From Thalassotalea crassostreae (GTDB taxonomy: Bacteria > Pseudomonadota > Gammaproteobacteria > Enterobacterales > Alteromonadaceae), in assembly GCF_001831495.1 (NCBI RefSeq), contig NZ_CP017689.1:2294001-2358000 (forward strand): DNA of 64,000 nucleotides. Reading direction: 5' to 3'. Below the pieces are notes generated by a model. It searched no databases. It saw only the letters and a program-made list of their open reading frames with translations, and was not told where the DNA came from. A program made the position numbers and the translations under genes. Below are positions 1-64,000 of the stretch, piece by piece (within the stretch, counting starts at the first letter, position 1; the number at the start of each line of letters is the position of its first letter).

Positions 1-1250
1 ACCTTACTGGTGGTGATTTATTTAAATGTGTAATCCTAGCTGATGACACAGAAGTTTGTGAAGGCACTACGGACAGCGATATCAACAATGACGGTTTAAC
101 TGATTTGTTTGACGGTGCTGCTTTTACAGCATCTGATGCGACGATTGCTGATTATACAATTTGTGTCGGTGTTAAAGCGACTGATAACTTAGCTTGTTTA
201 ACAGCTGCGGGCTTAGAATATCCTGAATATGAAATCGACGGGGTAACAACCAAGCTCTCAGCAGACGCCATTGTAAAACCAGGATTATCAGGTATCGGCG
301 ATACTGGCCCAACTTGTATATTAAATGACGCGACAGTGTCTTGTCATGGTGGCAGCGGAGTAGATATTTCTGCCTCTCCTTATTCAACTGACGCTACACA
401 AATGGCGATGGGTAAATTCACCGTATGTTACGTTGAAGAGCAAGGCTTAAGCTGTGTTAATACCAATACTAAAGTAAGCTCTAGTATTATCGATGAGATG
501 CCAGATTTTAGTGAAGCTGTTGAGTTTAAAGGCTTAGCAATTCATCACGATACCGCACAAGAATATGCGTGTGTTGTTGCTGGTTATATCAATAGCCAAG
601 ATAAAACTTACTATAAGCCAGCATGTTGGGGTAATGGTGAACATGGCCAAACGAATGCACCAACGAACTCTGTCACTGCATTTGAAAAGTTTGAACTAAC
701 CTCATTAAATGCTTGTGCATTAACTAATGCAAATATTCAATGTTGGGGAAATACTGAAAATGGTATAGGTAGTGAAAACATTGCCACTGAACAACAACAG
801 TTAGATGGCGTAGTTATCTATAACACGTTAAATACTGAAGAAGTATTGGTGCCAGGTGAAGATGGTGAAGAAGATACATTAGAAATGCAAACTGTTGCAT
901 ATTCTGATTTCGCATTGAAGTATAACCGAGCTTGTTATATCAGTGCTTCAGGCCTAAATTGTACAAGCGACGAAGCGGCTTTTGCCGGTATTACTCAAGC
1001 TACGCAAGTATCATTAGGTACGGATAACTGTGTAGTTGAAGGCCAGAACGTGCTAGTTGACGATACTGCTGAAAACGGTGGTACTAACATTGTCTGTGCA
1101 AATCATGACTTTGCTGATATCACGAATATCTTCAACGTAGAGTCTGGTGCGGGCGCTACCTGTGTTTTCGCGGATGACAGCACTGTTTGTAAGTCAATCA
1201 TCCAGGGTCGCGAATACGACGGCGCTATCACAGCTCCAGCTGACCAATAA
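1..1250 (+). CDS. Cys-rich secreted protein with RCC1-like repeats (5' end outside window)
   Basis: The reading frame is open from the first bases (codons in frame from position 3) to the TAA at 1248-1250, so the N-terminus lies outside the window; the TTG at 105 is not a credible start. The visible part begins with a Ca-binding-like Asp/Asn loop (DSDINNDGLTD) and continues with repeats of the type 'ACALTNANIQCWGN' and 'ACWGNGEHGQ', which resemble the Cx(n)CWG signature of bacterial RCC1-type beta-propeller blades. Cysteines are frequent and tend to be paired per blade, consistent with an exported, disulfide-stabilised protein. A rho-independent terminator follows about 50 bp downstream. Function is unknown. 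The RCC1 relation is a moderate-confidence motif call. Confidence 0.7.
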   Translation, partial: LTGGDLFKCVILADDTEVCEGTTDSDINNDGLTDLFDGAAFTASDATIADYTICVGVKATDNLACLTAAGLEYPEYEIDGVTTKLSADAIVKPGLSGIGDTGPTCILNDATVSCHGGSGVDISASPYSTDATQMAMGKFTVCYVEEQGLSCVNTNTKVSSSIIDEMPDFSEAVEFKGLAIHHDTAQEYACVVAGYINSQDKTYYKPACWGNGEHGQTNAPTNSVTAFEKFELTSLNACALTNANIQCWGNTENGIGSENIATEQQQLDGVVIYNTLNTEEVLVPGEDGEEDTLEMQTVAYSDFALKYNRACYISASGLNCTSDEAAFAGITQATQVSLGTDNCVVEGQNVLVDDTAENGGTNIVCANHDFADITNIFNVESGAGATCVFADDSTVCKSIIQGREYDGAITAPADQ

Positions 1251-1301
1251 CAAGGTAAAACCGGACGTTTAGCGACGCCCTACTTTACCAAAAACAATTA
1301 A

Positions 1302-1330
1302 AAAACCAGTAGCACGCTACTGGTTTTTTT
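1302..1330 (+). terminator. Rho-independent terminator of the RCC1-like gene
   Basis: A short GC-containing stem (ACCAGTAGC / GCTACTGGT) with a tiny loop is followed by a run of Ts, about 50 bp after the stop codon of the upstream gene. Flanking A and T runs would let it work in both directions. Confidence 0.85.
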
Positions 1331-1350
1331 ATACCTTTTATTTTTATCAT

Positions 1351-1411
1351 GCCACCCACTGTTATTTTTATCATGCCACCCACTGTATTTTTATCATGCC
1401 ACCCACTGTAA
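1351..1411. repeat. Three tandem REP-like copies (GCCACCCACTGT)
   Basis: The core GCCACCCACTGT occurs three times with a period of 23-24 bp (starts 1351, 1375, 1398), separated by an AT-rich TATTTTTATCAT-type spacer. It is the complement of the TTACAGTGGGTGGC repeat found at about 17 places in this window, only between genes, and around the RAYT transposase gene at 32321. Confidence 0.85.
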
Positions 1412-1617
1412 CTTTTGTTTCGTGCATAAAAAAGCTCAACACCTGTGGTTGAGCTTTTCGCTGAAGATAATGAGCTTTCGGCTGCTATTTAGCGGTACCG
1501 TTAAAGTAACTGTTAGCTTTGGTAAAACTCGCTTTACCAATTTTCTCGCCCATTAGTCGCCCTGGAATATCATCTGCTGGCGGATGGATCCCGCCCCAAA
1601 TGCGCGATAAGCTGCAT
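1408..1617 (-). pseudogene. Duplicated 3' end (and terminator) of the haloperoxidase-like gene
   Basis: This 210-bp segment is a near-identical copy of 1645-1854, which holds the terminator and the last 44 codons of the haloperoxidase-like gene ending at 1722. In the copy the equivalent stop codon is at 1485-1487, and the remnant frame (about 1485-1617, minus strand) still encodes the C-terminus, including RLMGEKIGKASFTKANSYFN. Only scattered substitutions separate the copies. Homology stops abruptly at 1617, where a variant REP-like palindrome (1621-1641) begins. The remnant cannot make a functional protein. The copies are bounded by REP-like sequences on both sides, which suggests recombination or slippage at these repeats. 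Confidence 0.85.
1430..1458 (-). terminator. Duplicated terminator copy
   Basis: GCTCAAC/GTTGAGC stem with A and T tails, identical to the terminator at 1667-1695 that serves the intact gene. It now lies behind the duplicated gene-end remnant and may act as a second terminator. Confidence 0.75.
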
Positions 1618-1620
1618 CAG

Positions 1621-1641
1621 TTACAGTGACAGGCACTGTAA
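1621..1641. repeat. Variant REP-like palindrome
   Basis: TTACAGTG and CACTGTAA arms are separated by ACAGG, giving a perfect 8-bp inverted repeat. It is a diverged member of the TTACAGTGGGTGGC family, positioned exactly between the two 210-bp duplicate segments. Confidence 0.75.
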
Positions 1642-1666
1642 CTTGTAACTTTTATTTCGTGCATAA

Positions 1667-1695
1667 AAAAGCTCAACACCTGTGGTTGAGCTTTT
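1667..1695 (-). terminator. Rho-independent terminator of the haloperoxidase-like gene
   Basis: AAAAGCTCAAC / GTTGAGCTTTT stem-loop about 27 bp downstream of the stop codon at 1722, in the sense appropriate for the minus-strand gene. Confidence 0.8.
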
Positions 1696-1721
1696 CATTG
1701 AAAATAATGAGCTTTCGACGG

Positions 1722-3695
1722 CTATTTAGCGGTACCGTTAAAGTAACTGTTAGCTTTGGTAAAACTCGCTTTACCGATTTTTTCGCCCATTAGTCGCCCA
1801 GGAATATCATCTGCTGGCGGATGGATCCCCCCCCAAATGCGCGATAAGCTACATTGATCTGAGGCGTCTTGGTACGTCGCCCATTGCAATGTCATGCTAA
1901 CACTTGGACCTTCTTCAAAAACTAAGAATTCGTTGGCTGTTACTTCAAAACCACTCATACCGCCAGGGAAGTACTTGCTACCTGTTAATGCAGTCATAAG
2001 TTCAGCAGCTGCGCGGGAATAGGTAGAATGTCCTGAAACATAACCTGCAAATGGCGGGGTGACAAATGAAGGTCGCTGATATGGCCACCAGTTTTCTGCC
2101 AATATCCAATCGACACCAGCCATATCGGTTTCTGGATTTTCGATATAGTCAGGACCTTTCCATGAAAACACTTTAATTTTGCCAACATGCTCGTTATTCT
2201 CGCCGGCTAACGCATCCCCTATTTCAACCAATTCGACAAGGCCAGGATCTAGTTCAATACCGCCTATATGATAAGACGGCAAGCTAGGATCACTACTTTG
2301 TCCTAAATCTGCCATCGCCCTAATTGCAGATACTGGACGAATATAATCATACCAACCTTTAACGCTCCATGCCGTAATGGCAGAATCATGCATGGTAGCG
2401 CCTAACGCAAAGTAACTTTTAACATCAAACTCCAACGCTTCGAGCTCATCGCCTTCACCTTGCCACTTTCGTTCAAATTGTTCATGGTCAAACACGGTAT
2501 TCATTATTACATACCAGTGTCCTGGCGGCGTTTCTGAATCTGGACCATCGGCCCAAAATTCGGCTAGTACTCGAGTGTAATCACCTCGCGGTACAATTTG
2601 CTCTTCATAGGCTTGACCAGTTACCGGATTAGTTTGATAACCTTTACCGATATCGCCACCATGTTGCTGATAAAAATCTTTATGCTGTGCAAATGTTTGC
2701 GGATATTCATCAACACCGATATTGCCCTGATTTTTTGGCGAAATGTCGATCATCACACCATCTGTTGGATCTAAATGTGCTGACCATTTGCTTACTAAAG
2801 CAAAGTTCCACTTATACAACTGGTCTAGCTCTCCACCATGCAACGGAGGCATACCTGGGTCGTGATAGACCTTATACTCATATCCATCACGCTGATATAC
2901 ACTTAAATCATCTTGGTTAAGTGCAAACGGCATCACGTCGCCCCACTCTGCCCCTAAGAACTCAATTGCACCTTCCACTTCATTTCCTGATTGGTCAATG
3001 TACGTACCTAAATCGAGTGATTGCCAACGATTTAAGTCTGTAATTTCTGGGTTTCCAGGCAGCTCTGGTTGCAGGGCTTCATTGACTGGTTGGTAGGCGA
3101 TATTCGAATGCAAAAAGTCTTCTTTTGAGCCGTCGTTGTAACCGTAATTAACGTAACATTCAGCAATATAATTACCTAAAGCTGCGGCGTCACCTTGCTG
3201 AAAATCAACGCTGACATTATCTTTGTCATAACCTAACTCAGCCATTAATTCGTCTGCTAGTTCAAACGTTTCGGCTTTATCAGGGGATAATTTAAAGCGA
3301 TGTTCAATCAATCGATAACTCGCAAAACTCAATGCTTTTTCGCGATTAGCAGAATCTTCCAGTTCATTACTAAAGCCGTCGAAAACACAATCAACACCAG
3401 CTAATGTATTACCGAGTAAATACGGCTGCTCAGTTGTTGCAAACACCGCCCAGCTATCATACATAGCAGCAGAAATATGAAACAAATTTCGGGCATGAAC
3501 CGTTGGCCGTGCAAAGTCATTGCGGATCGCCTCTAATAACACTTCATTCCACAATCGAGCGACCGATGGCGATGTTGATTTGGGCTCTTCAATGACAATT
3601 GGAGCTTTAATGCTATCGTCACTGTTGCTATCTCCGCCACATGCACTTAATAACGCACAGGCGATTGCAGATAGAGTGAATTTATTGTTTCTCAT
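1722..3695 (-). CDS. Vanadium-dependent haloperoxidase / PAP2-like lipoprotein
   Basis: A 657-residue protein with a lipoprotein signal (MRNNKFTLSAIACALLSAC, lipobox LSAC with the lipidated Cys at 19). The C-terminal third carries the vanadium-haloperoxidase/PAP2 phosphatase signatures: YIRPVSAIRAM (Arg motif), SGHSTYSRAAAELM (PSGH-type motif with catalytic His) and SRIWGGIHPPADD (SR-x5-H motif with the second His). Length and domain position fit bacterial vanadium haloperoxidase relatives better than short PAP2 phosphatases. Family knowledge gives two options, halide oxidation by peroxide or phosphoester hydrolysis; the sequence alone does not settle which. It starts 11 bp after the end of the CRTAC1-like gene, so the two are probably co-transcribed. 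Its 3' end is duplicated at 1408-1617. Confidence 0.85.
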   Translation of the reverse strand: MRNNKFTLSAIACALLSACGGDSNSDDSIKAPIVIEEPKSTSPSVARLWNEVLLEAIRNDFARPTVHARNLFHISAAMYDSWAVFATTEQPYLLGNTLAGVDCVFDGFSNELEDSANREKALSFASYRLIEHRFKLSPDKAETFELADELMAELGYDKDNVSVDFQQGDAAALGNYIAECYVNYGYNDGSKEDFLHSNIAYQPVNEALQPELPGNPEITDLNRWQSLDLGTYIDQSGNEVEGAIEFLGAEWGDVMPFALNQDDLSVYQRDGYEYKVYHDPGMPPLHGGELDQLYKWNFALVSKWSAHLDPTDGVMIDISPKNQGNIGVDEYPQTFAQHKDFYQQHGGDIGKGYQTNPVTGQAYEEQIVPRGDYTRVLAEFWADGPDSETPPGHWYVIMNTVFDHEQFERKWQGEGDELEALEFDVKSYFALGATMHDSAITAWSVKGWYDYIRPVSAIRAMADLGQSSDPSLPSYHIGGIELDPGLVELVEIGDALAGENNEHVGKIKVFSWKGPDYIENPETDMAGVDWILAENWWPYQRPSFVTPPFAGYVSGHSTYSRAAAELMTALTGSKYFPGGMSGFEVTANEFLVFEEGPSVSMTLQWATYQDASDQCSLSRIWGGIHPPADDIPGRLMGEKIGKASFTKANSYFNGTAK

Positions 3696-3706
3696 GATAT
3701 TGCTTC

Positions 3707-6700
3707 TTAATTACTCAGGACTTGTTCGACCAACAACGACTGATTCACTGCGATATCTTGCAGATATTGAATTTCGCCATTTGGCCAAACAATTTTGATT
3801 GTCTCTATTTCTGTTTGCTTACCTAAACCAAAATGCAATTGGCTTGGGTTATGGGAGGTAAAGTTACTGTTGATATTAACTTCACGCATTTGTTCGTTAG
3901 TTATCGTTTTTAGATAAACTCTAGCGCCGATGGCATGACTATTTGAAGAAGAGGATTTAAGCGTTATTTGCAGGTAATTACCTAAACTATTGCCATTATT
4001 ATTTTGATAGCGTTTAATCGAGTTTCCAACAACATTATGGTTGGTTAATACAATATCAATATCCCCATCATTGTCGTCATCTAAACATGATACCGCTCGG
4101 CCTTGCCCTTGATCGGTCAAGCCGCTTTCGGCCTTAACCGCAACAAATTTATTATTGCCTTGATTGATAAATAACTTAACTGTGTCTTCACTATTAAGTT
4201 CATGGCCCTTTGAATCAGGAAAGTTTATGAAGTAGCCATTGGTAACGAAAATATCCATTAAGCCATCATTATTAAAGTCTGCGGCACAGGTGCCCCATGC
4301 CCACCCAGAATCAAATGTTCCTGATATGTAGGAGATATCGTTGAATTCTCCGCTACCGTTATTTTGAAGAAATTTATTGCCTGAATAAAGCAAAGATCCT
4401 GAATCGATCAGATAAGAAAATATGCTAGTGACAAATGCATCTAAATCACCATCATTATCAAAGTCAGCGATCGCACTTCCCATACCTTGAAGATCGTCAA
4501 TATTAAAACCTAAGTCAGGGGTTCTCTCAATAAATGTGCCGTTCTTAGCATTAGAGAAATAACTGCTTTGAAGGTAGTCTGAGACCATAAATAGATCTGC
4601 ATATTGGTCGTTATCAAAATCTGCAAAACTAGGTGAGAAACTCATTTCTATATTGTTACGATAACCGGCTATATTAGTGTCCTTAAGACTTGCATTAACA
4701 TTGTAAGGAATGAACTCATTGTTGCCACTATTTAGCCATAAGTGATCACTCAATTGCTCATTACTAGTGCCATAGTGGCTGATAACTAAATCTAAATCGC
4801 CATCACGATCATAATCTGCAAATGTAGAAGATATAGTATGTTTTGCTTGGATCGGCACAGCTGCAAGCTTTTCGGTAAACGTTCCATTTCCTTGGTTTAC
4901 GAATAGCTTAGATTTATTACCACCTATACCGCCGACAAATAAATCTAAATCACCATCGCCGTCTGTATCAGCAAAACTTGGGCCGCTGTATTTGCCGCTA
5001 ATGTTTACACCAGCAATTTCTGCAATATCTTCATACAATCCATTACCAAGATTTTTATATAATTGAGCTCTAGTTTTATCACCACCTATGATAAATAAAT
5101 CTATATCACCATCTAAATCAAAATCGCCACTAGCGATACCGCCGTGAACATGTTGCACAATTAAGTCATGCTCTTGTTGGTAATTAGCGAGATCAGACAC
5201 TCCCCAATATTTTTGTAATTCGCTTTGCTCAGTTGAGTCAATAAACCTTAAACTACTAGCTATTTCATTTGCTGGTGGCTCGCCAACAGGCGTTTCATCA
5301 AGTTCATCTATTATGCCGTCGTTGTCATCATCCGGATCGGCGTTGTTGCCAATACCATCACCATCACTATCTTTTGATTCATTGGCATCAAGTGGAAACG
5401 CGTCGTCATAGTCGGCAACTAAATCACCGTCATCATCTTTATCTTGGTTATTACCAATGCCGTCAAAATCAGTATCCTTTGATTCGTTTGGTTCTAATGG
5501 AAAGGCATCTTCACTATCGATAACACTATCATTGTCATCGTCATTATCCGGTGCAAGGCCGCCATTATCAGCATAACCATCGCCGTCAGTATCAACAAAT
5601 TCCTCGATAGGTAAAGACGAATTTTCGTCATCAACATCTTGGCCTTGTGGCCAACCATCATTATCTAAATCCGTGGCTTTTGAATAGCGCGAGTCGAGAG
5701 GAAAGTCATCTTCACTATCAATGACGCTATCATTATCATCATCAGTATCTCGATTATTGCCAATTCCATCTAAATCGGTATCGACACTCTCGCGATTATC
5801 TAAAGGAAAATGATCATATATATTGGCAACTTGATCGCCGTCGACATCGGCATCAAGTGCATTGGCTACGCCATTATTGTCACTATCCAATGCTTTGTTT
5901 TGTAGTTCATGTAGTTGTTCGAACTGCCAAGTTGAAAATGACTTCATCCATTGACGTTTTTCATCTGATAAGTTTGTCGATGAAGAGAAGTAATCACTAT
6001 TAAGCTGTTGCTGACTCAACGCCAAGCGCGATGCAATATTATCAGTCGCTTGCTGCTTTAACTGGATAATTTGTGCTTCAGAAATTGCCTGTTGTTCATC
6101 AATTAGCACGCGAAGTTGCTCGGCAATAAGATGAGTAAAAGGCGTTATGTTTATATTCTCAACAACAGGCGTTGCAACTGACAGTGCCATTAAAGGCGAA
6201 TAAGTCAATGTCAGCGGTTTACTACTAAAGTCATCAGTATTGCGGCTGATATCATCGGCACCATTACCTATATAAGCTCTAATAAATGAAGTTTGGACCT
6301 TATTAATATTAAACTCATCTACAATTAGCGAAAATCCGCCTTGTGCATTACTAAGTGCATTGGGTTCACTATTTTCGTCATACTGACCATTATTGTTTAA
6401 ATCGACATAAACGATGGCTCCAGAGATATAACCATCGATCACCTTTCCACTAAGCTGCACCGCATCGACAACCGTTAAAGCAATGGTTACACTATCCGAT
6501 AACTCGCCATCGCTTACGGTGAATGTTATATCACTGTAAACCCCAGCGCTCTGTGCAGTTGCCTTACCATAAATTTGTAAATTATTGGCATCAAATGTAA
6601 GCCATGAAGGTAAACCGGTAACCTCTACGCTCAATGAGTCGTCGTCGGCATCACTAACTTGCAGTATTAATTCAAAGTATTGAAATTCAGATATTTGATG

Positions 6701-6856
6701 TTCGGTTAATGCAGAAATTTCAGGTTGATTATTAACGCTAACATTATTATCGATTTTGCTATCAGAACCACCTGAGCCGCCACATGCAATTAAGGTAGAT
6801 GACATTAAACACATAAGTGCTCTAACTAATTTTGATGTGAAAATTTTGCCAGACAT
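3707..6856 (-). CDS. CRTAC1-type FG-GAP / ASPIC-UnbV lipoprotein with thrombospondin-3 repeats
   Basis: About 1049 residues. The start chosen is the ATG at 6856, preceded by AGGA at suitable spacing; a TTG two codons upstream is less likely. A lipoprotein signal (STLIACGGSGG) is followed by a cadherin-like Ig domain (about residues 45-130), a calcium-binding thrombospondin type-3 region rich in DxDxDGxxD units (about 330-530), FG-GAP/VCBS beta-propeller repeats (GDFDLDGDIDLF, ADTDGDGDLDLF and others, about 560-950) and a C-terminal ASPIC/UnbV domain (GARVYLKT, VWPNGE). The architecture matches bacterial CRTAC1-family surface proteins, which bind Ca and probably carbohydrate or protein ligands. 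It is the first gene of an operon with the haloperoxidase-like gene. Enzymatic function is unknown. Confidence 0.85.
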   Translation of the reverse strand: MSGKIFTSKLVRALMCLMSSTLIACGGSGGSDSKIDNNVSVNNQPEISALTEHQISEFQYFELILQVSDADDDSLSVEVTGLPSWLTFDANNLQIYGKATAQSAGVYSDITFTVSDGELSDSVTIALTVVDAVQLSGKVIDGYISGAIVYVDLNNNGQYDENSEPNALSNAQGGFSLIVDEFNINKVQTSFIRAYIGNGADDISRNTDDFSSKPLTLTYSPLMALSVATPVVENINITPFTHLIAEQLRVLIDEQQAISEAQIIQLKQQATDNIASRLALSQQQLNSDYFSSSTNLSDEKRQWMKSFSTWQFEQLHELQNKALDSDNNGVANALDADVDGDQVANIYDHFPLDNRESVDTDLDGIGNNRDTDDDNDSVIDSEDDFPLDSRYSKATDLDNDGWPQGQDVDDENSSLPIEEFVDTDGDGYADNGGLAPDNDDDNDSVIDSEDAFPLEPNESKDTDFDGIGNNQDKDDDGDLVADYDDAFPLDANESKDSDGDGIGNNADPDDDNDGIIDELDETPVGEPPANEIASSLRFIDSTEQSELQKYWGVSDLANYQQEHDLIVQHVHGGIASGDFDLDGDIDLFIIGGDKTRAQLYKNLGNGLYEDIAEIAGVNISGKYSGPSFADTDGDGDLDLFVGGIGGNKSKLFVNQGNGTFTEKLAAVPIQAKHTISSTFADYDRDGDLDLVISHYGTSNEQLSDHLWLNSGNNEFIPYNVNASLKDTNIAGYRNNIEMSFSPSFADFDNDQYADLFMVSDYLQSSYFSNAKNGTFIERTPDLGFNIDDLQGMGSAIADFDNDGDLDAFVTSIFSYLIDSGSLLYSGNKFLQNNGSGEFNDISYISGTFDSGWAWGTCAADFNNDGLMDIFVTNGYFINFPDSKGHELNSEDTVKLFINQGNNKFVAVKAESGLTDQGQGRAVSCLDDDNDGDIDIVLTNHNVVGNSIKRYQNNNGNSLGNYLQITLKSSSSNSHAIGARVYLKTITNEQMREVNINSNFTSHNPSQLHFGLGKQTEIETIKIVWPNGEIQYLQDIAVNQSLLVEQVLSN

Positions 6857-6863
6857 TATCAAA

Positions 6864-7214
6864 CTATTCCTATCTTGCTTCGCTGATTTACTTAAAACCT
6901 AAAAGTGGCGATTAACCCACCGTTTAATGTACCGATATTTAGTCAACGTGAATGTTAATTAGTGTGAAAATTGGAATGCTAGAAAGTAATAGTTCATTGA
7001 TTGAAAGAGACTAGTTACAGTGGGTGGCACTGTTTCTCTCGTTATATCTGCAGAAGGTTCCACCCAACAGCACGTTGGAATGACGGTGATTTTTTCTAAA
7101 TAACTTTTTAATGATTACAGTGGGTGGCACTGTTTCTCCTATTTCTCATGATTACAGTGGGTGGCACTGTTTCTCCTGTTTCTCTGGTAATTTTTTCTAA
7201 ATAACTTTTAAAAG
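6864..7214. other. Intergenic region with promoter side of the CRTAC1-like gene and REP copies
   Basis: Contains the upstream region of the CRTAC1-like gene, three REP-like hairpins (7015, 7115, 7152) and two copies of an AT-rich TTTTTTCTAAATAACTTTT block (near 7090 and 7190), so part of the region has been duplicated together with the repeats. No open frame with a ribosome-binding site was seen. Confidence 0.6.
7015..7170. repeat. Three REP-like hairpins TTACAGTGGGTGGCACTGT
   Basis: Copies start at 7015, 7115 and 7152 and are identical over at least 19 bp plus the following TTCTC. Each can fold as ACAGTG-GGTGG-CACTGT, a 6-bp stem with the GTGG tetranucleotide in the loop. This is the complete hairpin form of the family; many other copies in the window carry only one arm. 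Confidence 0.85.
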
Positions 7215-7244
7215 AAATGCCGCCCTCTTTCGAGAACGGCATTT
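7215..7244 (-). terminator. Terminator of the Oar-like TonB receptor
   Basis: AAATGCCG / CGGCATTT outer stem with an inner CTC/GAG pairing. It lies about 45 bp past the receptor stop and is followed on the minus strand by a T-rich tract. Confidence 0.8.
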
Positions 7245-7287
7245 ATATCAAAGTACTAAGTAGTTGTTAACTTAGCGAAGTAACACG

Positions 7288-10200
7288 TTAGAATTTAGCT
7301 GATACTGAAAACTCTACGTATCGAGGCGCTGTCGTTGATGTAACCAACCCGTAATCTGGGTTTTCATTGGCAATCAAATCCGGGTTAATCTCTTTTAAAC
7401 GCGGTAGAGTAATGTTGTTCACTTCCCCTGTTTCGTAATAACTTGTCGGTGTTATTTCGTTAAACAGGTTTTGCACTTGTAGCTGAGCCGTTGTATCGAA
7501 ACCATAGATTTCTGTTGAATAAGTTAAACTTAAATCTAGGGTAAAGGTATTTGGTGTGCGTCCTTTAGAAGCCCTTGGACTTGGCACCGATTCAGCAATA
7601 TACGAAGGATTTTCTGGATCGCTGTCCGGATCTATTACTTCTTCCTCACAATAAAAAGATGTTGGCCCATAAATTTCTGGAACATCCGTTCCTTCACCGC
7701 CAGGGTGATAACCAAAACAGTTGTTCGGACGTCCGGTTTGCCAAGTCGCATTAACACCGACTGTCCAGTTATCATCTATGCGATAAGCACCATTCACTTT
7801 TAATGTATGACGTCTATCATTTGGTAAATCACCGTATGAATGATCCATTAATGCTGCGTAGTCAAAACTTTGTGTTGCCCCCGCATCTCGTTGCCCTAAA
7901 TCAGAGTCAACAAGGCCTTCTGAGTTACCCCAAGAATGCGACCAAGTATATTTGGCCGAGAAGGTATAGTCATTTTGCCATGGACGTTCAAACTTTAAAT
8001 CCCATGCAATATATTGACGTTTCGCTTCAGGATATTTTAAGTATTCATTAGGAATGGTTATTTGGCGGCCAGCTTTTGGACCTTCAACCAAGTTACCATC
8101 TTGATCAACATAATTATCGCTATCAACCCAAATTGATACATCATTACCTGGATTGGTTAATACGTACATTGCCGCTTGTGAAGGAGCACAAGCTGCACAA
8201 GATTCGCCAAATTCAGCGTCAAGGTATGCTGCTAAGCCATCTTGTACAGTAACGTCTTCAATCGAACTACCTAAATCACGATAAGTTGCACGCACGCCCC
8301 ATACATAATCCTCAATTGATTGCTCAAATGACAGCATAAACTCATCTTGATACATAGGATCGATATTCTTATCAACCAATTGACGAGTATCATTTAGCGT
8401 ACCATCTGCGGCAATTAACGTACGCTCAGGGTCGCCTAATATCTCAGAAATATTTTCAAATTCTGATTGTGGTATAGGTTCGTTTTGAGTGTCCCTGTTA
8501 ATAATATACAGCTCTTCACCAGCGAGTCGAATATTGGTGTTGGTGGCTACTGGCAAGTAGAAACGGCCGTAGGATGCGGTAAATTTGCTTTCGCCATCGC
8601 CAAACACATCCCAAGCTAGAGCTAAGCGTGGTGCGATCTGACCATCCATAGTAATAAAGTCATCACCATTGATATTTTTATTGGTAAATTCATCGTAACG
8701 TAAGCCCATATTTATGGTAACGTCGTCGGTAACTTGCCATTCATCTTGAATATACAAGGCAAAGTTTTCAGTCTCGTAAGTACCATTGTTATTAAGGTCG
8801 ACAGAGCTGACAATATTGCTATCAAGCTGATAAATATAGTCTGAATTGCCTTCAAGGAAGTTAACCATATTATCGGTGCTCAAGGTAAATGTGTAAGAGC
8901 CTTGACCGTATTGATGCCTGTCAACATAAGACTCAAGCTCTTCTACATCGATACCAAAACGTAAGCTGTGATCACCTAAATAGTAATCAAAATCAACACG
9001 ATACTGATCGCGGGAATCGCGAGAACTACCATATGAGTTCGTTGATGGACCGTAGAGAATAATCCCAGTTTTACCATCAACAATACGTGTTTGTTCTTCA
9101 TTGTTTAATGAGCGATCGGAACTTCCCGTTTCGTTATGACCTATCATTGCTGTCATTGTCAGATCTTCGGTAAGATAACCGGTGTACTTTAATGAATAGT
9201 TTTCACCACCAACAGTGCTTTTATAACGAGGGTTAGTATTACCCGCTACCGGCTCTACAACGCGACCGTGGAAGTAATATTGCCCTATTCTTTTATTTGA
9301 TAAATCATAAGGACGAGAGCTTATTTCGTAGTCTCGTTCATCATTAAAATAAGTAAAATCTAAACGGTGATCGCTACTAATGTTCCAGTTAAACTTGGTT
9401 GCCCACAATGCATCACTACTGTCGGTTTCAGTATATGACCAAAGGCTTGCGTTTTCGCGCGTTTCGAACAGCGGGTTGTAAATTGCATAGAAAAACAATT
9501 TGTCTTTGATGATTGGGCCGCTTGCCCATACATCTAAATCAGTTTTTTCGTAAGTACGACCGTGGTTGATGGTAAAGTAGTCGGTGCCGTATAACTCTGC
9601 GCCAACGTCATTTCTTAGTACATCAGGTCGGTCTTCACGCAAACTGTCAGGAATATATCTGGCGTTTACACCACCATGGAATTCATTTGTACCACTTTTA
9701 GTTGTCGCACTTATAATGCCGACCGCGCGACCATATTCAGCCGAAAAGCCACCCGTTTTAATTTCAAAGCTTTCATACATTTCCCAAGGGAGATCACTTT
9801 GACCTAAACCAGTTCTTGAGTCGGTAATGTTGATACCATCAATGTAATAGGCATTTTCCGCAACCGATGAACCACCGAAAGAGACTAAGTTACCAAACGC
9901 TGAGTCACCTTTGTTATTGCCAGCGGCAAGTAATGCTACTGAGTTCATATCCCGAGGTACTGGCAATAGTTCAAGTTCATCTTTAGAGATCACTAATCCT
10001 GATTCAGTTTTAGTCACATCGATAGCGGCAATTGTAGAAGCGCGAACTTCGATGCGCTCCATGCCTTCTTCATTCATCGCTAAATCGATTACTGTTTTAC
10101 CGCCAACACCAACGTTTACACCTTCTTGCTCTGTAACCATAAAGCCGTCTTTAGTGGCGTAAATGTTATAAATTCCGGCGGGTAATAATGGAAAACGAAA

Positions 10201-10422
10201 CTTTCCGTCTTCATCGGACATGATTGATTTTGAATACCCTGTTTGAGTATTAATAATGGTGATTTCAACACCATTAACCGGCATGTCCTGTGCAGAAATA
10301 GTTTGACCGGCGATATGACCAGTCGTGGTGTCCGCCATAGCAACTGGCGAAGATAACGCCGCAACGACCGTTGCGGCAACTAAGGTTTTAGAAAACCTTT
10401 TTGTCATTAATAAATTATTCAT
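7288..10422 (-). CDS. Oar-like TonB-dependent receptor
   Basis: A 1044-residue outer-membrane receptor. The start ATG at 10422 has a good Shine-Dalgarno (TAGGT, 7-8 bp upstream). A signal peptide (to about residue 30, SSPVAMA) is followed by a carboxypeptidase-regulatory-like Ig domain (about 33-120, GHIAGQTISAQDMPVNGVEI), a plug domain (about 125-250, YIDGINITDS, GFSAEYGRAVGIISATTKSG) and a long beta-barrel ending in the C-terminal Phe typical of BAM substrates (FSVSAKF). This N-terminal Ig plus plug layout is that of Oar-type receptors. Family knowledge says such receptors import large ligands or support protein secretion using TonB energy. It lies 24 bp after the M36 protease gene on the same strand, which suggests uptake linked to extracellular proteolysis. 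The ligand is unknown. Confidence 0.9.
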   Translation of the reverse strand: MNNLLMTKRFSKTLVAATVVAALSSPVAMADTTTGHIAGQTISAQDMPVNGVEITIINTQTGYSKSIMSDEDGKFRFPLLPAGIYNIYATKDGFMVTEQEGVNVGVGGKTVIDLAMNEEGMERIEVRASTIAAIDVTKTESGLVISKDELELLPVPRDMNSVALLAAGNNKGDSAFGNLVSFGGSSVAENAYYIDGINITDSRTGLGQSDLPWEMYESFEIKTGGFSAEYGRAVGIISATTKSGTNEFHGGVNARYIPDSLREDRPDVLRNDVGAELYGTDYFTINHGRTYEKTDLDVWASGPIIKDKLFFYAIYNPLFETRENASLWSYTETDSSDALWATKFNWNISSDHRLDFTYFNDERDYEISSRPYDLSNKRIGQYYFHGRVVEPVAGNTNPRYKSTVGGENYSLKYTGYLTEDLTMTAMIGHNETGSSDRSLNNEEQTRIVDGKTGIILYGPSTNSYGSSRDSRDQYRVDFDYYLGDHSLRFGIDVEELESYVDRHQYGQGSYTFTLSTDNMVNFLEGNSDYIYQLDSNIVSSVDLNNNGTYETENFALYIQDEWQVTDDVTINMGLRYDEFTNKNINGDDFITMDGQIAPRLALAWDVFGDGESKFTASYGRFYLPVATNTNIRLAGEELYIINRDTQNEPIPQSEFENISEILGDPERTLIAADGTLNDTRQLVDKNIDPMYQDEFMLSFEQSIEDYVWGVRATYRDLGSSIEDVTVQDGLAAYLDAEFGESCAACAPSQAAMYVLTNPGNDVSIWVDSDNYVDQDGNLVEGPKAGRQITIPNEYLKYPEAKRQYIAWDLKFERPWQNDYTFSAKYTWSHSWGNSEGLVDSDLGQRDAGATQSFDYAALMDHSYGDLPNDRRHTLKVNGAYRIDDNWTVGVNATWQTGRPNNCFGYHPGGEGTDVPEIYGPTSFYCEEEVIDPDSDPENPSYIAESVPSPRASKGRTPNTFTLDLSLTYSTEIYGFDTTAQLQVQNLFNEITPTSYYETGEVNNITLPRLKEINPDLIANENPDYGLVTSTTAPRYVEFSVSAKF

Positions 10423-10446
10423 AATTTTACCTAAAATATCCGCAAC

Positions 10447-13400
10447 TTATTTATTATTAGAAAGGGTCAACGCATAACGTTGACGAATTGCGAACATTAG
10501 TGTGAATACACCTAAAATCCAGCCGAAACTACCGCTACTCGAAACATTAGAACTGTATGGCTCGATTGTTACCGTATAAGTCGAAGTCGTCGATTTATCA
10601 CTGTCACTAGCCGTCATTTCAAAGGAAACTGTCGTTGTTTCAGTAATGTTTGGGGCAACAAATTCAATGGCGTCAGATTTCGCACCATCAAATTCAACTG
10701 CGTCACCAGACACTTGCTGCCAATTGAAAGTTAAACTGTCTCCATCAAGGTCTTCAGTGACGGAATTAATCACCACTAATGCACCTTCTTTTACTGTCAT
10801 ATCAGCGCCTTGAGAAGTAGGTGCGACGTTAACGTCACGCACAATAATTTCAACTGTCTCAGATTTTTCGTTACCAGACGCATCTGTTGCAGTTACTTTA
10901 AATATCAGCAATGAATTTCTGCTGATAATCGGCGAAACAAAACTAAGGTTGCCATCATTTGATTGTGTAAATTCGGCAGTTGGACCTGATAATTGCTCCC
11001 AGGTGAATGTCACTGCTTCATTATCAAACTCAATAGCTGATGCCGATGTTGAGATTAACGACTGATTGCCAGCACTGTCTTTTTCATCAACGGTGATGCG
11101 ATTCACAGTATTGATCATAGGTGCTCGATTGCCACAGCTTTCACCTTGTTCAGCTACCGCGATAGAAAACGCAGGTTTAACGGTGTTAAAAAATTCGAAA
11201 TCATCGATAAACCAACCTAAGGTAGGGGATTGTTCATCGGTACCAATGGCAAAGCGGACTTTTACACGTTTACCATTGACTTGGCCTTCAGGAATAGTAA
11301 TGGTAACTAATTCACCTTTCGGGTTTGTCGAGCCGGTGTAAGCCATACGATAGCCTAATGGATTTTGCGCTTTTGCTTCACTCTCAGTGAACGTGCCATG
11401 TAGAACATTGGTATACGGTGAAGACATATGAGCATTTAGGCTAGTGACATCTTGCCATTCACCACCGTTAACACTTACTTCAATAACGCCGCCGTCCCAA
11501 TATTCGCGGATCCATGGCGCGTCATCTAACGATTCGGCAGCTCTGTAATCGGCAACTTCAAATTCATGGATATGGAAAAACTCAAATTTAAATTCACCGC
11601 TTTCGTTTACTTCAACTTCTGGTGACTCAAGGGCAGTAAAAGCGCGAGTTGGGCTAGCGCCGCCCCAGAACATTTGCTCTTGACGAATATCAAGTGCATC
11701 AGAACCAAATTTGCTATCGAGTAACCAAGGGAACACGGCAACACCATAAGATTCTACAGACACATTTTCCGTCACTGGCAGCCAATCAGCATCCACGGCT
11801 ATATTATTTTCAAAACGCGTGAGATTATTCTGATTTGCTAGGATATCCGTTTGCGCACTCATCCAGGCACTGCCCGCAGGCGGCATTAACACATCAACTT
11901 CCGTGTTTTCAAAGGCTAGATCAAAACGTACTGTCGACATAGGCTCAGCACTATGTAGTGTCATTTCGAAAGAAAAATCAACGTAACTACCGTATTCACC
12001 TGAAAAATCAATGTTTAATACATTATCAGGGCGAACGACTCCGTTTTGACTGATAGTGACATCGTCAATGGTATTGATGATGGCTTTAGTGCCGGTAAAT
12101 GGCTCTCGACTTAAGTCTTTCAACTTCATTGTGATTTTAACGGTCTCACCAACATCAAATGACTCGTCAAGATCACAATAGGCGCCAATGTCACCAATAA
12201 ATTGATAATCGGCGCTGATATCTTCTACAGAAAACGCAGGATAAGAGGTGGCAAAACTTTCAACGACTTGTTCAAACAAAGCATCGGTACGCTCCGGTGC
12301 AACCGCTCCTAATCCAAATCCTCGTTTCGCAAAGGCACGCACCATGATATCGAAGTCTTTCTCGTCCGTAGCTGCTGTTACCGCTAAAAGCGCATCACGA
12401 GCTTCAATATAAGTTGGCCAATAAGGCGTTACTTTTAAGCTAGCTACTAAGTATTCTTTCATGCGAGTTTCAATCATATCGAAACTCAAATCGCGACGTT
12501 CATTATGCAATGCGATATATACATCCCATAAAGCAGAAGCCCAAACTTCACCTGCCGCGTGTACTTCGTTATTTGGAATATATTGACCGCTATAATAGGT
12601 ACCCACTTCACGCGGTAGTTCCGCACTAAAAGCGATATGACCTAATGTTAATGGGTTAATATTCATGTCCGTTGTGTATGGGTAACGACGAATGCCTTCT
12701 TTAAATGAGATATTACCGATAAGATTTCGGCCGACAAATGTAGACATTGGGTTATGACCTTGGAATAACTCATTACCTAGAATATTTCGGTCAGATTCTT
12801 TCAGTTGCAACATCATCGCGATAAAGTCACTCCAACCTTCACCCATTGAAGCGCCCTGCCATTGCATTAAACCAAAACCATTGTGGATTAAACGGTTAGT
12901 TAAATAGTGCCCCCACTCGTGACTTACTATGGTGGTATCAAATGCACTGTGATTCTGATCTGTCTTAACAACAACATCGATCGTCACGCTATTACCGGCA
13001 TCAAGTGACAACAGAATATTTTCAGCATCTTCATAGGATAAAAACACACCTGGAATTGTTACATCTGAAGCATCGTCATTTGGCCCTAAGCCCATATTGA
13101 TAACGCCACCAATTTGACCTGCACTGTTTTCTTGACCTTGTTTTACATGGTTATAAACAAAGTAACCTACGGCACCAGCTTTTTGAGCATTTAAAGACTT
13201 TTGTAAGAAGCTACATTCACCACGAGAAATAACAGCAATTTTACCCGCTATCTCTTCAGCATTAATTGCTGGTTCACATAAATCTGCCGCGACCCCTTCG
13301 TCATCAAAAGCATAAGCGAGTTCATTTTCAACTATTTCGGTATCTGGATCATCGATCATTTCAAACGTAGAAGGACCAAATACTGAACGACCAAAACGAT

Positions 13401-14919
13401 CCGGAGAAAAAATGTCCCCTTCTTCTTGGCCAATAAGTCCTCTTACATCAAAAAGTAACTCATATAAGCCCCATGTATACATGCGCATGACAGGCGTTTG
13501 ACCATCAGGAGGTGTCATCATTGACGCATTATTAGCACCGTTGAAGTCGACTCGAGCTTCTAGGGAATCATTACCTAAACCACCACGACCATAATTGTCT
13601 TTTTGCGCATTTCCTGATTGTTCATCAAAGCCTGCGTCATACCAAATATTATGCATATAGTTGTTTACATAAAACAACTGAGTAAGGGCTGAGCGAATAT
13701 TATGAGGATCCGATGCTGGCAAATTGTAATTATAAGAATAATTAAATGTGCCTGGAGCACTCGTAGTTAAATAAAAGTCTCGCTGTGGGTCGCCCTCTTT
13801 GGCAATGGTAAAGCCTTCAGGCGCGACAACATCAGCCATCGCACGAACATTGTTGCCATCAGCGACTATTTGATACGGTTCTAGCCATGGGTCATTAGTA
13901 CTTATACCAGTATTAATTACTGAAACGTATTGGTCTTCTACAAGGTGGTCGGTGTATAAACCGTAGGCATGAGGGTCAACTCCATTAGGATAAGGTGACG
14001 CTTCAATGCTTGTAGGCGTATCAAATGGTCGATAAGGCGAGGTATCATCTGCATATACTTTATAACGATATTCATGGTTTGCTTGCAAAGAACCTTTGTG
14101 AAGAACTCGTAAGTCTCGTGCTGAGATAAAGTACCCTTGCATGGTACTTTCTTGAGTTTGAGAATCTACCGTTGAGACATTAATCATATAAGCGGCTTCT
14201 ACGCCGCGCCCTGTTGGGTAATAAACAAATTTAGCAGCAGCATTATCTATGGCCCATGATTTGCCATCAACAAAGTCAGATTGGTTAACAACTTTATAGG
14301 TATCAAAACCGTTATCGCTAACAACATTATCTAAATCCGACGCATTAACGTTTACATTACTTTCTAAATAAGCCTGTATAATTGCGCTTTTCGAAGATTT
14401 TAGCAGCGTAGAAGATTGAGATTGTGCGCCACCGTTAATCGTTGCAAATGTACCAGTACTTGCAACAAGTCCTAGTTGTTGATTCATTATGATGTTTATT
14501 TCACTACCAATAACATCAACGCCATTTACTTGTTGTTTGTACTTTACAATGATCGGCCCTTTACCGGTGTCATGTATTTGTGCAACGACCGAATCACTGG
14601 CACCATTATCGATATAGCCATGTTTGCTAGCAATTTTCGCAAACACTCGCTTTCCAGCTTTTTGTATTTGTGCAGTTTTATCAACAACCAAGTTTAGCTG
14701 TGCTTCATTGGGTTGCGATTGCTCAAACCATTGCACCGTATTTTTGCCAAATTCATTGCTAAGATTTTTCATTTGCTCAGGTTTAACAACAGACTGACTT
14801 GAAGAAGCGGATAGCAACTGATTATTGTCGTTAAACGAATGCTGAACTGTTGCAGCTAGCGCATTAACGGACAATGCACTACTAATCGCTAACACAACAT
14901 TTAATTTTCTATATAACAT
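10447..14919 (-). CDS. Secreted M36 (fungalysin-like) metalloprotease with PA and PKD-type domains
   Basis: The start chosen is the ATG at 14919: it follows a GGA Shine-Dalgarno and gives a clean signal peptide (MLYRKLNVVLAISSALSV...), whereas the in-frame start at 14958 lies inside a strong hairpin. The resulting protein has 1490 residues. A propeptide precedes the catalytic domain with the zinc motif HEWGH (about residues 667-671) and downstream GEGWSD glutamate motif, as in M36 peptidases. A PA domain (CEPAINAEEIAGKIAVISRG) is inserted before HEWGH. The C-terminal part has two PKD/Ig-like repeats and ends in a Ser/Gly-rich stretch, a hydrophobic helix and basic residues, resembling a GlyGly-CTERM sorting tail. 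It probably degrades extracellular protein. It sits between the S8 protease and TonB receptor genes. Confidence 0.88.
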   Translation of the reverse strand: MLYRKLNVVLAISSALSVNALAATVQHSFNDNNQLLSASSSQSVVKPEQMKNLSNEFGKNTVQWFEQSQPNEAQLNLVVDKTAQIQKAGKRVFAKIASKHGYIDNGASDSVVAQIHDTGKGPIIVKYKQQVNGVDVIGSEINIIMNQQLGLVASTGTFATINGGAQSQSSTLLKSSKSAIIQAYLESNVNVNASDLDNVVSDNGFDTYKVVNQSDFVDGKSWAIDNAAAKFVYYPTGRGVEAAYMINVSTVDSQTQESTMQGYFISARDLRVLHKGSLQANHEYRYKVYADDTSPYRPFDTPTSIEASPYPNGVDPHAYGLYTDHLVEDQYVSVINTGISTNDPWLEPYQIVADGNNVRAMADVVAPEGFTIAKEGDPQRDFYLTTSAPGTFNYSYNYNLPASDPHNIRSALTQLFYVNNYMHNIWYDAGFDEQSGNAQKDNYGRGGLGNDSLEARVDFNGANNASMMTPPDGQTPVMRMYTWGLYELLFDVRGLIGQEEGDIFSPDRFGRSVFGPSTFEMIDDPDTEIVENELAYAFDDEGVAADLCEPAINAEEIAGKIAVISRGECSFLQKSLNAQKAGAVGYFVYNHVKQGQENSAGQIGGVINMGLGPNDDASDVTIPGVFLSYEDAENILLSLDAGNSVTIDVVVKTDQNHSAFDTTIVSHEWGHYLTNRLIHNGFGLMQWQGASMGEGWSDFIAMMLQLKESDRNILGNELFQGHNPMSTFVGRNLIGNISFKEGIRRYPYTTDMNINPLTLGHIAFSAELPREVGTYYSGQYIPNNEVHAAGEVWASALWDVYIALHNERRDLSFDMIETRMKEYLVASLKVTPYWPTYIEARDALLAVTAATDEKDFDIMVRAFAKRGFGLGAVAPERTDALFEQVVESFATSYPAFSVEDISADYQFIGDIGAYCDLDESFDVGETVKITMKLKDLSREPFTGTKAIINTIDDVTISQNGVVRPDNVLNIDFSGEYGSYVDFSFEMTLHSAEPMSTVRFDLAFENTEVDVLMPPAGSAWMSAQTDILANQNNLTRFENNIAVDADWLPVTENVSVESYGVAVFPWLLDSKFGSDALDIRQEQMFWGGASPTRAFTALESPEVEVNESGEFKFEFFHIHEFEVADYRAAESLDDAPWIREYWDGGVIEVSVNGGEWQDVTSLNAHMSSPYTNVLHGTFTESEAKAQNPLGYRMAYTGSTNPKGELVTITIPEGQVNGKRVKVRFAIGTDEQSPTLGWFIDDFEFFNTVKPAFSIAVAEQGESCGNRAPMINTVNRITVDEKDSAGNQSLISTSASAIEFDNEAVTFTWEQLSGPTAEFTQSNDGNLSFVSPIISRNSLLIFKVTATDASGNEKSETVEIIVRDVNVAPTSQGADMTVKEGALVVINSVTEDLDGDSLTFNWQQVSGDAVEFDGAKSDAIEFVAPNITETTTVSFEMTASDSDKSTTSTYTVTIEPYSSNVSSSGSFGWILGVFTLMFAIRQRYALTLSNNK

Positions 14920-14950
14920 AAAATTTCCAATTCTTACTTTTATAAAAAGC

Positions 14951-14987
14951 TTATTCACACCTGTTTATCACTAACAGGTGTGAATAA
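14951..14987 (-). terminator. Perfect 15-bp hairpin between S8 and M36 protease genes
   Basis: TTATTCACACCTGTT and its exact complement are separated by 7 nt, immediately downstream of the S8 gene stop and followed on the minus strand by AAGCTTTTT. It looks like an intrinsic terminator or mRNA-processing hairpin between genes of one series. It could set a lower level of M36 and receptor expression relative to S8. Confidence 0.75.
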
Positions 14988-14990
14988 TTA

Positions 14991-17900
14991 TTATTTTTTC
15001 AAAGACTTACGATTAACTAGAGAAAGACTTAATAGCAGCATTAGCCAATATGCAGCACCGCCACTTGGTTCTTTTCTGCCTTTTACAGCCTCTTCAACCT
15101 GAGTAACATCAACAGTAAACATTTTGCTTACTTCAACATTGCCATCGGACACAGTTAATGTGTAGGTATGCGTTCCAGCATCGAGTCTAGAAAGGTTTAA
15201 AGAAGGATTATTAATTTGTGTTTGATCTAAATTATCACCAGTCCAGTGATAACTAAGTTCGTCATTATCAATATCTTTTGTGAAGGTAACTATCTGCACA
15301 AACTCATCAGACATAATGTCGTAATGATCCGTTTCAAATAAAATCTCTGGCGCATCATTTACATTATCAACACTCACCATAAACGTTGTAGAAACGCTAT
15401 CTTGCGGATTATTTTGATTAGTCAGTGTTAGTGACACAGATACTGGTTTAGTGGTGAAATAATCTGCAGCTGATGTCACTGTTAACAACAATTGGTTATT
15501 CTCAAGGGTATGATCAATATTGATATTTTCATCACTAAATTCGATGTCGACAAACAAGTTATTGCTAGCAACACTAATCGGAATGAATTTAGGCGTAGAG
15601 TCTTCAACAAGGGTAATTGACGACAATGTTTCAATCGTTAATAAAGAGCCTACAGAAATTGATTTTTGATTTTCAAACTCAAGACCTGACGAAAGATTTT
15701 TAACATTAAATGTTAATATTTCGCCAACTAGCGCGTCATCGCTAACTTTGACTTTAAAGTCGATGCGACTGGCGGCTGACTCTGGCCCTTTATAATCAAA
15801 ACAAACAACTCTATCGTTTTGGATTGCTGAAAATATTTCAATTTTATCCGCAGCTTTTGCTGAATTAAAGTACTCCGCGCCGTGGTATAAGCCACCAAAA
15901 GTATTTTTGTAACCTTCGGAGCCAACTAGACCAACGTTCGCATCATAAAGCGCGTCGTTAAATAGTTTGCCGTCATTATAAGTTCGCTCTACATCATCAA
16001 TCAGCGCTCTGCGTATGTCGTTATAAGCAATGATAACTTCAAACTCACCTGGTTTATTTTTCGCTTCACCGGTTTCAAGAAATACTTGGAAGTCATAATT
16101 ATCGGTGCCGTAGTAATCCATTTTTGATGAATGTGTAGCATTTCTAAAGCCAACTTCACCATCATTAAAAGTACATGAAAATTCTTTCTTGCCTTCATTG
16201 TTTAAAATTAATTCTTCGTTTTCACAAACCTGCTCCCAACCAGTCATAGCATTGTCATAGTTAACGACAACTTTATTGCCAAGTGTGGCAACACTAATAC
16301 CAGACTGTGGTTTATCCGCCGTTGCTGTTGGTCTAAAAGGTACTATAAACTGTTGTTCAGAACCGTTTGCACGCCATAATGGTGCAATAGCATCTACAAG
16401 CTGTGAGCCATTCATACCACCGTCATAAGCAAAATCTAACGCTCTATTTTGATTCGGTAGTAACGTGCCTAGAGGATTGGCTGAATCAAAATGATGTAAG
16501 CCAATAAAGCCATTACCAAATAAATATAGATATCGACTTTGTGAAAATTCACTATTACCAAAGAAAGTGATCCATGGCGCTTCATTGTCTTGGCCTTTAA
16601 AGACTTCTTCTAAATCAATAACTACGTGTTCACGATCAATATATTCTTGACCGTTATCATCAATCGTCGCCATCCAGTTAAACGGTCCCCATTGGTCATG
16701 ATGCACACGCTTAGCCCATTCACTATCTGTCTCTGGTTCGCCGTCTTCATTTAAACGACGCGGGTTAGATATAATAGTTGTTGCCAATGGTGATAATAAA
16801 TAATCTTTCGGATTATCTTCGCTATCACGCATCGCACTACCTGTAATTGGTGTTAAACCTAGGTCAAGATAACCACCATCAGTTTGATCTTGATAATCAG
16901 GTGTTCGACAAAGGGCATCTGTTTCATTGGTCGTAACAATATAATCACGGGTTAATTCTTTGGCTGATTTCATTGTTCCTTGTACATGCAAATTGCCATC
17001 TCGGACAAAAGGAGTTAATGAAGCGTAGTCATGATTAATCACTGAAATTGAGTTGCTGATGATTTCTAATCCATTCGGAACTTGCGCACGTAGATTAAAC
17101 AAACGATCGTCAACACTCTCGTTTTCGTTAAATACAAGTGCCATATCAAGTGTCGCACCTGGCGTCACTTGCTCAGGCTTAGACACTAAAACAACATTCG
17201 CGGCGTCAGCCATACGGTTGATGTCTAGGTTGATGGTTTTGTGATTATCTATTGCATTAAATGCCGTATAAACATTTTGACCAGCTGTTAAATCTAAATC
17301 CCAATGAACAGTTACTTCTTTGCTATTAACATCGCCGGTAATAGACACATTTTCTGCAACTGAATCGGTTACGACACCAGTATAACTAGAGATGGTCGTC
17401 GTAAGTTCATCAGTCCAAAACTCAGCATAAGTTGGATCCGATGAGATGGACCATTGGTACATTACCCAATAATCATCTGCGATTGGATCTGAGATTGAAC
17501 AAAAATTATTAGACCCTACAGTGTCACCATTGGTTGAAAACGCTGAGGTAAAATCTGAAATACAGATAATCTCATCTCTGAAATCGACAAACTTATTGTT
17601 GTTTAAGTCACGACCTATGGCCACTTTCACCGATGTTTTTCGATTGTTGTCTAAAAACAGACGCTTAGCAACATTACCCGCTTCAGCGATTAACCGTTTG
17701 TCACCATCGGCTACTCTGATCCATTCCACATAAGCGGTATTGTTTGAAATATGCTCCTCGACATTAAATATTGACTGCACGCAATATGTCGGGCTAAACA
17801 GATAACAACTCATGTCATCCCAGCTAGACACTGGCTTTAATAGACTTTCAACGGCTTCAACAATGGCTGGTTGATATACGGTAAAGTCTGGCGTCGTCAC

Positions 17901-20747
17901 ATCATCAGTGGTAAACATTGGTAAAACCGCTGACCCCTGATTCATATCAGTACTAACCGCATGATAATCATTGGTAACATCTAACTTACTGCCTACGACA
18001 ATTGGTAGGTGAACTTCTGGAATAGAACGGTCAGTGGCAGATAAAATAATATCGCCAGAGGTTACCGAGCCTTCATTGTTTTTAATGTCACTTTCAAGAT
18101 CATCTGCATCAAGACCAAACCAGTTATCAAACAACCAACCTTCACGGAAGGTTTCTTCACTTACCCTAAAATCCACAGTGATGGTTTGGGTTTCACCTTT
18201 TTTAAGGGTAAATTCCATCGGCGTTACGGTGATATCAGCCGATGCGTAATCCATGAACTTTTCAACGCGCCATGTTGCATCTTTAGTCGCGGTAAAGGTA
18301 CGGGTCAAAGAACAATTTGAGAAACATTCCAACTCTAATAAACCAGGTAAATTAAGTTCTGAAATATTGCCTAATGTTGGATCGGCGTTTTGGTAATTCG
18401 CCACTGACTCATGCATTACTAAACCAGTGTTTATCGCACGTTCAACATTTATTAAACCAGCGCCCATAGTATAAGCATCAGGTGCTAGCTCTAGCACATT
18501 GCTCGAATGTACAGCTGGTTTTGCCGTTAGCGTTAACGCAGAAATGATTTCTGACGGAGACCATTCAGGGTGGGCTTGTTTAACTAACAAAGCAGAGCCC
18601 GAGGCCACCGCTGTCGCAATTGAACTACCTGATCTACTCAACCAATCGGATGCGAGACCAAATTCATTATAAGGACGCTGATCTGCCGACGCTGCCATTA
18701 CGTTTACGCCTGGTGCTACTACCGAAGGTAAAAGATGTTCACCGTTAACCCCTTTACCAGGGCCATAACCTGTGGCTTGATCATACATATACCCAAGTAA
18801 CGACGCGTATCGTACTTCAATGACCGGTCGAATAGTTGCTGTTGCTTCAATGTTTTGTGTATTCGATTCTACAACCCATTGATAAAAGATATTGTTTGTT
18901 TCACTTTCGGTAACACCAGCACGTGCAAACGTTGCAGGAAAGTTATCGTTATAATTCACTGTGATATTTGGCGATACGGCAGTCGAACCCACCATTATCA
19001 TACCGCCAGCACCAGCGGCTTTTACTTGGTCTGCCATATATTGATAGGTTTGAGCGACAGATAACTCATTGGTGTAAGAGATATTTCCTTCTGCATCAAC
19101 AAGACACATAGCGATCTCTGTTGATTGGTAGGTATTGGTAGGGATATTGGTACAAGAGATTAACTCAGCAAATTGTTGTTCAGAAAATTCTGAGGTATCA
19201 ACAACCGTTTCAGCGGCAACTAAGCTACCGTTAAACGCCTCTCCGATATAACCAGAGTAAGCCGCGAACTCATCAATTGGTACCTGCAGAGTGCCGTCTT
19301 GTCTTTTCGGACGGGTATCCTCATCACCACCCGCTATATCGGTTACCGCGGTATAAGTGGTGTAAGATTCTGATTTATCTGTAACACCAACAGTTAAAAG
19401 CCAAGGAGATGGGTGGTCAGCACTACCATAATCAAATCCACTATTACCAACAGCTGTAACAACTACAATATTGGCTTGGTGTGCATTTAAAAACGCAAGT
19501 TCTACCGCGTCTAAATATGGGTTAATCGCAGAGCCGTTTAATTGGGCTACAGAAAAGTTTATTACATCAACATCGTCTAATATCGCATCATCAATAGCTT
19601 TGATCACTGCTTCGTCAGGACAACTGCTACTATTACCTTTCGCATCACATACTTGATAAGAAATTACTTGTGCGTGCGGAGCAATCCCTGATACGTCATA
19701 AGATGTTGATTTTATTGGCGTGCCATCGTATTGCCATTCTTTGTAACTCGGCAAATGACGAGAAACATTATCGACATTATTACCGATAGCAACACTAGCT
19801 ACGTGAGATCCGTGACCGTTATAGTCTTCACCATCAACATGAACAAAGTTATCTGATTCTTTAACGTTATAAGTAACATCAGGTACCGGCACATCAAGAG
19901 GATATGAACGAATACCGATTAACTTATTATTACAGCGATTGTCATCGGCGTTAGCACAATCCCCAATGAATTGTTCAACTTCTGGGAAGGTGTAACCATC
20001 TTTGGTTAATTCATCACTAAAAGATACATGATCGCTATTGATACCAGTATCCAATACTCCAATAACCATGCCTTCGCCGCGATATTTATCATTACCTAAG
20101 CTCGTATTACCAGCCCATACTTCACCTACGCCAACATCTTTAGGCAAGCTGTATGATTGTAAAGCAGAGTATCCCAAGCGCGCGACAGTTTTAACCTCAC
20201 TAAACTCAGAAATACTTTTTGCCGTTTGTTGGTCAACTTTAATGGTAAAACCATTTAGTGCTCGAGTGTAACTGTTACGTATCTCAACATTAATATTGTT
20301 GGCATTAAGTTTTGATACCAGTGATTGATGAGAGCCTAATAAATGTGATTCATAAGCTTGAACAGAAGAATACTGTTGCTTTAACGTTGCACTGCTTGTT
20401 GCTGCACCATACTTTGTGCTCGATGACAACGATAAGAGCGAAGATTGATGTTTAACTATTTCATCAAACGCTACTGCAGATTGTTCTTTAAAAATAACCA
20501 CATAAGTGTGTTCACCGGTAAGCTCTGGTTCATCAAAAAACTTAATTGCATTTGACTTCTTTAGCTGACGGTTAACTCCGCTTGAAACGAAACGACCACT
20601 ATTATCTTCTAACATTTGCAAACTAACGATGGCATCGTTTGTTACTGCTTTTAATGTCTCTTTTTTATCGAAATTAGTTGCTGCATTTGCAGCACCAATT
20701 GAATATGCAGTGACAAATACGGCACTGACAAAACCTTTAATTTTCAA
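14991..20747 (-). CDS. Large secreted S8 (subtilisin-like) serine protease with PA domain and GlyGly-CTERM-type tail
   Basis: 1918 residues. A signal peptide (SIGAANA) is followed by an I9-type propeptide (HTYVVIFKEQSAVAF) and an S8 catalytic domain with Asp233 (GVLDTGIN), His312 (NGHGSHVAS) and Ser709 (GSSIATAVASG). A PA domain inserted between His and Ser explains their wide spacing. Downstream are Fn3-like and Ig/PKD-like beta domains and a C-terminal Gly-Gly/hydrophobic/basic tail (SGGAAYWLMLLLSL) typical of GlyGly-CTERM proteins processed by rhombosortase and exported by type II secretion (family knowledge). The upstream region holds two TGTAAA-N4-TGTTAA boxes. It is followed by M36 protease and receptor genes, consistent with a protein-degradation and uptake locus. 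Confidence 0.9.
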   Translation of the reverse strand: MKIKGFVSAVFVTAYSIGAANAATNFDKKETLKAVTNDAIVSLQMLEDNSGRFVSSGVNRQLKKSNAIKFFDEPELTGEHTYVVIFKEQSAVAFDEIVKHQSSLLSLSSSTKYGAATSSATLKQQYSSVQAYESHLLGSHQSLVSKLNANNINVEIRNSYTRALNGFTIKVDQQTAKSISEFSEVKTVARLGYSALQSYSLPKDVGVGEVWAGNTSLGNDKYRGEGMVIGVLDTGINSDHVSFSDELTKDGYTFPEVEQFIGDCANADDNRCNNKLIGIRSYPLDVPVPDVTYNVKESDNFVHVDGEDYNGHGSHVASVAIGNNVDNVSRHLPSYKEWQYDGTPIKSTSYDVSGIAPHAQVISYQVCDAKGNSSSCPDEAVIKAIDDAILDDVDVINFSVAQLNGSAINPYLDAVELAFLNAHQANIVVVTAVGNSGFDYGSADHPSPWLLTVGVTDKSESYTTYTAVTDIAGGDEDTRPKRQDGTLQVPIDEFAAYSGYIGEAFNGSLVAAETVVDTSEFSEQQFAELISCTNIPTNTYQSTEIAMCLVDAEGNISYTNELSVAQTYQYMADQVKAAGAGGMIMVGSTAVSPNITVNYNDNFPATFARAGVTESETNNIFYQWVVESNTQNIEATATIRPVIEVRYASLLGYMYDQATGYGPGKGVNGEHLLPSVVAPGVNVMAASADQRPYNEFGLASDWLSRSGSSIATAVASGSALLVKQAHPEWSPSEIISALTLTAKPAVHSSNVLELAPDAYTMGAGLINVERAINTGLVMHESVANYQNADPTLGNISELNLPGLLELECFSNCSLTRTFTATKDATWRVEKFMDYASADITVTPMEFTLKKGETQTITVDFRVSEETFREGWLFDNWFGLDADDLESDIKNNEGSVTSGDIILSATDRSIPEVHLPIVVGSKLDVTNDYHAVSTDMNQGSAVLPMFTTDDVTTPDFTVYQPAIVEAVESLLKPVSSWDDMSCYLFSPTYCVQSIFNVEEHISNNTAYVEWIRVADGDKRLIAEAGNVAKRLFLDNNRKTSVKVAIGRDLNNNKFVDFRDEIICISDFTSAFSTNGDTVGSNNFCSISDPIADDYWVMYQWSISSDPTYAEFWTDELTTTISSYTGVVTDSVAENVSITGDVNSKEVTVHWDLDLTAGQNVYTAFNAIDNHKTINLDINRMADAANVVLVSKPEQVTPGATLDMALVFNENESVDDRLFNLRAQVPNGLEIISNSISVINHDYASLTPFVRDGNLHVQGTMKSAKELTRDYIVTTNETDALCRTPDYQDQTDGGYLDLGLTPITGSAMRDSEDNPKDYLLSPLATTIISNPRRLNEDGEPETDSEWAKRVHHDQWGPFNWMATIDDNGQEYIDREHVVIDLEEVFKGQDNEAPWITFFGNSEFSQSRYLYLFGNGFIGLHHFDSANPLGTLLPNQNRALDFAYDGGMNGSQLVDAIAPLWRANGSEQQFIVPFRPTATADKPQSGISVATLGNKVVVNYDNAMTGWEQVCENEELILNNEGKKEFSCTFNDGEVGFRNATHSSKMDYYGTDNYDFQVFLETGEAKNKPGEFEVIIAYNDIRRALIDDVERTYNDGKLFNDALYDANVGLVGSEGYKNTFGGLYHGAEYFNSAKAADKIEIFSAIQNDRVVCFDYKGPESAASRIDFKVKVSDDALVGEILTFNVKNLSSGLEFENQKSISVGSLLTIETLSSITLVEDSTPKFIPISVASNNLFVDIEFSDENINIDHTLENNQLLLTVTSAADYFTTKPVSVSLTLTNQNNPQDSVSTTFMVSVDNVNDAPEILFETDHYDIMSDEFVQIVTFTKDIDNDELSYHWTGDNLDQTQINNPSLNLSRLDAGTHTYTLTVSDGNVEVSKMFTVDVTQVEEAVKGRKEPSGGAAYWLMLLLSLSLVNRKSLKK

Positions 20748-20839
20748 GAAATTCCCCTCAAAACAACGAGTTAGGATTAGTTAGCCAAAATTGGCTTTTA
20801 TAATTTTCCATGATTATGTTTTAAAGAGTCCGAGGTGTT

Positions 20840-20855
20840 TGTAAATAAGTGTTAA
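20840..20855 (+). promoter_or_regulatory. TGTAAA-N4-TGTTAA box upstream of the S8 protease gene
   Basis: TGTAAATAAGTGTTAA, a direct repeat with a 10-bp period, about 92 bp upstream of the S8 start codon and reading opposite to that gene. The same box and orientation occur upstream of other exported-protein genes (20990, 28495, 28853 complement, 46479). Confidence 0.5.
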
Positions 20856-20989
20856 AGCGACTATGGCGGCAAAGTTGTGACGTTAGGGTTAAGGGCTTGT
20901 AATTAACAAGAAACTGAAAAGTGTATGAACTGTATTAATAAAAGCACAAAAGTGATGAGGCGTACGATAAATGATTTTGACTCAATAAA

Positions 20990-21005
20990 TGTAAAAAAGT
21001 GTTAA
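20990..21005 (+). promoter_or_regulatory. Second TGTAAA-N4-TGTTAA box in the divergent region
   Basis: TGTAAAAAAGTGTTAA, identical to the complement of the box at 28853-28868. It lies about 242 bp from the S8 start and 223 bp from the divergent lipoprotein start, so it may serve either gene. Confidence 0.5.
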
Positions 21006-21228
21006 ATAAAATCTTATCTAAATTAGCTGAAACACACTAACAAAAATCATAAACAATTGTTTTATAAGGAAATAAAAAACAATAACCAATTATTAAAAAA
21101 TTCTGACTTATTCTCACCCACAGCACACTCGATTGGATAGTGATAGATTAATTTTGTTAAGTAAATCTATATCAAAGTCAGCATTTGAACTGACCAATGA
21201 TCTAAAATTAAACTAAGAGAACTCTAGC

Positions 21229-24200
21229 ATGAAAAAAATAGCCTTATTATTAGTGAGTGCTTTAGCATTAACCGCCTGTGGTGGCGGTGGTGGTGGCGGT
21301 AGTGACAAAAAAGTCGTGACTGATCCCCCAGCCAGTACTAATGCACCAACTATTAACACTTCTTCGCCTGGCCTTGTTGCAGAGCAAACTGCCGTTGAAT
21401 TATCAGCAAAATTTGAATTTGACAATGCAACATTGAAAACTGTTTCTTGGACGCAAAAAAGCGGAATGACCGTTGAATATACCGCGACCGATGAAGCGGT
21501 TAAATTTAATGCACCAATTGTGTTGATGCAAGATGGTACGCAAACATTAACTTTTGAAGTTGAAGTTACCGATAGCAACGACAAAACTTCGACCAAAAAT
21601 GTAGAAGTCCAAGTTCAACCAATTAATATTGCACCAACGATTTCGATATCTGCAACCGCTGCCCTAGCGGAATCTTCAGAATTTTCGTTTGATGCATCTG
21701 CAACCGACAATGACGGTGAAATCGTTAACTACCTATGGTCAACAAATTATCAAGGTTTAAGTATTGTTAATGCAAATTCAGCAAATGCTGGATTTATGAC
21801 TCCCGCGGTTAATAACTCAACTGATATTAAATTTACGCTAACTGTAACGGACAACGAAAATCAGCAATCGAGTAAAGATGTTACGGTAACCGTTAACCCG
21901 ACTATTACCGGCTCGATTATTGGCGCTGACTTCAATCCGATTTCAACAAATGCATTGACCATTGAAGAAAGAGACGTTGTCTTTTACGACCTTGGAACAA
22001 ATCAAGAGATCGCACGCACTAAACCGGAAACCGATGGCAGCTATACAGTATTGTTAACCGGAGACGTTTCCCTAAGCAATGGTATTAAAGTTGTTTCACA
22101 AGAAAACACTTCTGTTGACGGGGAAGTCACTGAAACTCGTGTAGATATGGAAGCAATTTGTTTTGCTGATGAAAGACATAACTGTCAATTAACACCGATA
22201 AGCTTACTGATTGTAAGAGCTATTGAAAATGACGACAGCATTACTACTCGTTTGCAAGCAATTGAGTTTTTGCAAAATGCGCTAAATATCGATTTATCTT
22301 CCGATCCATTTATCAGTGAAAATGACGACAGCGGTATCGATGAAAAAGCTATTCAATTAGCTCTTCTAAGCGAGGAAATCACTGTTGGAAACTGGATAAA
22401 TACCATATTAGGTTACATCAATGGTAAACAGGACGATTTAGCCCAAATAGCAACTTACTTTGTTAATACTGACGTTGCCCGAATTGGTGTGATTATTTCA
22501 TCTGATCTGACTAATTTAACAGCCAAGGAATTTAACATTGTTGAATTTGTTGCAAATGTTAGCTTATTTGGAGGCGACGATAATGGAACGCAACCATACA
22601 ACTACCAATGGAATTTACCACAAGGGTTTGAGTTTGTTGTTGACGAAAATGACACTACATCTAGTAGTATCCGAGTAAAAATGCCAGATGTTGATACTAA
22701 TACTGAACTGACATTTTCAGTAAATGTTAGCAATGAAGACTATAACAATGACGCCGATATTAGCATTATCGTTGAGCCGGTCGACTTTGTTGATAATACA
22801 GCGCCAACAATCAACGACATTAAAGATCAGATTTTTAATGAAAATATCGACGTTAGCATTGACGCTTATGCAAGCGATGGGCAAGATTTTAGCTCACAAC
22901 TAGACGTTAGCTGGACTCAAATGGAAGGTGTTCCGGTAACGCTTGAAACGACAGACTCTTTGACGCTTTCATTTAAAACACCTGATGTAATTGACGACGT
23001 TCAAAAACTCGTATTTAAAATTACTGTTATTGACTCTTCATTTACCGCAGCTTCTACTACTGTGGATGTCTATGTTACTGAAAAGGCGTTACTAAATGCA
23101 TTTAAACTAAACGATACAGGCGTAGTTTTATGTGCCAATTATGATTTTGAGAATAGTGCTCATGACAATCAAATCGATTGTCAGGCTGCAGTCACTGAAG
23201 CAATGCCAGACAATCAAGATGCCCATTTTGGTCGTGACGTTGATAACAATGATAACAGCAATGGTCATGCTGGTTTTAATTTCACAAAAATAGCAGCTGA
23301 TGGCCAAGAACTTAGTGCCGATGCGCTGCAATGGTCTTGTGTGCTAGACAACACTACTGGCTTAATGTGGGAAAGAAAACAAAACAACACTGGTATTCAT
23401 GGTTTTGGCGCACAATTCTTCTATTTTGATTCAAACGATTCTACCAATGGTGGCATACCAGGCGTGATCTTAAAAGACGAAGAATCTAGAGAGCCAATTT
23501 TGGATGACGACGGAGATATTCAGGTTGATAAAGGTGAATGTCTACCAAGTGAAACCGTTTGTTTATCAACGGAAGAATTTGTTGTGGAAACCAATACTGA
23601 AAACCTATGTGGTTACTCAGATTGGCGCATGCCTAGTAAAACCGAATTGCTATCAATCGTTAATTACAACGCAACTGGTAGCGTTGCTGTTGACACCGAT
23701 TACTTTAAATATACACAAGCAAAGACTTATTTAACCAATACCGGTATTGGTGAAAAAAGAATGGAAGACCTATATGAAACTCGTAAAGTATCAATCGTCG
23801 ACTTTTCAAGCGGTGAAACATTTTACTTTAATAAATCTTTTTACGGAAACTCAACCGTAAGCAGAAGACAAAGCGCTAAGTTGGTTCGTGTAAATAGCTC
23901 TACTCCGTTACACGCACATGGCGACATCATCAACGGCATACAAACATTTGATAGTGTGTGTAATGGCTTTGAAACTAAGTTGTACCCTGCTTTGCCATTA
24001 GACGATGATGACTCAAAAATGTACTGTTCAAACCTAACTGCTGCTGATGAAGCATGTCCAGATAACCATAAAGGTACGTCCGGTGCTTCGGCAGGTAAAT
24101 GTTGTGCTTACACAGTAGAAACGCGATTAGATCAAGATGACAAAGCGATTTGGGCAAGCGGTGATGAGAATGAAGTACTCGATGTTGAGCTTGGTTCATG

Positions 24201-24267
24201 TTGTTCATCAGCAGGTTGTCGAGGCTTATCTAATGGTGCATTTGATTTAGACGCGATTGCGCAATAA
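21229..24267 (+). CDS. PKD-repeat lipoprotein with DUF1566 (Lcl-type) domain and C-terminal 8-Cys module
   Basis: 1012 residues. A lipoprotein signal (ALALTACGGGGGGG) is followed by PKD/Ig-like repeats (about 40-230 and again about 430-620). A DUF1566/Lcl-C-type domain occupies about 700-890 (DNTTGLMWERK and CGYSDWRMPSKTELLSIVNY are the family signatures). The last about 100 residues (909-1005) form a cysteine module with pattern C-x21-C-x9-C-x14-CC-x31-CC-x4-C and the block NHKGTSGASAGKCCAY-VET. The same module is inserted in the S8 protease encoded at 36911-43195, where spacing is nearly identical. The protein is probably surface-exposed and disulfide-rich. It forms an operon with the next DUF1566 gene, 14 bp downstream. 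Molecular function is unknown. Confidence 0.85.
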   Translation: MKKIALLLVSALALTACGGGGGGGSDKKVVTDPPASTNAPTINTSSPGLVAEQTAVELSAKFEFDNATLKTVSWTQKSGMTVEYTATDEAVKFNAPIVLMQDGTQTLTFEVEVTDSNDKTSTKNVEVQVQPINIAPTISISATAALAESSEFSFDASATDNDGEIVNYLWSTNYQGLSIVNANSANAGFMTPAVNNSTDIKFTLTVTDNENQQSSKDVTVTVNPTITGSIIGADFNPISTNALTIEERDVVFYDLGTNQEIARTKPETDGSYTVLLTGDVSLSNGIKVVSQENTSVDGEVTETRVDMEAICFADERHNCQLTPISLLIVRAIENDDSITTRLQAIEFLQNALNIDLSSDPFISENDDSGIDEKAIQLALLSEEITVGNWINTILGYINGKQDDLAQIATYFVNTDVARIGVIISSDLTNLTAKEFNIVEFVANVSLFGGDDNGTQPYNYQWNLPQGFEFVVDENDTTSSSIRVKMPDVDTNTELTFSVNVSNEDYNNDADISIIVEPVDFVDNTAPTINDIKDQIFNENIDVSIDAYASDGQDFSSQLDVSWTQMEGVPVTLETTDSLTLSFKTPDVIDDVQKLVFKITVIDSSFTAASTTVDVYVTEKALLNAFKLNDTGVVLCANYDFENSAHDNQIDCQAAVTEAMPDNQDAHFGRDVDNNDNSNGHAGFNFTKIAADGQELSADALQWSCVLDNTTGLMWERKQNNTGIHGFGAQFFYFDSNDSTNGGIPGVILKDEESREPILDDDGDIQVDKGECLPSETVCLSTEEFVVETNTENLCGYSDWRMPSKTELLSIVNYNATGSVAVDTDYFKYTQAKTYLTNTGIGEKRMEDLYETRKVSIVDFSSGETFYFNKSFYGNSTVSRRQSAKLVRVNSSTPLHAHGDIINGIQTFDSVCNGFETKLYPALPLDDDDSKMYCSNLTAADEACPDNHKGTSGASAGKCCAYTVETRLDQDDKAIWASGDENEVLDVELGSCCSSAGCRGLSNGAFDLDAIAQ

Positions 24268-24281
24268 CAGGAGAATCAAAA

Positions 24282-24836
24282 ATGAAAAACTTAAAATTGA
24301 AAACATTAGTGGCTTCTTCTTTAGTGTTATTAAGCACTAGCGCAATGGCGCAACGTGGCGAAGCCGAGACAAATCAAAGCTGTATGTATAACATCACTCA
24401 ATCTGCCCCTACAGACAGATACCGCATTAATACGGGCGGTGCTACTGTTCATGATAAAGTGACTGGATTAACTTGGTCACGTTGTGATTTAGGTGAAACC
24501 TGGAATGAAGAATCAGCTATGTGCATCGGTACAAAATCTGAAGTGAACTGGTTAGAAGCTGCCGAACAAGCAACAAACTATGAAGCTGGTGGTTTAACAG
24601 GCTGGCGTTTACCTAACATTAAAGAACTATCAACGCTAACCGAAGACAGATGTTTTCTACCGGCAATGAACGTAGAAGTATTCAATAATCTTGTTGGTTG
24701 GGAAGCATACTTTAGTGCAACGCCATTTATCTTCGATGATACCGATACCAAGGTTATGATATTTAGCGTGCGCTTATCGGAAGTGCTTGCTTACTCAAAA
24801 GATAACCAACTAAACGTTAAATACGTTCGTGATTAG
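24282..24836 (+). CDS. Small exported DUF1566 (Lcl-type) protein
   Basis: 184 residues with a Sec signal peptide (LVLLSTSAMAQ) and a single DUF1566-type domain: DKVTGLTWSRCDLG near residue 65 and GWRLPNIKELSTL near 108, then a C-terminal KYVRD strand typical of the fold's end. It starts 14 bp after the preceding gene with a strong AGGAG Shine-Dalgarno, so both are translated from one mRNA. The paired large and small DUF1566 proteins may act together at the cell surface, but no reaction can be assigned. It is followed by a clear terminator. Confidence 0.85.
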   Translation: MKNLKLKTLVASSLVLLSTSAMAQRGEAETNQSCMYNITQSAPTDRYRINTGGATVHDKVTGLTWSRCDLGETWNEESAMCIGTKSEVNWLEAAEQATNYEAGGLTGWRLPNIKELSTLTEDRCFLPAMNVEVFNNLVGWEAYFSATPFIFDDTDTKVMIFSVRLSEVLAYSKDNQLNVKYVRD

Positions 24837-24884
24837 TTAAGCCCATTGGCGGTGAGTGCACAATCAATTCACCACCTGAACATC

Positions 24885-24917
24885 AAAAAGCACTAGTTAA
24901 ACCTAGTGCTTTTTTTA
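24885..24917 (+). terminator. Terminator of the DUF1566 operon
   Basis: AAAAAGCACTAG / CTAGTGCTTTTTT stem-loop about 50 bp after the stop codon. Confidence 0.88.
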
Positions 24918-24930
24918 TCCCTCTTTTACC

Positions 24931-25390
24931 ATGCGACCCACTGTAACTTAACCATTTATTCTATCAAGCCAATCAAAGTTATCTAATATCTACCTTAGCC
25001 ACTTTTTACTAATACAATGGATATCGATTCAGCGTTTTCTACCGTCAGCAATTTATTATGCCACCCACTGTAACTTAGCCATTTCTTCTATCAAGCCAAT
25101 CAAAGTTATCTAATATCTACCTTAGCCACTTTTTACTAATACAATGGATATCGATTCAGCGTTTTCTACCGTCAGCAATTTATTACGCCACCCACTGTAA
25201 CTTAGCCATTTCTTCTATCAAGCCAATCAAAGTTATCTAATATCTACCTTAGCCACTTTTAATTTATCATGCCACCCACTGTAACTTAGCAATTTCCTCT
25301 ATCAAGCCAATCAAAGTTATCTAATATATACCTTAGCCACTTTTTACTAATATGATGATATCGATTCAGTTTTTTTCTACAGACAGCATT
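24931..25390. repeat. 127-bp tandem repeat, 3.7 units, each starting with a REP core
   Basis: Units begin at 24931, 25058, 25185 and 25269, each with ATG/ACG-CCACCCACTGTAACTTA (first copy with one C-to-G change). Units 1 and 2 are 127 bp and nearly identical; unit 3 is an internally deleted 84-bp version; unit 4 is diverged towards its end. Non-coding. Amplification has taken the REP core together with its flank. Confidence 0.9.
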
Positions 25391-25474
25391 TATATTCATA
25401 AGCGACGACTATACGCACTCCTTATCAATGTCTATACGAAGACACCCAACGTCTACACCAGGATCACAGCTGTA

Positions 25475-25756
25475 AACAAACAGTCTATTTAGGCGTTCTA
25501 AATCTATCGCGACAGGTACTAAGTCATAGGCGTTCGAGCGTCAGCAGAACGCTCTATAGACGGCCTATTTCGATCATAGATGTTTAGTTACAGTGGGTGG
25601 CTATTTATTTGGTGACTATTTATTTTTTAACAAACAGTCTATTTAGGCGTTCTAAATCTATCGCGACAGTACTAAGTCATAGGCGTTCAAGCGTCAGAAG
25701 AACGCTCTATAGACGGCCTATTTCGATCATAGATGTTTAGTTACAGTGGGTGGCTA
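25475..25756. repeat. Two direct copies of a 128-bp element with internal inverted repeat and REP end
   Basis: Copies at 25475-25603 and 25629-25756 differ at only a few positions. Each begins AACAAACAGTCTATTTAGGC, contains an imperfect inverted repeat (GTCTATTTAGGCGTTCT paired with AGAACGCTCTATAGAC) that could form a long hairpin, and ends in TTACAGTGGGTGGC (25588-25601 and 25741-25754). The unit looks like a small composite non-autonomous element of the REP family. No open frame. Confidence 0.85.
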
Positions 25757-25784
25757 CTTATTTTTTATTTTGGTGGGCACAAAA

Positions 25785-25810
25785 AAAACCAGCTGCAAGC
25801 AGCTGGTTTT
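25785..25810 (-). terminator. Terminator of the 850-aa lipoprotein gene
   Basis: AAAACCAGCTG / CAGCTGGTTTT perfect stem with A and T flanks, about 30 bp beyond the stop codon at 25842; potentially bidirectional. Confidence 0.85.
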
Positions 25811-25841
25811 ATTATTTTATTTAAAAATAACTTTTAAATAA

Positions 25842-28382
25842 TTACTTAACAGTAAATTCCTTAGAACCTGTTAGTACTGTACCGTCTTCTGCCACAGCGT
25901 TAAACTCTGCAGTAAAACCAGTAACAACGTAACGGCTATTAATCATGCTACCAATTGCTTCAGTTAATTCTATAGCAGTAGTTACATAAGTTTTGCCTGA
26001 AATCTCAGGAGCTGCACCGTTAGCAAGCATTTCTGCACCGCCAATTACATTAGCTAGTTCACTTTCAGAATCATAGTGTTCCATGAATGTACCAGTGTAA
26101 GCATCTAACATATGAACAGCTTCTTGTGGAGCTTGGCTTAAACCGTTGTCATTGTTAACAAAGTACGTGTGGTTTAATTCTAGCATTTCTTCAACAGGAG
26201 TTTCTGAACCATCCCATGCGCCGTTTTCATCTTTGCTTGTTGTTTGGTATGTAACGCTTGTAATTGTTACTGTACCGCTAAACTCAAAGTCAGATAAGAT
26301 AAACGCTTTGTTCGGATTAGATGCGTTCTTAGGGCTAAGTTGTGACCACTTAGACGTAATTGATTCACCACTGTAATGTTCAATATAACGGCTAGGACGA
26401 TTCATGTAACCTTGGCTATCAAAAACTTTAACAGCCATGTCAAATTGACCTGGATTACCTTGTGAATCTTCACCTGTAAATGTTTTACCAACTAATGGTA
26501 AGAAGTTAACTGCTGTTTCTTCAATATTCATTTGCGAGGCAATAACTGTACCAGAAAATGCTGGATCCCAACCACCAATTAATTCAAAGTTTAATTGGCT
26601 TTCGTCTTGACCGTTTAAGTTATCAGCCATTAAACCATCTAAACTTGGAGCTGCCGCTGGCGCTGATGTTTCTAATTCAACATATAAAGCGTCTTGAGCA
26701 ATTGCACCGTCATCATTAGTTTCTACATCAAAGTCTAAGTAGAATGGTACGTTAGCAACTAATGGTAGAGTTAGATTTTCGTTACCATTAGGTAAATCTG
26801 TCGCATCCATAGTTACTGTAAGAACTGTACCAGCTTCATTCCAGCTGAAGTTTTCTTCAGGTAAGGTAAAACCAGTTGTGTTAGTAACATATAGTTTTTT
26901 AGTAAAACCTGCGAAACGGTCTAAGTACATACCACGACCAGAGCGAGGGTTCGGGAAGTTTAACGCAGTAGTTTCGCCTAAGTTATCTAGTACTTGCTGA
27001 TCTGTCGCGTATAAAATACCGTTACCAAAATAATCTGGGTTTACGTACATGTTTTCGAATGAACGACAAGGAGACGCACCGTTCCAACTTTGAACAACAC
27101 AGTCACCTAATACTGTAGGACGTACGTATTGGTAGTATCCTTCTGGATCAAATTTCACGTAAGTTGAAGAGAACGCAGTATCTTTCAACTCTTTAGTTTT
27201 GAACTTAATGCTGTCAGAAATAACAGTTACTGGACGGTTGAAAGCAATTACGATTTCAGCAGACTCGCCTGCAACTAAGTTTGAAGACAGTACTCGAGAA
27301 GTTAGCTCTTCAGCACCTTCAGACATTTCTTCTAATGCTAAAGTTAAGGCTAATTCGTCACCACCTGAGAAACTTGATAGGCCAGTCGAAACTACTTCTG
27401 AAGCAACTAAACCGTCAACTGGAGCTACAACTACAGATTGTAGAGCTTGCTCAGCAGATAGAGTTACGTAGTATGTACCATCCATTAATGTCGCAGAAAC
27501 AGTATCGCCACCAACCATTAAGTCGATTGAAGCTGGAGCATCTACTAGTGAGTAACCCATGTATTCAAGGTTAAGCGCTAAGTCGAAAGTTGTTGGGTTT
27601 TCCATGCTATCAACGTATACGTATTGTGACGTTGAAGTTGATTGAACGTTTGCACCAGCTGAGCTAGCCGCTTTCACAGTATCGCCCATGATGAACTCAA
27701 GCATTTCGCCAGCAGAGTTGTATAAAGGAGAAGACTCAATATCAAACGTCATGCCTACAGGTAGACCAGAAAATACGTAAGTACCATCTACTGCACCAGC
27801 AGTTGCTACGATATCAGATGCTTCAGCACCGCCGCCAGCAAGCATGTCTAGGTCATCAGCAGAAACGTAGAACGTAGCGCCAGTAACTGCGTTGCCAGCC
27901 ATGTTCATAACGCTAATAGTTACACTACCAGCTTCTACTAAAGTTACGTTTTCAAGGTTGATGCCAGCGCTATCGCCAGTGTATACACCGTGTGTATATG
28001 TTGCATGACCTGCACTTTTGAAAGAAACAGTCGCTTCTGAATTTTGTGGAAGTCCTGCTAAAGTGAACATACCAGAAGAGTCAGTCATTGCTGTGAACAT
28101 TTGACCAGCTGCATATGCTGTTACCGTTACATCACCTACTGCTGCGCGAGATGAGTAAGACATTACACTACCAGAAAGAGTTGTAGTAACAACTTCTGGC
28201 GCTTCAACAACAACGTCTACGTCGCTATTCGTTACAGGTGGTTCTACTGTCACGTTTGGCGGAGCAACTTCAACAGCCGCTGGCTCAACAGTAGTATTAT
28301 CGTCACCGCCACAGGCAGTAAGCATGCTAGCAGCAACAACTGATGCTAGAAGTGTTTTATTAAATTTAATAGTGTTGGACAT
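25842..28382 (-). CDS. Large lipoprotein with carboxypeptidase-regulatory-like domain
   Basis: The start chosen is the ATG at 28382, because the GGGAAG overlapping an upstream ATG (28394) is an ideally placed Shine-Dalgarno for it; this gives 846 residues. A lipoprotein signal (VVAASMLTACGGDD) is followed by a short acidic Val/Pro linker, then a carboxypeptidase-regulatory-like Ig domain (about 65-135, with DSSGMFTLAGLPQNSEATV) and a second similar fold (TISVMNMAGNAVTGATFYV). The remaining about 600 residues are beta-rich with no signature I recognise. Codon use is unlike neighbouring genes in being rich in GCT/GTA-type codons, often seen in highly expressed genes. A TGTAAA-N4-TGTTAA box lies 112 bp upstream. 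Probably an abundant surface lipoprotein; function unknown. Confidence 0.8.
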   Translation of the reverse strand: MSNTIKFNKTLLASVVAASMLTACGGDDNTTVEPAAVEVAPPNVTVEPPVTNSDVDVVVEAPEVVTTTLSGSVMSYSSRAAVGDVTVTAYAAGQMFTAMTDSSGMFTLAGLPQNSEATVSFKSAGHATYTHGVYTGDSAGINLENVTLVEAGSVTISVMNMAGNAVTGATFYVSADDLDMLAGGGAEASDIVATAGAVDGTYVFSGLPVGMTFDIESSPLYNSAGEMLEFIMGDTVKAASSAGANVQSTSTSQYVYVDSMENPTTFDLALNLEYMGYSLVDAPASIDLMVGGDTVSATLMDGTYYVTLSAEQALQSVVVAPVDGLVASEVVSTGLSSFSGGDELALTLALEEMSEGAEELTSRVLSSNLVAGESAEIVIAFNRPVTVISDSIKFKTKELKDTAFSSTYVKFDPEGYYQYVRPTVLGDCVVQSWNGASPCRSFENMYVNPDYFGNGILYATDQQVLDNLGETTALNFPNPRSGRGMYLDRFAGFTKKLYVTNTTGFTLPEENFSWNEAGTVLTVTMDATDLPNGNENLTLPLVANVPFYLDFDVETNDDGAIAQDALYVELETSAPAAAPSLDGLMADNLNGQDESQLNFELIGGWDPAFSGTVIASQMNIEETAVNFLPLVGKTFTGEDSQGNPGQFDMAVKVFDSQGYMNRPSRYIEHYSGESITSKWSQLSPKNASNPNKAFILSDFEFSGTVTITSVTYQTTSKDENGAWDGSETPVEEMLELNHTYFVNNDNGLSQAPQEAVHMLDAYTGTFMEHYDSESELANVIGGAEMLANGAAPEISGKTYVTTAIELTEAIGSMINSRYVVTGFTAEFNAVAEDGTVLTGSKEFTVK

Positions 28383-28494
28383 TTTTCTTCCCATTTGACT
28401 AGTGATTAACAGTATTTAATTTCATTGTTGTTATTTTAAGAATTAAAAAAAATACTAATGCGAAGTCAATGTAAAACAGCTAAAGAGATGTGTT

Positions 28495-28510
28495 TGTAAA
28501 AAAATGTTAA
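28495..28510 (+). promoter_or_regulatory. TGTAAA-N4-TGTTAA box upstream of the lipoprotein gene
   Basis: TGTAAAAAAATGTTAA, 112 bp upstream of the start at 28382. It shares a longer context with the box at 20840 (TGTTTGTAAA before and TGTTAAA-CG after). Confidence 0.5.
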
Positions 28511-28852
28511 ATCGTTCACATGTTATTGACAATGTTGGTAGTAAAATCGTATTGAGCGATGAATTAAGGTCTATGGAAAGCTTATCAAAACGAATGTTAA
28601 ACCTTTAGATTCATATGGTTACATCTCCGGAACGAAGATTATAAAGTAAAACGTACTATATGATTGAGTTTTTTTCATTTATGTAAATTAAATTTTTGTA
28701 CAACTTACATAAGCTTTATTTCACAGCACTTCCTTAACATTTTATTATCAAATAACTTAAACAAGAGTAATTATATTCTGAGATTTTGTTTAAGTATGTT
28801 ACTTTAGCCGGATAGTAGCGCATTGCATAAATAATGACCTGTAATTTTTTTG

Positions 28853-28868
28853 TTAACACTTTTTTACA
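28853..28868 (-). promoter_or_regulatory. TGTAAA-N4-TGTTAA box upstream of the MipA/two-component operon
   Basis: On the minus strand this reads TGTAAAAAAGTGTTAA, identical to 20990-21005. It lies 146 bp upstream of the first gene of the operon encoding an OmpR/PhoB-type regulator, so autoregulation is possible. Confidence 0.5.
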
Positions 28869-29014
28869 GCAGTGAATTTTCACCTTAACTACAGTGTGCT
28901 ATATCGGAACATTTATATATGCTCTTTATCAATGTTTACGATGTTTTCCTATGACGTATTAATTACCTTTATTGCAGTAGTGTAAATAGGTAATAGAAAG
29001 AAAAAGATAAGATA

Positions 29015-29836
29015 ATGACGAGAAATTTAGTGCATAGCCTGCGATTATTAGTGTTATTAATGACAATAACATTTGCTGCATTTTCCAGTGCGGCGGACGA
29101 AGTAGAAGCTACAGATAAAGACAGTGAAGAAATCGATCACAGTTTTTTTGCCTTCAAGCTTTCTGGTGGTTATTTTAAATATGATTCGCCGTTAAACTTT
29201 AAAGAAGATTTCGAAACAAACATATTACCAGGTTGGACATTCTATTATAAAGATGACTTTTTCATCGAAAATACAAAGGTTGGTTACAACTTATATAAAG
29301 ATGAAAATACCTTTATTGATTTCGTTGGTTTACACAATTTTGATGGTTTGTATTATCATGCCGATGATACTGCTATCGAAGAATTCTTTTCTGTAAATCC
29401 ATTTCTTCCGCCTGAAGAGCCGCAACACAATGCGCACTTAAGTTATTTAGCTGGTCCGGAAATAAAACGTACTATAGATTCTACTATTATTAGCGCAGGT
29501 TTTTATACCGACGTGTCTAATGTACATCATGGGCAACAAGCAAATTTTTCAATTCAACACCGAATTCTAGAATATAAAATCAAGTTAGTTTTAGAGTTTG
29601 GCGCCGTTTATAAATCAGATCAACTGTTGGAATATTATTATGGTTCTGACTTAGTTGGTGACAATATCAATTATTATACTCAAATTGATGCAGCCTACCC
29701 CCTACTTGATGGGTTATTCTTGGTCGCGAATTACAAGTTCGAGCGATTATCGAGCAAGATTAATAGCTCAAGTTTGACTGACAAAAAGGAATTGAACAGC
29801 GGGTACATAGGGATTAACTGGGTAACTTATTGGTAG
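29015..29836 (+). CDS. MipA/OmpV-family outer-membrane protein
   Basis: 273 residues with a signal peptide (TFAAFSSAADE). The mature part consists of alternating amphipathic strands (VGYNLYKDENTFIDFVGLHNF, cut here for length, and similar) and ends with an aromatic C-terminus (YIGINWVTYW), as expected for an outer-membrane beta-barrel of the MipA/OmpV family. Family members are linked to peptidoglycan enzyme scaffolding or to antibiotic and envelope stress responses. It is the first gene of an operon with a DUF3019-like protein, response regulator and histidine kinase; this neighbourhood is characteristic of MipA genes in marine gammaproteobacteria, and suggests envelope sensing. No terminator separates it from the next gene (12 bp). 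Confidence 0.75.
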   Translation: MTRNLVHSLRLLVLLMTITFAAFSSAADEVEATDKDSEEIDHSFFAFKLSGGYFKYDSPLNFKEDFETNILPGWTFYYKDDFFIENTKVGYNLYKDENTFIDFVGLHNFDGLYYHADDTAIEEFFSVNPFLPPEEPQHNAHLSYLAGPEIKRTIDSTIISAGFYTDVSNVHHGQQANFSIQHRILEYKIKLVLEFGAVYKSDQLLEYYYGSDLVGDNINYYTQIDAAYPLLDGLFLVANYKFERLSSKINSSSLTDKKELNSGYIGINWVTYW

Positions 29837-29848
29837 GTTTTTGATTTA

Positions 29849-30238
29849 ATGCGTTTTTTGGTGTCACTTATTATGTTTTCACTCTTATTTATTAGCAATA
29901 TAAATAAGAGTTTTGCTGTATCTGACAATAAATTTTCAGCCTTACCAAACAAATGCGTTTTAAATAATAAAGATGCAAATTGCAATACTGAAGTTACGTT
30001 AAGTTGGGAATTGGAGTCAGCGCAAAGTATTTGTGTTCTAAAAAATGACGAGATTATCTTTTGTCAAAATAAAACTCTAAAAGGCACTCATACGATACGG
30101 ATAAGTAGTAATAAATCATTACTGTTTAAACTGGTCGAAATGGACAGTCTTGTCGAGCTTTCTAAAATCAAATTTAATCTGCTATATTTAGGTAAAACAT
30201 CATCTAAAAGACGCAAACTTCCATGGCAAATACTGTAA
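29849..30238 (+). CDS. DUF3019-like small exported protein
   Basis: 129 residues with a signal peptide (LLFISNINKSFA) and a short Ig-like mature domain containing paired cysteines (LPNKCVLNNKDANCNTEVTL and SICVLKNDEIIFCQN). Length, Cys pattern and location between a MipA-like gene and an OmpR-type regulator match DUF3019 proteins. Its stop codon overlaps the start region of the regulator gene, so translation is coupled. Role unknown; a periplasmic accessory to the sensor kinase is an inference. Confidence 0.7.
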   Translation: MRFLVSLIMFSLLFISNINKSFAVSDNKFSALPNKCVLNNKDANCNTEVTLSWELESAQSICVLKNDEIIFCQNKTLKGTHTIRISSNKSLLFKLVEMDSLVELSKIKFNLLYLGKTSSKRRKLPWQIL

Positions 30239-30981
30239 TGCAAGACACTGAAACAATTAAAGTTTTATTAATTGAAGACGATCACAAGTTAGGCTTGAAA
30301 ATAAAGCGTTTTTTAGAGCAAAACAAATACGAAGTTGAATGGCTAAATGGCGGTTCACTATTAGGCGTTGATGCGAAAGTAAACGCGTTCGATGTTATCC
30401 TTTGTGACATCGACCTACCAGATATGTCGGGCTTTGATATTTGTAACCAATGGCGCAGCAAGTTTGAAGGTGCATTCATGTTCATTACTGCGTTTACCGA
30501 TTCAGAATGTCAAATTGAAGGCTTAGAAATGGGGGCGGATGACTTTATTGTTAAGCCGTTTGTACCAGACGTGTTATTGGCTCGCATACGAGCGGCGATT
30601 CGTAAATTAGATAAACCAACGAATACTAATGACGAAGAAACACCTATTTCTTTGCCAGACTTTTCGCTAAACCCTGTAACATCACAAACAAAGGTTGGTG
30701 AAACGTTACTTTCTCTTACTCAACAAGAATTTAAAATTTTATATCTCTTTGCCAAAAACTTTAACTATAAAGTGACACGCGAAGTCATTAGTAAAATCGT
30801 GATGAACCGCGAATACGACGGCTTTGATCGCTCTGTTGATGTTTATGTCAGTAAATTAAGAAAGAAGTTTAATACTATCGCCGGTAACCCATATCAGATA
30901 AATACCTTATGGGGTAAAGGTTACGTGCTAACAAAAGCTGAAAGCGAAAGTGAAAACCAAACCGAAAGCGAAAGCGAATAA
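30223..30981 (+). CDS. OmpR/PhoB-type response regulator
   Basis: 252 residues. The receiver domain (about 12-128) has the acidic pair Asp19-Asp20, phospho-acceptor Asp62 (VILCDIDLPD), Thr in MFITAFT and Lys in FIVKPF. The C-terminal winged helix (about 150-240) has LSLTQQEFKILYLF and the recognition-helix region DRSVDVYVSKLRKKF. Start is uncertain: the ATG at 30223 overlaps the previous gene by 16 bp, while ATG 30238 forms a TAATG junction and also fits the family N-terminus. The tail is a low-complexity ESESEN repeat. It probably pairs with the kinase encoded next. Direct-repeat boxes with 10-bp spacing elsewhere in the window are candidate targets. Confidence 0.92.
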   Translation: MANTVMQDTETIKVLLIEDDHKLGLKIKRFLEQNKYEVEWLNGGSLLGVDAKVNAFDVILCDIDLPDMSGFDICNQWRSKFEGAFMFITAFTDSECQIEGLEMGADDFIVKPFVPDVLLARIRAAIRKLDKPTNTNDEETPISLPDFSLNPVTSQTKVGETLLSLTQQEFKILYLFAKNFNYKVTREVISKIVMNREYDGFDRSVDVYVSKLRKKFNTIAGNPYQINTLWGKGYVLTKAESESENQTESESE

Positions 30982-30989
30982 AGCCAACA

Positions 30990-32174
30990 ATGAACTTTCA
31001 ATTCTTAAGATTAACCATGTTTTTGATGGCATCGTTAATCATACTTGCGATAACATTGGAAAAGATCTGGGAGTCTATTGACCCTCCTGAAGTTATTGTA
31101 TCTGCCGATGATGTCTTTAACTCTGCGATTTCCGAAAATGGTAACCTATTCTCATTGCAACCGTTAGCTAGTCTGCAATTTCAAGATGATCTAATTGTTA
31201 CGCTTAAAGCTGGCGAGATCATTCGTTTAAACGACGACAACGACAATTCATATTATTACAAGCTTCATAATGATCAGGTAATGGTGTTAGGACCAATTCA
31301 AGCCAATCAAAGCGACAATAACAATGGCAATATAATCTCTTTAGTTTTCTACTTCGGCTTTGCCTGCCTGGTGTTGCTTTGGTTTAGACCTGCGTTTATC
31401 GACCTAAAACGTCTATCGTCAGCGATGAAAGACTTTAGTAAATCAGCAAAATGGCAGCATTTATCGTTAAAACCTACATCAATTGCCTACCCTGCAGCCG
31501 ATACAATCAACTCAATGGCATCTAGAATTGAACAATTGATAGAGTTACAGAAAAGCTTATCGAGAATGGTAGGACATGAAATAAGAACGCCACTCGCCCG
31601 CACAGGTTTTTCAATAGCAAGCTTGAAACACGATCCGTGCATGGAAGAAATCTTATCTATAGAAGAAGATCTAAAAGAGATCGAAGATTTAACTGAAGAG
31701 TTCCTGCAAATCACTAAGTTAGAGTTCGACTCAAAGGATATTATCTTAATCAAACAAAATGTTTATGCGCCAATCGAACACTTAGTGAGTAAACTTCAGC
31801 GTTCATCTCGCATCAATATCAAGATTGAAGTTGATAACAACCTGCTTGTTCCAATCGAATCAAAAACCTTTAATCGATTAATGCAAAACCTAATCACCAA
31901 TGCATTAAAGCATGCAAAAGATGAAGTTGTGATTCATTTAACCGCAAAAGGTGAGCAATATACGTTATGGGTAAGCGATGACGGAAAAGGCTTTGAACAA
32001 TCAAATGTCGCCCACAAACCATATTACCAGGAAAATCCGAAAACCGATGGCTATGGACTCGGCCTGTCAATCGTTTCGATGATAGCGTCGTGGTACGGCG
32101 GAAAAATAACTTTCGATCGCTCATCAAGCTTAAATGGCGCCAAAGTGATCTTCACCTGGCCTTTCGAAGACTAA
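30990..32174 (+). CDS. Sensor histidine kinase
   Basis: 394 residues. An N-terminal membrane helix (about 7-25), a periplasmic domain of about 90 residues, a second helix (about 112-130, LVFYFGFACLVLLWF), a HAMP-like linker, a dimerisation domain with His196 (MVGHEIRTPLART), and a HATPase domain with N box (NLITNALKHAKDE), G1 (SDDGKGF) and G2 (GYGLGLSIV). The layout is that of RstB/EnvZ-type kinases. It is the last gene of the MipA/DUF3019/regulator/kinase operon, 8 bp after the regulator. Signal unknown. No convincing terminator follows; a REP copy begins 14 bp downstream. Confidence 0.93.
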   Translation: MNFQFLRLTMFLMASLIILAITLEKIWESIDPPEVIVSADDVFNSAISENGNLFSLQPLASLQFQDDLIVTLKAGEIIRLNDDNDNSYYYKLHNDQVMVLGPIQANQSDNNNGNIISLVFYFGFACLVLLWFRPAFIDLKRLSSAMKDFSKSAKWQHLSLKPTSIAYPAADTINSMASRIEQLIELQKSLSRMVGHEIRTPLARTGFSIASLKHDPCMEEILSIEEDLKEIEDLTEEFLQITKLEFDSKDIILIKQNVYAPIEHLVSKLQRSSRINIKIEVDNNLLVPIESKTFNRLMQNLITNALKHAKDEVVIHLTAKGEQYTLWVSDDGKGFEQSNVAHKPYYQENPKTDGYGLGLSIVSMIASWYGGKITFDRSSSLNGAKVIFTWPFED

Positions 32175-32187
32175 TCCTCTTTATCTA

Positions 32188-32252
32188 GCCACCCACTGTA
32201 ACTCTCTTATTAGCTATATAAAGACAGCTTTTTATGTAGACAGCCACTGTAA
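32188..32252. repeat. REP copies upstream of the RAYT gene
   Basis: GCCACCCACTGTAA at 32188-32201 and a degenerate, internally shortened GCCACTGTAA at 32243-32252. Both read in the opposite sense to the two copies found downstream of the transposase gene (33477 and 33553), so the gene is flanked by an inverted set. Confidence 0.8.
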
Positions 32253-32320
32253 TTATCTAATTTGGTATTTTCTCTAAATCGACCTAAACTTTTAGGTAGG
32301 TTACTCATGGAGGAGTTATT

Positions 32321-33295
32321 ATGCCGAAACCAAGACGCCAACAGGTTGTACTTTCCGAAACGCCTTTCTACCACTGCACGTCTCGTTGCGTTAGACGAGC
32401 TTTCTTATGTGGAAAAGACAAAGCTTCCAAAAAATCATTTGAACACCGCAGAGCGTGGGTTGAAGAACGCTTATTGTTCCTCTCAAGTGTCTATCTTATC
32501 GATATTTGTGCATTTGCAATAATGAGCAATCATTCACATGTAGTCGTAAAAGTTGATGTTGAAAAAGCGGAAAGATTATCCGATATAGAAGTTCTATATC
32601 GGTGGCATAAAATACATTATGGCACACAATTGACACGTCAATATTGTAAGAACAATCAGATAGATAAACACCTTACCTCTACCTTAGGTGCAACAATTAA
32701 AGTTTACCGAAAACGACTTTGCGATTTGAGTTGGTTTATGCGCGACCTGAATGAATATATTGCAAGGCTCGCCAACGAAGAAGATAAATGCACAGGGCGA
32801 TTTTGGGAAGGCCGCTTTACCTCACAAGCACTGCTCGATGAATCAGCTCTGCTAGCCTGTATGGTCTATTGTGATTTAAACCCGATCCGTTCTGGATTAG
32901 CGAAAACCGTGCAAAATTCAAGTTACACCAGTGTTCAACTAAGAATAAAATCAGCACTTTCAGGCAAACAACCTTCACAACTGTTGCCTTTTACAGGAGG
33001 AAAGTCTCTAAATAAAACGAATGGAATTTGTTTCGAGATAAATGATTATATTGCGCTAGTCGAAACAACAGGCCTTTCAATTCGAGATGATAAAGCGGGC
33101 TATATAGACAAAAATGAATGCAACATCTTAAGTGACCTTGGCATTGAAGAAGAAAATTGGATAGAAATTGCTCAAAATTTTGAATCCCACTTTAAAGGTG
33201 CAGTAGGAAAAGAAGCCTCACTAAATATATATGTAAAAAACACGAGATATAAACGAAGGCCGAACCATAAAAATTCGCAAAAATACTTCGCCTGA
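32321..33295 (+). CDS. REP-associated tyrosine transposase (RAYT)
   Basis: 324 residues, start ATG preceded by GGAGGAG. It has the Y1-transposase HUH motif His71-Ser-His73 (IMSNHSHVVVKV), the N-terminal YHCTSRCVRRAFLCG motif typical of RAYTs, and the downstream EYIARLANEE block with candidate catalytic Tyr146 followed by GRFWEGRF and CDLNPIRSGLA. These are RAYT rather than classical IS200/IS605 TnpA features: the protein is twice as long as TnpA and there are no IS ends. Inverted copies of the TTACAGTGGGTGGC repeat flank the gene, and the same repeat is dispersed across the left half of the window, making this the probable enzyme that spreads or processes that family. Intact frame, so probably active. 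Confidence 0.9.
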   Translation: MPKPRRQQVVLSETPFYHCTSRCVRRAFLCGKDKASKKSFEHRRAWVEERLLFLSSVYLIDICAFAIMSNHSHVVVKVDVEKAERLSDIEVLYRWHKIHYGTQLTRQYCKNNQIDKHLTSTLGATIKVYRKRLCDLSWFMRDLNEYIARLANEEDKCTGRFWEGRFTSQALLDESALLACMVYCDLNPIRSGLAKTVQNSSYTSVQLRIKSALSGKQPSQLLPFTGGKSLNKTNGICFEINDYIALVETTGLSIRDDKAGYIDKNECNILSDLGIEEENWIEIAQNFESHFKGAVGKEASLNIYVKNTRYKRRPNHKNSQKYFA

Positions 33296-33476
33296 TTCAA
33301 AATATCATATTTAAATTGCATCATATTTCCCATGATGAAAATAACTGTGCGCCAATACTTTTAAACCCCCAATTTTTCTATTCATTTAGTTTAAAAACAA
33401 GCTATCGAACCTTCTAACTATCCAAATAAGCTAACATTTATATAAAATTATTTATTTTGTCGATAACAAAGGACGA

Positions 33477-33566
33477 TTACAGTGGGTGGCACTGTTTAAA
33501 AAACTATTTAAAACCAACAATAAGAACATTATTTAATGCAAAATTTAATGGGTTACGGTGGGTGGC
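33477..33566. repeat. REP copies downstream of the RAYT gene
   Basis: TTACAGTGGGTGGCACTGT at 33477-33495 (full hairpin form) and TTACGGTGGGTGGC at 33553-33566 (one substitution). Inverted relative to the copies upstream of the gene. The remaining sequence 33296-33476 is AT-rich with nothing recognised. Confidence 0.85.
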
Positions 33567-33580
33567 TTAGTTAAGGGAGA

Positions 33581-33606
33581 AAAAAACCGCCATCAGGCGG
33601 TTTTTT
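33581..33606 (-). terminator. Terminator of the M16 protease gene
   Basis: AAAAAACCGCC-ATCA-GGCGGTTTTTT perfect stem-loop, about 20 bp after the stop codon at 33627; bidirectional in form. Confidence 0.9.
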
Positions 33607-33626
33607 ATGATTGATGTACAACCAGG

Positions 33627-36395
33627 TTATTCGGCTATTTTAGCGAAATCGCCGGCTTTGTATACATTGATTTTCTTACTCGCAATATGTTTAACAAATG
33701 CTGCTTGAATGTCTTCTAGCGTTAGCTTTTGAACTGCTTCAATTTGTGCGTCATAGTAATCTAAGTCGATTTCATTGATGCTGCTGCTATTAATTACACT
33801 TGCAATTGCTTTATCATTTGCCCATGAACGGGTGCGGTTACTGATAAAGCCTTTCACTGCTCGGTCTAGCTCTTCTGCGGTAAAACCAGCATCGACAACT
33901 TTCTGAGCTTCTTCATTAAACGCGGCGATTACTGCATCCATGTTCTCTGGAGCAGAAATTGCGATGGCGTAGAAGATGCCTTGCTTATCAACAGCATCAA
34001 CCTGAAGACCTGAGCCTACAGAGTAGCTATAACCCTCTTTAACACGGATACGCGCACCAATTCGAGAAGTAAACGGGTCACCACCAAATATTGCATTAGC
34101 AATATTTAACGCTAAATAATCTTCATGTTGAGTATGCATATCAATCGGGTTGATTATGTACAACTGGGCGTTTGCTTTGTCTGGCGTTTCAGTACTAACA
34201 ACTTCACCTTGGGTTTTCTTTAAGTCTAACGGCATATGTTCATAAGGGGTATCATTTACAAACCCTGATAATACACTGTGTAGCTGCTCTGAAACCTGCT
34301 CAGCATCAACATTACCAACAACTGTTATATGACCATTATTAATATTGAAATGACTGTTATAAAGCTCAGATAATTTCGCTGGTGTTACCGCGTTTATCTC
34401 GGCAATTTGTTGGTCAAGCTCAGTAAACGCTTTAGGGTGACCCGCTGGGTAGTTATATAGCGCTTTACGGAAGCTATTTGACGCGATAGATTTTGGATCA
34501 TTACGCTGTGCTTCTACACTAGCAATAGCAGAACGTTTTGCAACATCAAGCTCGGCTTGCGGGAACGTCGGAGCTGATAATAGTTCACCAAAAAACTTAA
34601 CGGTTTCTGCTAAGTTTTCGCTATCTGTGGTAATACTCATATTGGTAACACCAGCAGAAGTACCAAAACCAATCGAACTCTTTAACTCATCCAATTTAGT
34701 TGAAATTTCTTCTTTGCTGTATTTTTCATTGCCAAGACGGATCAATGAACCGATCATGCCAATAGCGGTGCTGTTATTAGCTAAAGTTTCCGGCGTACCC
34801 GATGGGAAATACATGTTTATAACAACTTCATTACCACGTAATTGTTTTGGATAAACATTGATCTTAGTCCCCTCTTGCCATTGTGTTTGCACTAAACGAC
34901 TCTTGATGTTTGGTACTGTGTTATCAAATACTTCGCCCGCCGCAGCAACTTCCTTACCTTTGTAATCTTTCAAGATATCAGTTAAATCTGGTGCTGCAGG
35001 AATTTCTGCTCGAACAGGTTTTTCTGTCGGAATAAAGCGACCTAAGGTACGATTACTCTCTACTAAGTACTTTTCAGCTGCTGCTTGAACTTGCTCTAAC
35101 GTGGTTTCTTGCACTAGATCACGGAAGTAAAACATGTGGCGGTAATCGCCTTTAGCGATATATTCCGACAACTCCATTCCGATGCCTGTCACATTTTTAG
35201 TTTGCTGATCAGCTTGCTTAGCAAGGCTCAACTTGGCTAGCTTTAATTCTTCTTCGGTGATCGGTGTGTTTTTAATGTCTTCAACAATGTTTATTAATGT
35301 CTCTTCCATTAATTTCAAATCGCCGGTTTTTTCACCTTGAACTAAGAATAAAAACTGCGAGCTATCTTTTAGCAGAAAGCTAAAGTTCGTTGCCCCTGTC
35401 GCTAGGCCAGTTTCAACCAATTGCTTTTGTAAGCGACCGCGAGTGTAATCACTTAATATTGCTTCCAATAATCTTAGTGCTGCGGCATCTGGATGTAAGC
35501 TGCTTGGCGCGTGATATGACAAACCTACAAATGGTATATCACCAACACGCTTAATATTTACGATACGTGAACCGTCTTGAGTAGGTTCAACAGTATATAG
35601 TGGCTCTACAGGAGTTGCAGGTTTAGCAATAACGCCAAATTTTGCTTCGATGTTCTTGATTGTTTCAGCTTTATCAAAACGACCTGCTACTGTTAATACC
35701 GCGTTGTCTGGGCGGTAATGTTTGTTGTAAAACTCGCGTAATCGAGAGAATGGAAAGTTTTCAACATCGCTACGAGCACCGATAGTAGAGTTTCCGTAGT
35801 TGTGCCATAAAAACGCCATTGATGACATGCGGCTAAGCAACATGCGAGATGGAGAGTTTTCATTTTTCTCCATTTCGTTGCGAACAACAGTCATTTCACT
35901 TTTTAATTGCTCTTCGGTGAATGTCGCGTTGATCATACGATCTGCTTCCATTCCTAACGCCCACTCTAATGAATCAGCATTTGCATCAAAGATCTCAAAA
36001 TAGTTGGTACGGTCTAACCAAGTCGTAGCGTTAGTAGCCATGCCTCGTTTCTTGAATTCAGTGGTGATTTCAGGATAGTTTTTAGAGCCTTTAAACAACA
36101 TGTGCTCTAACAAATGGGCCATACCTGTCTCACCATAATATTCATGTACTGAACCAACACGGTAAGTAACGTTAACTAATGTTTTAGGCTGTGATGCATC
36201 TGGGAACAGCAACACTTTCATGCCGTTTTCTAAGGTATATTCTTCGATACCTTCTACGCTACGTATGTAAGTTAACGCACTGCTTTGGTTTTGCACAGAT
36301 TCAGCTGCAACAACGCCATCAGTTGTTGAGCAAGCGGATAAACTTAGAGCTAATGACACAGACATGCCAATTAGAGTGGGTTTGATAAATTTCAT
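33627..36395 (-). CDS. M16-family zinc peptidase lipoprotein (two-repeat, pitrilysin type)
   Basis: 922 residues. A lipoprotein signal (LSLSACSTTDG) anchors it to a membrane. The N-terminal M16 half has the inverted zinc motif HLLEH (His94-His98, in MAHLLEHMLFKGSKNYP) and the downstream glutamate motif NEMEKNE. The second, inactive half begins around residue 520 (INVYPKQLRGNEVVINMYFPSG) and has the usual HITVVGNVDAEQ strand. Such periplasmic or outer-membrane M16 enzymes degrade peptides and small proteins in a closed chamber (family knowledge). It is separate from the neighbouring S8 gene by a terminator at 36843. A degenerate TGTTAA-N4-TATTAA box is 115 bp upstream. Confidence 0.92.
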   Translation of the reverse strand: MKFIKPTLIGMSVSLALSLSACSTTDGVVAAESVQNQSSALTYIRSVEGIEEYTLENGMKVLLFPDASQPKTLVNVTYRVGSVHEYYGETGMAHLLEHMLFKGSKNYPEITTEFKKRGMATNATTWLDRTNYFEIFDANADSLEWALGMEADRMINATFTEEQLKSEMTVVRNEMEKNENSPSRMLLSRMSSMAFLWHNYGNSTIGARSDVENFPFSRLREFYNKHYRPDNAVLTVAGRFDKAETIKNIEAKFGVIAKPATPVEPLYTVEPTQDGSRIVNIKRVGDIPFVGLSYHAPSSLHPDAAALRLLEAILSDYTRGRLQKQLVETGLATGATNFSFLLKDSSQFLFLVQGEKTGDLKLMEETLINIVEDIKNTPITEEELKLAKLSLAKQADQQTKNVTGIGMELSEYIAKGDYRHMFYFRDLVQETTLEQVQAAAEKYLVESNRTLGRFIPTEKPVRAEIPAAPDLTDILKDYKGKEVAAAGEVFDNTVPNIKSRLVQTQWQEGTKINVYPKQLRGNEVVINMYFPSGTPETLANNSTAIGMIGSLIRLGNEKYSKEEISTKLDELKSSIGFGTSAGVTNMSITTDSENLAETVKFFGELLSAPTFPQAELDVAKRSAIASVEAQRNDPKSIASNSFRKALYNYPAGHPKAFTELDQQIAEINAVTPAKLSELYNSHFNINNGHITVVGNVDAEQVSEQLHSVLSGFVNDTPYEHMPLDLKKTQGEVVSTETPDKANAQLYIINPIDMHTQHEDYLALNIANAIFGGDPFTSRIGARIRVKEGYSYSVGSGLQVDAVDKQGIFYAIAISAPENMDAVIAAFNEEAQKVVDAGFTAEELDRAVKGFISNRTRSWANDKAIASVINSSSINEIDLDYYDAQIEAVQKLTLEDIQAAFVKHIASKKINVYKAGDFAKIAE

Positions 36396-36633
36396 TAGTT
36401 AACCTTCATTCATTTTATGGTAAATAACATCACCAAAATAAGCAGATATTATTTCTCTATTTTATGCACGCACAGTAACCTTTGTATGGCTATAGAACAA
36501 CTAAATAAATGTTAAAAATTATTAATAGATTTATTAATTAAACTTAGCGCAAACTATTAATATATCTGGATTTGATAGAAATTTAAGATTAAAAGGATTG
36601 GCTGACGAAAGAGACCTAGAATAGAATGGAAAA

Positions 36634-36664
36634 ATCGCTCGAAGGGTTGGGAGCTTCGAGCGAT
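36634..36664. other. Orphan strong hairpin
   Basis: ATCGCTCGAAG and its exact complement CTTCGAGCGAT enclose a 9-nt loop, far from either flanking gene end. It could be the end of a small RNA or an unlinked repeat remnant; there is no long T run on either side. Confidence 0.45.
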
Positions 36665-36842
36665 ATTTAGTGGTACTTTTGTTTATTAAACAACGATCAG
36701 TCTGCCACTTCAAAAGCAAATTTATTGTTGAGTCATCATTAAAGTATATGAATAAGATACCTTTGTTAAATTGTTAATTCAAACAAACAAATGTTAAAAA
36801 TTATTAACTCGCTCAAATGTCAATTTCAATACTTTAAATGAT

Positions 36843-36880
36843 AAAATCCCAAAGCCGTAATAACACAGCTTCGGGATTTT
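36843..36880 (-). terminator. Terminator of the giant S8 protease gene
   Basis: AAAATCCCAAAGC / GCTTCGGGATTTT stem with one mismatch, 31 bp after the stop codon at 36911. Confidence 0.75.
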
Positions 36881-36910
36881 AATGCCTATTTACAATTTTC
36901 TGCAAATGAA

Positions 36911-39900
36911 TTAACGGATGCTAATACGTCGTCTACTTAATAGAGCAACCAAAGTAAAAAGCATAAACGCCAAAGCGCCACCTGAGCTACTGCCTTCTTG
37001 TTCAAGTTCAATAACGCTTTCATCAGATGTATCACAATCTGCTGTGGCTTTAAAACCAGCTACTGCCACTACTTCAACATTAAACGAAGCAACTGCTTTG
37101 TCAGCACTGTTTTCTATATCAGCAACCATTACATCAACGACGGTTGTGCCTTGGAAATCACACAGAGCTTCAATCGTTAACATCGAACCTGGTTCATTGC
37201 CTTCAACTGTTGTTAAAACGCCGTCACTACTGGCTGTAATTTCATTTACAGTGCTTTGCAAATCGCTATAAAGTACAGGTAATGTTACTACCTCACCTTG
37301 GTTGAGCGTAATATCCGAGATTGGATTAATACTAATATTACCGGCAACTTTCAATGTATTGGTAACCGATTTAGTAATGCGATTTAATTTAGTTTTCACT
37401 GTTAAATCGATTTCTTCACCAGCATAATCTTCTGCAACTTTAACCCAGAAACTAAACCCTGTTTTACTGTAATCTTCACCAATAAAGTCGAAACAGATAA
37501 CTAAGTCATCGTGTAAAACCTCATCAAGATCACCGTAGGCAACTGCTTCATTTCTAAAACCACCGGCAGGACCAAACGCTCCACGAATTCCGGCCATGCC
37601 ATGGAAGCCAACCGTACCTTGACCATGAACCATATTTAAGTTGTCGTATGCATAAATCACTTCATAGCTACCGATTTCGTAGCTGTATTCTAAATCTAGT
37701 ATCGCTTGGAAATCGTAACTGTCATCATTTGCTATACCTTGAGAACCGGTAAAGAAACGTTCGCCCTCTATGGTATAAGCATTATCCCATTCAATTAAGA
37801 TGTTTTTATTAGTGTCAGTCATAAACGCGCCTAAGGTAATACCTTGAGCATCATCAGCAATCAAGGCATCCTCCGGCGTAACTTTACCAGTGGTTAATTG
37901 CACTGATTTGCCACCTACCATAAGTGGTCCAAGACGAATATCTGGCAAGCCGTACATAGTGCCAAACGGGTCGCCATAAGGTACACCAAATAACGGATAG
38001 TCTGTACCTGAATCGATGTAGCCCATTGGACTAATACGTAATTCTTGATAGCTGTTTGGCGCATTGTATAAATTAAAGTCATTGTTTTGACCATAACCAA
38101 ATAATTGTGCCACATTAACTCTAAGTTGATCTTTCCATGACCCCATTCGATTTGGATCGTCGGAACCATAAGGTGGCGTCGCCCCTCGCGGATTTAATTT
38201 TGCCATATCGATGTACTTACCCTCGGGGCTAGTGCCATCGAAATAATTACCAACTGGCGGTGTCATACACATTGGATTGTATTTGTCCGCCAATGGGTGA
38301 TCTTCAAAACCTTCTTCATTAGGATTAACATTGGTACTCATTTGATAAAACGGGTACAAGTTATAGCTGTTTGGTTGGTATCCAGATACAGTTACGCCCG
38401 TTGAATTCTCACTGTAATCAGTAACGAAACGAGGATCACCGCCTAGACTATATGGTATAAAGTTCAACCCGTCAGGCACTTCAAACTCTAAATCAAAGGT
38501 ACGTTGGTAACCCGTGTGATTTTTCGCGTAATTCACGTCTACTCGAATGTAATTGCCGGCTTTTACTACTTCGTCGGAAACCTTGACAGTAAATGCGTCT
38601 TCGCCACGAATTAATTTTACCGGCATCGCACCTAGGTTATTTAGATTATTCTGTGAAGTACCTAGTTCAACCATTCCATACAACGCATCGCCCTGATTTA
38701 GTTCAACATCGTAGGTTAAATCTAACGTTATTGGCGTAGTGCCGTCATAGCTATCTGGTGCATTAACATGCAGGCTTTCAGACTCTTCATCTGTAATAAT
38801 CGAAATCGAATATTTGTAGCTATCTCGCAAGTATTCGTAAAAACCCGTCGAAGACTTATCTTGGTTTACGTTCTGTAAATAGATCCAATAGCGGCCTTCT
38901 TCAGGATATTGCAACATACAATTATTATTCATCAAGTCAGAAGACGATAAACACATGCCTTCTTGTTGAAATTGTATTTCGCCATCACGATTATTGTCAC
39001 GACCAATACCAATAAATAAATCGCCTGCTAGCCAAAATTCACCTGGATTTCCACCTTGTGTTGATGTGGTAGCTATACGTTCTAATACATCAACCGCTAA
39101 CAACTTAGTGTTTTTCGGAACATCAACCCAAATTAAACGGACAGAATCTTCATTTCTGGCATTTTCCCAGTCCCAACTCGACGGCGAATTATCAAGCGGT
39201 AAGTCAACAATACCAACGAAAGTACCACCTTCACTCGTATCCGCTTCATCGATAATATATTCACCAGCACCATCGATTCGAATATCTCCATTTTGGTCTA
39301 ATCCAAAGTAGTTAACACCACCCTGTTGATAAACTTTCGCTTGCAGATCTGTCGTTGATCCCCACGGTGCTATGCCATTAATAGGAAATTGGCCAATATT
39401 TTCACTGGCAACACCGGTGGCAAGTAATGGTAATTTTGACTCATTTAAAGCAACACCTACCGGTAATCTAGAAGTACCTAAATTGCCATTTTCAGGTACT
39501 AAATGTACTGTCCCAGAAACCATTGACGTACCTTTGCTATTCGCACTGGTCGAGCGTTTGATATTCGCAGTAAATAATACTGTAATCGATTGCCCTTTAG
39601 TTAATGTGAACGATGTTGGTGATGCAGATAAAGACAGCGATGTTTCTGATGTTTCAGTATTGACATGCCAAGTATTAGCCCCTAATTTTGTCGATGTAAA
39701 CGTTCGTGTCCAGCGACAGGTATTAGCGCACTCACCGTTAAATAAGTAAGGTAAATTCAATTGTGTTAAATCACCGCCCATTTTTGGATCGGCGGCAATA
39801 AAATTGGCATGGCTTTCATCCATAATCAGCGCACTATCAATCGCGTTTTCTACATTAACTAATCCAGATCCCGCTTCCCATGAACGCGTGAGTTGACGTT

Positions 39901-42900
39901 CAAAATAGCTATGCATAACCTTTTGTAAGATTTCATTACCATCTTTAACTAGCTCACCGGTTTCAGGATCGATAACTGGCGCTTCATAAACAAACTTTTG
40001 ATGCAAAATATTGTCTTCATCGTATTCAGGACAAATCTCTTCATCGCTACTATTGGCGTAATCGGTAACATCAATACCGTTTTCCAAAATGATCCCTGAA
40101 CAATTTATGCGAGCCCAAGAACCGCCGGTTACATCACCGGCTGTCAACATTACTGCAGACTCAAGCTCATTTGCAGTCCACTCATCGCCTCGAGCTTGTT
40201 TCATAAGAGCCATAACACCAGCCATGTGTGGAGCGGCCATAGAAGTCCCTGACTCAAATGCATAATCAGCTGAGTTAGATTTATTCTGGAAAGCGCCATC
40301 ATTGGTGTAAGCCGAATAGATATTCGCTCCTGGTGCTGCAATCGTCGGCCCCATCAAACTAGGGTATGTAGTATTGGGTCCTTTTGATGAGAAACCGGCT
40401 AAATCTTTAATTCGTTTCGGATCATAATTCACCTGCTTTTTAACTGACTTAATCGTTAGATAGATATCTTCATTTTCAATCATCGTCTGTCTAAGAGTGG
40501 TGCGACCTAAGCCTTTTTTCCAGGTGCTACTGCCAACATGAATATATGGCAAGTTGCGGTAACCTAAAACATCACCGCTTTGTTCGTCTATTTCTTTAAT
40601 ATTAACCGCAAGCGCTAAGCGTCGGTCGTAATCATAATCTGGATTATCGTTATATAAAACAAAACCAGCAGCGCCGCGCTCTCCGGCATTTTCAGCTTTA
40701 ACCAAACGAGGAAGATTATCTTCAACGGTGTCATCACCACGCGCACAAACTAGTATTTTATTATTAAAATCAAATTCTTGTGTTGGGTCTACAGGATCTT
40801 TCCAACTATCAAAATCTAAACAATGCGGGTCACCCTTGAACATTTTTAATACAGGTTCAACAGGTGCAACCGCTTGAACTGCATTTAAATTAAGATTCTC
40901 TTGTGAGTCATTTGAGACATTATAAACACTGCTCTCGCTCGAGTGTTTAATTGTGCTATCTATTGTCGCTATATTCGAGTTTGCGGCCGCTAACACTTCG
41001 ATAAAACCGTTACTTTGAACCGCACAACCGTTTGGACCACAACAGGCGCCATACCATTCATCGTTTACATTGTATGGTTCGTCTGGCCAAATCGGTTTGC
41101 CTTTAGAATCTTCATTTGTTTCAACAGAATAAGCACAACATTTACCCGCAGATTCGCCGGTTAAACCTTGATGATTTTCAGGGCACTGGGGAGCGGTATA
41201 GTCGGCACAATAGTAGCCTTGGTTTTGTAAATCATTTTCCGTATTGCCAAACTTCCCAGGATAAAGCTCTACTTCACGACCTTCACAAATACTTTCATAA
41301 CTTTTTGGGCCGTGAACATGGTCATCGACACATTCACCAAAAACTTCTTCTTCACCAATTAAGCAAGCACCATTCGCACCGCCATTGTCGCCACCTGAGT
41401 TCGATTGTTTAAGCTCACACTCTAATGTCTCACCATTACGCTCTTGATTGTCACTGCATTGCAAGTAACACATGCTATCAATCATTTCATAGCCGTCTTC
41501 ACAAACAGGTGCTAGTGAACAATCATTATTTATACAAGCACCAAAGTCTGCGCCGAGAGCTGCGATACCAGTTGCTTCGCCAGAAATACTACGGGCAAAA
41601 CTACCACCTAAATCGATAGCATTAAAATCGACTGCATCAACACTGTATTGCAAGCCGGCGCTGCCGATATCTTTTTGGCTACGACCTAAGTCGGTTGCCG
41701 CAACCGTTAACGACCAAGGTGTTACGTTAGAAACTTGGAAATAGCCGCCAGTATTACCCGCTGCTGCAGTAACATGAACGCCCTGCTCCTTTAGAGATAG
41801 AAACCCTTGTAAAATTGGATCGCCCCACGGATCGCGAGAACCACCACCGATAGACCAGTTAAGCACGTCAACGCCATCGGCGATCGCTTGTTCAATTGAC
41901 GCCAACATGACATCCGATAAACAACCGGCAATAGGGTCTCCACCACCGCCAGGTAAACATACTTGATATGAAATCACATTTGCATGTGGTGCCACACCTG
42001 TTACGGTTCCCAGTTTTTCAACACCTGCTGCAACACCTGGTCCAGCACGAAATTCTCGGTATAAATAATCAACATCATAGACAACATTACCGCCAGCAAT
42101 ACCTGCGGTATGAGAGCCATGGCCGACATAATCTTTACCATTAGCTGGACGTATCATGCCGGTATTAGAATTGACCTCTTCGCCACGATCTAATGTAACT
42201 TGCTTCGCTAGCTGACTACGGTACCAACTGGTAATTTCTGGATATGAATAAACGCCGATAAGTTTATCGTTACATAAATGTGCCCACTCTTGAGTTGCAC
42301 AATCACCTAAGTAACCACCGCCATCAATTGGATTTGTATGCCTATAGCCGTCATCGCCTATTGCTGTAAACGATTTACTATCGGTATTAATCCCCGTATC
42401 AGCGATACCGATAATCATACCTTCGCCTTGATAACCACTATCTAAATTCCAAGCTTTGTCAGCCGCTATCACTTCATGTGAGCTAACAAAATCGCCATCA
42501 ACAACACCGGTAGGCATGTATACTTGCACTGGGCTTATTGATTTTACCGAACTTAGTTTCGCCAGTTGAGCTGCTTGATTTTGATTCATTGTTACAGTCA
42601 CAGCATTTACTGCATCAGTAAACGAACGATTAATCTGTAAGTCAAAACCAAATTCTGCTGCAGCGTTTATTAATTGCTGCTGTTCACTTTTTAAAAACTC
42701 TCGATAAGCAATGACACGATTTTGATATTGGTGTGATTTTTTGATCGCTTTAAGTTTACTGCGTGGTAAAACCTTTGATGGTGAGTCAACTGACAAAAGG
42801 CTGCTATTACCATCTTCTTTAGCATAGGTATCTAAATGGGTTGCAGCTAAACCGTTAATACCACCAGTGTATAGCGCCATCGGATGGTGATTCAACATCA

Positions 42901-43195
42901 CCACAAAATTAGTATCGCCAGTGATGGAAGGATCGGCGGTAAATTTACTACGTCGTGTTAATTGACGATTCACCACAGTTGAGCTTTCTGGCATACCGGT
43001 TAACCGATCAACTTTTACGCTGGTAATATTACTTGAAACTGCGCTCGCCGGAATTTCAACTTGTTGGCGAATATTTGATTTCTGCAAATGCGCAGGCAAC
43101 TCGGTTTTGTCGACATTCCATATTTCAGCAGCAGACAAGGCACCACTCATATATAGTGCGCTTAAACCGGCAAACATTATTCTTTTGGTAATCAT
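36911..43195 (-). CDS. Giant secreted S8 serine protease with Cys-rich insertion, PA domain and GlyGly-CTERM tail
   Basis: 2094 residues. A signal peptide (YMSGALSA) and I9-like propeptide precede the S8 domain: Asp266 (GIADTGIN), His359 (VGHGSHTAG) and Ser985 (ESGTSMAAPHMAG). The unusual gap of about 625 residues between His and Ser contains an EGF-like Cys cluster (about 550-600), an 8-Cys module (about 632-738; NHQGLTGESAGKCCAY) and a PA domain. The 8-Cys module is shared with the C-terminus of the DUF1566 lipoprotein at 21229-24267. Downstream are Fn3/Ig-like domains and a C-terminal GlyGly-CTERM tail (SSSGGALAFMLFTLVALLSRRR region), implying rhombosortase processing and type II secretion. 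It is probably expressed with the TonB receptor gene 94 bp upstream. It likely degrades extracellular protein; the insert may bind substrate or surface. Confidence 0.92.
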   Translation of the reverse strand: MITKRIMFAGLSALYMSGALSAAEIWNVDKTELPAHLQKSNIRQQVEIPASAVSSNITSVKVDRLTGMPESSTVVNRQLTRRSKFTADPSITGDTNFVVMLNHHPMALYTGGINGLAATHLDTYAKEDGNSSLLSVDSPSKVLPRSKLKAIKKSHQYQNRVIAYREFLKSEQQQLINAAAEFGFDLQINRSFTDAVNAVTVTMNQNQAAQLAKLSSVKSISPVQVYMPTGVVDGDFVSSHEVIAADKAWNLDSGYQGEGMIIGIADTGINTDSKSFTAIGDDGYRHTNPIDGGGYLGDCATQEWAHLCNDKLIGVYSYPEITSWYRSQLAKQVTLDRGEEVNSNTGMIRPANGKDYVGHGSHTAGIAGGNVVYDVDYLYREFRAGPGVAAGVEKLGTVTGVAPHANVISYQVCLPGGGGDPIAGCLSDVMLASIEQAIADGVDVLNWSIGGGSRDPWGDPILQGFLSLKEQGVHVTAAAGNTGGYFQVSNVTPWSLTVAATDLGRSQKDIGSAGLQYSVDAVDFNAIDLGGSFARSISGEATGIAALGADFGACINNDCSLAPVCEDGYEMIDSMCYLQCSDNQERNGETLECELKQSNSGGDNGGANGACLIGEEEVFGECVDDHVHGPKSYESICEGREVELYPGKFGNTENDLQNQGYYCADYTAPQCPENHQGLTGESAGKCCAYSVETNEDSKGKPIWPDEPYNVNDEWYGACCGPNGCAVQSNGFIEVLAAANSNIATIDSTIKHSSESSVYNVSNDSQENLNLNAVQAVAPVEPVLKMFKGDPHCLDFDSWKDPVDPTQEFDFNNKILVCARGDDTVEDNLPRLVKAENAGERGAAGFVLYNDNPDYDYDRRLALAVNIKEIDEQSGDVLGYRNLPYIHVGSSTWKKGLGRTTLRQTMIENEDIYLTIKSVKKQVNYDPKRIKDLAGFSSKGPNTTYPSLMGPTIAAPGANIYSAYTNDGAFQNKSNSADYAFESGTSMAAPHMAGVMALMKQARGDEWTANELESAVMLTAGDVTGGSWARINCSGIILENGIDVTDYANSSDEEICPEYDEDNILHQKFVYEAPVIDPETGELVKDGNEILQKVMHSYFERQLTRSWEAGSGLVNVENAIDSALIMDESHANFIAADPKMGGDLTQLNLPYLFNGECANTCRWTRTFTSTKLGANTWHVNTETSETSLSLSASPTSFTLTKGQSITVLFTANIKRSTSANSKGTSMVSGTVHLVPENGNLGTSRLPVGVALNESKLPLLATGVASENIGQFPINGIAPWGSTTDLQAKVYQQGGVNYFGLDQNGDIRIDGAGEYIIDEADTSEGGTFVGIVDLPLDNSPSSWDWENARNEDSVRLIWVDVPKNTKLLAVDVLERIATTSTQGGNPGEFWLAGDLFIGIGRDNNRDGEIQFQQEGMCLSSSDLMNNNCMLQYPEEGRYWIYLQNVNQDKSSTGFYEYLRDSYKYSISIITDEESESLHVNAPDSYDGTTPITLDLTYDVELNQGDALYGMVELGTSQNNLNNLGAMPVKLIRGEDAFTVKVSDEVVKAGNYIRVDVNYAKNHTGYQRTFDLEFEVPDGLNFIPYSLGGDPRFVTDYSENSTGVTVSGYQPNSYNLYPFYQMSTNVNPNEEGFEDHPLADKYNPMCMTPPVGNYFDGTSPEGKYIDMAKLNPRGATPPYGSDDPNRMGSWKDQLRVNVAQLFGYGQNNDFNLYNAPNSYQELRISPMGYIDSGTDYPLFGVPYGDPFGTMYGLPDIRLGPLMVGGKSVQLTTGKVTPEDALIADDAQGITLGAFMTDTNKNILIEWDNAYTIEGERFFTGSQGIANDDSYDFQAILDLEYSYEIGSYEVIYAYDNLNMVHGQGTVGFHGMAGIRGAFGPAGGFRNEAVAYGDLDEVLHDDLVICFDFIGEDYSKTGFSFWVKVAEDYAGEEIDLTVKTKLNRITKSVTNTLKVAGNISINPISDITLNQGEVVTLPVLYSDLQSTVNEITASSDGVLTTVEGNEPGSMLTIEALCDFQGTTVVDVMVADIENSADKAVASFNVEVVAVAGFKATADCDTSDESVIELEQEGSSSGGALAFMLFTLVALLSRRRISIR

Positions 43196-43289
43196 AAGAA
43201 ACCTTTTTCTCTAATTTTTTTGCCGCCTTCCTTGGCAACACTTTTAATATTTATTTGGCTATTTAGTTAACAGTGAATTGTGTGTTGAA

Positions 43290-46200
43290 CTAAAAATGAT
43301 GATTTAAGCTGATGTACATTTCACGACCTAGCGCCGAACCCGAGTAGCTATAAACGCTATACCAAGGCCAATCTGTCGCGGCAAAGGTGTCATCTTTAGG
43401 AGCTTTGCTATCAAATACATTCTTCACCGTTAATGCCACGCTCGTATCTCCGTCATTCATTAAATAGCTAAAATTTAAATTCGCAGTAATGTACGCATCG
43501 AGACGTTTTTCTGAGCGCTTTGCTTCACCAACCACTCTTGCATCTTCACCTTGGTAATAACCTTCAGTAACAATGAACTCTCTTTCGCCATTGCCAATAT
43601 CGTTTATTTCGTAAACTAATGGGTCACCGTATTTATCGAAGTAAATGGTTTGGCCATTTTGGTCTTTTTGCGCTTGAATACGATGTGGAGCCAATGGACT
43701 CATATAATGTCCAGATAGCGTGGTTGAAAAGTTTTCGTAAGAATAACTAATCGCTGCAGTGATCACTTCATCAGGTTGTCTATTTGCGATACTGCCGCTA
43801 AATTCGTTAGCTGGCTGATCATCATTTGCCAGAGCATCGTATTCTGAAGAAACAATTTTTGTCAGTGCTGAACTTAAGCTAACCTGTCCCCAAGAATCGA
43901 GATCATATAAATAACTCGCTTTAAGGTCATAGCCAGTTGTTCTATAGGATGCTAAGTTAAATGAAGAGGTGTTGACGGCAAGAAGGTCGCCGCCTGAAAA
44001 CTCGTCATTTTCATCTACATCAGTATCTCGAATAACTAAGCCAACACGCTCGTCTGTGCCACTGATCACATCACAACCAAACGTTGGAGCACTTTCAGCC
44101 GTGCCATACAAACAATGGAAGTCCTCAATCAAAATTGAACTGACATCGCCTTGTCGAACCTGATTTCGAATTTCTACATCGTAGTAGTCAAATGTTAGGG
44201 TAAATTCGCTAATTGGAGAGAAAACAAAGCCTAAGCCAATCGACGTCCCCTCTTCATGTTTTAGCTCTTTTGTTGGCAACTGCTCAACATCAAACTGCGA
44301 ACCTAAACATGCAGAGTAATATGTTTGATTAGTGATAAATTCTTTCGCTGAAATATCATCGGCAAATGATGTCTCATAACAAGATACATAATCAGTACCG
44401 AAGGCAAATCCTTTCGATTTAGTGAATATGGCTTGCATATCTGGTGCTTTGAAAGAGCGCGCGTAACTCGCTCTAAATAACCAATCATCATTTGGTCTAA
44501 ATTCAACACTATAAGATGGAGTGAACGATTCGGCGTTTGCAGCGCTATCACCATCATATTGGTCATAACGTAATGCCACATTTACCGCTAGGTTATCGGT
44601 AATAGGCGCTTTTAATTCGCCGCCTACAGATGAACGAGAACGTTCACCAAAGCCTGAGAAACCACCAATTCCCCACCAACCTTCACCTTCTGGTTTAGTG
44701 GTCAATTCATCTGGGAAGAATTCAAAATCTTCGGTCACGTATTCAAATACTGCAGCGTATTGTATATTTCCGGCAGGTAGTTCAAATACATCGCCACTGA
44801 TTGATGCACTAAAGATGTTCGATGAGGTTTTGTTTTTACTTTCAATAGTGCCGATTAATCGGCGTTGTTCTTCTGCGCTTAATGGTTCATAGATATTATG
44901 AGTTCCTGTACCATCGTACACACGAACGCCTAATTGATCTTTTATATAATTGCCAAAAAACATTTCTTCAGTTTCTTGGTAACGTAAAGCTTTTTGATTT
45001 GAATCGAGCTGATTTTGCGAATTTAGAAAGTACACTTCCCAGTTATGGTCGCCAATGTATCCATTAGCACCAACGGTAACACTAAGTGCACTATCATCTA
45101 AATGCCATGCGGTATCGCCGATTTCTTCTTTCGGTAATATACGACCCATAGTGTACCAATCTGGCATTACTAGATATTGACCGTCTGGACCTTTAACTTT
45201 TAATTGATTGGCACCTGTTTCTAATTCAATGGTGCCGCCATTAACAGCTAAATAACCACTGTCTGTTGTGGTTGAGCTGTTGGTATATAGCACATCAACA
45301 AAACCATTAACGTCGTCCCCTAATTCATAGTTACCGGTTATTAATAACGAGTATTTTTCTGTTTCTGGACGCAACACGGCATTTTTGACATGGTCATAGC
45401 CACAATACTTGCCCCAAGACCCAGCCGTTTGCCCCAACTCAATCGCTTCAGGAAGTTGCTTGCGGTCTTGATAACTGGTCCACGGTAAATTATCACAACC
45501 ATTAACCCCAGGATCGAGATAAGTCGGCTCGCCAGTAGGATTTAACAGGTAATCATAAGCAGCCCAGTTATCAATCAAAACTGCACCACGCGACATCACC
45601 GGATCGCCGTACGGGTAATCAAAAGCAGAATCAATATCATCGATATCCCCACCACTAATAGCATCAGCGTTATGTGCTTCGGCAATAATAGTCACATTAC
45701 CTTTATCAAAATCGATACCGTGGGTAAGTGTAATACGAGCATCATCTTTCTTATGATCTTCACCCGTACCATAAACTAAACTTAAATCCGTTCCCTCAAG
45801 ATCCTTTTTAAGAATAATGTTAATGACACCTGATACCGCATCAGAGCCATAAACAGCCGATGCACCGGTTGTTAATATTTCAATACGGTCAATAGCTGCA
45901 GTTGGAATGCTACCAACACTTACGATAGACGTTGTACCTTGATACGCTGACGGATAACTCGCCAAACGGCGACCATTAACTAAAGTTAATGTGTATTGTG
46001 GACCTAAACCGCGTAAATTTACCGCGTTAGCACCTGGGGTAAAACCATTGGTACCAACTTCTGAGGTATCGACCAATCCGCTATTTTGGGTTAGGTCACC
46101 TAGAGCATCCATTAACGATGTATGCCCTCTTTTAAGCATATCTTCAGAGGTGATAATAGTGACTGGATTTGGACCTTCAAAAGACGACTGTTTGATGCGC

Positions 46201-46373
46201 GATCCGGTAACTTGAAATACCTCTATTTCTTCATCTTGTTGTTCTGACTCAAGTTGAGTGGATTCTACCTCTGCCACTTCTTCAGCAGCTAAGGTTGTAA
46301 ATGGAAAAGCTAATGCAGAAGCAAAAAGAGAATATCGAATACTCTGCGTTAGTAAATTCACTGACACTTTCAT
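43290..46373 (-). CDS. TonB-dependent receptor (CirA/BtuB-like plug, no N-terminal Ig domain)
   Basis: 1027 residues. A signal peptide (ALAFPFTTLAAEE) is followed by an acidic linker, a plug domain (VFQVTGSRIK, NPVTIITSEDM, NAVNLRGLGPQYTLTLVNGR, and GASAVYGSDAVSGVINIILK) and a 22-strand-type barrel ending MYISLNHHF with terminal Phe. The GSRIK and YGSDAVSGVINI signatures place it with the large Alteromonadales/Xanthomonadales receptors for peptides, sugars or other complex nutrients. It is followed by the giant S8 protease on the same strand, so import of protease products is a reasonable inference. A CGTGAA-N4-TGTTAA box lies 105 bp upstream. Confidence 0.92.
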   Translation of the reverse strand: MKVSVNLLTQSIRYSLFASALAFPFTTLAAEEVAEVESTQLESEQQDEEIEVFQVTGSRIKQSSFEGPNPVTIITSEDMLKRGHTSLMDALGDLTQNSGLVDTSEVGTNGFTPGANAVNLRGLGPQYTLTLVNGRRLASYPSAYQGTTSIVSVGSIPTAAIDRIEILTTGASAVYGSDAVSGVINIILKKDLEGTDLSLVYGTGEDHKKDDARITLTHGIDFDKGNVTIIAEAHNADAISGGDIDDIDSAFDYPYGDPVMSRGAVLIDNWAAYDYLLNPTGEPTYLDPGVNGCDNLPWTSYQDRKQLPEAIELGQTAGSWGKYCGYDHVKNAVLRPETEKYSLLITGNYELGDDVNGFVDVLYTNSSTTTDSGYLAVNGGTIELETGANQLKVKGPDGQYLVMPDWYTMGRILPKEEIGDTAWHLDDSALSVTVGANGYIGDHNWEVYFLNSQNQLDSNQKALRYQETEEMFFGNYIKDQLGVRVYDGTGTHNIYEPLSAEEQRRLIGTIESKNKTSSNIFSASISGDVFELPAGNIQYAAVFEYVTEDFEFFPDELTTKPEGEGWWGIGGFSGFGERSRSSVGGELKAPITDNLAVNVALRYDQYDGDSAANAESFTPSYSVEFRPNDDWLFRASYARSFKAPDMQAIFTKSKGFAFGTDYVSCYETSFADDISAKEFITNQTYYSACLGSQFDVEQLPTKELKHEEGTSIGLGFVFSPISEFTLTFDYYDVEIRNQVRQGDVSSILIEDFHCLYGTAESAPTFGCDVISGTDERVGLVIRDTDVDENDEFSGGDLLAVNTSSFNLASYRTTGYDLKASYLYDLDSWGQVSLSSALTKIVSSEYDALANDDQPANEFSGSIANRQPDEVITAAISYSYENFSTTLSGHYMSPLAPHRIQAQKDQNGQTIYFDKYGDPLVYEINDIGNGEREFIVTEGYYQGEDARVVGEAKRSEKRLDAYITANLNFSYLMNDGDTSVALTVKNVFDSKAPKDDTFAATDWPWYSVYSYSGSALGREMYISLNHHF

Positions 46374-46478
46374 GGTTATTACCTGAATTATTTATTATTA
46401 AATTTTCCGATAAAGCCCGAGATCATTCACCGGAAATAAATTGGCGATTTTTTATATCACGACGATGGCTTTGCTAGA

Positions 46479-46494
46479 CGTGAAAAAGTGTTAA
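46479..46494 (+). promoter_or_regulatory. CGTGAA-N4-TGTTAA box upstream of the TonB receptor gene
   Basis: CGTGAAAAAGTGTTAA, a degenerate member of the TGTWAA-N4-TGTTAA set, 105 bp upstream of the receptor start and in the same relative orientation as the other boxes. Confidence 0.4.
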
Positions 46495-46587
46495 TTAGGC
46501 GGCGTAAAAGGAGTGAAATTTAAAGAATTGCAATTAAAGTCATAGGATTGCAAAAATTGCAGTGTTTATAAAGAAAGTGAGAAACCA

Positions 46588-46682
46588 AAACAGGGGTCAG
46601 AGTCAGGTTTTTATGCGTTGGCAATAAACCTGACTCTGACCCCTGTTTTATGTTTTAATAAACCTGACTCTGACCCCTGTTT
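46588..46682. repeat. Three copies of a GGGGTCAGAGTCAGG repeat
   Basis: A 23-bp sequence with core CAGGGGTCAGAGTCAGG occurs at 46588-46610, inverted at 46626-46648, and again in the inverted sense at 46660-46682. The first two copies form a long hairpin and could also end transcription of the operon ending at 46712. This repeat is different from the TTACAGTGGGTGGC family. Confidence 0.9.
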
Positions 46683-46711
46683 TAGAATTTTGATTCACTC
46701 TATGGTGAAGA

Positions 46712-47149
46712 TTATTTCGGTAAAATCACTTTAACTTGGGCTGTTGCACTTATTTTACCGGCGTTATCTACCCAAACATCCAAGATTACGGTATCTTCAT
46801 CGACAACAACCTCGCTGACTTTGCCATGAAACGTTAACGAGTCGCCACTGCAATTGAAACTTAACATACGTAACGGGCCAATTTTGCGGATAAAGGTTTT
46901 TAAACCGCCCCATTCACGAACTAAACGTTCAATCATGCCATACAAGAAAAATGTATTAGCGTAAGCATCCTTTGCGCCTGTCGCTTTCGCCATACCAGCA
47001 TCGTGATGAATCAAAGATAAATCTCTGTTTGCTGCGGCTTCCATCACTAAGCGCTGCAAAGTAATATCAATATGAATTGCTGTCAATTCATCATCAACGG
47101 CAACATCACTCATTGTTTTTTGCAGAGTCCAATCGATTACATCAGTCAT
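46712..47149 (-). CDS. MaoC-type hot-dog enoyl-CoA hydratase subunit
   Basis: 145 residues, a single hot-dog fold. NRDLSLIHHDAGMAKATG resembles the hydratase-2 motif (Asp...His, with the downstream Ala/Gly loop) of MaoC proteins, so this is the likely catalytic subunit. Its ATG overlaps the stop codon of the upstream hot-dog gene (TAATG), typical of subunits made in fixed ratio. In steroid-degrading bacteria two different MaoC-like proteins (ChsH1 and the N-terminal part of ChsH2) form a heteromeric hydratase acting on acyl-CoA side chains. The gene order here matches that arrangement. The substrate here is inferred only. Confidence 0.8.
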   Translation of the reverse strand: MTDVIDWTLQKTMSDVAVDDELTAIHIDITLQRLVMEAAANRDLSLIHHDAGMAKATGAKDAYANTFFLYGMIERLVREWGGLKTFIRKIGPLRMLSFNCSGDSLTFHGKVSEVVVDEDTVILDVWVDNAGKISATAQVKVILPK

Positions 47150-47724
47150 TAGCTATGCTCCTTTTCCTTGTCCACCTCTGGTGGATTAAAACGGAAAATA
47201 TCCAAAATACCAATTGCGACTATTTCATCATTTTGATTTCGATAGGTATCTTTTTGTTTAAAAAAAGCCCCCTTACCTACACGCAACTCTTTTTCAACCA
47301 ATGATATTAACTCATGGGTAATGGTGATTTCGTCGCCATGGTACATAGGCTTAAAAAACTCCATTTCCATTGATGTTGCAAAACTTAATGAAAACGGCGC
47401 AGGTACGTCAAAAATAACCGGAATTGGAATTTGAATCGGCTCATCACCATGCTCGAAACGTTTATCTCCAGCGTGCCAATGTGATGGCTGTCCATAAGTC
47501 ATCGCCATGGTACTTGGGGCAATTTTCCCTTCTAAACCAGCATCAATAGCCGCTTGTTCGTCATCAAATAACGGGCAGGCAAACTCTTTTGGCTCTAACC
47601 AGCGACGCACACTACTTGCATCCACCGCGTCAGCGCCTTTGGAAACGCCAACAACCTTACCAACATAAGATTGTGCTTGTTGCCAAGTGCCCTGTTTACC
47701 CCAGCTAGGTTTATCGCTCGCCAT
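47149..47724 (-). CDS. MaoC N-terminal (FAS1-like) dehydratase-domain protein
   Basis: 191 residues. VGKVVGVSKGADAVDASSVRRWLE at the N-terminus (quoted in part here) and the AMTYGQPSHWHAGD, FFKPMYHGDEITI and GKGAFFKQKDTYRNQ segments are typical of the MaoC_dehydrat_N/FAS1-like hot-dog fold. There is no hydratase-2 Asp-His motif, so it probably serves as the substrate-binding partner of the 145-residue hydratase. It starts 2 bp after the DUF35 gene and overlaps the next gene. In actinobacterial ChsH2 this domain is fused to a DUF35 domain; here the two are separate, adjacent genes. Confidence 0.78.
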   Translation of the reverse strand: MASDKPSWGKQGTWQQAQSYVGKVVGVSKGADAVDASSVRRWLEPKEFACPLFDDEQAAIDAGLEGKIAPSTMAMTYGQPSHWHAGDKRFEHGDEPIQIPIPVIFDVPAPFSLSFATSMEMEFFKPMYHGDEITITHELISLVEKELRVGKGAFFKQKDTYRNQNDEIVAIGILDIFRFNPPEVDKEKEHS

Positions 47725-47726
47725 GT

Positions 47727-48143
47727 TTATGACTTAATTAATTGGAACAAAGGTAATTTAAAATCGCCATTTGCTTTAACAAAGTCGACTTCGACGCGAT
47801 CGCCGATCTTAGCGGTTTCAGCGCCTTCACCAATTATATTACTCGCCATACGAACGCCGCCCTCATCTAACTCAATATAGGCGACATGAATTGGTAACTC
47901 TTTAGTAAACTCTGACGTTGTACCTAAATACGTTGTAGTAATCGAGTATATTGTTCCAGTGCCTTTAGCCTCTATCCAGCTTATGTCTTTCGACCAACAT
48001 TCAGGACATAGGCGACGCGGATAAAAAATATTAGTATCACAACTATTACAGTGTTGAATTAATAGTTTATCTTCTTGAACAGCATCCCAAAACGGTTTAC
48101 TTTCTGGTGATACTTCCGGAAGTGGTCTTTTCATCTCAGTCAT
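47727..48143 (-). CDS. DUF35 / OB-fold protein with zinc ribbon
   Basis: 138 residues. A rubredoxin-like zinc ribbon with Cys32, Cys35, Cys46 and Cys49 (HCNSC, LCPEC) is followed by an OB fold (SWIEAKGTGTIYSITTTY and GDRVEVDFVK). DUF35 proteins bind thiolase-like partners and acyl-CoA. In the steroid aldolase Ltp2 the DUF35 domain of ChsH2 is needed for activity. It sits 3 bp from the thiolase-like gene upstream and 2 bp from the MaoC-like gene downstream, strongly supporting one complex. Confidence 0.88.
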   Translation of the reverse strand: MTEMKRPLPEVSPESKPFWDAVQEDKLLIQHCNSCDTNIFYPRRLCPECWSKDISWIEAKGTGTIYSITTTYLGTTSEFTKELPIHVAYIELDEGGVRMASNIIGEGAETAKIGDRVEVDFVKANGDFKLPLFQLIKS

Positions 48144-48146
48144 TGC

Positions 48147-49313
48147 TTAGTTCCCCCAAATTGTTGCTAATGTGTTCATGCCAGAGCCACCAGAGGTAAC
48201 CATCATTACTTTTTCGGCACCTTCAACTTGGTTAGCACCTGCTTCACCACGTAATTGACGAGCTACTTGACAATAAAATGCCATTGAAACACCTGAGCCG
48301 GTATGTCCGCGACCGGTTGCATCACCCATTGTTGTACAAGGTGTTTTACCACCTAACTTCGTATGACCTGCTGCATGATAGCGCGCACCTTCGCCAGGTT
48401 CGCAGATGCCGTTAGCTTCTAAATAACTTGCTTGCGTAAATGGATAGGCTCCATAAATTTCATGAATATCAATATCGTCTACAGTTAAGTTCGCTTGTGC
48501 TAATGCTTCACCACATGACTTGCGGTAACCTTCTCGCCAGAATATATCTTCACGAATTACCGGTGTGCCACCTAAGAAGTCGCTACCATGGCCTAGCTTC
48601 CAAACAGGCTTCGCACAATGTTTCTTCGCATACTCTTCTGAGGCAATGACTAAACAACCGCCACCATCGGCAAGCATATTACATTCAACTGACTTTAACG
48701 GCGTTGAAATCATACGAGCATTCATAACGTCTTCAGTAGATTTGCCTTTATTAAAGAATAATGACAATGGATCACGAGATGCCCAATCACGAAGAGCATG
48801 GGTAATTGATGCCATATCTTCTTCAGTAGAATTAGTTTCATGCATGTAGCGTTCAGTAATTAGTGCCATCGCGCCATTAAACGTCATACCAAATGGAAAC
48901 TCCCATTCTTGATGCATTGGCGCTTTCGCGAAAAAGGTAATTAAGTCTTCTGGCGCAATATCAGATTGCACGGTAATGTGTGGAACAAGTACAACCTCAG
49001 CCATACCTGACGTGATCCACTGCTCTGCCATACGCACACAGTTGGTGGTCGAAGCGCCACCAGCATTACAGATTACGTTATCTTTTACATTTTTTAAGCC
49101 AAAGTGCTCAGGAATAAGTCCAAACGCTGTTTGTGAAATAAGATCAGGTTGAGCTTGCGGTGCTACGTTAACGACGCCTTGTATATCGTCTTTGCTAATA
49201 CCAGCATTTCTAATTGCTCCGGTAACCACTTCTTCCATAATATCCCAGCGAGTTCGCTCGGGATTAATTTGTGTCGGCACCTCGTGGTACCCAATAATTG
49301 CTATTTTAGCCAT
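48147..49313 (-). CDS. Thiolase-like (SCP-x/Ltp2-type) aldolase or lipid-transfer protein
   Basis: The start chosen is the ATG at 49313 (MAKIAIIGYHEVPTQ), which begins at the conserved N-terminal strand; upstream in-frame codons look non-coding. 388 residues. The thiolase fold is clear: CNAGGASTTNCVRMAEQW (nucleophile-region helix), DIDIHEIYGAYPFTQAS (position of NEAFA), GRGHTGSGVSMA (GHP-like His loop) and SGGSGMNT where biosynthetic thiolases have CxGGG. The second catalytic Cys is therefore replaced, which fits Ltp2-type retro-aldolases or lipid-transfer proteins rather than true thiolases. First gene of a four-gene operon with DUF35 and two MaoC proteins, divergent from scoAB. Confidence 0.8.
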   Translation of the reverse strand: MAKIAIIGYHEVPTQINPERTRWDIMEEVVTGAIRNAGISKDDIQGVVNVAPQAQPDLISQTAFGLIPEHFGLKNVKDNVICNAGGASTTNCVRMAEQWITSGMAEVVLVPHITVQSDIAPEDLITFFAKAPMHQEWEFPFGMTFNGAMALITERYMHETNSTEEDMASITHALRDWASRDPLSLFFNKGKSTEDVMNARMISTPLKSVECNMLADGGGCLVIASEEYAKKHCAKPVWKLGHGSDFLGGTPVIREDIFWREGYRKSCGEALAQANLTVDDIDIHEIYGAYPFTQASYLEANGICEPGEGARYHAAGHTKLGGKTPCTTMGDATGRGHTGSGVSMAFYCQVARQLRGEAGANQVEGAEKVMMVTSGGSGMNTLATIWGN

Positions 49314-49765
49314 GATAGTTCTCGTTCTTAGTAAATTAGTCATTAACTAAATCTTCATTGTTAAAGGTGGCAATCCTTTAACAACAAAAACCATTAATGA
49401 GTCAAACTCAATAAACATTAACATCATATTTATTGGTTATCAAGAATAGTGACCGTCAAAAGGAAAATTTTAGTTGAGGGAAACTTATTTGCATAAAATG
49501 AAAAGTTATACAATGCTTAAAGGCGTCAAATAGTGGCTATTAAACGACTAAGCAATAGCGAAATAGAGCAACAAAAACCGTAGTTTTAGTGACCGTCGTT
49601 AAAGTGTTCAACAATATTTCCGCTTGCGACTAAGCAATTTTTCTTATCAGATTGAGTTAAACTCAGTTTTTGGTAAAGTAGCTGGCAATTAAAAGTTAGT
49701 GCAATAACTTTAATACGATTAAAAGGTTGCATTATCGATATGAAACGCAAAACTAGGGAGCTGAA
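49314..49765. promoter_or_regulatory. Divergent promoter region of the CoA-metabolism block
   Basis: 450 bp between the aldolase/MaoC operon and scoA. It contains TAGTGACCGTC twice in the same orientation (49447-49457 and 49587-49597); the first extends to the near-palindrome TGACcGTCA. These are candidate operators for a fatty-acid or CoA-responsive regulator that is not encoded in this window. No gene was seen. Confidence 0.5.
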
Positions 49766-50464
49766 ATGGCTGGTTTTAACAAAGTAGTAAACTCATACGA
49801 AGAAGCAATGGCAGGTTTAGAAGATAACATGACCGTTATTGCTGGTGGTTTTGGTTTGTGTGGTATTCCAGAAAATCTTATAAAAGAAATCAAACGCAAA
49901 GGAACAACCGGCCTAACCGTTGTATCAAATAATTGTGGCACTCATGACCAAGGTCTTGGTCAATTACTGATTGATAAGCAAATAAAAAAGATGGTCGCTT
50001 CTTACGTAGGTGAGAATGATATTTTCGAAGCGCAAATGATGAGTGGTGAACTTGAAGTTGAATTAACTCCGCAAGGCACATTGGCTGAAAAAATGCGTGC
50101 TGGCGGTGCTGGTATTCCTGCATTCTTTACAGCAACTGGTGTAGGTACTCCGGTTGCAGAAGGTAAAGAAGAGCGCACCATTAACGGCCGTGATTACATC
50201 TTAGAAGAGTCTATTACTGGCGAGTTCGCCATCGTTAAAGCATGGAAAGCAGACACCTTTGGTAACTTGATTTTCCGAAAAACCGCTAGAAACTTCAACC
50301 CTCTAGCAGCAACAGCTGGAAAAATTACCGTTGTTGAAGTCGAAGAAATAGTAGAGCCAGGTGAGTTAGACCCGGATCATATCCATGTACCAGGTATTTA
50401 CGTAAACCGCCTTATCAAGGGTACTTTTGAAAAAGTTATCGAACAACGCACTGTGCGTTCATAA
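49766..50464 (+). CDS. scoA: Succinyl-CoA:3-ketoacid CoA-transferase subunit A
   Basis: 232 residues. The start ATG has GGGAG 8 bp upstream. The glycine-rich loop [32 protein letters not shown], and [16 protein letters not shown] are class I CoA-transferase alpha-subunit signatures; length is normal. With ScoB it moves CoA from succinyl-CoA to acetoacetate, feeding the thiolase encoded two genes further. ScoA-ScoB spacing is 14 bp. Distinction from other 3-oxoacid CoA-transferases (for example 3-oxoadipate) cannot be made by eye, but the neighbouring acetyl-CoA acetyltransferase favours acetoacetate use. Confidence 0.92.
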
Positions 50465-50478
50465 TTGGAGAAATAATC

Positions 50479-51135
50479 ATGGCTTTATCTCGCGAACAAT
50501 TAGCACAACGAGTTGCTCAAGAACTTCAAGACGGATACTACGTTAATCTAGGAATTGGTATTCCAACATTAGTAGCAAACTATGTACCTGAAGGTATGGA
50601 AGTTATGCTGCAATCTGAAAATGGCTTACTTGGTATGGGACAATTCCCAACTGAAGAAGAAGTAGACGCCGACTTAATAAACGCAGGAAAACAAACGGTC
50701 ACAATGGCAACAGGTGCATCTTTATTTGACAGTGCTGAATCATTTGCCATGATCCGAGGTGGTCATGTAGACCTTACCGTTTTGGGTGCATTTGAAGTGG
50801 ATGTAAACGGCAATATTGCCTCTTATATGATCCCAGGCAAGTTGATCAAAGGTATGGGTGGTGCAATGGATTTAGTTGCCGGCGCTGACAACATTATCGT
50901 TACCATGACGCATGCTTCTAAGCATGGCGTATCAAAGCTTTTGAGTAACTGTACTCTGCCATTAACTGGCCGTGGTTGTATTAAAAAGGTCTTAACTGAT
51001 TTAGCATTTATTGAAATTAAAGATGGTAAATTCCACTTACTTGAGCGCGCACCAGGCGTGACTGTTGAAGATATTGTGAATTTAACCGAAGGTGAATTAG
51101 TGGTTCCTGATCACGTGCCGGAAATGCAATTTTAA
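50479..51135 (+). CDS. scoB: Succinyl-CoA:3-ketoacid CoA-transferase subunit B
   Basis: 218 residues, start preceded by GGAG. GYYVNLGIGIPTLVANYVP and the active-site SENGLLGMG (catalytic Glu), followed by GGHVDLTVLGAFEVD and IPGKLIKGMGGAMDLVAGA, are beta-subunit signatures of class I CoA-transferases. It forms a heteromer with the product of the preceding gene. No terminator lies between scoB and the thiolase gene 152 bp downstream, so read-through is possible. Confidence 0.93.
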   Translation: MALSREQLAQRVAQELQDGYYVNLGIGIPTLVANYVPEGMEVMLQSENGLLGMGQFPTEEEVDADLINAGKQTVTMATGASLFDSAESFAMIRGGHVDLTVLGAFEVDVNGNIASYMIPGKLIKGMGGAMDLVAGADNIIVTMTHASKHGVSKLLSNCTLPLTGRGCIKKVLTDLAFIEIKDGKFHLLERAPGVTVEDIVNLTEGELVVPDHVPEMQF

Positions 51136-51287
51136 TTTAACCAGTCAATTTTAATAATTCAAATTGAAAATTAGCACTAAAATAATTAATAAGTGCTAAT
51201 TTTTGCCTGAAATGACACATATAAATTATTAAGCTCGAGTAATATAAAGAGATAATAAATTAAAGCATTGTCCAAATAGGAAATAAA

Positions 51288-52472
51288 ATGAGTAAACGTG
51301 AAGTTGTATTTTTAAGTGGTGTTCGTAGTGCTATCGCTGATTTCGGTGGTTCACTAAAATCTGTTGCACCAACAGACCTTGCAGGTCAAATGGTTGCTGA
51401 AGCGGTAAAACGTTCAGGTGTTGATAGTGCAGACGTAGGTCACTGTGTGATCGGTAACGTTGCTCATTCAGATCGTCGCGATATGTACATGAGTCGCGTT
51501 GCTGCATTAAAAGGCGGATTACCAGAATCTACTCCTGCTTTAACAGTTAACCGTTTATGTGGTTCAGGATTACAATCAGTTATTTCTGCTGCACAGCTAT
51601 TGTTACTTGATGATTGTGATGTTGCCGTTGCTGGTGGCGCAGAATCAATGTCACGTGTCCCTTATTGGTCACCATCAACTCGTTTTGGTACAAAAATGGG
51701 CGATGCTCAATTAGTTGATCCTATGGTTGGTGCCCTTACCTGTCCTATCGGTAATACTCATATGGGTATCACCGCAGAAAACGTTGCTGAGCAATGGAAT
51801 ATTTCACGTGAAGATCAAGATGAAGCCGCTGCTGAATCTCATCGCCGCGCACAAAAAGCAACGGAAGAAAATCGCTTTGATTCGCAAATTGTTCCCGTTG
51901 AATTAAAAACACGCAAAGGTGTGGTTGAATATACTACTGACGAGCACGTACGTTTTGATTGTGTTGCTGCTGATATGGCTAAACTTCGCCCGGTATTTAA
52001 GAAAGACGGTACAGTAACTGCTGGTAACGCTTCTGGTATCAATGATGCGGCGGCGGCATTAGTTATGGCCGATAGCGAATTTGCTGCAGCTAAAGGGTTA
52101 AAGCCGTTAGCAAAACTTGTTGGTTATTCATTTGCAGGTGTTGCTCCAGAGGTTATGGGTATCGGTCCTGTTCCGGCGGTAAACAAGTTATTAGAAAAAA
52201 CTGGTATCAGTAAAGACGATATCGACGTTTGGGAAATAAACGAAGCGTTTGCTGCCCAGGCTCTTGCAGTATGTCGCGATTTAGAGCTTGATATGGATAA
52301 AGTTAATCCAAATGGCTCTGGTATTTCTTTAGGCCACCCTATCGGTGCTACAGGCTCATTAATCACAGTTAAAGCGATTCATGAGTTACAGCGCGTACAA
52401 GGTAGATACGCGGTGATTACTATGTGTATTGGTGGTGGTCAAGGTATCGCTGCACTTATTGAACGCGTATAG
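51288..52472 (+). CDS. Acetyl-CoA C-acetyltransferase (thiolase)
   Basis: 394 residues, full thiolase length. It has the nucleophile Cys in NRLCGSGLQSVISAAQ, the NEAFAAQAL motif, GHPIGATGS with catalytic His, and C-terminal CIGGGQGIA with the acid/base Cys. All catalytic residues are present, unlike the thiolase-like protein encoded at 48147-49313. It cleaves acetoacetyl-CoA (or condenses acetyl-CoA), completing ketone-body use with ScoAB. AtoB, PhaA and BktB cannot be told apart by eye, so no symbol is given. A strong terminator follows. Confidence 0.93.
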   Translation: MSKREVVFLSGVRSAIADFGGSLKSVAPTDLAGQMVAEAVKRSGVDSADVGHCVIGNVAHSDRRDMYMSRVAALKGGLPESTPALTVNRLCGSGLQSVISAAQLLLLDDCDVAVAGGAESMSRVPYWSPSTRFGTKMGDAQLVDPMVGALTCPIGNTHMGITAENVAEQWNISREDQDEAAAESHRRAQKATEENRFDSQIVPVELKTRKGVVEYTTDEHVRFDCVAADMAKLRPVFKKDGTVTAGNASGINDAAAALVMADSEFAAAKGLKPLAKLVGYSFAGVAPEVMGIGPVPAVNKLLEKTGISKDDIDVWEINEAFAAQALAVCRDLELDMDKVNPNGSGISLGHPIGATGSLITVKAIHELQRVQGRYAVITMCIGGGQGIAALIERV

Positions 52473-52506
52473 TTATTTATTTAACGCAGCTTAACAGTAT
52501 TTAAAC

Positions 52507-52535
52507 AGGCCGATAGCTTAGCTATCGGCCTTTTT
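52507..52535 (+). terminator. Terminator of the thiolase gene
   Basis: AGGCCGATAGC / GCTATCGGCCTTTTT perfect stem with T run, 34 bp after the stop codon. Confidence 0.92.
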
Positions 52536-52675
52536 GTTTCTATCATCAACTCTGATTCGTACACAGACACTCTTCTCCTCTAGTATCCGCTTTTTGGCAA
52601 GAATTAAGATTAGCACCTACACTAATAAATCAAATTATCGATTAAAATTAACAGCTTAAATAAAAGAACTAAATA

Positions 52676-53662
52676 ATGACGAGCACTAGCGAAGACAGAT
52701 GTTTATATTGTGATCCTGATGGCTACCAATGTAACGAACCACAAACGGATTCTGGTTTATGTTATTGGCATGATCCAATGATCATTAAAAACAATAAAGA
52801 TGACGTCAAAAATCTTGAAGCTCATGCAAAAAATGGTGGTATGTTACGCGGCATCAGTTTGAAAAATGCTGACCTGAGCGGTATCGATTTGGTTAATCAT
52901 CATCACAAGAATGGCTATGATCTCAGCCATGCAGACTTATATCGAGCAAACTTATCTGGCGCTCACTTATTTAGCATTAACTTTGAACACGCGAGCTTAA
53001 TGAAAGCAAATTTAACTAATACTAATTTGCATTGCGCTAACTTAAAAAACTGTAATTTACTTGGCTGTATTTGGAATAACACCAAGATCAAAAAGCTCAA
53101 CATTGGTGACAAACTAGTTCAAGAGGTGCAAGCCAAAAAGGCGGTAAAAGATTTTGATTTGGTGCTGGCACATGACTTATATGAGCAATCTGAAGAGATT
53201 TACCGAGATTTAAGAAAGCACTCGGAGCGAGAAGGCATATTTACTCTTTCTGGTCGCTTTATCCAAAAAGAATTAACTATGCGACGTTATCAAATGCCAA
53301 AACCATCCATAGCGCGTTTGATGTCGAAAATTGTCGATTTATTTTGTGGTTATGGTGAAGAGCCTTTGCGCGTGGTGAAGTTTTCTATTTTACTGATTTT
53401 TATTTGTGCATTACTCTATTTTTTTACTGGTATTCGCATCGATGGTGAACCGTTTTATTTCCAATCAGGTGATAGTCTGCTAGTTAACCTAGAGCACTTT
53501 CTTACTTGTTTATATTATTCGGTAGTGACTTTTACCACCTTAGGTTATGGCGAGATAACACCGATAGGTATCTCTAGGGCGATCGCCGCTACAGAAGCGT
53601 TTACAGGCAGTTTCACCATCGCCCTATTCGTTGTTGTTTTTGTTAAAAAGATGACCCGCTGA
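52676..53662 (+). CDS. Pentapeptide-repeat protein fused to a two-TM potassium-channel-like pore
   Basis: 328 residues in three parts. The N-terminus has a small Cys/His cluster (RCLYCDPDGYQC and GLCYWHDP), possibly metal-binding. Residues about 55-130 are pentapeptide repeats (ADLSGIDL, ADLYRANLSGAHL, ANLTNTNLHCANL). After a helical linker come a membrane helix (about 237-256), a pore helix with filter Thr288-Leu-Gly-Tyr-Gly292 (VTFTTLGYGEITP) and a second helix ending at the C-terminus. The filter indicates K+ selectivity. There is no RCK domain; the soluble N-terminal repeats may gate or target the channel. It stands alone between terminators. Confidence 0.9.
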   Translation: MTSTSEDRCLYCDPDGYQCNEPQTDSGLCYWHDPMIIKNNKDDVKNLEAHAKNGGMLRGISLKNADLSGIDLVNHHHKNGYDLSHADLYRANLSGAHLFSINFEHASLMKANLTNTNLHCANLKNCNLLGCIWNNTKIKKLNIGDKLVQEVQAKKAVKDFDLVLAHDLYEQSEEIYRDLRKHSEREGIFTLSGRFIQKELTMRRYQMPKPSIARLMSKIVDLFCGYGEEPLRVVKFSILLIFICALLYFFTGIRIDGEPFYFQSGDSLLVNLEHFLTCLYYSVVTFTTLGYGEITPIGISRAIAATEAFTGSFTIALFVVVFVKKMTR

Positions 53663-53707
53663 TTTATTAGAAAACAGCAGTATTTAACTTCGATTTTCTG
53701 ACAATAA

Positions 53708-53738
53708 AAAACCCCAGCATTTTTCAATGTTGGGGTTT
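53708..53738. terminator. Bidirectional terminator between channel and pldA genes
   Basis: AAAACCCCAGCAT / ATGTTGGGGTTT stem between two convergent genes, with A and T flanks on both sides. Confidence 0.88.
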
Positions 53739-53759
53739 AGCTAAGCTTTATAATTAAAC

Positions 53760-54842
53760 TTACAAAATGTCCGTTAGCGCAATACCAATACCTAATCGGT
53801 TTTGTTTGTGATCATAATCAATCAATGACTCACCGTAACCACCATAGTATTGAACATAACCTTTTAGTTTACCCCAAAGCGGGAAAGTCATACCAACTTC
53901 TAGACCAGCCTTATGGGTTGCGAAGTTTGCACGGCCTTGAGCGAAAAACTCTAAGTTGTTGTATTGATATGCAACACCAAGGTCAAAATAGCCCATGTAG
54001 TCGTTAATATCAGGGTTGTCATCGCCATCAGGATCATAACTTCCGTCATCTAATATTTCTTTTTCATCTTCTTTTAAACGGTAATAAGGCTTAAATGAAA
54101 ATGCAAAGTCGCCTTTTTCAAATAAGAAATCTACGTAGATACGGTTCCAACTGCGAGAAATTGCGTTTGAGCGACCATTTGATTGATGCTCAAAACCAAA
54201 CATCAAACCTGTGTTGCCTTCTAGTGGGTGCCAATCTAAGCCGGTAATATAATAAACTTCTGGGCGGTAGTTGGTTTCCCTAAACGGTTTAGATATACCT
54301 TCAGAATATACTTGCCACCACGATTGTAACGTCATACCAAAGTAGATTTCATCACCTTCAGTGAAGATATCATCATAACTTAACGGAACTTTAATACTTA
54401 ATTGGTATTTAGCTTCCGTTTCTTCAATATTTTCTGCCCACTTTGATTCAGGTACAGAGTCTTTATATTCTTGTCTGTTAATGCTATCAGTTACCGTTAC
54501 TGGTAAAATATAATTCATTCTGTGCGGGGTAATTACATATGGGTTATACGCTGTTTCACGTTCACCGATAATACGTTTAGAAATCGCACCTTGATTACTA
54601 GTATCTTTTGGACCATTAACCTCTACAGCACATTCGTCACGAAGTTGAGATACTAAGTCAGCACCTTTAGCTTGGTTCATTTTTTCCATTAAACAAGCTT
54701 GCGTTTTCGGATCTACAGCGGCTTCTTCTACAGATTGAATGTCAGTCTCTTCAACACTGGTCTCTTGCGCATTTGCTACTGGCGCAGAAAGCAACGCTAA
54801 TGCAACAAATAAAGGGCTACAACTAACTGTCTTTATATTCAT
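53760..54842 (-). CDS. pldA: Outer-membrane phospholipase A1
   Basis: The start chosen is the ATG at 54842, which gives a normal signal peptide (MNIKTVSCSPLFVALALL, cleavage near VANAQ); an upstream in-frame ATG at 54902 has its AGG too close and would add a charged leader. 360 residues. The OMPLA catalytic segment EHQSNGRSNAISRSWNR gives His219, Ser221 and Asn233 at the spacing of E. coli His142, Ser144 and Asn156. A 12-strand barrel with NYRPEVYYI, and ending GIGIALTDIL, follows. An N-terminal extension of about 100 residues with three Cys is longer than in E. coli. It hydrolyses phospholipids misplaced in the outer leaflet. Monocistronic. Confidence 0.92.
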   Translation of the reverse strand: MNIKTVSCSPLFVALALLSAPVANAQETSVEETDIQSVEEAAVDPKTQACLMEKMNQAKGADLVSQLRDECAVEVNGPKDTSNQGAISKRIIGERETAYNPYVITPHRMNYILPVTVTDSINRQEYKDSVPESKWAENIEETEAKYQLSIKVPLSYDDIFTEGDEIYFGMTLQSWWQVYSEGISKPFRETNYRPEVYYITGLDWHPLEGNTGLMFGFEHQSNGRSNAISRSWNRIYVDFLFEKGDFAFSFKPYYRLKEDEKEILDDGSYDPDGDDNPDINDYMGYFDLGVAYQYNNLEFFAQGRANFATHKAGLEVGMTFPLWGKLKGYVQYYGGYGESLIDYDHKQNRLGIGIALTDIL

Positions 54843-55392
54843 AGAGGTGTTTCTTATCTTGTTTATGTATTTTGGGTTATTATTATTCTTTTTAAAAATC
54901 ATCCTGCTGAATGAATAAAAGAATTGAGTAAAAATTTTAACAAGTTAAGTAACAAAATAAAACATAAAACAAACAAAATGACACACATTTCTTAACAACT
55001 AAGCGCAAATAACAAAAAGTGGTTAAAATAAACACACTTTCAAATTAGAATAATTTAGATCTCTATACTTTAAATTTAAGTTTTAACCATAATTGGTATA
55101 ACAATTTTTATCTTCTTTTCTTAATACAACTGACTTTTAGCGAAATACATAAGTTGACTAATAAACATAACAATGCGACGACAGCGTCAATAAAAATAAT
55201 TAGCCATTATTCAAGTAACAGACAATTCAATTAAATTTACCTGTTAAGCCCTCATTTAATTAACTATCGCCCTACAACTCCTTATAAATGTAGAATTGAT
55301 TTAGCAACTCTGAAATTAAAATAATAAGATAAGAGAATTAAGCAAAAAAAAACGCCTCAAAAGAGGCGTTTAAATATAAATATCGTTATAAA
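54843..55392. other. AT-rich intergenic region
   Basis: About 550 bp with the upstream region of pldA and a terminator at 55350. Apart from several TTAAC tracts nothing else was recognised; no open frame with a ribosome-binding site. Confidence 0.5.
55350..55371 (-). terminator. Terminator of the Bax-like gene
   Basis: AAACGCCTC-AAAA-GAGGCGTTT stem-loop 21 bp after the stop codon, with a long A run on one side. Confidence 0.85.
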
Positions 55393-56355
55393 CTAGTGAT
55401 TAGTTAAATGAATAAGCTTTTCTTCGGATAAATACGCTTCATCCACTTGTTCAAGTTTGTTGTAACTTATCATTTCACGAATACCATCAATGTATGCTTG
55501 TCCACGCTCAGAGTACTTATCAAGAGTACCCGCTAGCTCATGACCAGTTATTTCATTGCCGCTTGTTCTTATCTCTGCACGTAATTGGCGAAGTTTGGCG
55601 TAAGCTGTGCCAGTATTGATGTTATACATGTAGCCTTCTACCGATGCCAATGGGCTATCAAATCGTGCGAGGCCATAATCTCCTAGCTCTTTACGTTGCT
55701 GTTTTGGTCTCATGCCATTGCCTGAAAAATCCCATTGACCGAAAAATGCATTACCCTCTTCGGTAAATCTAGATGTCCCCCATCCACTTTCTTCAGCAGC
55801 CTGTGCTAATGCTAGTGATGGTGGAATAATATCGACTTTCAACAATAACACCGCTCTTAGCTCTTCGGTCATTTCTTTACCATCTTTAAGTACATGATAT
55901 TTGTCAGCCAACTCTTTTAAATTCTGACTACTTAAAGATGCGGTGCGAACTTCTTCTCGTTCTAATAAAATTCGTTCATTTGAAATTAAGATTAACGGCG
56001 CCATTAAGCGAAAGAAAATCTCTTTTTTTAGTGCTACCGGAATATCATTAGACGTTTCTTTCCAGCGATGACTCACTTCTTCAAAAGATAGTCTTGGCAC
56101 TTCACGATTACCTTGCGCCCAACTCTCTTTGTCGTAGTTGTGCTCTTTAAACAAAGCAACTAAATCATCTAGCGAAGTGATGTTTACAATGATTGGATCT
56201 TTCATCGCTTCAACGACAACCAGCTTATCAATCTCAGATTCTGGTTTTGCTTCAGTTTTTTTGCCCGGTTCAGAACACCCTGCTAATAAAACGCTTGTGC
56301 TCACAACACCAACTAGCAACATTTTTGTGGCGTTAAGATAGTTCGCTATTTTCAT
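55393..56355 (-). CDS. Bax-like glucosaminidase-domain lipoprotein
   Basis: The start chosen is the ATG at 56355, preceded by AGGTGAG; a GTG three codons upstream overlaps that site. 320 residues. A lipoprotein signal (VSTSVLLAGC) is followed by a helical region and the glucosaminidase/Bax fold at about 180-310 (PPSLALAQAAEESGWGTSRF with the presumed catalytic Glu, FFGQWDF, RFDSPLASVEGYMYNINT, YSERGQAYID). Bax-type proteins are predicted beta-N-acetylglucosaminidases acting on peptidoglycan (family knowledge). It lies between pldA and a small hypothetical gene; all are envelope-related except the latter. Confidence 0.88.
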   Translation of the reverse strand: MKIANYLNATKMLLVGVVSTSVLLAGCSEPGKKTEAKPESEIDKLVVVEAMKDPIIVNITSLDDLVALFKEHNYDKESWAQGNREVPRLSFEEVSHRWKETSNDIPVALKKEIFFRLMAPLILISNERILLEREEVRTASLSSQNLKELADKYHVLKDGKEMTEELRAVLLLKVDIIPPSLALAQAAEESGWGTSRFTEEGNAFFGQWDFSGNGMRPKQQRKELGDYGLARFDSPLASVEGYMYNINTGTAYAKLRQLRAEIRTSGNEITGHELAGTLDKYSERGQAYIDGIREMISYNKLEQVDEAYLSEEKLIHLTNH

Positions 56356-56405
56356 TTTTCTCACCTGTTAAAATTTTTAATCAGTATAACAAGTAAGTGA
56401 TGAAG

Positions 56406-56639
56406 TTAAAGTAATCCTTTGATCATCGACTTATATAATTCATTTGCGATCAAATAATCCCCTTCTTCTTCAGCAAACTCTGCTCTGCGAATCAATTCTA
56501 AGATAAAGGCCTTGTTGCCATTAATTGCTTGGCGACATATTTGTTCATTGCTATATCGACATAAATCCACTTTTGTATAGTGATATTGTCTACCATTTAT
56601 TTGCTCCAATTGAGCTCTCATTTTCGCTGCATTAACCAT
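56406..56639 (-). CDS. Small helical protein of unknown function
   Basis: 77 residues, start ATG with a good TGAGGT Shine-Dalgarno 8 bp upstream. The sequence is soluble and helical with charged patches (LIRRAEFAEEEGDYLIANEL) and two Cys near residues 27 and 35. Same strand as the Bax-like gene 50 bp downstream, so it may be co-transcribed with it. I do not recognise a family. Coding character is plausible from the ribosome-binding site and amino-acid composition. Confidence 0.6.
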   Translation of the reverse strand: MVNAAKMRAQLEQINGRQYHYTKVDLCRYSNEQICRQAINGNKAFILELIRRAEFAEEEGDYLIANELYKSMIKGLL

Positions 56640-56796
56640 ATAAATACCTCAATTTAGCGGAATTAAACTTTTTAAATATCCGATTAGTATTTTTAATACT
56701 AATAAACTAATGAGTTAAAATAGTGACTTTTTGGCGGCCAATTGTGATCAAATACGACGGCTATATATTGGTTGCGAAAACTTTTTTCGGCGATAA

Positions 56797-56825
56797 AAAA
56801 ATCAGATGCTCGGGCATCTGATTTT
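56797..56825 (-). terminator. Terminator of miaE
   Basis: AAAATCAGATGC / GCATCTGATTTT perfect stem, about 90 bp after the miaE stop codon, flanked by A and T runs. Confidence 0.85.
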
Positions 56826-56913
56826 GATTTTTTGTTCTTATTTTTACCTGTAACAAATAACGCGACTTATATCTTTAGCAACTTACAGGGTCAATGTTGC
56901 TAAAAGCCTATAA

Positions 56914-57486
56914 TTAATGCAGTGCCGCTCTAAACGGTAATTTAGAACATATCTCAGCTTCCGCAACTAATATTTCTTCAAGCCGCTGATAAACTTCACT
57001 TTCTTCGAAATACTCTAATGCAAGTTCAACAAATAAATTTTTGTGTTTCTCTTCGGATTTAGCAATATCGTCGTAGAACTTTTTATCCTTACCTTCTGGC
57101 AATACCTTTGCGATTAATGAAAATCGTTCATGCCCTCGAGCTTCAATTACACCAGCAACAAGTAGTCGGTCTAGAAATTTTTCCGCACGAGTATGACGGA
57201 ACATTTTTCTAATTTCGTTGATATACGGGTCTTTTTCGTCATTCGCTAACATTACATCTCGACGAGTCATTAACTTTAATACTTGTTTGAAATGGATCAT
57301 TTCTTCAAGAGCAAGGTCGGTCATCGCTCGTACTAAGTTTTTTCTGTCTTGATAATGAGACAACATCGTCATAGCCATGCTTGCTGCTTTCTTCTCTGCG
57401 GCAGCATGATCTTGCAAAAATGCATCAAAATCTGCGACAGCAACTTCTGCCCACTCAATAGGTGTGTGATATTTTAATTCAAACAT
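56914..57486 (-). CDS. miaE: tRNA 2-methylthio-N6-isopentenyladenosine(37) hydroxylase
   Basis: 190 residues, the normal MiaE length. The non-haem di-iron ligands are in a ferritin-like four-helix bundle: DHAAAEKKAA, LALEEMIHFKQVLKL (ExxH), EARGHERFSL and AKSEEKHKNLF (ExxH). The MiaE-specific start FELKYHTPIEWAEVA is present. The enzyme hydroxylates ms2i6A37 of UNN-reading tRNAs using O2. The gene is divergent from the Sir2-like gene with 109 bp between them. No unusual features. Confidence 0.93.
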   Translation of the reverse strand: MFELKYHTPIEWAEVAVADFDAFLQDHAAAEKKAASMAMTMLSHYQDRKNLVRAMTDLALEEMIHFKQVLKLMTRRDVMLANDEKDPYINEIRKMFRHTRAEKFLDRLLVAGVIEARGHERFSLIAKVLPEGKDKKFYDDIAKSEEKHKNLFVELALEYFEESEVYQRLEEILVAEAEICSKLPFRAALH

Positions 57487-57595
57487 AATGTCTTGTTACT
57501 CGAATGCTTAATACTAGTGATAAATATATGGCGCATATTTTACACTCCTTTTGACAGTGGTTATAGTAAAATTAAAGCAAGCGGACAATTAATCG

Positions 57596-58324
57596 ATGAG
57601 CAACTCAGTGAACGATACTTTATACATTACCGGCGCGGGCGTATCCTCAGAAAGCGGTATCCCAACTTTTCGTGGTGAAGATGGATTCTGGACCATTGGC
57701 AGCAATAACTATACGCCAATGGAAATGGCCACTCGAGCCATGTATGAAAGCAACCCCGCACAGTTTATATCTTGGTATTATCACCGCTTTGCCACCTATC
57801 GAAATCATGGGCCAAATGAAGTTCATCACTGGCTTAGTGACAAAAACTTGATCACTCAAAATATTGATGGCCTTGATGGAAAAGCTGGTAATAAAGATTA
57901 TATTGCGATTCATGGCCGGTTAGATCAAATGACCTTATTCCATCTCCAAGGTGATGAAGTAGAGTGCATTACCACACCATGGGATAAAGTTGATGAAACT
58001 AACTTGGTTGAATCCTTATTCGATATTTTTAAAATCAGCAACAATAAACCAACTCTCAATCACTCATTCAAGCCCTACGTATTATTATTCGATGAATTCT
58101 ATACCGAACTGTACCGCATAAGCGAAGCTCAACAGCGCATGTACAGCGCAGATAAAATGGTTTTTATCGGAACATCTTTTAGCGTCAATATCACCCAAAT
58201 GGCGTTAAGAGCGGCGATCACTAATGGTATTGAAATTGACATTGTCGATCCTGATCCTATCGAAATTTCCTACAACAAGGTCAATTATCATAAAATGAAA
58301 GCAAGCGAATATATTAAACTTTAA
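57596..58324 (+). CDS. Sir2-like NAD-dependent protein lacking the zinc site
   Basis: 242 residues. The Rossmann NAD-binding motifs of sirtuins are intact: GAGVSSESGIPTFRG (13-27), TQNIDGLDGKAG (87-98) and the catalytic-position His106 (IHGRLD). The four Cys of the zinc module that normally follow the His are absent (the protein has a single Cys, in VECITTPW). It is therefore either a divergent deacylase or an NAD-consuming Sir2 protein of the kind found in defence systems. Its stop overlaps the stop of the convergent HNH gene by 4 bp, with no terminator between. Which activity it has cannot be decided from sequence. Confidence 0.85.
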   Translation: MSNSVNDTLYITGAGVSSESGIPTFRGEDGFWTIGSNNYTPMEMATRAMYESNPAQFISWYYHRFATYRNHGPNEVHHWLSDKNLITQNIDGLDGKAGNKDYIAIHGRLDQMTLFHLQGDEVECITTPWDKVDETNLVESLFDIFKISNNKPTLNHSFKPYVLLFDEFYTELYRISEAQQRMYSADKMVFIGTSFSVNITQMALRAAITNGIEIDIVDPDPIEISYNKVNYHKMKASEYIKL

Positions 58325-58758
58325 CGCTGTTTATTAAAGCGATTGGTCAATGCTTGATGACATTGTTTACAGAGTGTTTGTAAATTGCTTATTTCAGCTT
58401 CCAAATCAGGGCGAATTGAGCGCTCGATAATGTGATGAACGTCAAGTGAAACCTTATCATCTTGTGGTGTTTTTCCACATATTTGACAGCGTTGTTCATC
58501 TCTTTCTAAAGCCTGCAATCTCAATTCACGCCAAGTTGAAGATAAAAGAAAGTCTTTCTTTAATTTTGGAGTATAAGGAACAGATTCATAGTTGCTGAAA
58601 CTTTTAGTGCCAATTCCTGGACCAGTCAAAATAGCGTGTGCTTGCCGGTCTGCTTGATGCATTTTCAAGAATTCATAAATACCTTTATAAGCGCCTTTTA
58701 ACGTTTTTAAAGCTTTAACCTTTCGTTTTTCTTTATTGATTAAGGTAACGTTGAACAT
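58321..58758 (-). CDS. HNH endonuclease, last gene of the condensin-like operon
   Basis: 145 residues. The C-terminal half is a complete HNH/treble-clef module: Cys91 and Cys94 (RCQICG), His108-His109 (DVHHIIERS), Asn125 (ISNLQTLC), Cys130, Cys133 and His134 (CKQCH). The N-terminal about 70 residues are basic and of unknown fold. It begins 6 bp after the MksF-like gene with no terminator, so it is very probably co-transcribed with the three condensin-like genes. Its 3' end overlaps that of the convergent Sir2-like gene by 4 bp. A stand-alone DNA-repair or homing role is possible, but position suggests it is the nuclease partner of the SMC complex. Confidence 0.88.
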   Translation of the reverse strand: MFNVTLINKEKRKVKALKTLKGAYKGIYEFLKMHQADRQAHAILTGPGIGTKSFSNYESVPYTPKLKKDFLLSSTWRELRLQALERDEQRCQICGKTPQDDKVSLDVHHIIERSIRPDLEAEISNLQTLCKQCHQALTNRFNKQR

Positions 58759-58764
58759 TAATGG

Positions 58765-60015
58765 CTACCTAAATCCTAGCTCAACATCTTCGATGATATA
58801 ATTACCGTTAAATATTGGGTGGGGATGGCCGAGCGTATCGATTTCAAAGAACTCTTGCTCTTCTACCGTCAATCCTTGATAGCCACTAATAACGCCGTAA
58901 ATCCACTGCTCGCTGTCAATGTCGAGCTCTTTGCTTTGATGATACTCAAGCGCCGACATACGCTCACCTGTATCCATGATTTGGCAGAAATAGTCTTCAA
59001 TCGCTAACTTAATGGTATCACTCTCTATATCGATTGAATCGATATCATTAACATCAAAGCTCTGCCCCTGTCGTTTAGTTTTGTTATCCCCTAGCGAATG
59101 CTTAACTTGCTTAATATTGCTTACAATAGTTGCAAATGTTTGCTCGTGTTCGATATTACTGACATCAATATTGGCAGGTTTGATCATGGCCGGTGCAATA
59201 TTGAATAAGCTCGGCACATTATGTCTAGCGGCGTAATCTTTAATTTGAAAATCAAGTTTTTGTTGATAGTGAAGGACAAAACCTTTGAGCAACTGTGATC
59301 GTTGTAGATATTCTCTAAACTTACCCAGTAAATCGATCAATTTTGCTTGCGCTAAAGTCAGCTCTTGGCTAATTTCACTGTGACTCTTTTGCAGTTGTAC
59401 TACCAATAAACGTCTTAATTCTCGTGAATTCCCCGCAAGTAATGCGAGTTCATCAAATTCAAACATCTCAAGTTGTTGACGCATTTCGGTAAGCTGGCTT
59501 TGTGCCAGTTCATTTTCACGGATTTTGGCGTTGATTGATGCGACATAACCAAACTCATTATGTATACGTCGCCATAAATTACGGACACTCGATTTCAAAT
59601 TATCGACTAAGCCATAAATTTGCTCGGTTAAATCTTCCATATACACTTCTGATTCAGCATAATTTTGCTGATGCAGAGCTTCTTTATAATGATTGGCAAT
59701 GGTGGTGATAGCGGCAACTTTAGAGCCGATATTTGCATCGATTTGACGATTACGTTCATCTCTTAGGCTATTTTCTAATAAACCACGGACAACACTTCTT
59801 AAACGCAAATCCTGCTCTGGCTCAGGACGCCATAATACACCAAGCTCAACAAGCTTTTCTAAAACTTTGGCATCAACATCTAACTCATTCACTCTACCTG
59901 ATAAATAAGCTTTCATGATCACATCAGAATGCTTTGCCAACGCCTTTAAAAATTTAACGCCGGCTATCTGTAATGGATGACTCATCGCTGAATGTGTTTT
60001 AGAGCTTGTGTTCAC
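58765..60015 (-). CDS. MksF/MukF/JetA-like kleisin-type subunit
   Basis: 416 residues starting at a GTG that overlaps the upstream stop (GTGA, 4 bp); an ATG 30 bp further in is an alternative. The N-terminal winged-helix-like part (LEKLVELGVLWRPEPEQDLRLR, quoted in part) is followed by long amphipathic helices (about 90-270) that would bind the SMC neck, and an acidic Asp-rich linker (DVNDIDSIDIESD) before the C-terminal winged-helix-like part. This layout and its position after an MksE-like gene fit the kleisin of MksBEF/MukBEF/Wadjet complexes. The call rests mainly on architecture and context, since kleisins diverge strongly. Confidence 0.65.
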   Translation of the reverse strand: MNTSSKTHSAMSHPLQIAGVKFLKALAKHSDVIMKAYLSGRVNELDVDAKVLEKLVELGVLWRPEPEQDLRLRSVVRGLLENSLRDERNRQIDANIGSKVAAITTIANHYKEALHQQNYAESEVYMEDLTEQIYGLVDNLKSSVRNLWRRIHNEFGYVASINAKIRENELAQSQLTEMRQQLEMFEFDELALLAGNSRELRRLLVVQLQKSHSEISQELTLAQAKLIDLLGKFREYLQRSQLLKGFVLHYQQKLDFQIKDYAARHNVPSLFNIAPAMIKPANIDVSNIEHEQTFATIVSNIKQVKHSLGDNKTKRQGQSFDVNDIDSIDIESDTIKLAIEDYFCQIMDTGERMSALEYHQSKELDIDSEQWIYGVISGYQGLTVEEQEFFEIDTLGHPHPIFNGNYIIEDVELGFR

Positions 60016-60647
60016 AGCAAGTCTCCTTGCTCAATGGCTTGCTCCGCCTGTTGCGCTAAATTAAGGTTTTCACTGTCATCGATAAATCGGATGACTTCAA
60101 ATAGGTAATCAATTTTTCCCGTTGCTAGGTATATCTGTGTTTCAGGGTTTGGCCTTAACAAATAGCCTAAATCGACCAAACGCTTAAAAATAAGTTTTAA
60201 TTGAGCATCAACCACTGAACTGGTTGAATTAAACACACTGTACTTGGCAATCTTGGCTAATTGTTCGGTAAAAGCCGGTGTGTCTTCAATAACCGATTGA
60301 ATTTCATTGAGGCGGACCACTTTACCTTCAGTCAAAGGCGCATTATCCCCCTTCGCTTCTTGCACTAACACTAGCCATTCAATCAATGGTAATAAGGCGT
60401 TGGTGATTTCTCTAAACTGCACGCTGACCGCTCTGCGCTCTGTTTCGTCAATGCTTTGGTAAGCACAAAATAATACCTGACCATCGCTTGCGGTAGCGAT
60501 ACAGCGATTCATCAAATTAAGCTGTTGATCAACGTTTCTATAGTTCTCGTCATTTTGCAAAAAGTTAAAACCAAGCTCATCGGTGGTTTTACATATAAAA
60601 CCGCCGCTGAGTAACGTTTCTAATACTTGCCCTTGTAGAGTGATCAT
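60012..60647 (-). CDS. MksE/MukE/JetB-like (kite) subunit
   Basis: 211 residues. The N-terminus (LETLLSGGFICKTTDELGFNFLQ, quoted in part) and VDQQLNLMNRCIATASDGQ-VLFCAYQ resemble the MksE pattern, in which a short winged-helix region is followed by a strand with Ala/Tyr at its end; a second winged helix (FKRLVDLGYLLRPNPE) follows. It overlaps both neighbours by 4 bp (ATGA and GTGA), which implies coupled synthesis of all three subunits. Expected to bridge kleisin and DNA in the SMC complex. Confidence 0.65.
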   Translation of the reverse strand: MITLQGQVLETLLSGGFICKTTDELGFNFLQNDENYRNVDQQLNLMNRCIATASDGQVLFCAYQSIDETERRAVSVQFREITNALLPLIEWLVLVQEAKGDNAPLTEGKVVRLNEIQSVIEDTPAFTEQLAKIAKYSVFNSTSSVVDAQLKLIFKRLVDLGYLLRPNPETQIYLATGKIDYLFEVIRFIDDSENLNLAQQAEQAIEQGDLL

Positions 60648-63600
60648 GCTGATTTCTCCGTTTCTTTACGCTGTTTAATCAATTCACTGATCCGACTGAC
60701 TTTCGGCTCTACAATACGAAGTCGTTGTTTTTCCTTCGGATTCTTTTCAATTAAATAACGATTTTGGAAGAAGTGTAAGACATCCGATTCAGGGTTTGGA
60801 AATGCCCCTAAAACATGAATATTGTTTTCTTTACAGGCGTCGAATATTTTCTTCACATTTTTATTGGCAAGCGTACCAATTTCATCAATTGGCCAATGAA
60901 TAATAACTTCTGATTTGCCCACTAGCATGCGGGTAAACGCCAGTAAGAATTTACACAAAATAAGATAAGCCATACCGTGACTCGAGCTTTCGTTTAATTG
61001 ACGGTCAGTGCGTATTACCAGCTCAGAATTACCTTCTTTAAGGTGCAGCTCTATATCAAGCAATTGACTAATTCCACCGCTCATTGTTGCCCGACCTAGT
61101 ACATCCAATACCTCGCGCATGGTCTGCATATATTCATCGTCAGGTAATTCGGCACTCTCATCGCTTGCCCATTGGCTATATAACTTATTGAAAGATAATA
61201 ATTTAGGCCAGAAATCAAACTCACTAATTTTAGAGCGTATTTTAACCGACGACTCCGACACGCCATCTAAAAACAGTTCGTGTTCGACTTCTTTACTGAT
61301 GCGTCTTGATTGCAAGGCAATGCGCTTATCGATATCAGCTAATAGGTTGTAATATTGATTGAGGTTATTACCAAATGTTAAGCCATTATTGCGTACCCCG
61401 GCCAAATGTTGTGGCACTAAAATAGTTAATAACGTCTCTAATTCTGTCACCATTTTGCGCGAATCTAATACCGTTAATCCTTGGGCATTTTCAACTAAAC
61501 AATCTTGTCGCGCTCGCTCCCAGGTTTCAGTAAGACTTAAACCCGACTTTTGCCCGATGGCATTATCAAAATAGCTAACAAATTCTTCGATATCTTTGCT
61601 GGCTTTGCGTTGATTATCGATGAGCTCTCGTGCTTCAACTAAGCGCGCGGCTGCCGTAGAGTTTTCTGTTACAACGATTGCTTTTGGCAATATCATGGTC
61701 GCTATTTGTTGCTTAATCGTGGTAATGCCCGATGATAACTCTCGTTGTTCATTTAAAGCTTTTTGCAACTGTTCGAGCTGCTTTTGCAATTGCTGTTGCT
61801 GCTGCTGATAATTGGTTAACAGCTCAGCCTGTAAACGTTCCGCTTTCGACTTGCTTTCCTTCGCCGCCGATAATTGTGTTAGATAACCTGCTTTTTGCTT
61901 GGTAAAGACTAATTCATACCATGACGCGTATTCGCTGACCTTATCTCGATATTTATTGGTTACCGCAATATTGTCCTGTAACTCGCTAATGCTCTGCTTC
62001 AATTCACTTATTTGTTTAACATCAACATCGCGATTGTTTAGTTCATCTTGATACCATTTTTTACAGGCTTTTAAGTTTTGCTTATATTGGCTCTCAGCGT
62101 CAGCTACTTGTAATTTAATCGAGCTAACCTTTTGTTCAACACCGCCTATTAATTGTTGCCAATGAAGTTCGTGTTCCATCTTTTCATCATGGCACTGCTC
62201 TTGGTGCTCTTCGATGGCATTGGCTTTATTGCTAATAAGCTTTTCAGTTCTATTTTCAACACCTTTTAAACTGTCTAAACGCTGCTGTTTTCGCTCTTGT
62301 AGCGCTTGTTTGTGTTGTTCTTTTAGCTGATTACGCTCATCTTGGATGCGTTTTCTGGTATCTTGTTTAAACTGACACTGTGACTGCAATTGAGTACACT
62401 TTTGCTCGGTTTGCTTAACCGCCGCATTAAGTGTTGCGAGCCCCTGCTCTAAATCAAGATGAATTGCTTGCGCACTTTTAAGCTCTTCTTCAATGTTTAA
62501 TAACTGCTCTTTGAGTTGCTCTTCAGTTTGTACAAGCTCTGACTCATTAATCACATCAGTATCAAGTAATACTCCAAAGATACTATTACTTTCTTTATCA
62601 TCTAAAGCAGGGGATAAATCAGTGCGGGCGAGTAAATCAGGGCTTATAACCTTGCCTAAACTCTGTTCCCAACCTGATAAATTATTACGAAGAAAATCCA
62701 ACAATGAATTATTTTCAGGGTCTAACCAAGATTGCACTTCTGCTAAACGTTGGTTATCGGCTTTAATCTTCGCTCGTGACTTATTAAGCTTTTCATTAGC
62801 CGCAATTTGCTGATATTTCTCGCTCTGCAATTGCTCATTGAGCTTTGCAAATTCATTGCGAGTATGATCTTCATCACTTTGCGCATGTTCAAGGTTGTTT
62901 TCTTGAAGCGCCATCTGTTGTTGTTCTTCAGCGCTTGGTCCGCTTAATTCAATTTCAGTTTTTAAGGTTTGTAACTTCAGCTTGTTATCATTAATTTGTC
63001 GGTCGAAATCACTATTAATCGCGGCTAAACGAGCATCTTGGCTGTCTTTTAATTCTGCTAATGCTTGTCGCTCTTGTTTTTGTTGAACATCTAATTGTTC
63101 TTGGCTTTGGTCTTTTTGCAGATTTAACTGTGCCAATTGCTTTGAATGTTTTTTCTCAATATCCGCTTCACGTTTATGGAAAGACGCTTCGATATCTTGA
63201 TGCTCTTGGGTAAGCAAGGCATGTTGCTGGCTATTCGATTCTAATTGTACTTTCCAATTATCAATTTTATCTAAATTAGCCTGATGAGTTTCTATGTCTA
63301 AGTCTTGCCACTCGTTGAATTTATCTTCGATTTGATCCAAGTGCTGCTCGGCACTTTTTACATCGGCATTGGCCATCGATAAGGTACGGTTCTGTTCATC
63401 GCGTTGTTGTTCAAAATTACTTTTTACCTCAGATAACTGCTGTTTATACGCAGAATTGTCTTGTTCGGCTTTAACGATTGAATCACTTAACAACGATAAA
63501 TCTGCGCTTAACTGAGACTTAAGCTGACTTAAACGTTGCTCCGTATGCTGCAACGACGCATTAACCTTTTCTAACGAACGATAGCTTGGCATTAACGACT

Positions 63601-64000
63601 GAAACTCTTGAATTAACTGACACTCTTTAATCCAATCATCGACTTGCGCTTTAGATATTTTATTACTCGGCGTTTCAACACCGTCTTCTTCTAAAATGGC
63701 GGCGATCATTGCTTTGATCGTTTCCATCTTGCCCTCTTTTGAGTGCACCGCTTTGATTAGTTTTTCGATATGACGCAAACGAGCATCGCTTTCACATAAA
63801 CTAAAGCTACGAGCTGCTGCTAGCAAATCACGTTTATGGGTACTCAGCGCTAAAACTGCTCTATCGTTTTGTATAACGCTACGATACTCTTTGTTGTTTA
63901 AGGCTCTTGAAACCATGACATTTTGCTGGCGCATATTTTTGCTAATTTCGCCTTTAGTTAAAGAGCGCTGAGACGCTGCATCATCGGTTGATGCCATATC
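60644..64000 (-). CDS. SMC/MksB/JetC-like ATPase (N-terminus outside window)
   Basis: At least 1117 residues; the frame stays open past the apparent ATG at 63997 to the window edge, and no Walker A motif is present in the visible part, so the true N-terminus lies beyond. Very long coiled coils (about 130-390 and 470-790, rich in Gln, Glu and Lys) flank a central non-coil segment (LDFLRNNLSGWEQSLGKVIS, hinge-like). The C-terminal head has a signature-like NESSSHGMAYLILCKFLLAF and a Walker B EVIIHWPIDEIGTL. The SSxGxxYLILC wording is that of MksB-type condensins rather than canonical SMC. First visible gene of an operon with MksE-like, MksF-like and HNH genes. Confidence 0.8.
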   Translation of the reverse strand, partial: DMASTDDAASQRSLTKGEISKNMRQQNVMVSRALNNKEYRSVIQNDRAVLALSTHKRDLLAAARSFSLCESDARLRHIEKLIKAVHSKEGKMETIKAMIAAILEEDGVETPSNKISKAQVDDWIKECQLIQEFQSLMPSYRSLEKVNASLQHTEQRLSQLKSQLSADLSLLSDSIVKAEQDNSAYKQQLSEVKSNFEQQRDEQNRTLSMANADVKSAEQHLDQIEDKFNEWQDLDIETHQANLDKIDNWKVQLESNSQQHALLTQEHQDIEASFHKREADIEKKHSKQLAQLNLQKDQSQEQLDVQQKQERQALAELKDSQDARLAAINSDFDRQINDNKLKLQTLKTEIELSGPSAEEQQQMALQENNLEHAQSDEDHTRNEFAKLNEQLQSEKYQQIAANEKLNKSRAKIKADNQRLAEVQSWLDPENNSLLDFLRNNLSGWEQSLGKVISPDLLARTDLSPALDDKESNSIFGVLLDTDVINESELVQTEEQLKEQLLNIEEELKSAQAIHLDLEQGLATLNAAVKQTEQKCTQLQSQCQFKQDTRKRIQDERNQLKEQHKQALQERKQQRLDSLKGVENRTEKLISNKANAIEEHQEQCHDEKMEHELHWQQLIGGVEQKVSSIKLQVADAESQYKQNLKACKKWYQDELNNRDVDVKQISELKQSISELQDNIAVTNKYRDKVSEYASWYELVFTKQKAGYLTQLSAAKESKSKAERLQAELLTNYQQQQQQLQKQLEQLQKALNEQRELSSGITTIKQQIATMILPKAIVVTENSTAAARLVEARELIDNQRKASKDIEEFVSYFDNAIGQKSGLSLTETWERARQDCLVENAQGLTVLDSRKMVTELETLLTILVPQHLAGVRNNGLTFGNNLNQYYNLLADIDKRIALQSRRISKEVEHELFLDGVSESSVKIRSKISEFDFWPKLLSFNKLYSQWASDESAELPDDEYMQTMREVLDVLGRATMSGGISQLLDIELHLKEGNSELVIRTDRQLNESSSHGMAYLILCKFLLAFTRMLVGKSEVIIHWPIDEIGTLANKNVKKIFDACKENNIHVLGAFPNPESDVLHFFQNRYLIEKNPKEKQRLRIVEPKVSRISELIKQRKETEKSA

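Follow-up and report, generated by a model that had tools for sequence, protein, structure and literature searches.

Whether a condensin of the Wadjet or Mks kind can work with a nuclease other than a Toprim protein is the question raised by the last genes of the window, that is, the whole stretch of 64,000 nucleotides of Thalassotalea crassostreae DNA analyzed here. As described in the accessible portions of PMC10123090 and PMC10586767, SMC-based plasmid defense by Wadjet and MksBEFG works through a Toprim nuclease, and its activation by the motor is an open matter. An earlier note on this DNA had recognized genes for an SMC-type ATPase, a kite and a kleisin followed by an unrelated HNH gene, and suggested a Wadjet-like antiplasmid system with a different effector. 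The features concerned are the following:

57596..58324, plus strand: Sir2/CobB-like gene, a convergent neighbor whose 3' end shares 4 bp with that of the HNH ORF
58321..58758, minus strand: HNH nuclease, 145 aa, separated from the kleisin by a 6-bp gap; proposed exchangeable nuclease subunit
58339..58488, minus strand: HNH catalytic domain, residues 91-140, from Pfam HNH and the active-site alignment
58561..58758, minus strand: N-terminal domain of the HNH protein, residues ~1-66; proposed docking module
58765..60015, minus strand: kleisin (MukF/JetA-like), 416 aa, 4-bp overlap with the kite ORF
60012..60647, minus strand: kite subunit (MksE/JetB-like), 211 aa, 4-bp overlap with the SMC ORF
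60644..64000, minus strand: SMC-type ATPase (Pfam DUF3584), open at the window end

The operon and its gene products

The ORF coordinates confirmed both the four-gene minus-strand operon, with the overlaps and the gap first described, and the convergent Sir2-like ORF. Followed past position 64,000, the SMC gene was found to end 342 bp beyond the window and to code for 1232 aa (L002:4645-8343), with an intact Walker A motif (GTNASGKTT) near the start of the full ORF, in the part of the host genome that lies outside the window. Beyond it there are a divergent HAD-like gene, a POT-like transporter, an exonuclease and SbcCD-like genes (labels assigned by eye). No jetD or mksG was found among these genes, and profile searches of the host genome (G000) found neither JetD_C nor DUF7281.

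The identities proposed for the three core subunits held, each on a different kind of evidence. The SMC protein matches Pfam DUF3584 with an E-value of 1.2e-235, and its Walker A, SSHG signature and Walker B align across 32 SMC sequences, of which two distant ones vary around the motifs. The identity of the kite is carried by the family of its homologues, 15 of 16 of which match Pfam MksE (best E 6.5e-9) and 9 of 16 DUF4194; the kite of the window itself matches MksE weakly and below the cut-off (E 0.05), and PADLOC JetB only weakly (E 0.015). Family searches gave no convincing match for the kleisin, which has 416 aa when read from a GTG, most homologues having ~406 aa and starting near M11. 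Its structure model (pLDDT 74, pTM 0.39) points with medium confidence to a MukF/JetA-like protein: the top ten Foldseek matches are all Wadjet-II JetABC or MukBEF/MukF chains, at E-values of 5e-3 to 5e-2, none below 0.001, and with low TM-scores. Many unrelated helix bundles reach a similar Z against the long helices, and the N-terminal part is covered mainly by MukF/JetA rows. Matches of the kleisin to PADLOC DpdH (E 6.5e-4) and NCBIfam UhpB (E 0.004) were rejected, as they lie below cut-off or in a helical stretch. A PDB sequence search with the kleisin, the kite and the SMC protein returned no convincing match. The part of the SMC protein inside the window, which lacks the N-terminal 114 residues, matched no PADLOC Jet model. 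Searches with Jet and Mks profiles bore out MksE in the kite homologues and yielded no convincing PADLOC match to Wadjet.

The signature motif reads SSHG in 30 of the 32 aligned SMC sequences and SSTG in two distant ones; its usual form in SMC proteins is SGG.

Among 59 relatives, the kleisin is present in 34, including all 15 Thalassotalea genomes, with the core occurring once per genome. The kite adjoins the kleisin in 33 of the 34 mapped loci, the exception (L060) being cut by a contig end. This recurrence argues that the operon is more than a chance arrangement. MukF, searched for by its KicB domain, was found neither in G000 nor in the 15 Thalassotalea genomes, and in none of the 34 kleisin genomes; the nine relatives that have MukF are all without this kleisin.

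The gene behind the kleisin in Thalassotalea

The slot after the kleisin is occupied in the 15 Thalassotalea genomes by an HNH gene in six (one of them with a late frameshift), by an HNH remnant in one, by a DUF7281 gene in six and by neither in two. A full-length HNH gene and a DUF7281 gene never occur together in these 15 genomes, and JetD_C was found in none of them. The alternative protein has 284-297 aa and matches Pfam DUF7281 in all ten cases scanned from the genus and the order. Its E and DxDP residues are invariant, and some of the scanned proteins show weak similarity to the Toprim domain of Spo11/Topo VI and to JetD. Since relatives often hold this JetD-like Toprim protein at the same place, the HNH protein stands where the usual nuclease would be, as the earlier note had supposed from the window alone.

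The HNH and DUF7281 states interleave on the tree of kite, kleisin and SMC. Two sister genomes (support 100, several deeper nodes reaching only 59-79) differ in state, G007 having HNH and G011 DUF7281. The kleisin stop codon ends at position 11224 in either genome, and up to that base their DNA is 90.2% identical. Past the unlike nuclease genes, the alignment picks up again (86.7%) with the following gene, from 11787 and 12198, respectively. The replacement of one nuclease gene by the other is thus bounded on both sides. No core residues tracking the nuclease type were found.

Co-occurrence and mutual exclusion in the order

We surveyed 394 genomes of the order, with full-length HNH delimited by the empty score range from 51 to 99 bits, and found the kleisin in 120, DUF7281 in 68 and full-length HNH in 19. 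All 19 HNH genomes have the kleisin; counted by genus, the co-occurrence is 6/6 against 28/115 (P 1.3e-4). For DUF7281 the figure is 65 of 68, three genomes having DUF7281-type matches without the kleisin, and the gene lies directly 3' of the kleisin in 61 of the 68, at -28 to +227 bp.

The two nucleases exclude each other, being found together in one of the 120 kleisin genomes against ~10 expected (Fisher P 1.7e-6). In that genome, G309, the main kleisin is bare, and DUF7281 is part of another, divergent system. With stratification by genus (Thalassotalea, Shewanella, g29 and g36), the exclusion has a P of 1.6e-7 with G309 taken per system and 1.7e-6 with G309 counted as having both, values that ignore relatedness within genera. 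The second condensin of G309 (L144:3112-9571; main copy in L145) lies beside frames that by eye look like an IS3-like transposase.

The HNH gene adjoins the condensin in three of the 19 order genomes (G000, G097 and G319). The other 16 are non-adjacent in the assemblies, two of them lying within ~1 kb of a contig end. Linkage may be at either end. HNH stands 3' of the kleisin in Thalassotalea mangrovi and at the 3' end in G097 as well, and 5' of the SMC gene on the same strand in Shewanella sp. AS1 (G319; 253 bp) and Alteromonas oceanisediminis (21 bp). Among 80 named loci, 79 of them with a kleisin frame, the stretch examined holds HNH in four (two of which, G007 and G319, had been counted already), DUF7281 in 24 and neither in 51. 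In G097, the frames neighboring the HNH-linked condensin (L131:973-4764) resemble, by eye, Tn7-type transposition genes.

Neither nuclease was detected by profile in 37 of the 120 kleisin genomes, of which G050 has a JetD_C protein elsewhere. The stretch behind the kleisin, examined in 20 of the 37, has no HNH or DUF7281 match in 19; G120 has a weak DUF7281-like neighbor (E 7.5e-4), so that 37 is an upper bound. A wider search for HNH in 40 genomes (the 37 plus G004, G006 and G009) gave some match in ten, none of them intact and full length. In a survey of the class, six of 369 genomes match HNH at 1e-10, and the match is full length only in G000.

The HNH protein and its N-terminal domain

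The 145-aa protein matches Pfam HNH with an E-value of 9.7e-13 and carries a His/Asn active site with two CxxC zinc pairs. C91, C94 and H109 are conserved in 26 of 26 sequences, and N125, C130 and C133 in 25 of 26, G014 being truncated there. Three pairs of non-adjacent HNH genes (Shewanella and g29) gave dN/dS values of ~0.03-0.08, with dS above 1 in each. Taken together, the invariant residues and the low ratios indicate that the protein is under selection as an enzyme. Its structure model (pLDDT 93.6) shows a beta-beta-alpha-beta-beta unit followed by the HNH domain, and its best Foldseek matches are other HNH nucleases. PADLOC showed a similarity of the HNH domain to those of PtuB and ZorE as well (E ~5e-7).

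We propose that the N-terminal domain, of ~65 residues, may be a docking module on the complex. A profile built from HNH proteins only, without the protein in question, and run on 2809 frames detected this domain (E 2.8e-12) in a 218-aa protein of G124 (L262:1486-2142), a genome that has the kleisin but, by profile, neither HNH nor DUF7281. The remainder of the protein resembles plasmid proteins annotated as GIY-YIG (best ten of 386 records, top identity 38-39%), its match to Pfam GIY-YIG being below threshold (E 0.018). The fusion of the N-terminal domain to a GIY-YIG-like part was found in this one genome, and its gene does not adjoin the condensin.

Relatives on phages and plasmids

Phage and plasmid HNH genes have the catalytic domain in common with this protein; none of the 124 matched phage records covers 80% of its length. 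Of 66 matching plasmid records, 16 cover at least 80%; two of three inspected are full-length relatives adjoining qnrA, outside the genomes shown to have the condensin. Plasmids of Klebsiella pneumoniae and Shewanella xiamenensis carry such a relative next to qnrA, and in G309 the HNH gene stands ~0.5 kb away from one encoding a protein 98% identical to the qnr protein of L273 (coordinates of these HNH genes: L269:4983-5417, L273:4983-5417, L137:4986-5420). The plasmid HNH gene therefore probably came along with qnrA out of a Shewanella chromosome.

Related loci on one Azospira and one Vibrio plasmid carry SMC-sized, kleisin and DUF7281 genes, with a kite by profile only in the Vibrio locus. 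Plasmid-borne DUF7281 cassettes would suit competition between replicons.

Comparison with known systems

The operon shares with Wadjet (JetABCD) the grouping of SMC, kite and kleisin along with a nuclease encoded as a subunit of its own; JetA/MukF chains come closest to the kleisin model, and the commonest nuclease of the lineage is a weakly JetD-like Toprim protein. It differs from Wadjet in the order SMC-kite-kleisin-nuclease, the DUF3584 type of SMC, the HNH in place of Toprim and a core conserved across the genus, and PADLOC gave no convincing Jet match here. With MksBEFG of C. glutamicum and Pseudomonas it has in common a MukBEF-like condensin with an accessory nuclease and a kite family that matches Pfam MksE. 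In the accessible portion of PMC10123090 the gene order is mksFEBG, with MksG a Toprim protein; here the order is SMC-kite-kleisin-HNH and not F-E-B-G. The resemblance to MukBEF lies in the kleisin fold, as predicted by the model, and in the three-gene core, but MukF is absent from all 34 kleisin genomes among the relatives. MukBEF is not known to have a nuclease gene. Lamassu, as far as the accessible part of PMC10586767 describes it, combines an SMC-like ATPase with varied effectors, HNH among them. The Lamassu effector domain, however, is part of LmuA. PADLOC LmuB did not match the part of the SMC protein inside the window (without its N-terminal 114 residues), and it weakly matches a distant relative, L065 (E 1.1e-5). 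A Jet or Mks system bearing an HNH nuclease was not found in the literature searched, in which coverage of subscription papers and bioRxiv is thin.

The Wadjet-like reading of the earlier note thus stands insofar as HNH replaces the usual nuclease, but gene order, DUF3584 and the PADLOC results show that this is not a canonical Jet or Mks operon. It also needs amending: the core is genus-wide and often has no nuclease gene linked to it, and HNH is mostly encoded away from the operon.

A probable exchangeable nuclease partner and the alternatives

We consider it likely that the operon represents a Mks/Wadjet-like condensin of its own lineage, made up of a DUF3584 SMC, a kite and a kleisin, with an exchangeable nuclease partner. 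In the order, the commonest partner is the JetD/MksG-like Toprim protein DUF7281. The best reading of our data is that HNH replaces it here, in six of the 15 Thalassotalea and in members of several other genera, either in the operon or in trans. Replacement, co-occurrence and exclusion together suggest that the condensin delivers DNA to the HNH protein. In such a mechanism, the ATP-driven SMC-kite-kleisin motor would bind and extrude DNA; on meeting foreign DNA, of which small circular plasmids are the likeliest kind if Wadjet is a guide, it would bring the docked nuclease onto it and license cutting. Gene content, active-site conservation, the bounded replacement, the co-occurrence and the mutual exclusion are what the sequences themselves show; physical docking of the nuclease and its activation by the motor are steps that we infer, and plasmid DNA is the probable target by analogy with Wadjet and MksBEFG, as these are presented in the accessible portions of PMC10586767 and PMC10123090.

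The core might instead be a chromosome-organizing condensin, HNH and DUF7281 being helpers in DNA repair or decatenation rather than antiplasmid effectors. Its presence once in each of the 15 Thalassotalea genomes and the absence of MukF wherever the kleisin occurs among the 59 relatives fit this view, and the 37 order genomes without either nuclease suggest that the core may have another job. Nevertheless, all 15 Thalassotalea also have Smc-ScpAB (judged by ScpB) and hence a housekeeping condensin, while the exchange, decay and loss of the nuclease, like the related DUF7281 cassettes on plasmids, look like the behavior of an accessory effector. We regard the helper role as unlikely.

It is quite improbable, in our judgment, that the HNH protein is a stand-alone restriction-like nuclease that shares a niche with the complex but acts outside it, the exclusion then reflecting redundancy between two plasmid defenses. 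Such a nuclease would account for the non-adjacent genes, the lack of co-variation in the core and the resemblance to the PtuB and ZorE domains, but not for the bounded replacement in the operon slot, the co-occurrence with the kleisin in 19 of 19 genomes or the recurrence of the N-terminal domain in a kleisin genome, attached to another type of nuclease. There is very little probability that HNH is a selfish element, of the homing type for instance, or a chance insertion 3' of the kleisin, functionally unlinked to the condensin. Although the catalytic domain is shared with phage and plasmid genes and the family members sampled mostly lie away from the condensin, none of the matched phage records reaches 80% coverage of the protein, HNH occurs in the order sample only where the kleisin does and excludes DUF7281, and it is found at both operon ends in different genera.

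Chances seem about even that the small N-terminal domain would serve for docking and let a DNA-looping condensin use an HNH or a GIY-YIG nuclease, in cis or in trans and in alternation with the Toprim subunit, as a plug-in effector system. If this is true, two or three unrelated nucleases are served by a single motor, and activation would be independent of the Toprim fold, a point for which the sister species offer a matched comparison. It would also mean that small, separately encoded nuclease genes are condensin partners missed by gene-neighborhood searches.

The Sir2-like neighbor

The protein of the convergent gene matches Pfam SIR2 (E 3.7e-23) and falls below the NCBIfam deacylase cut-offs. 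It had been put forward as a possible second effector, a role that we rejected: the gene is near the operon whichever of HNH and DUF7281 the genome has, and also where both are missing, and we judge that it is not part of the system. In five Thalassotalea loci, the Sir2-like gene lies near the same ferritin/MiaE-like gene (identified by eye).
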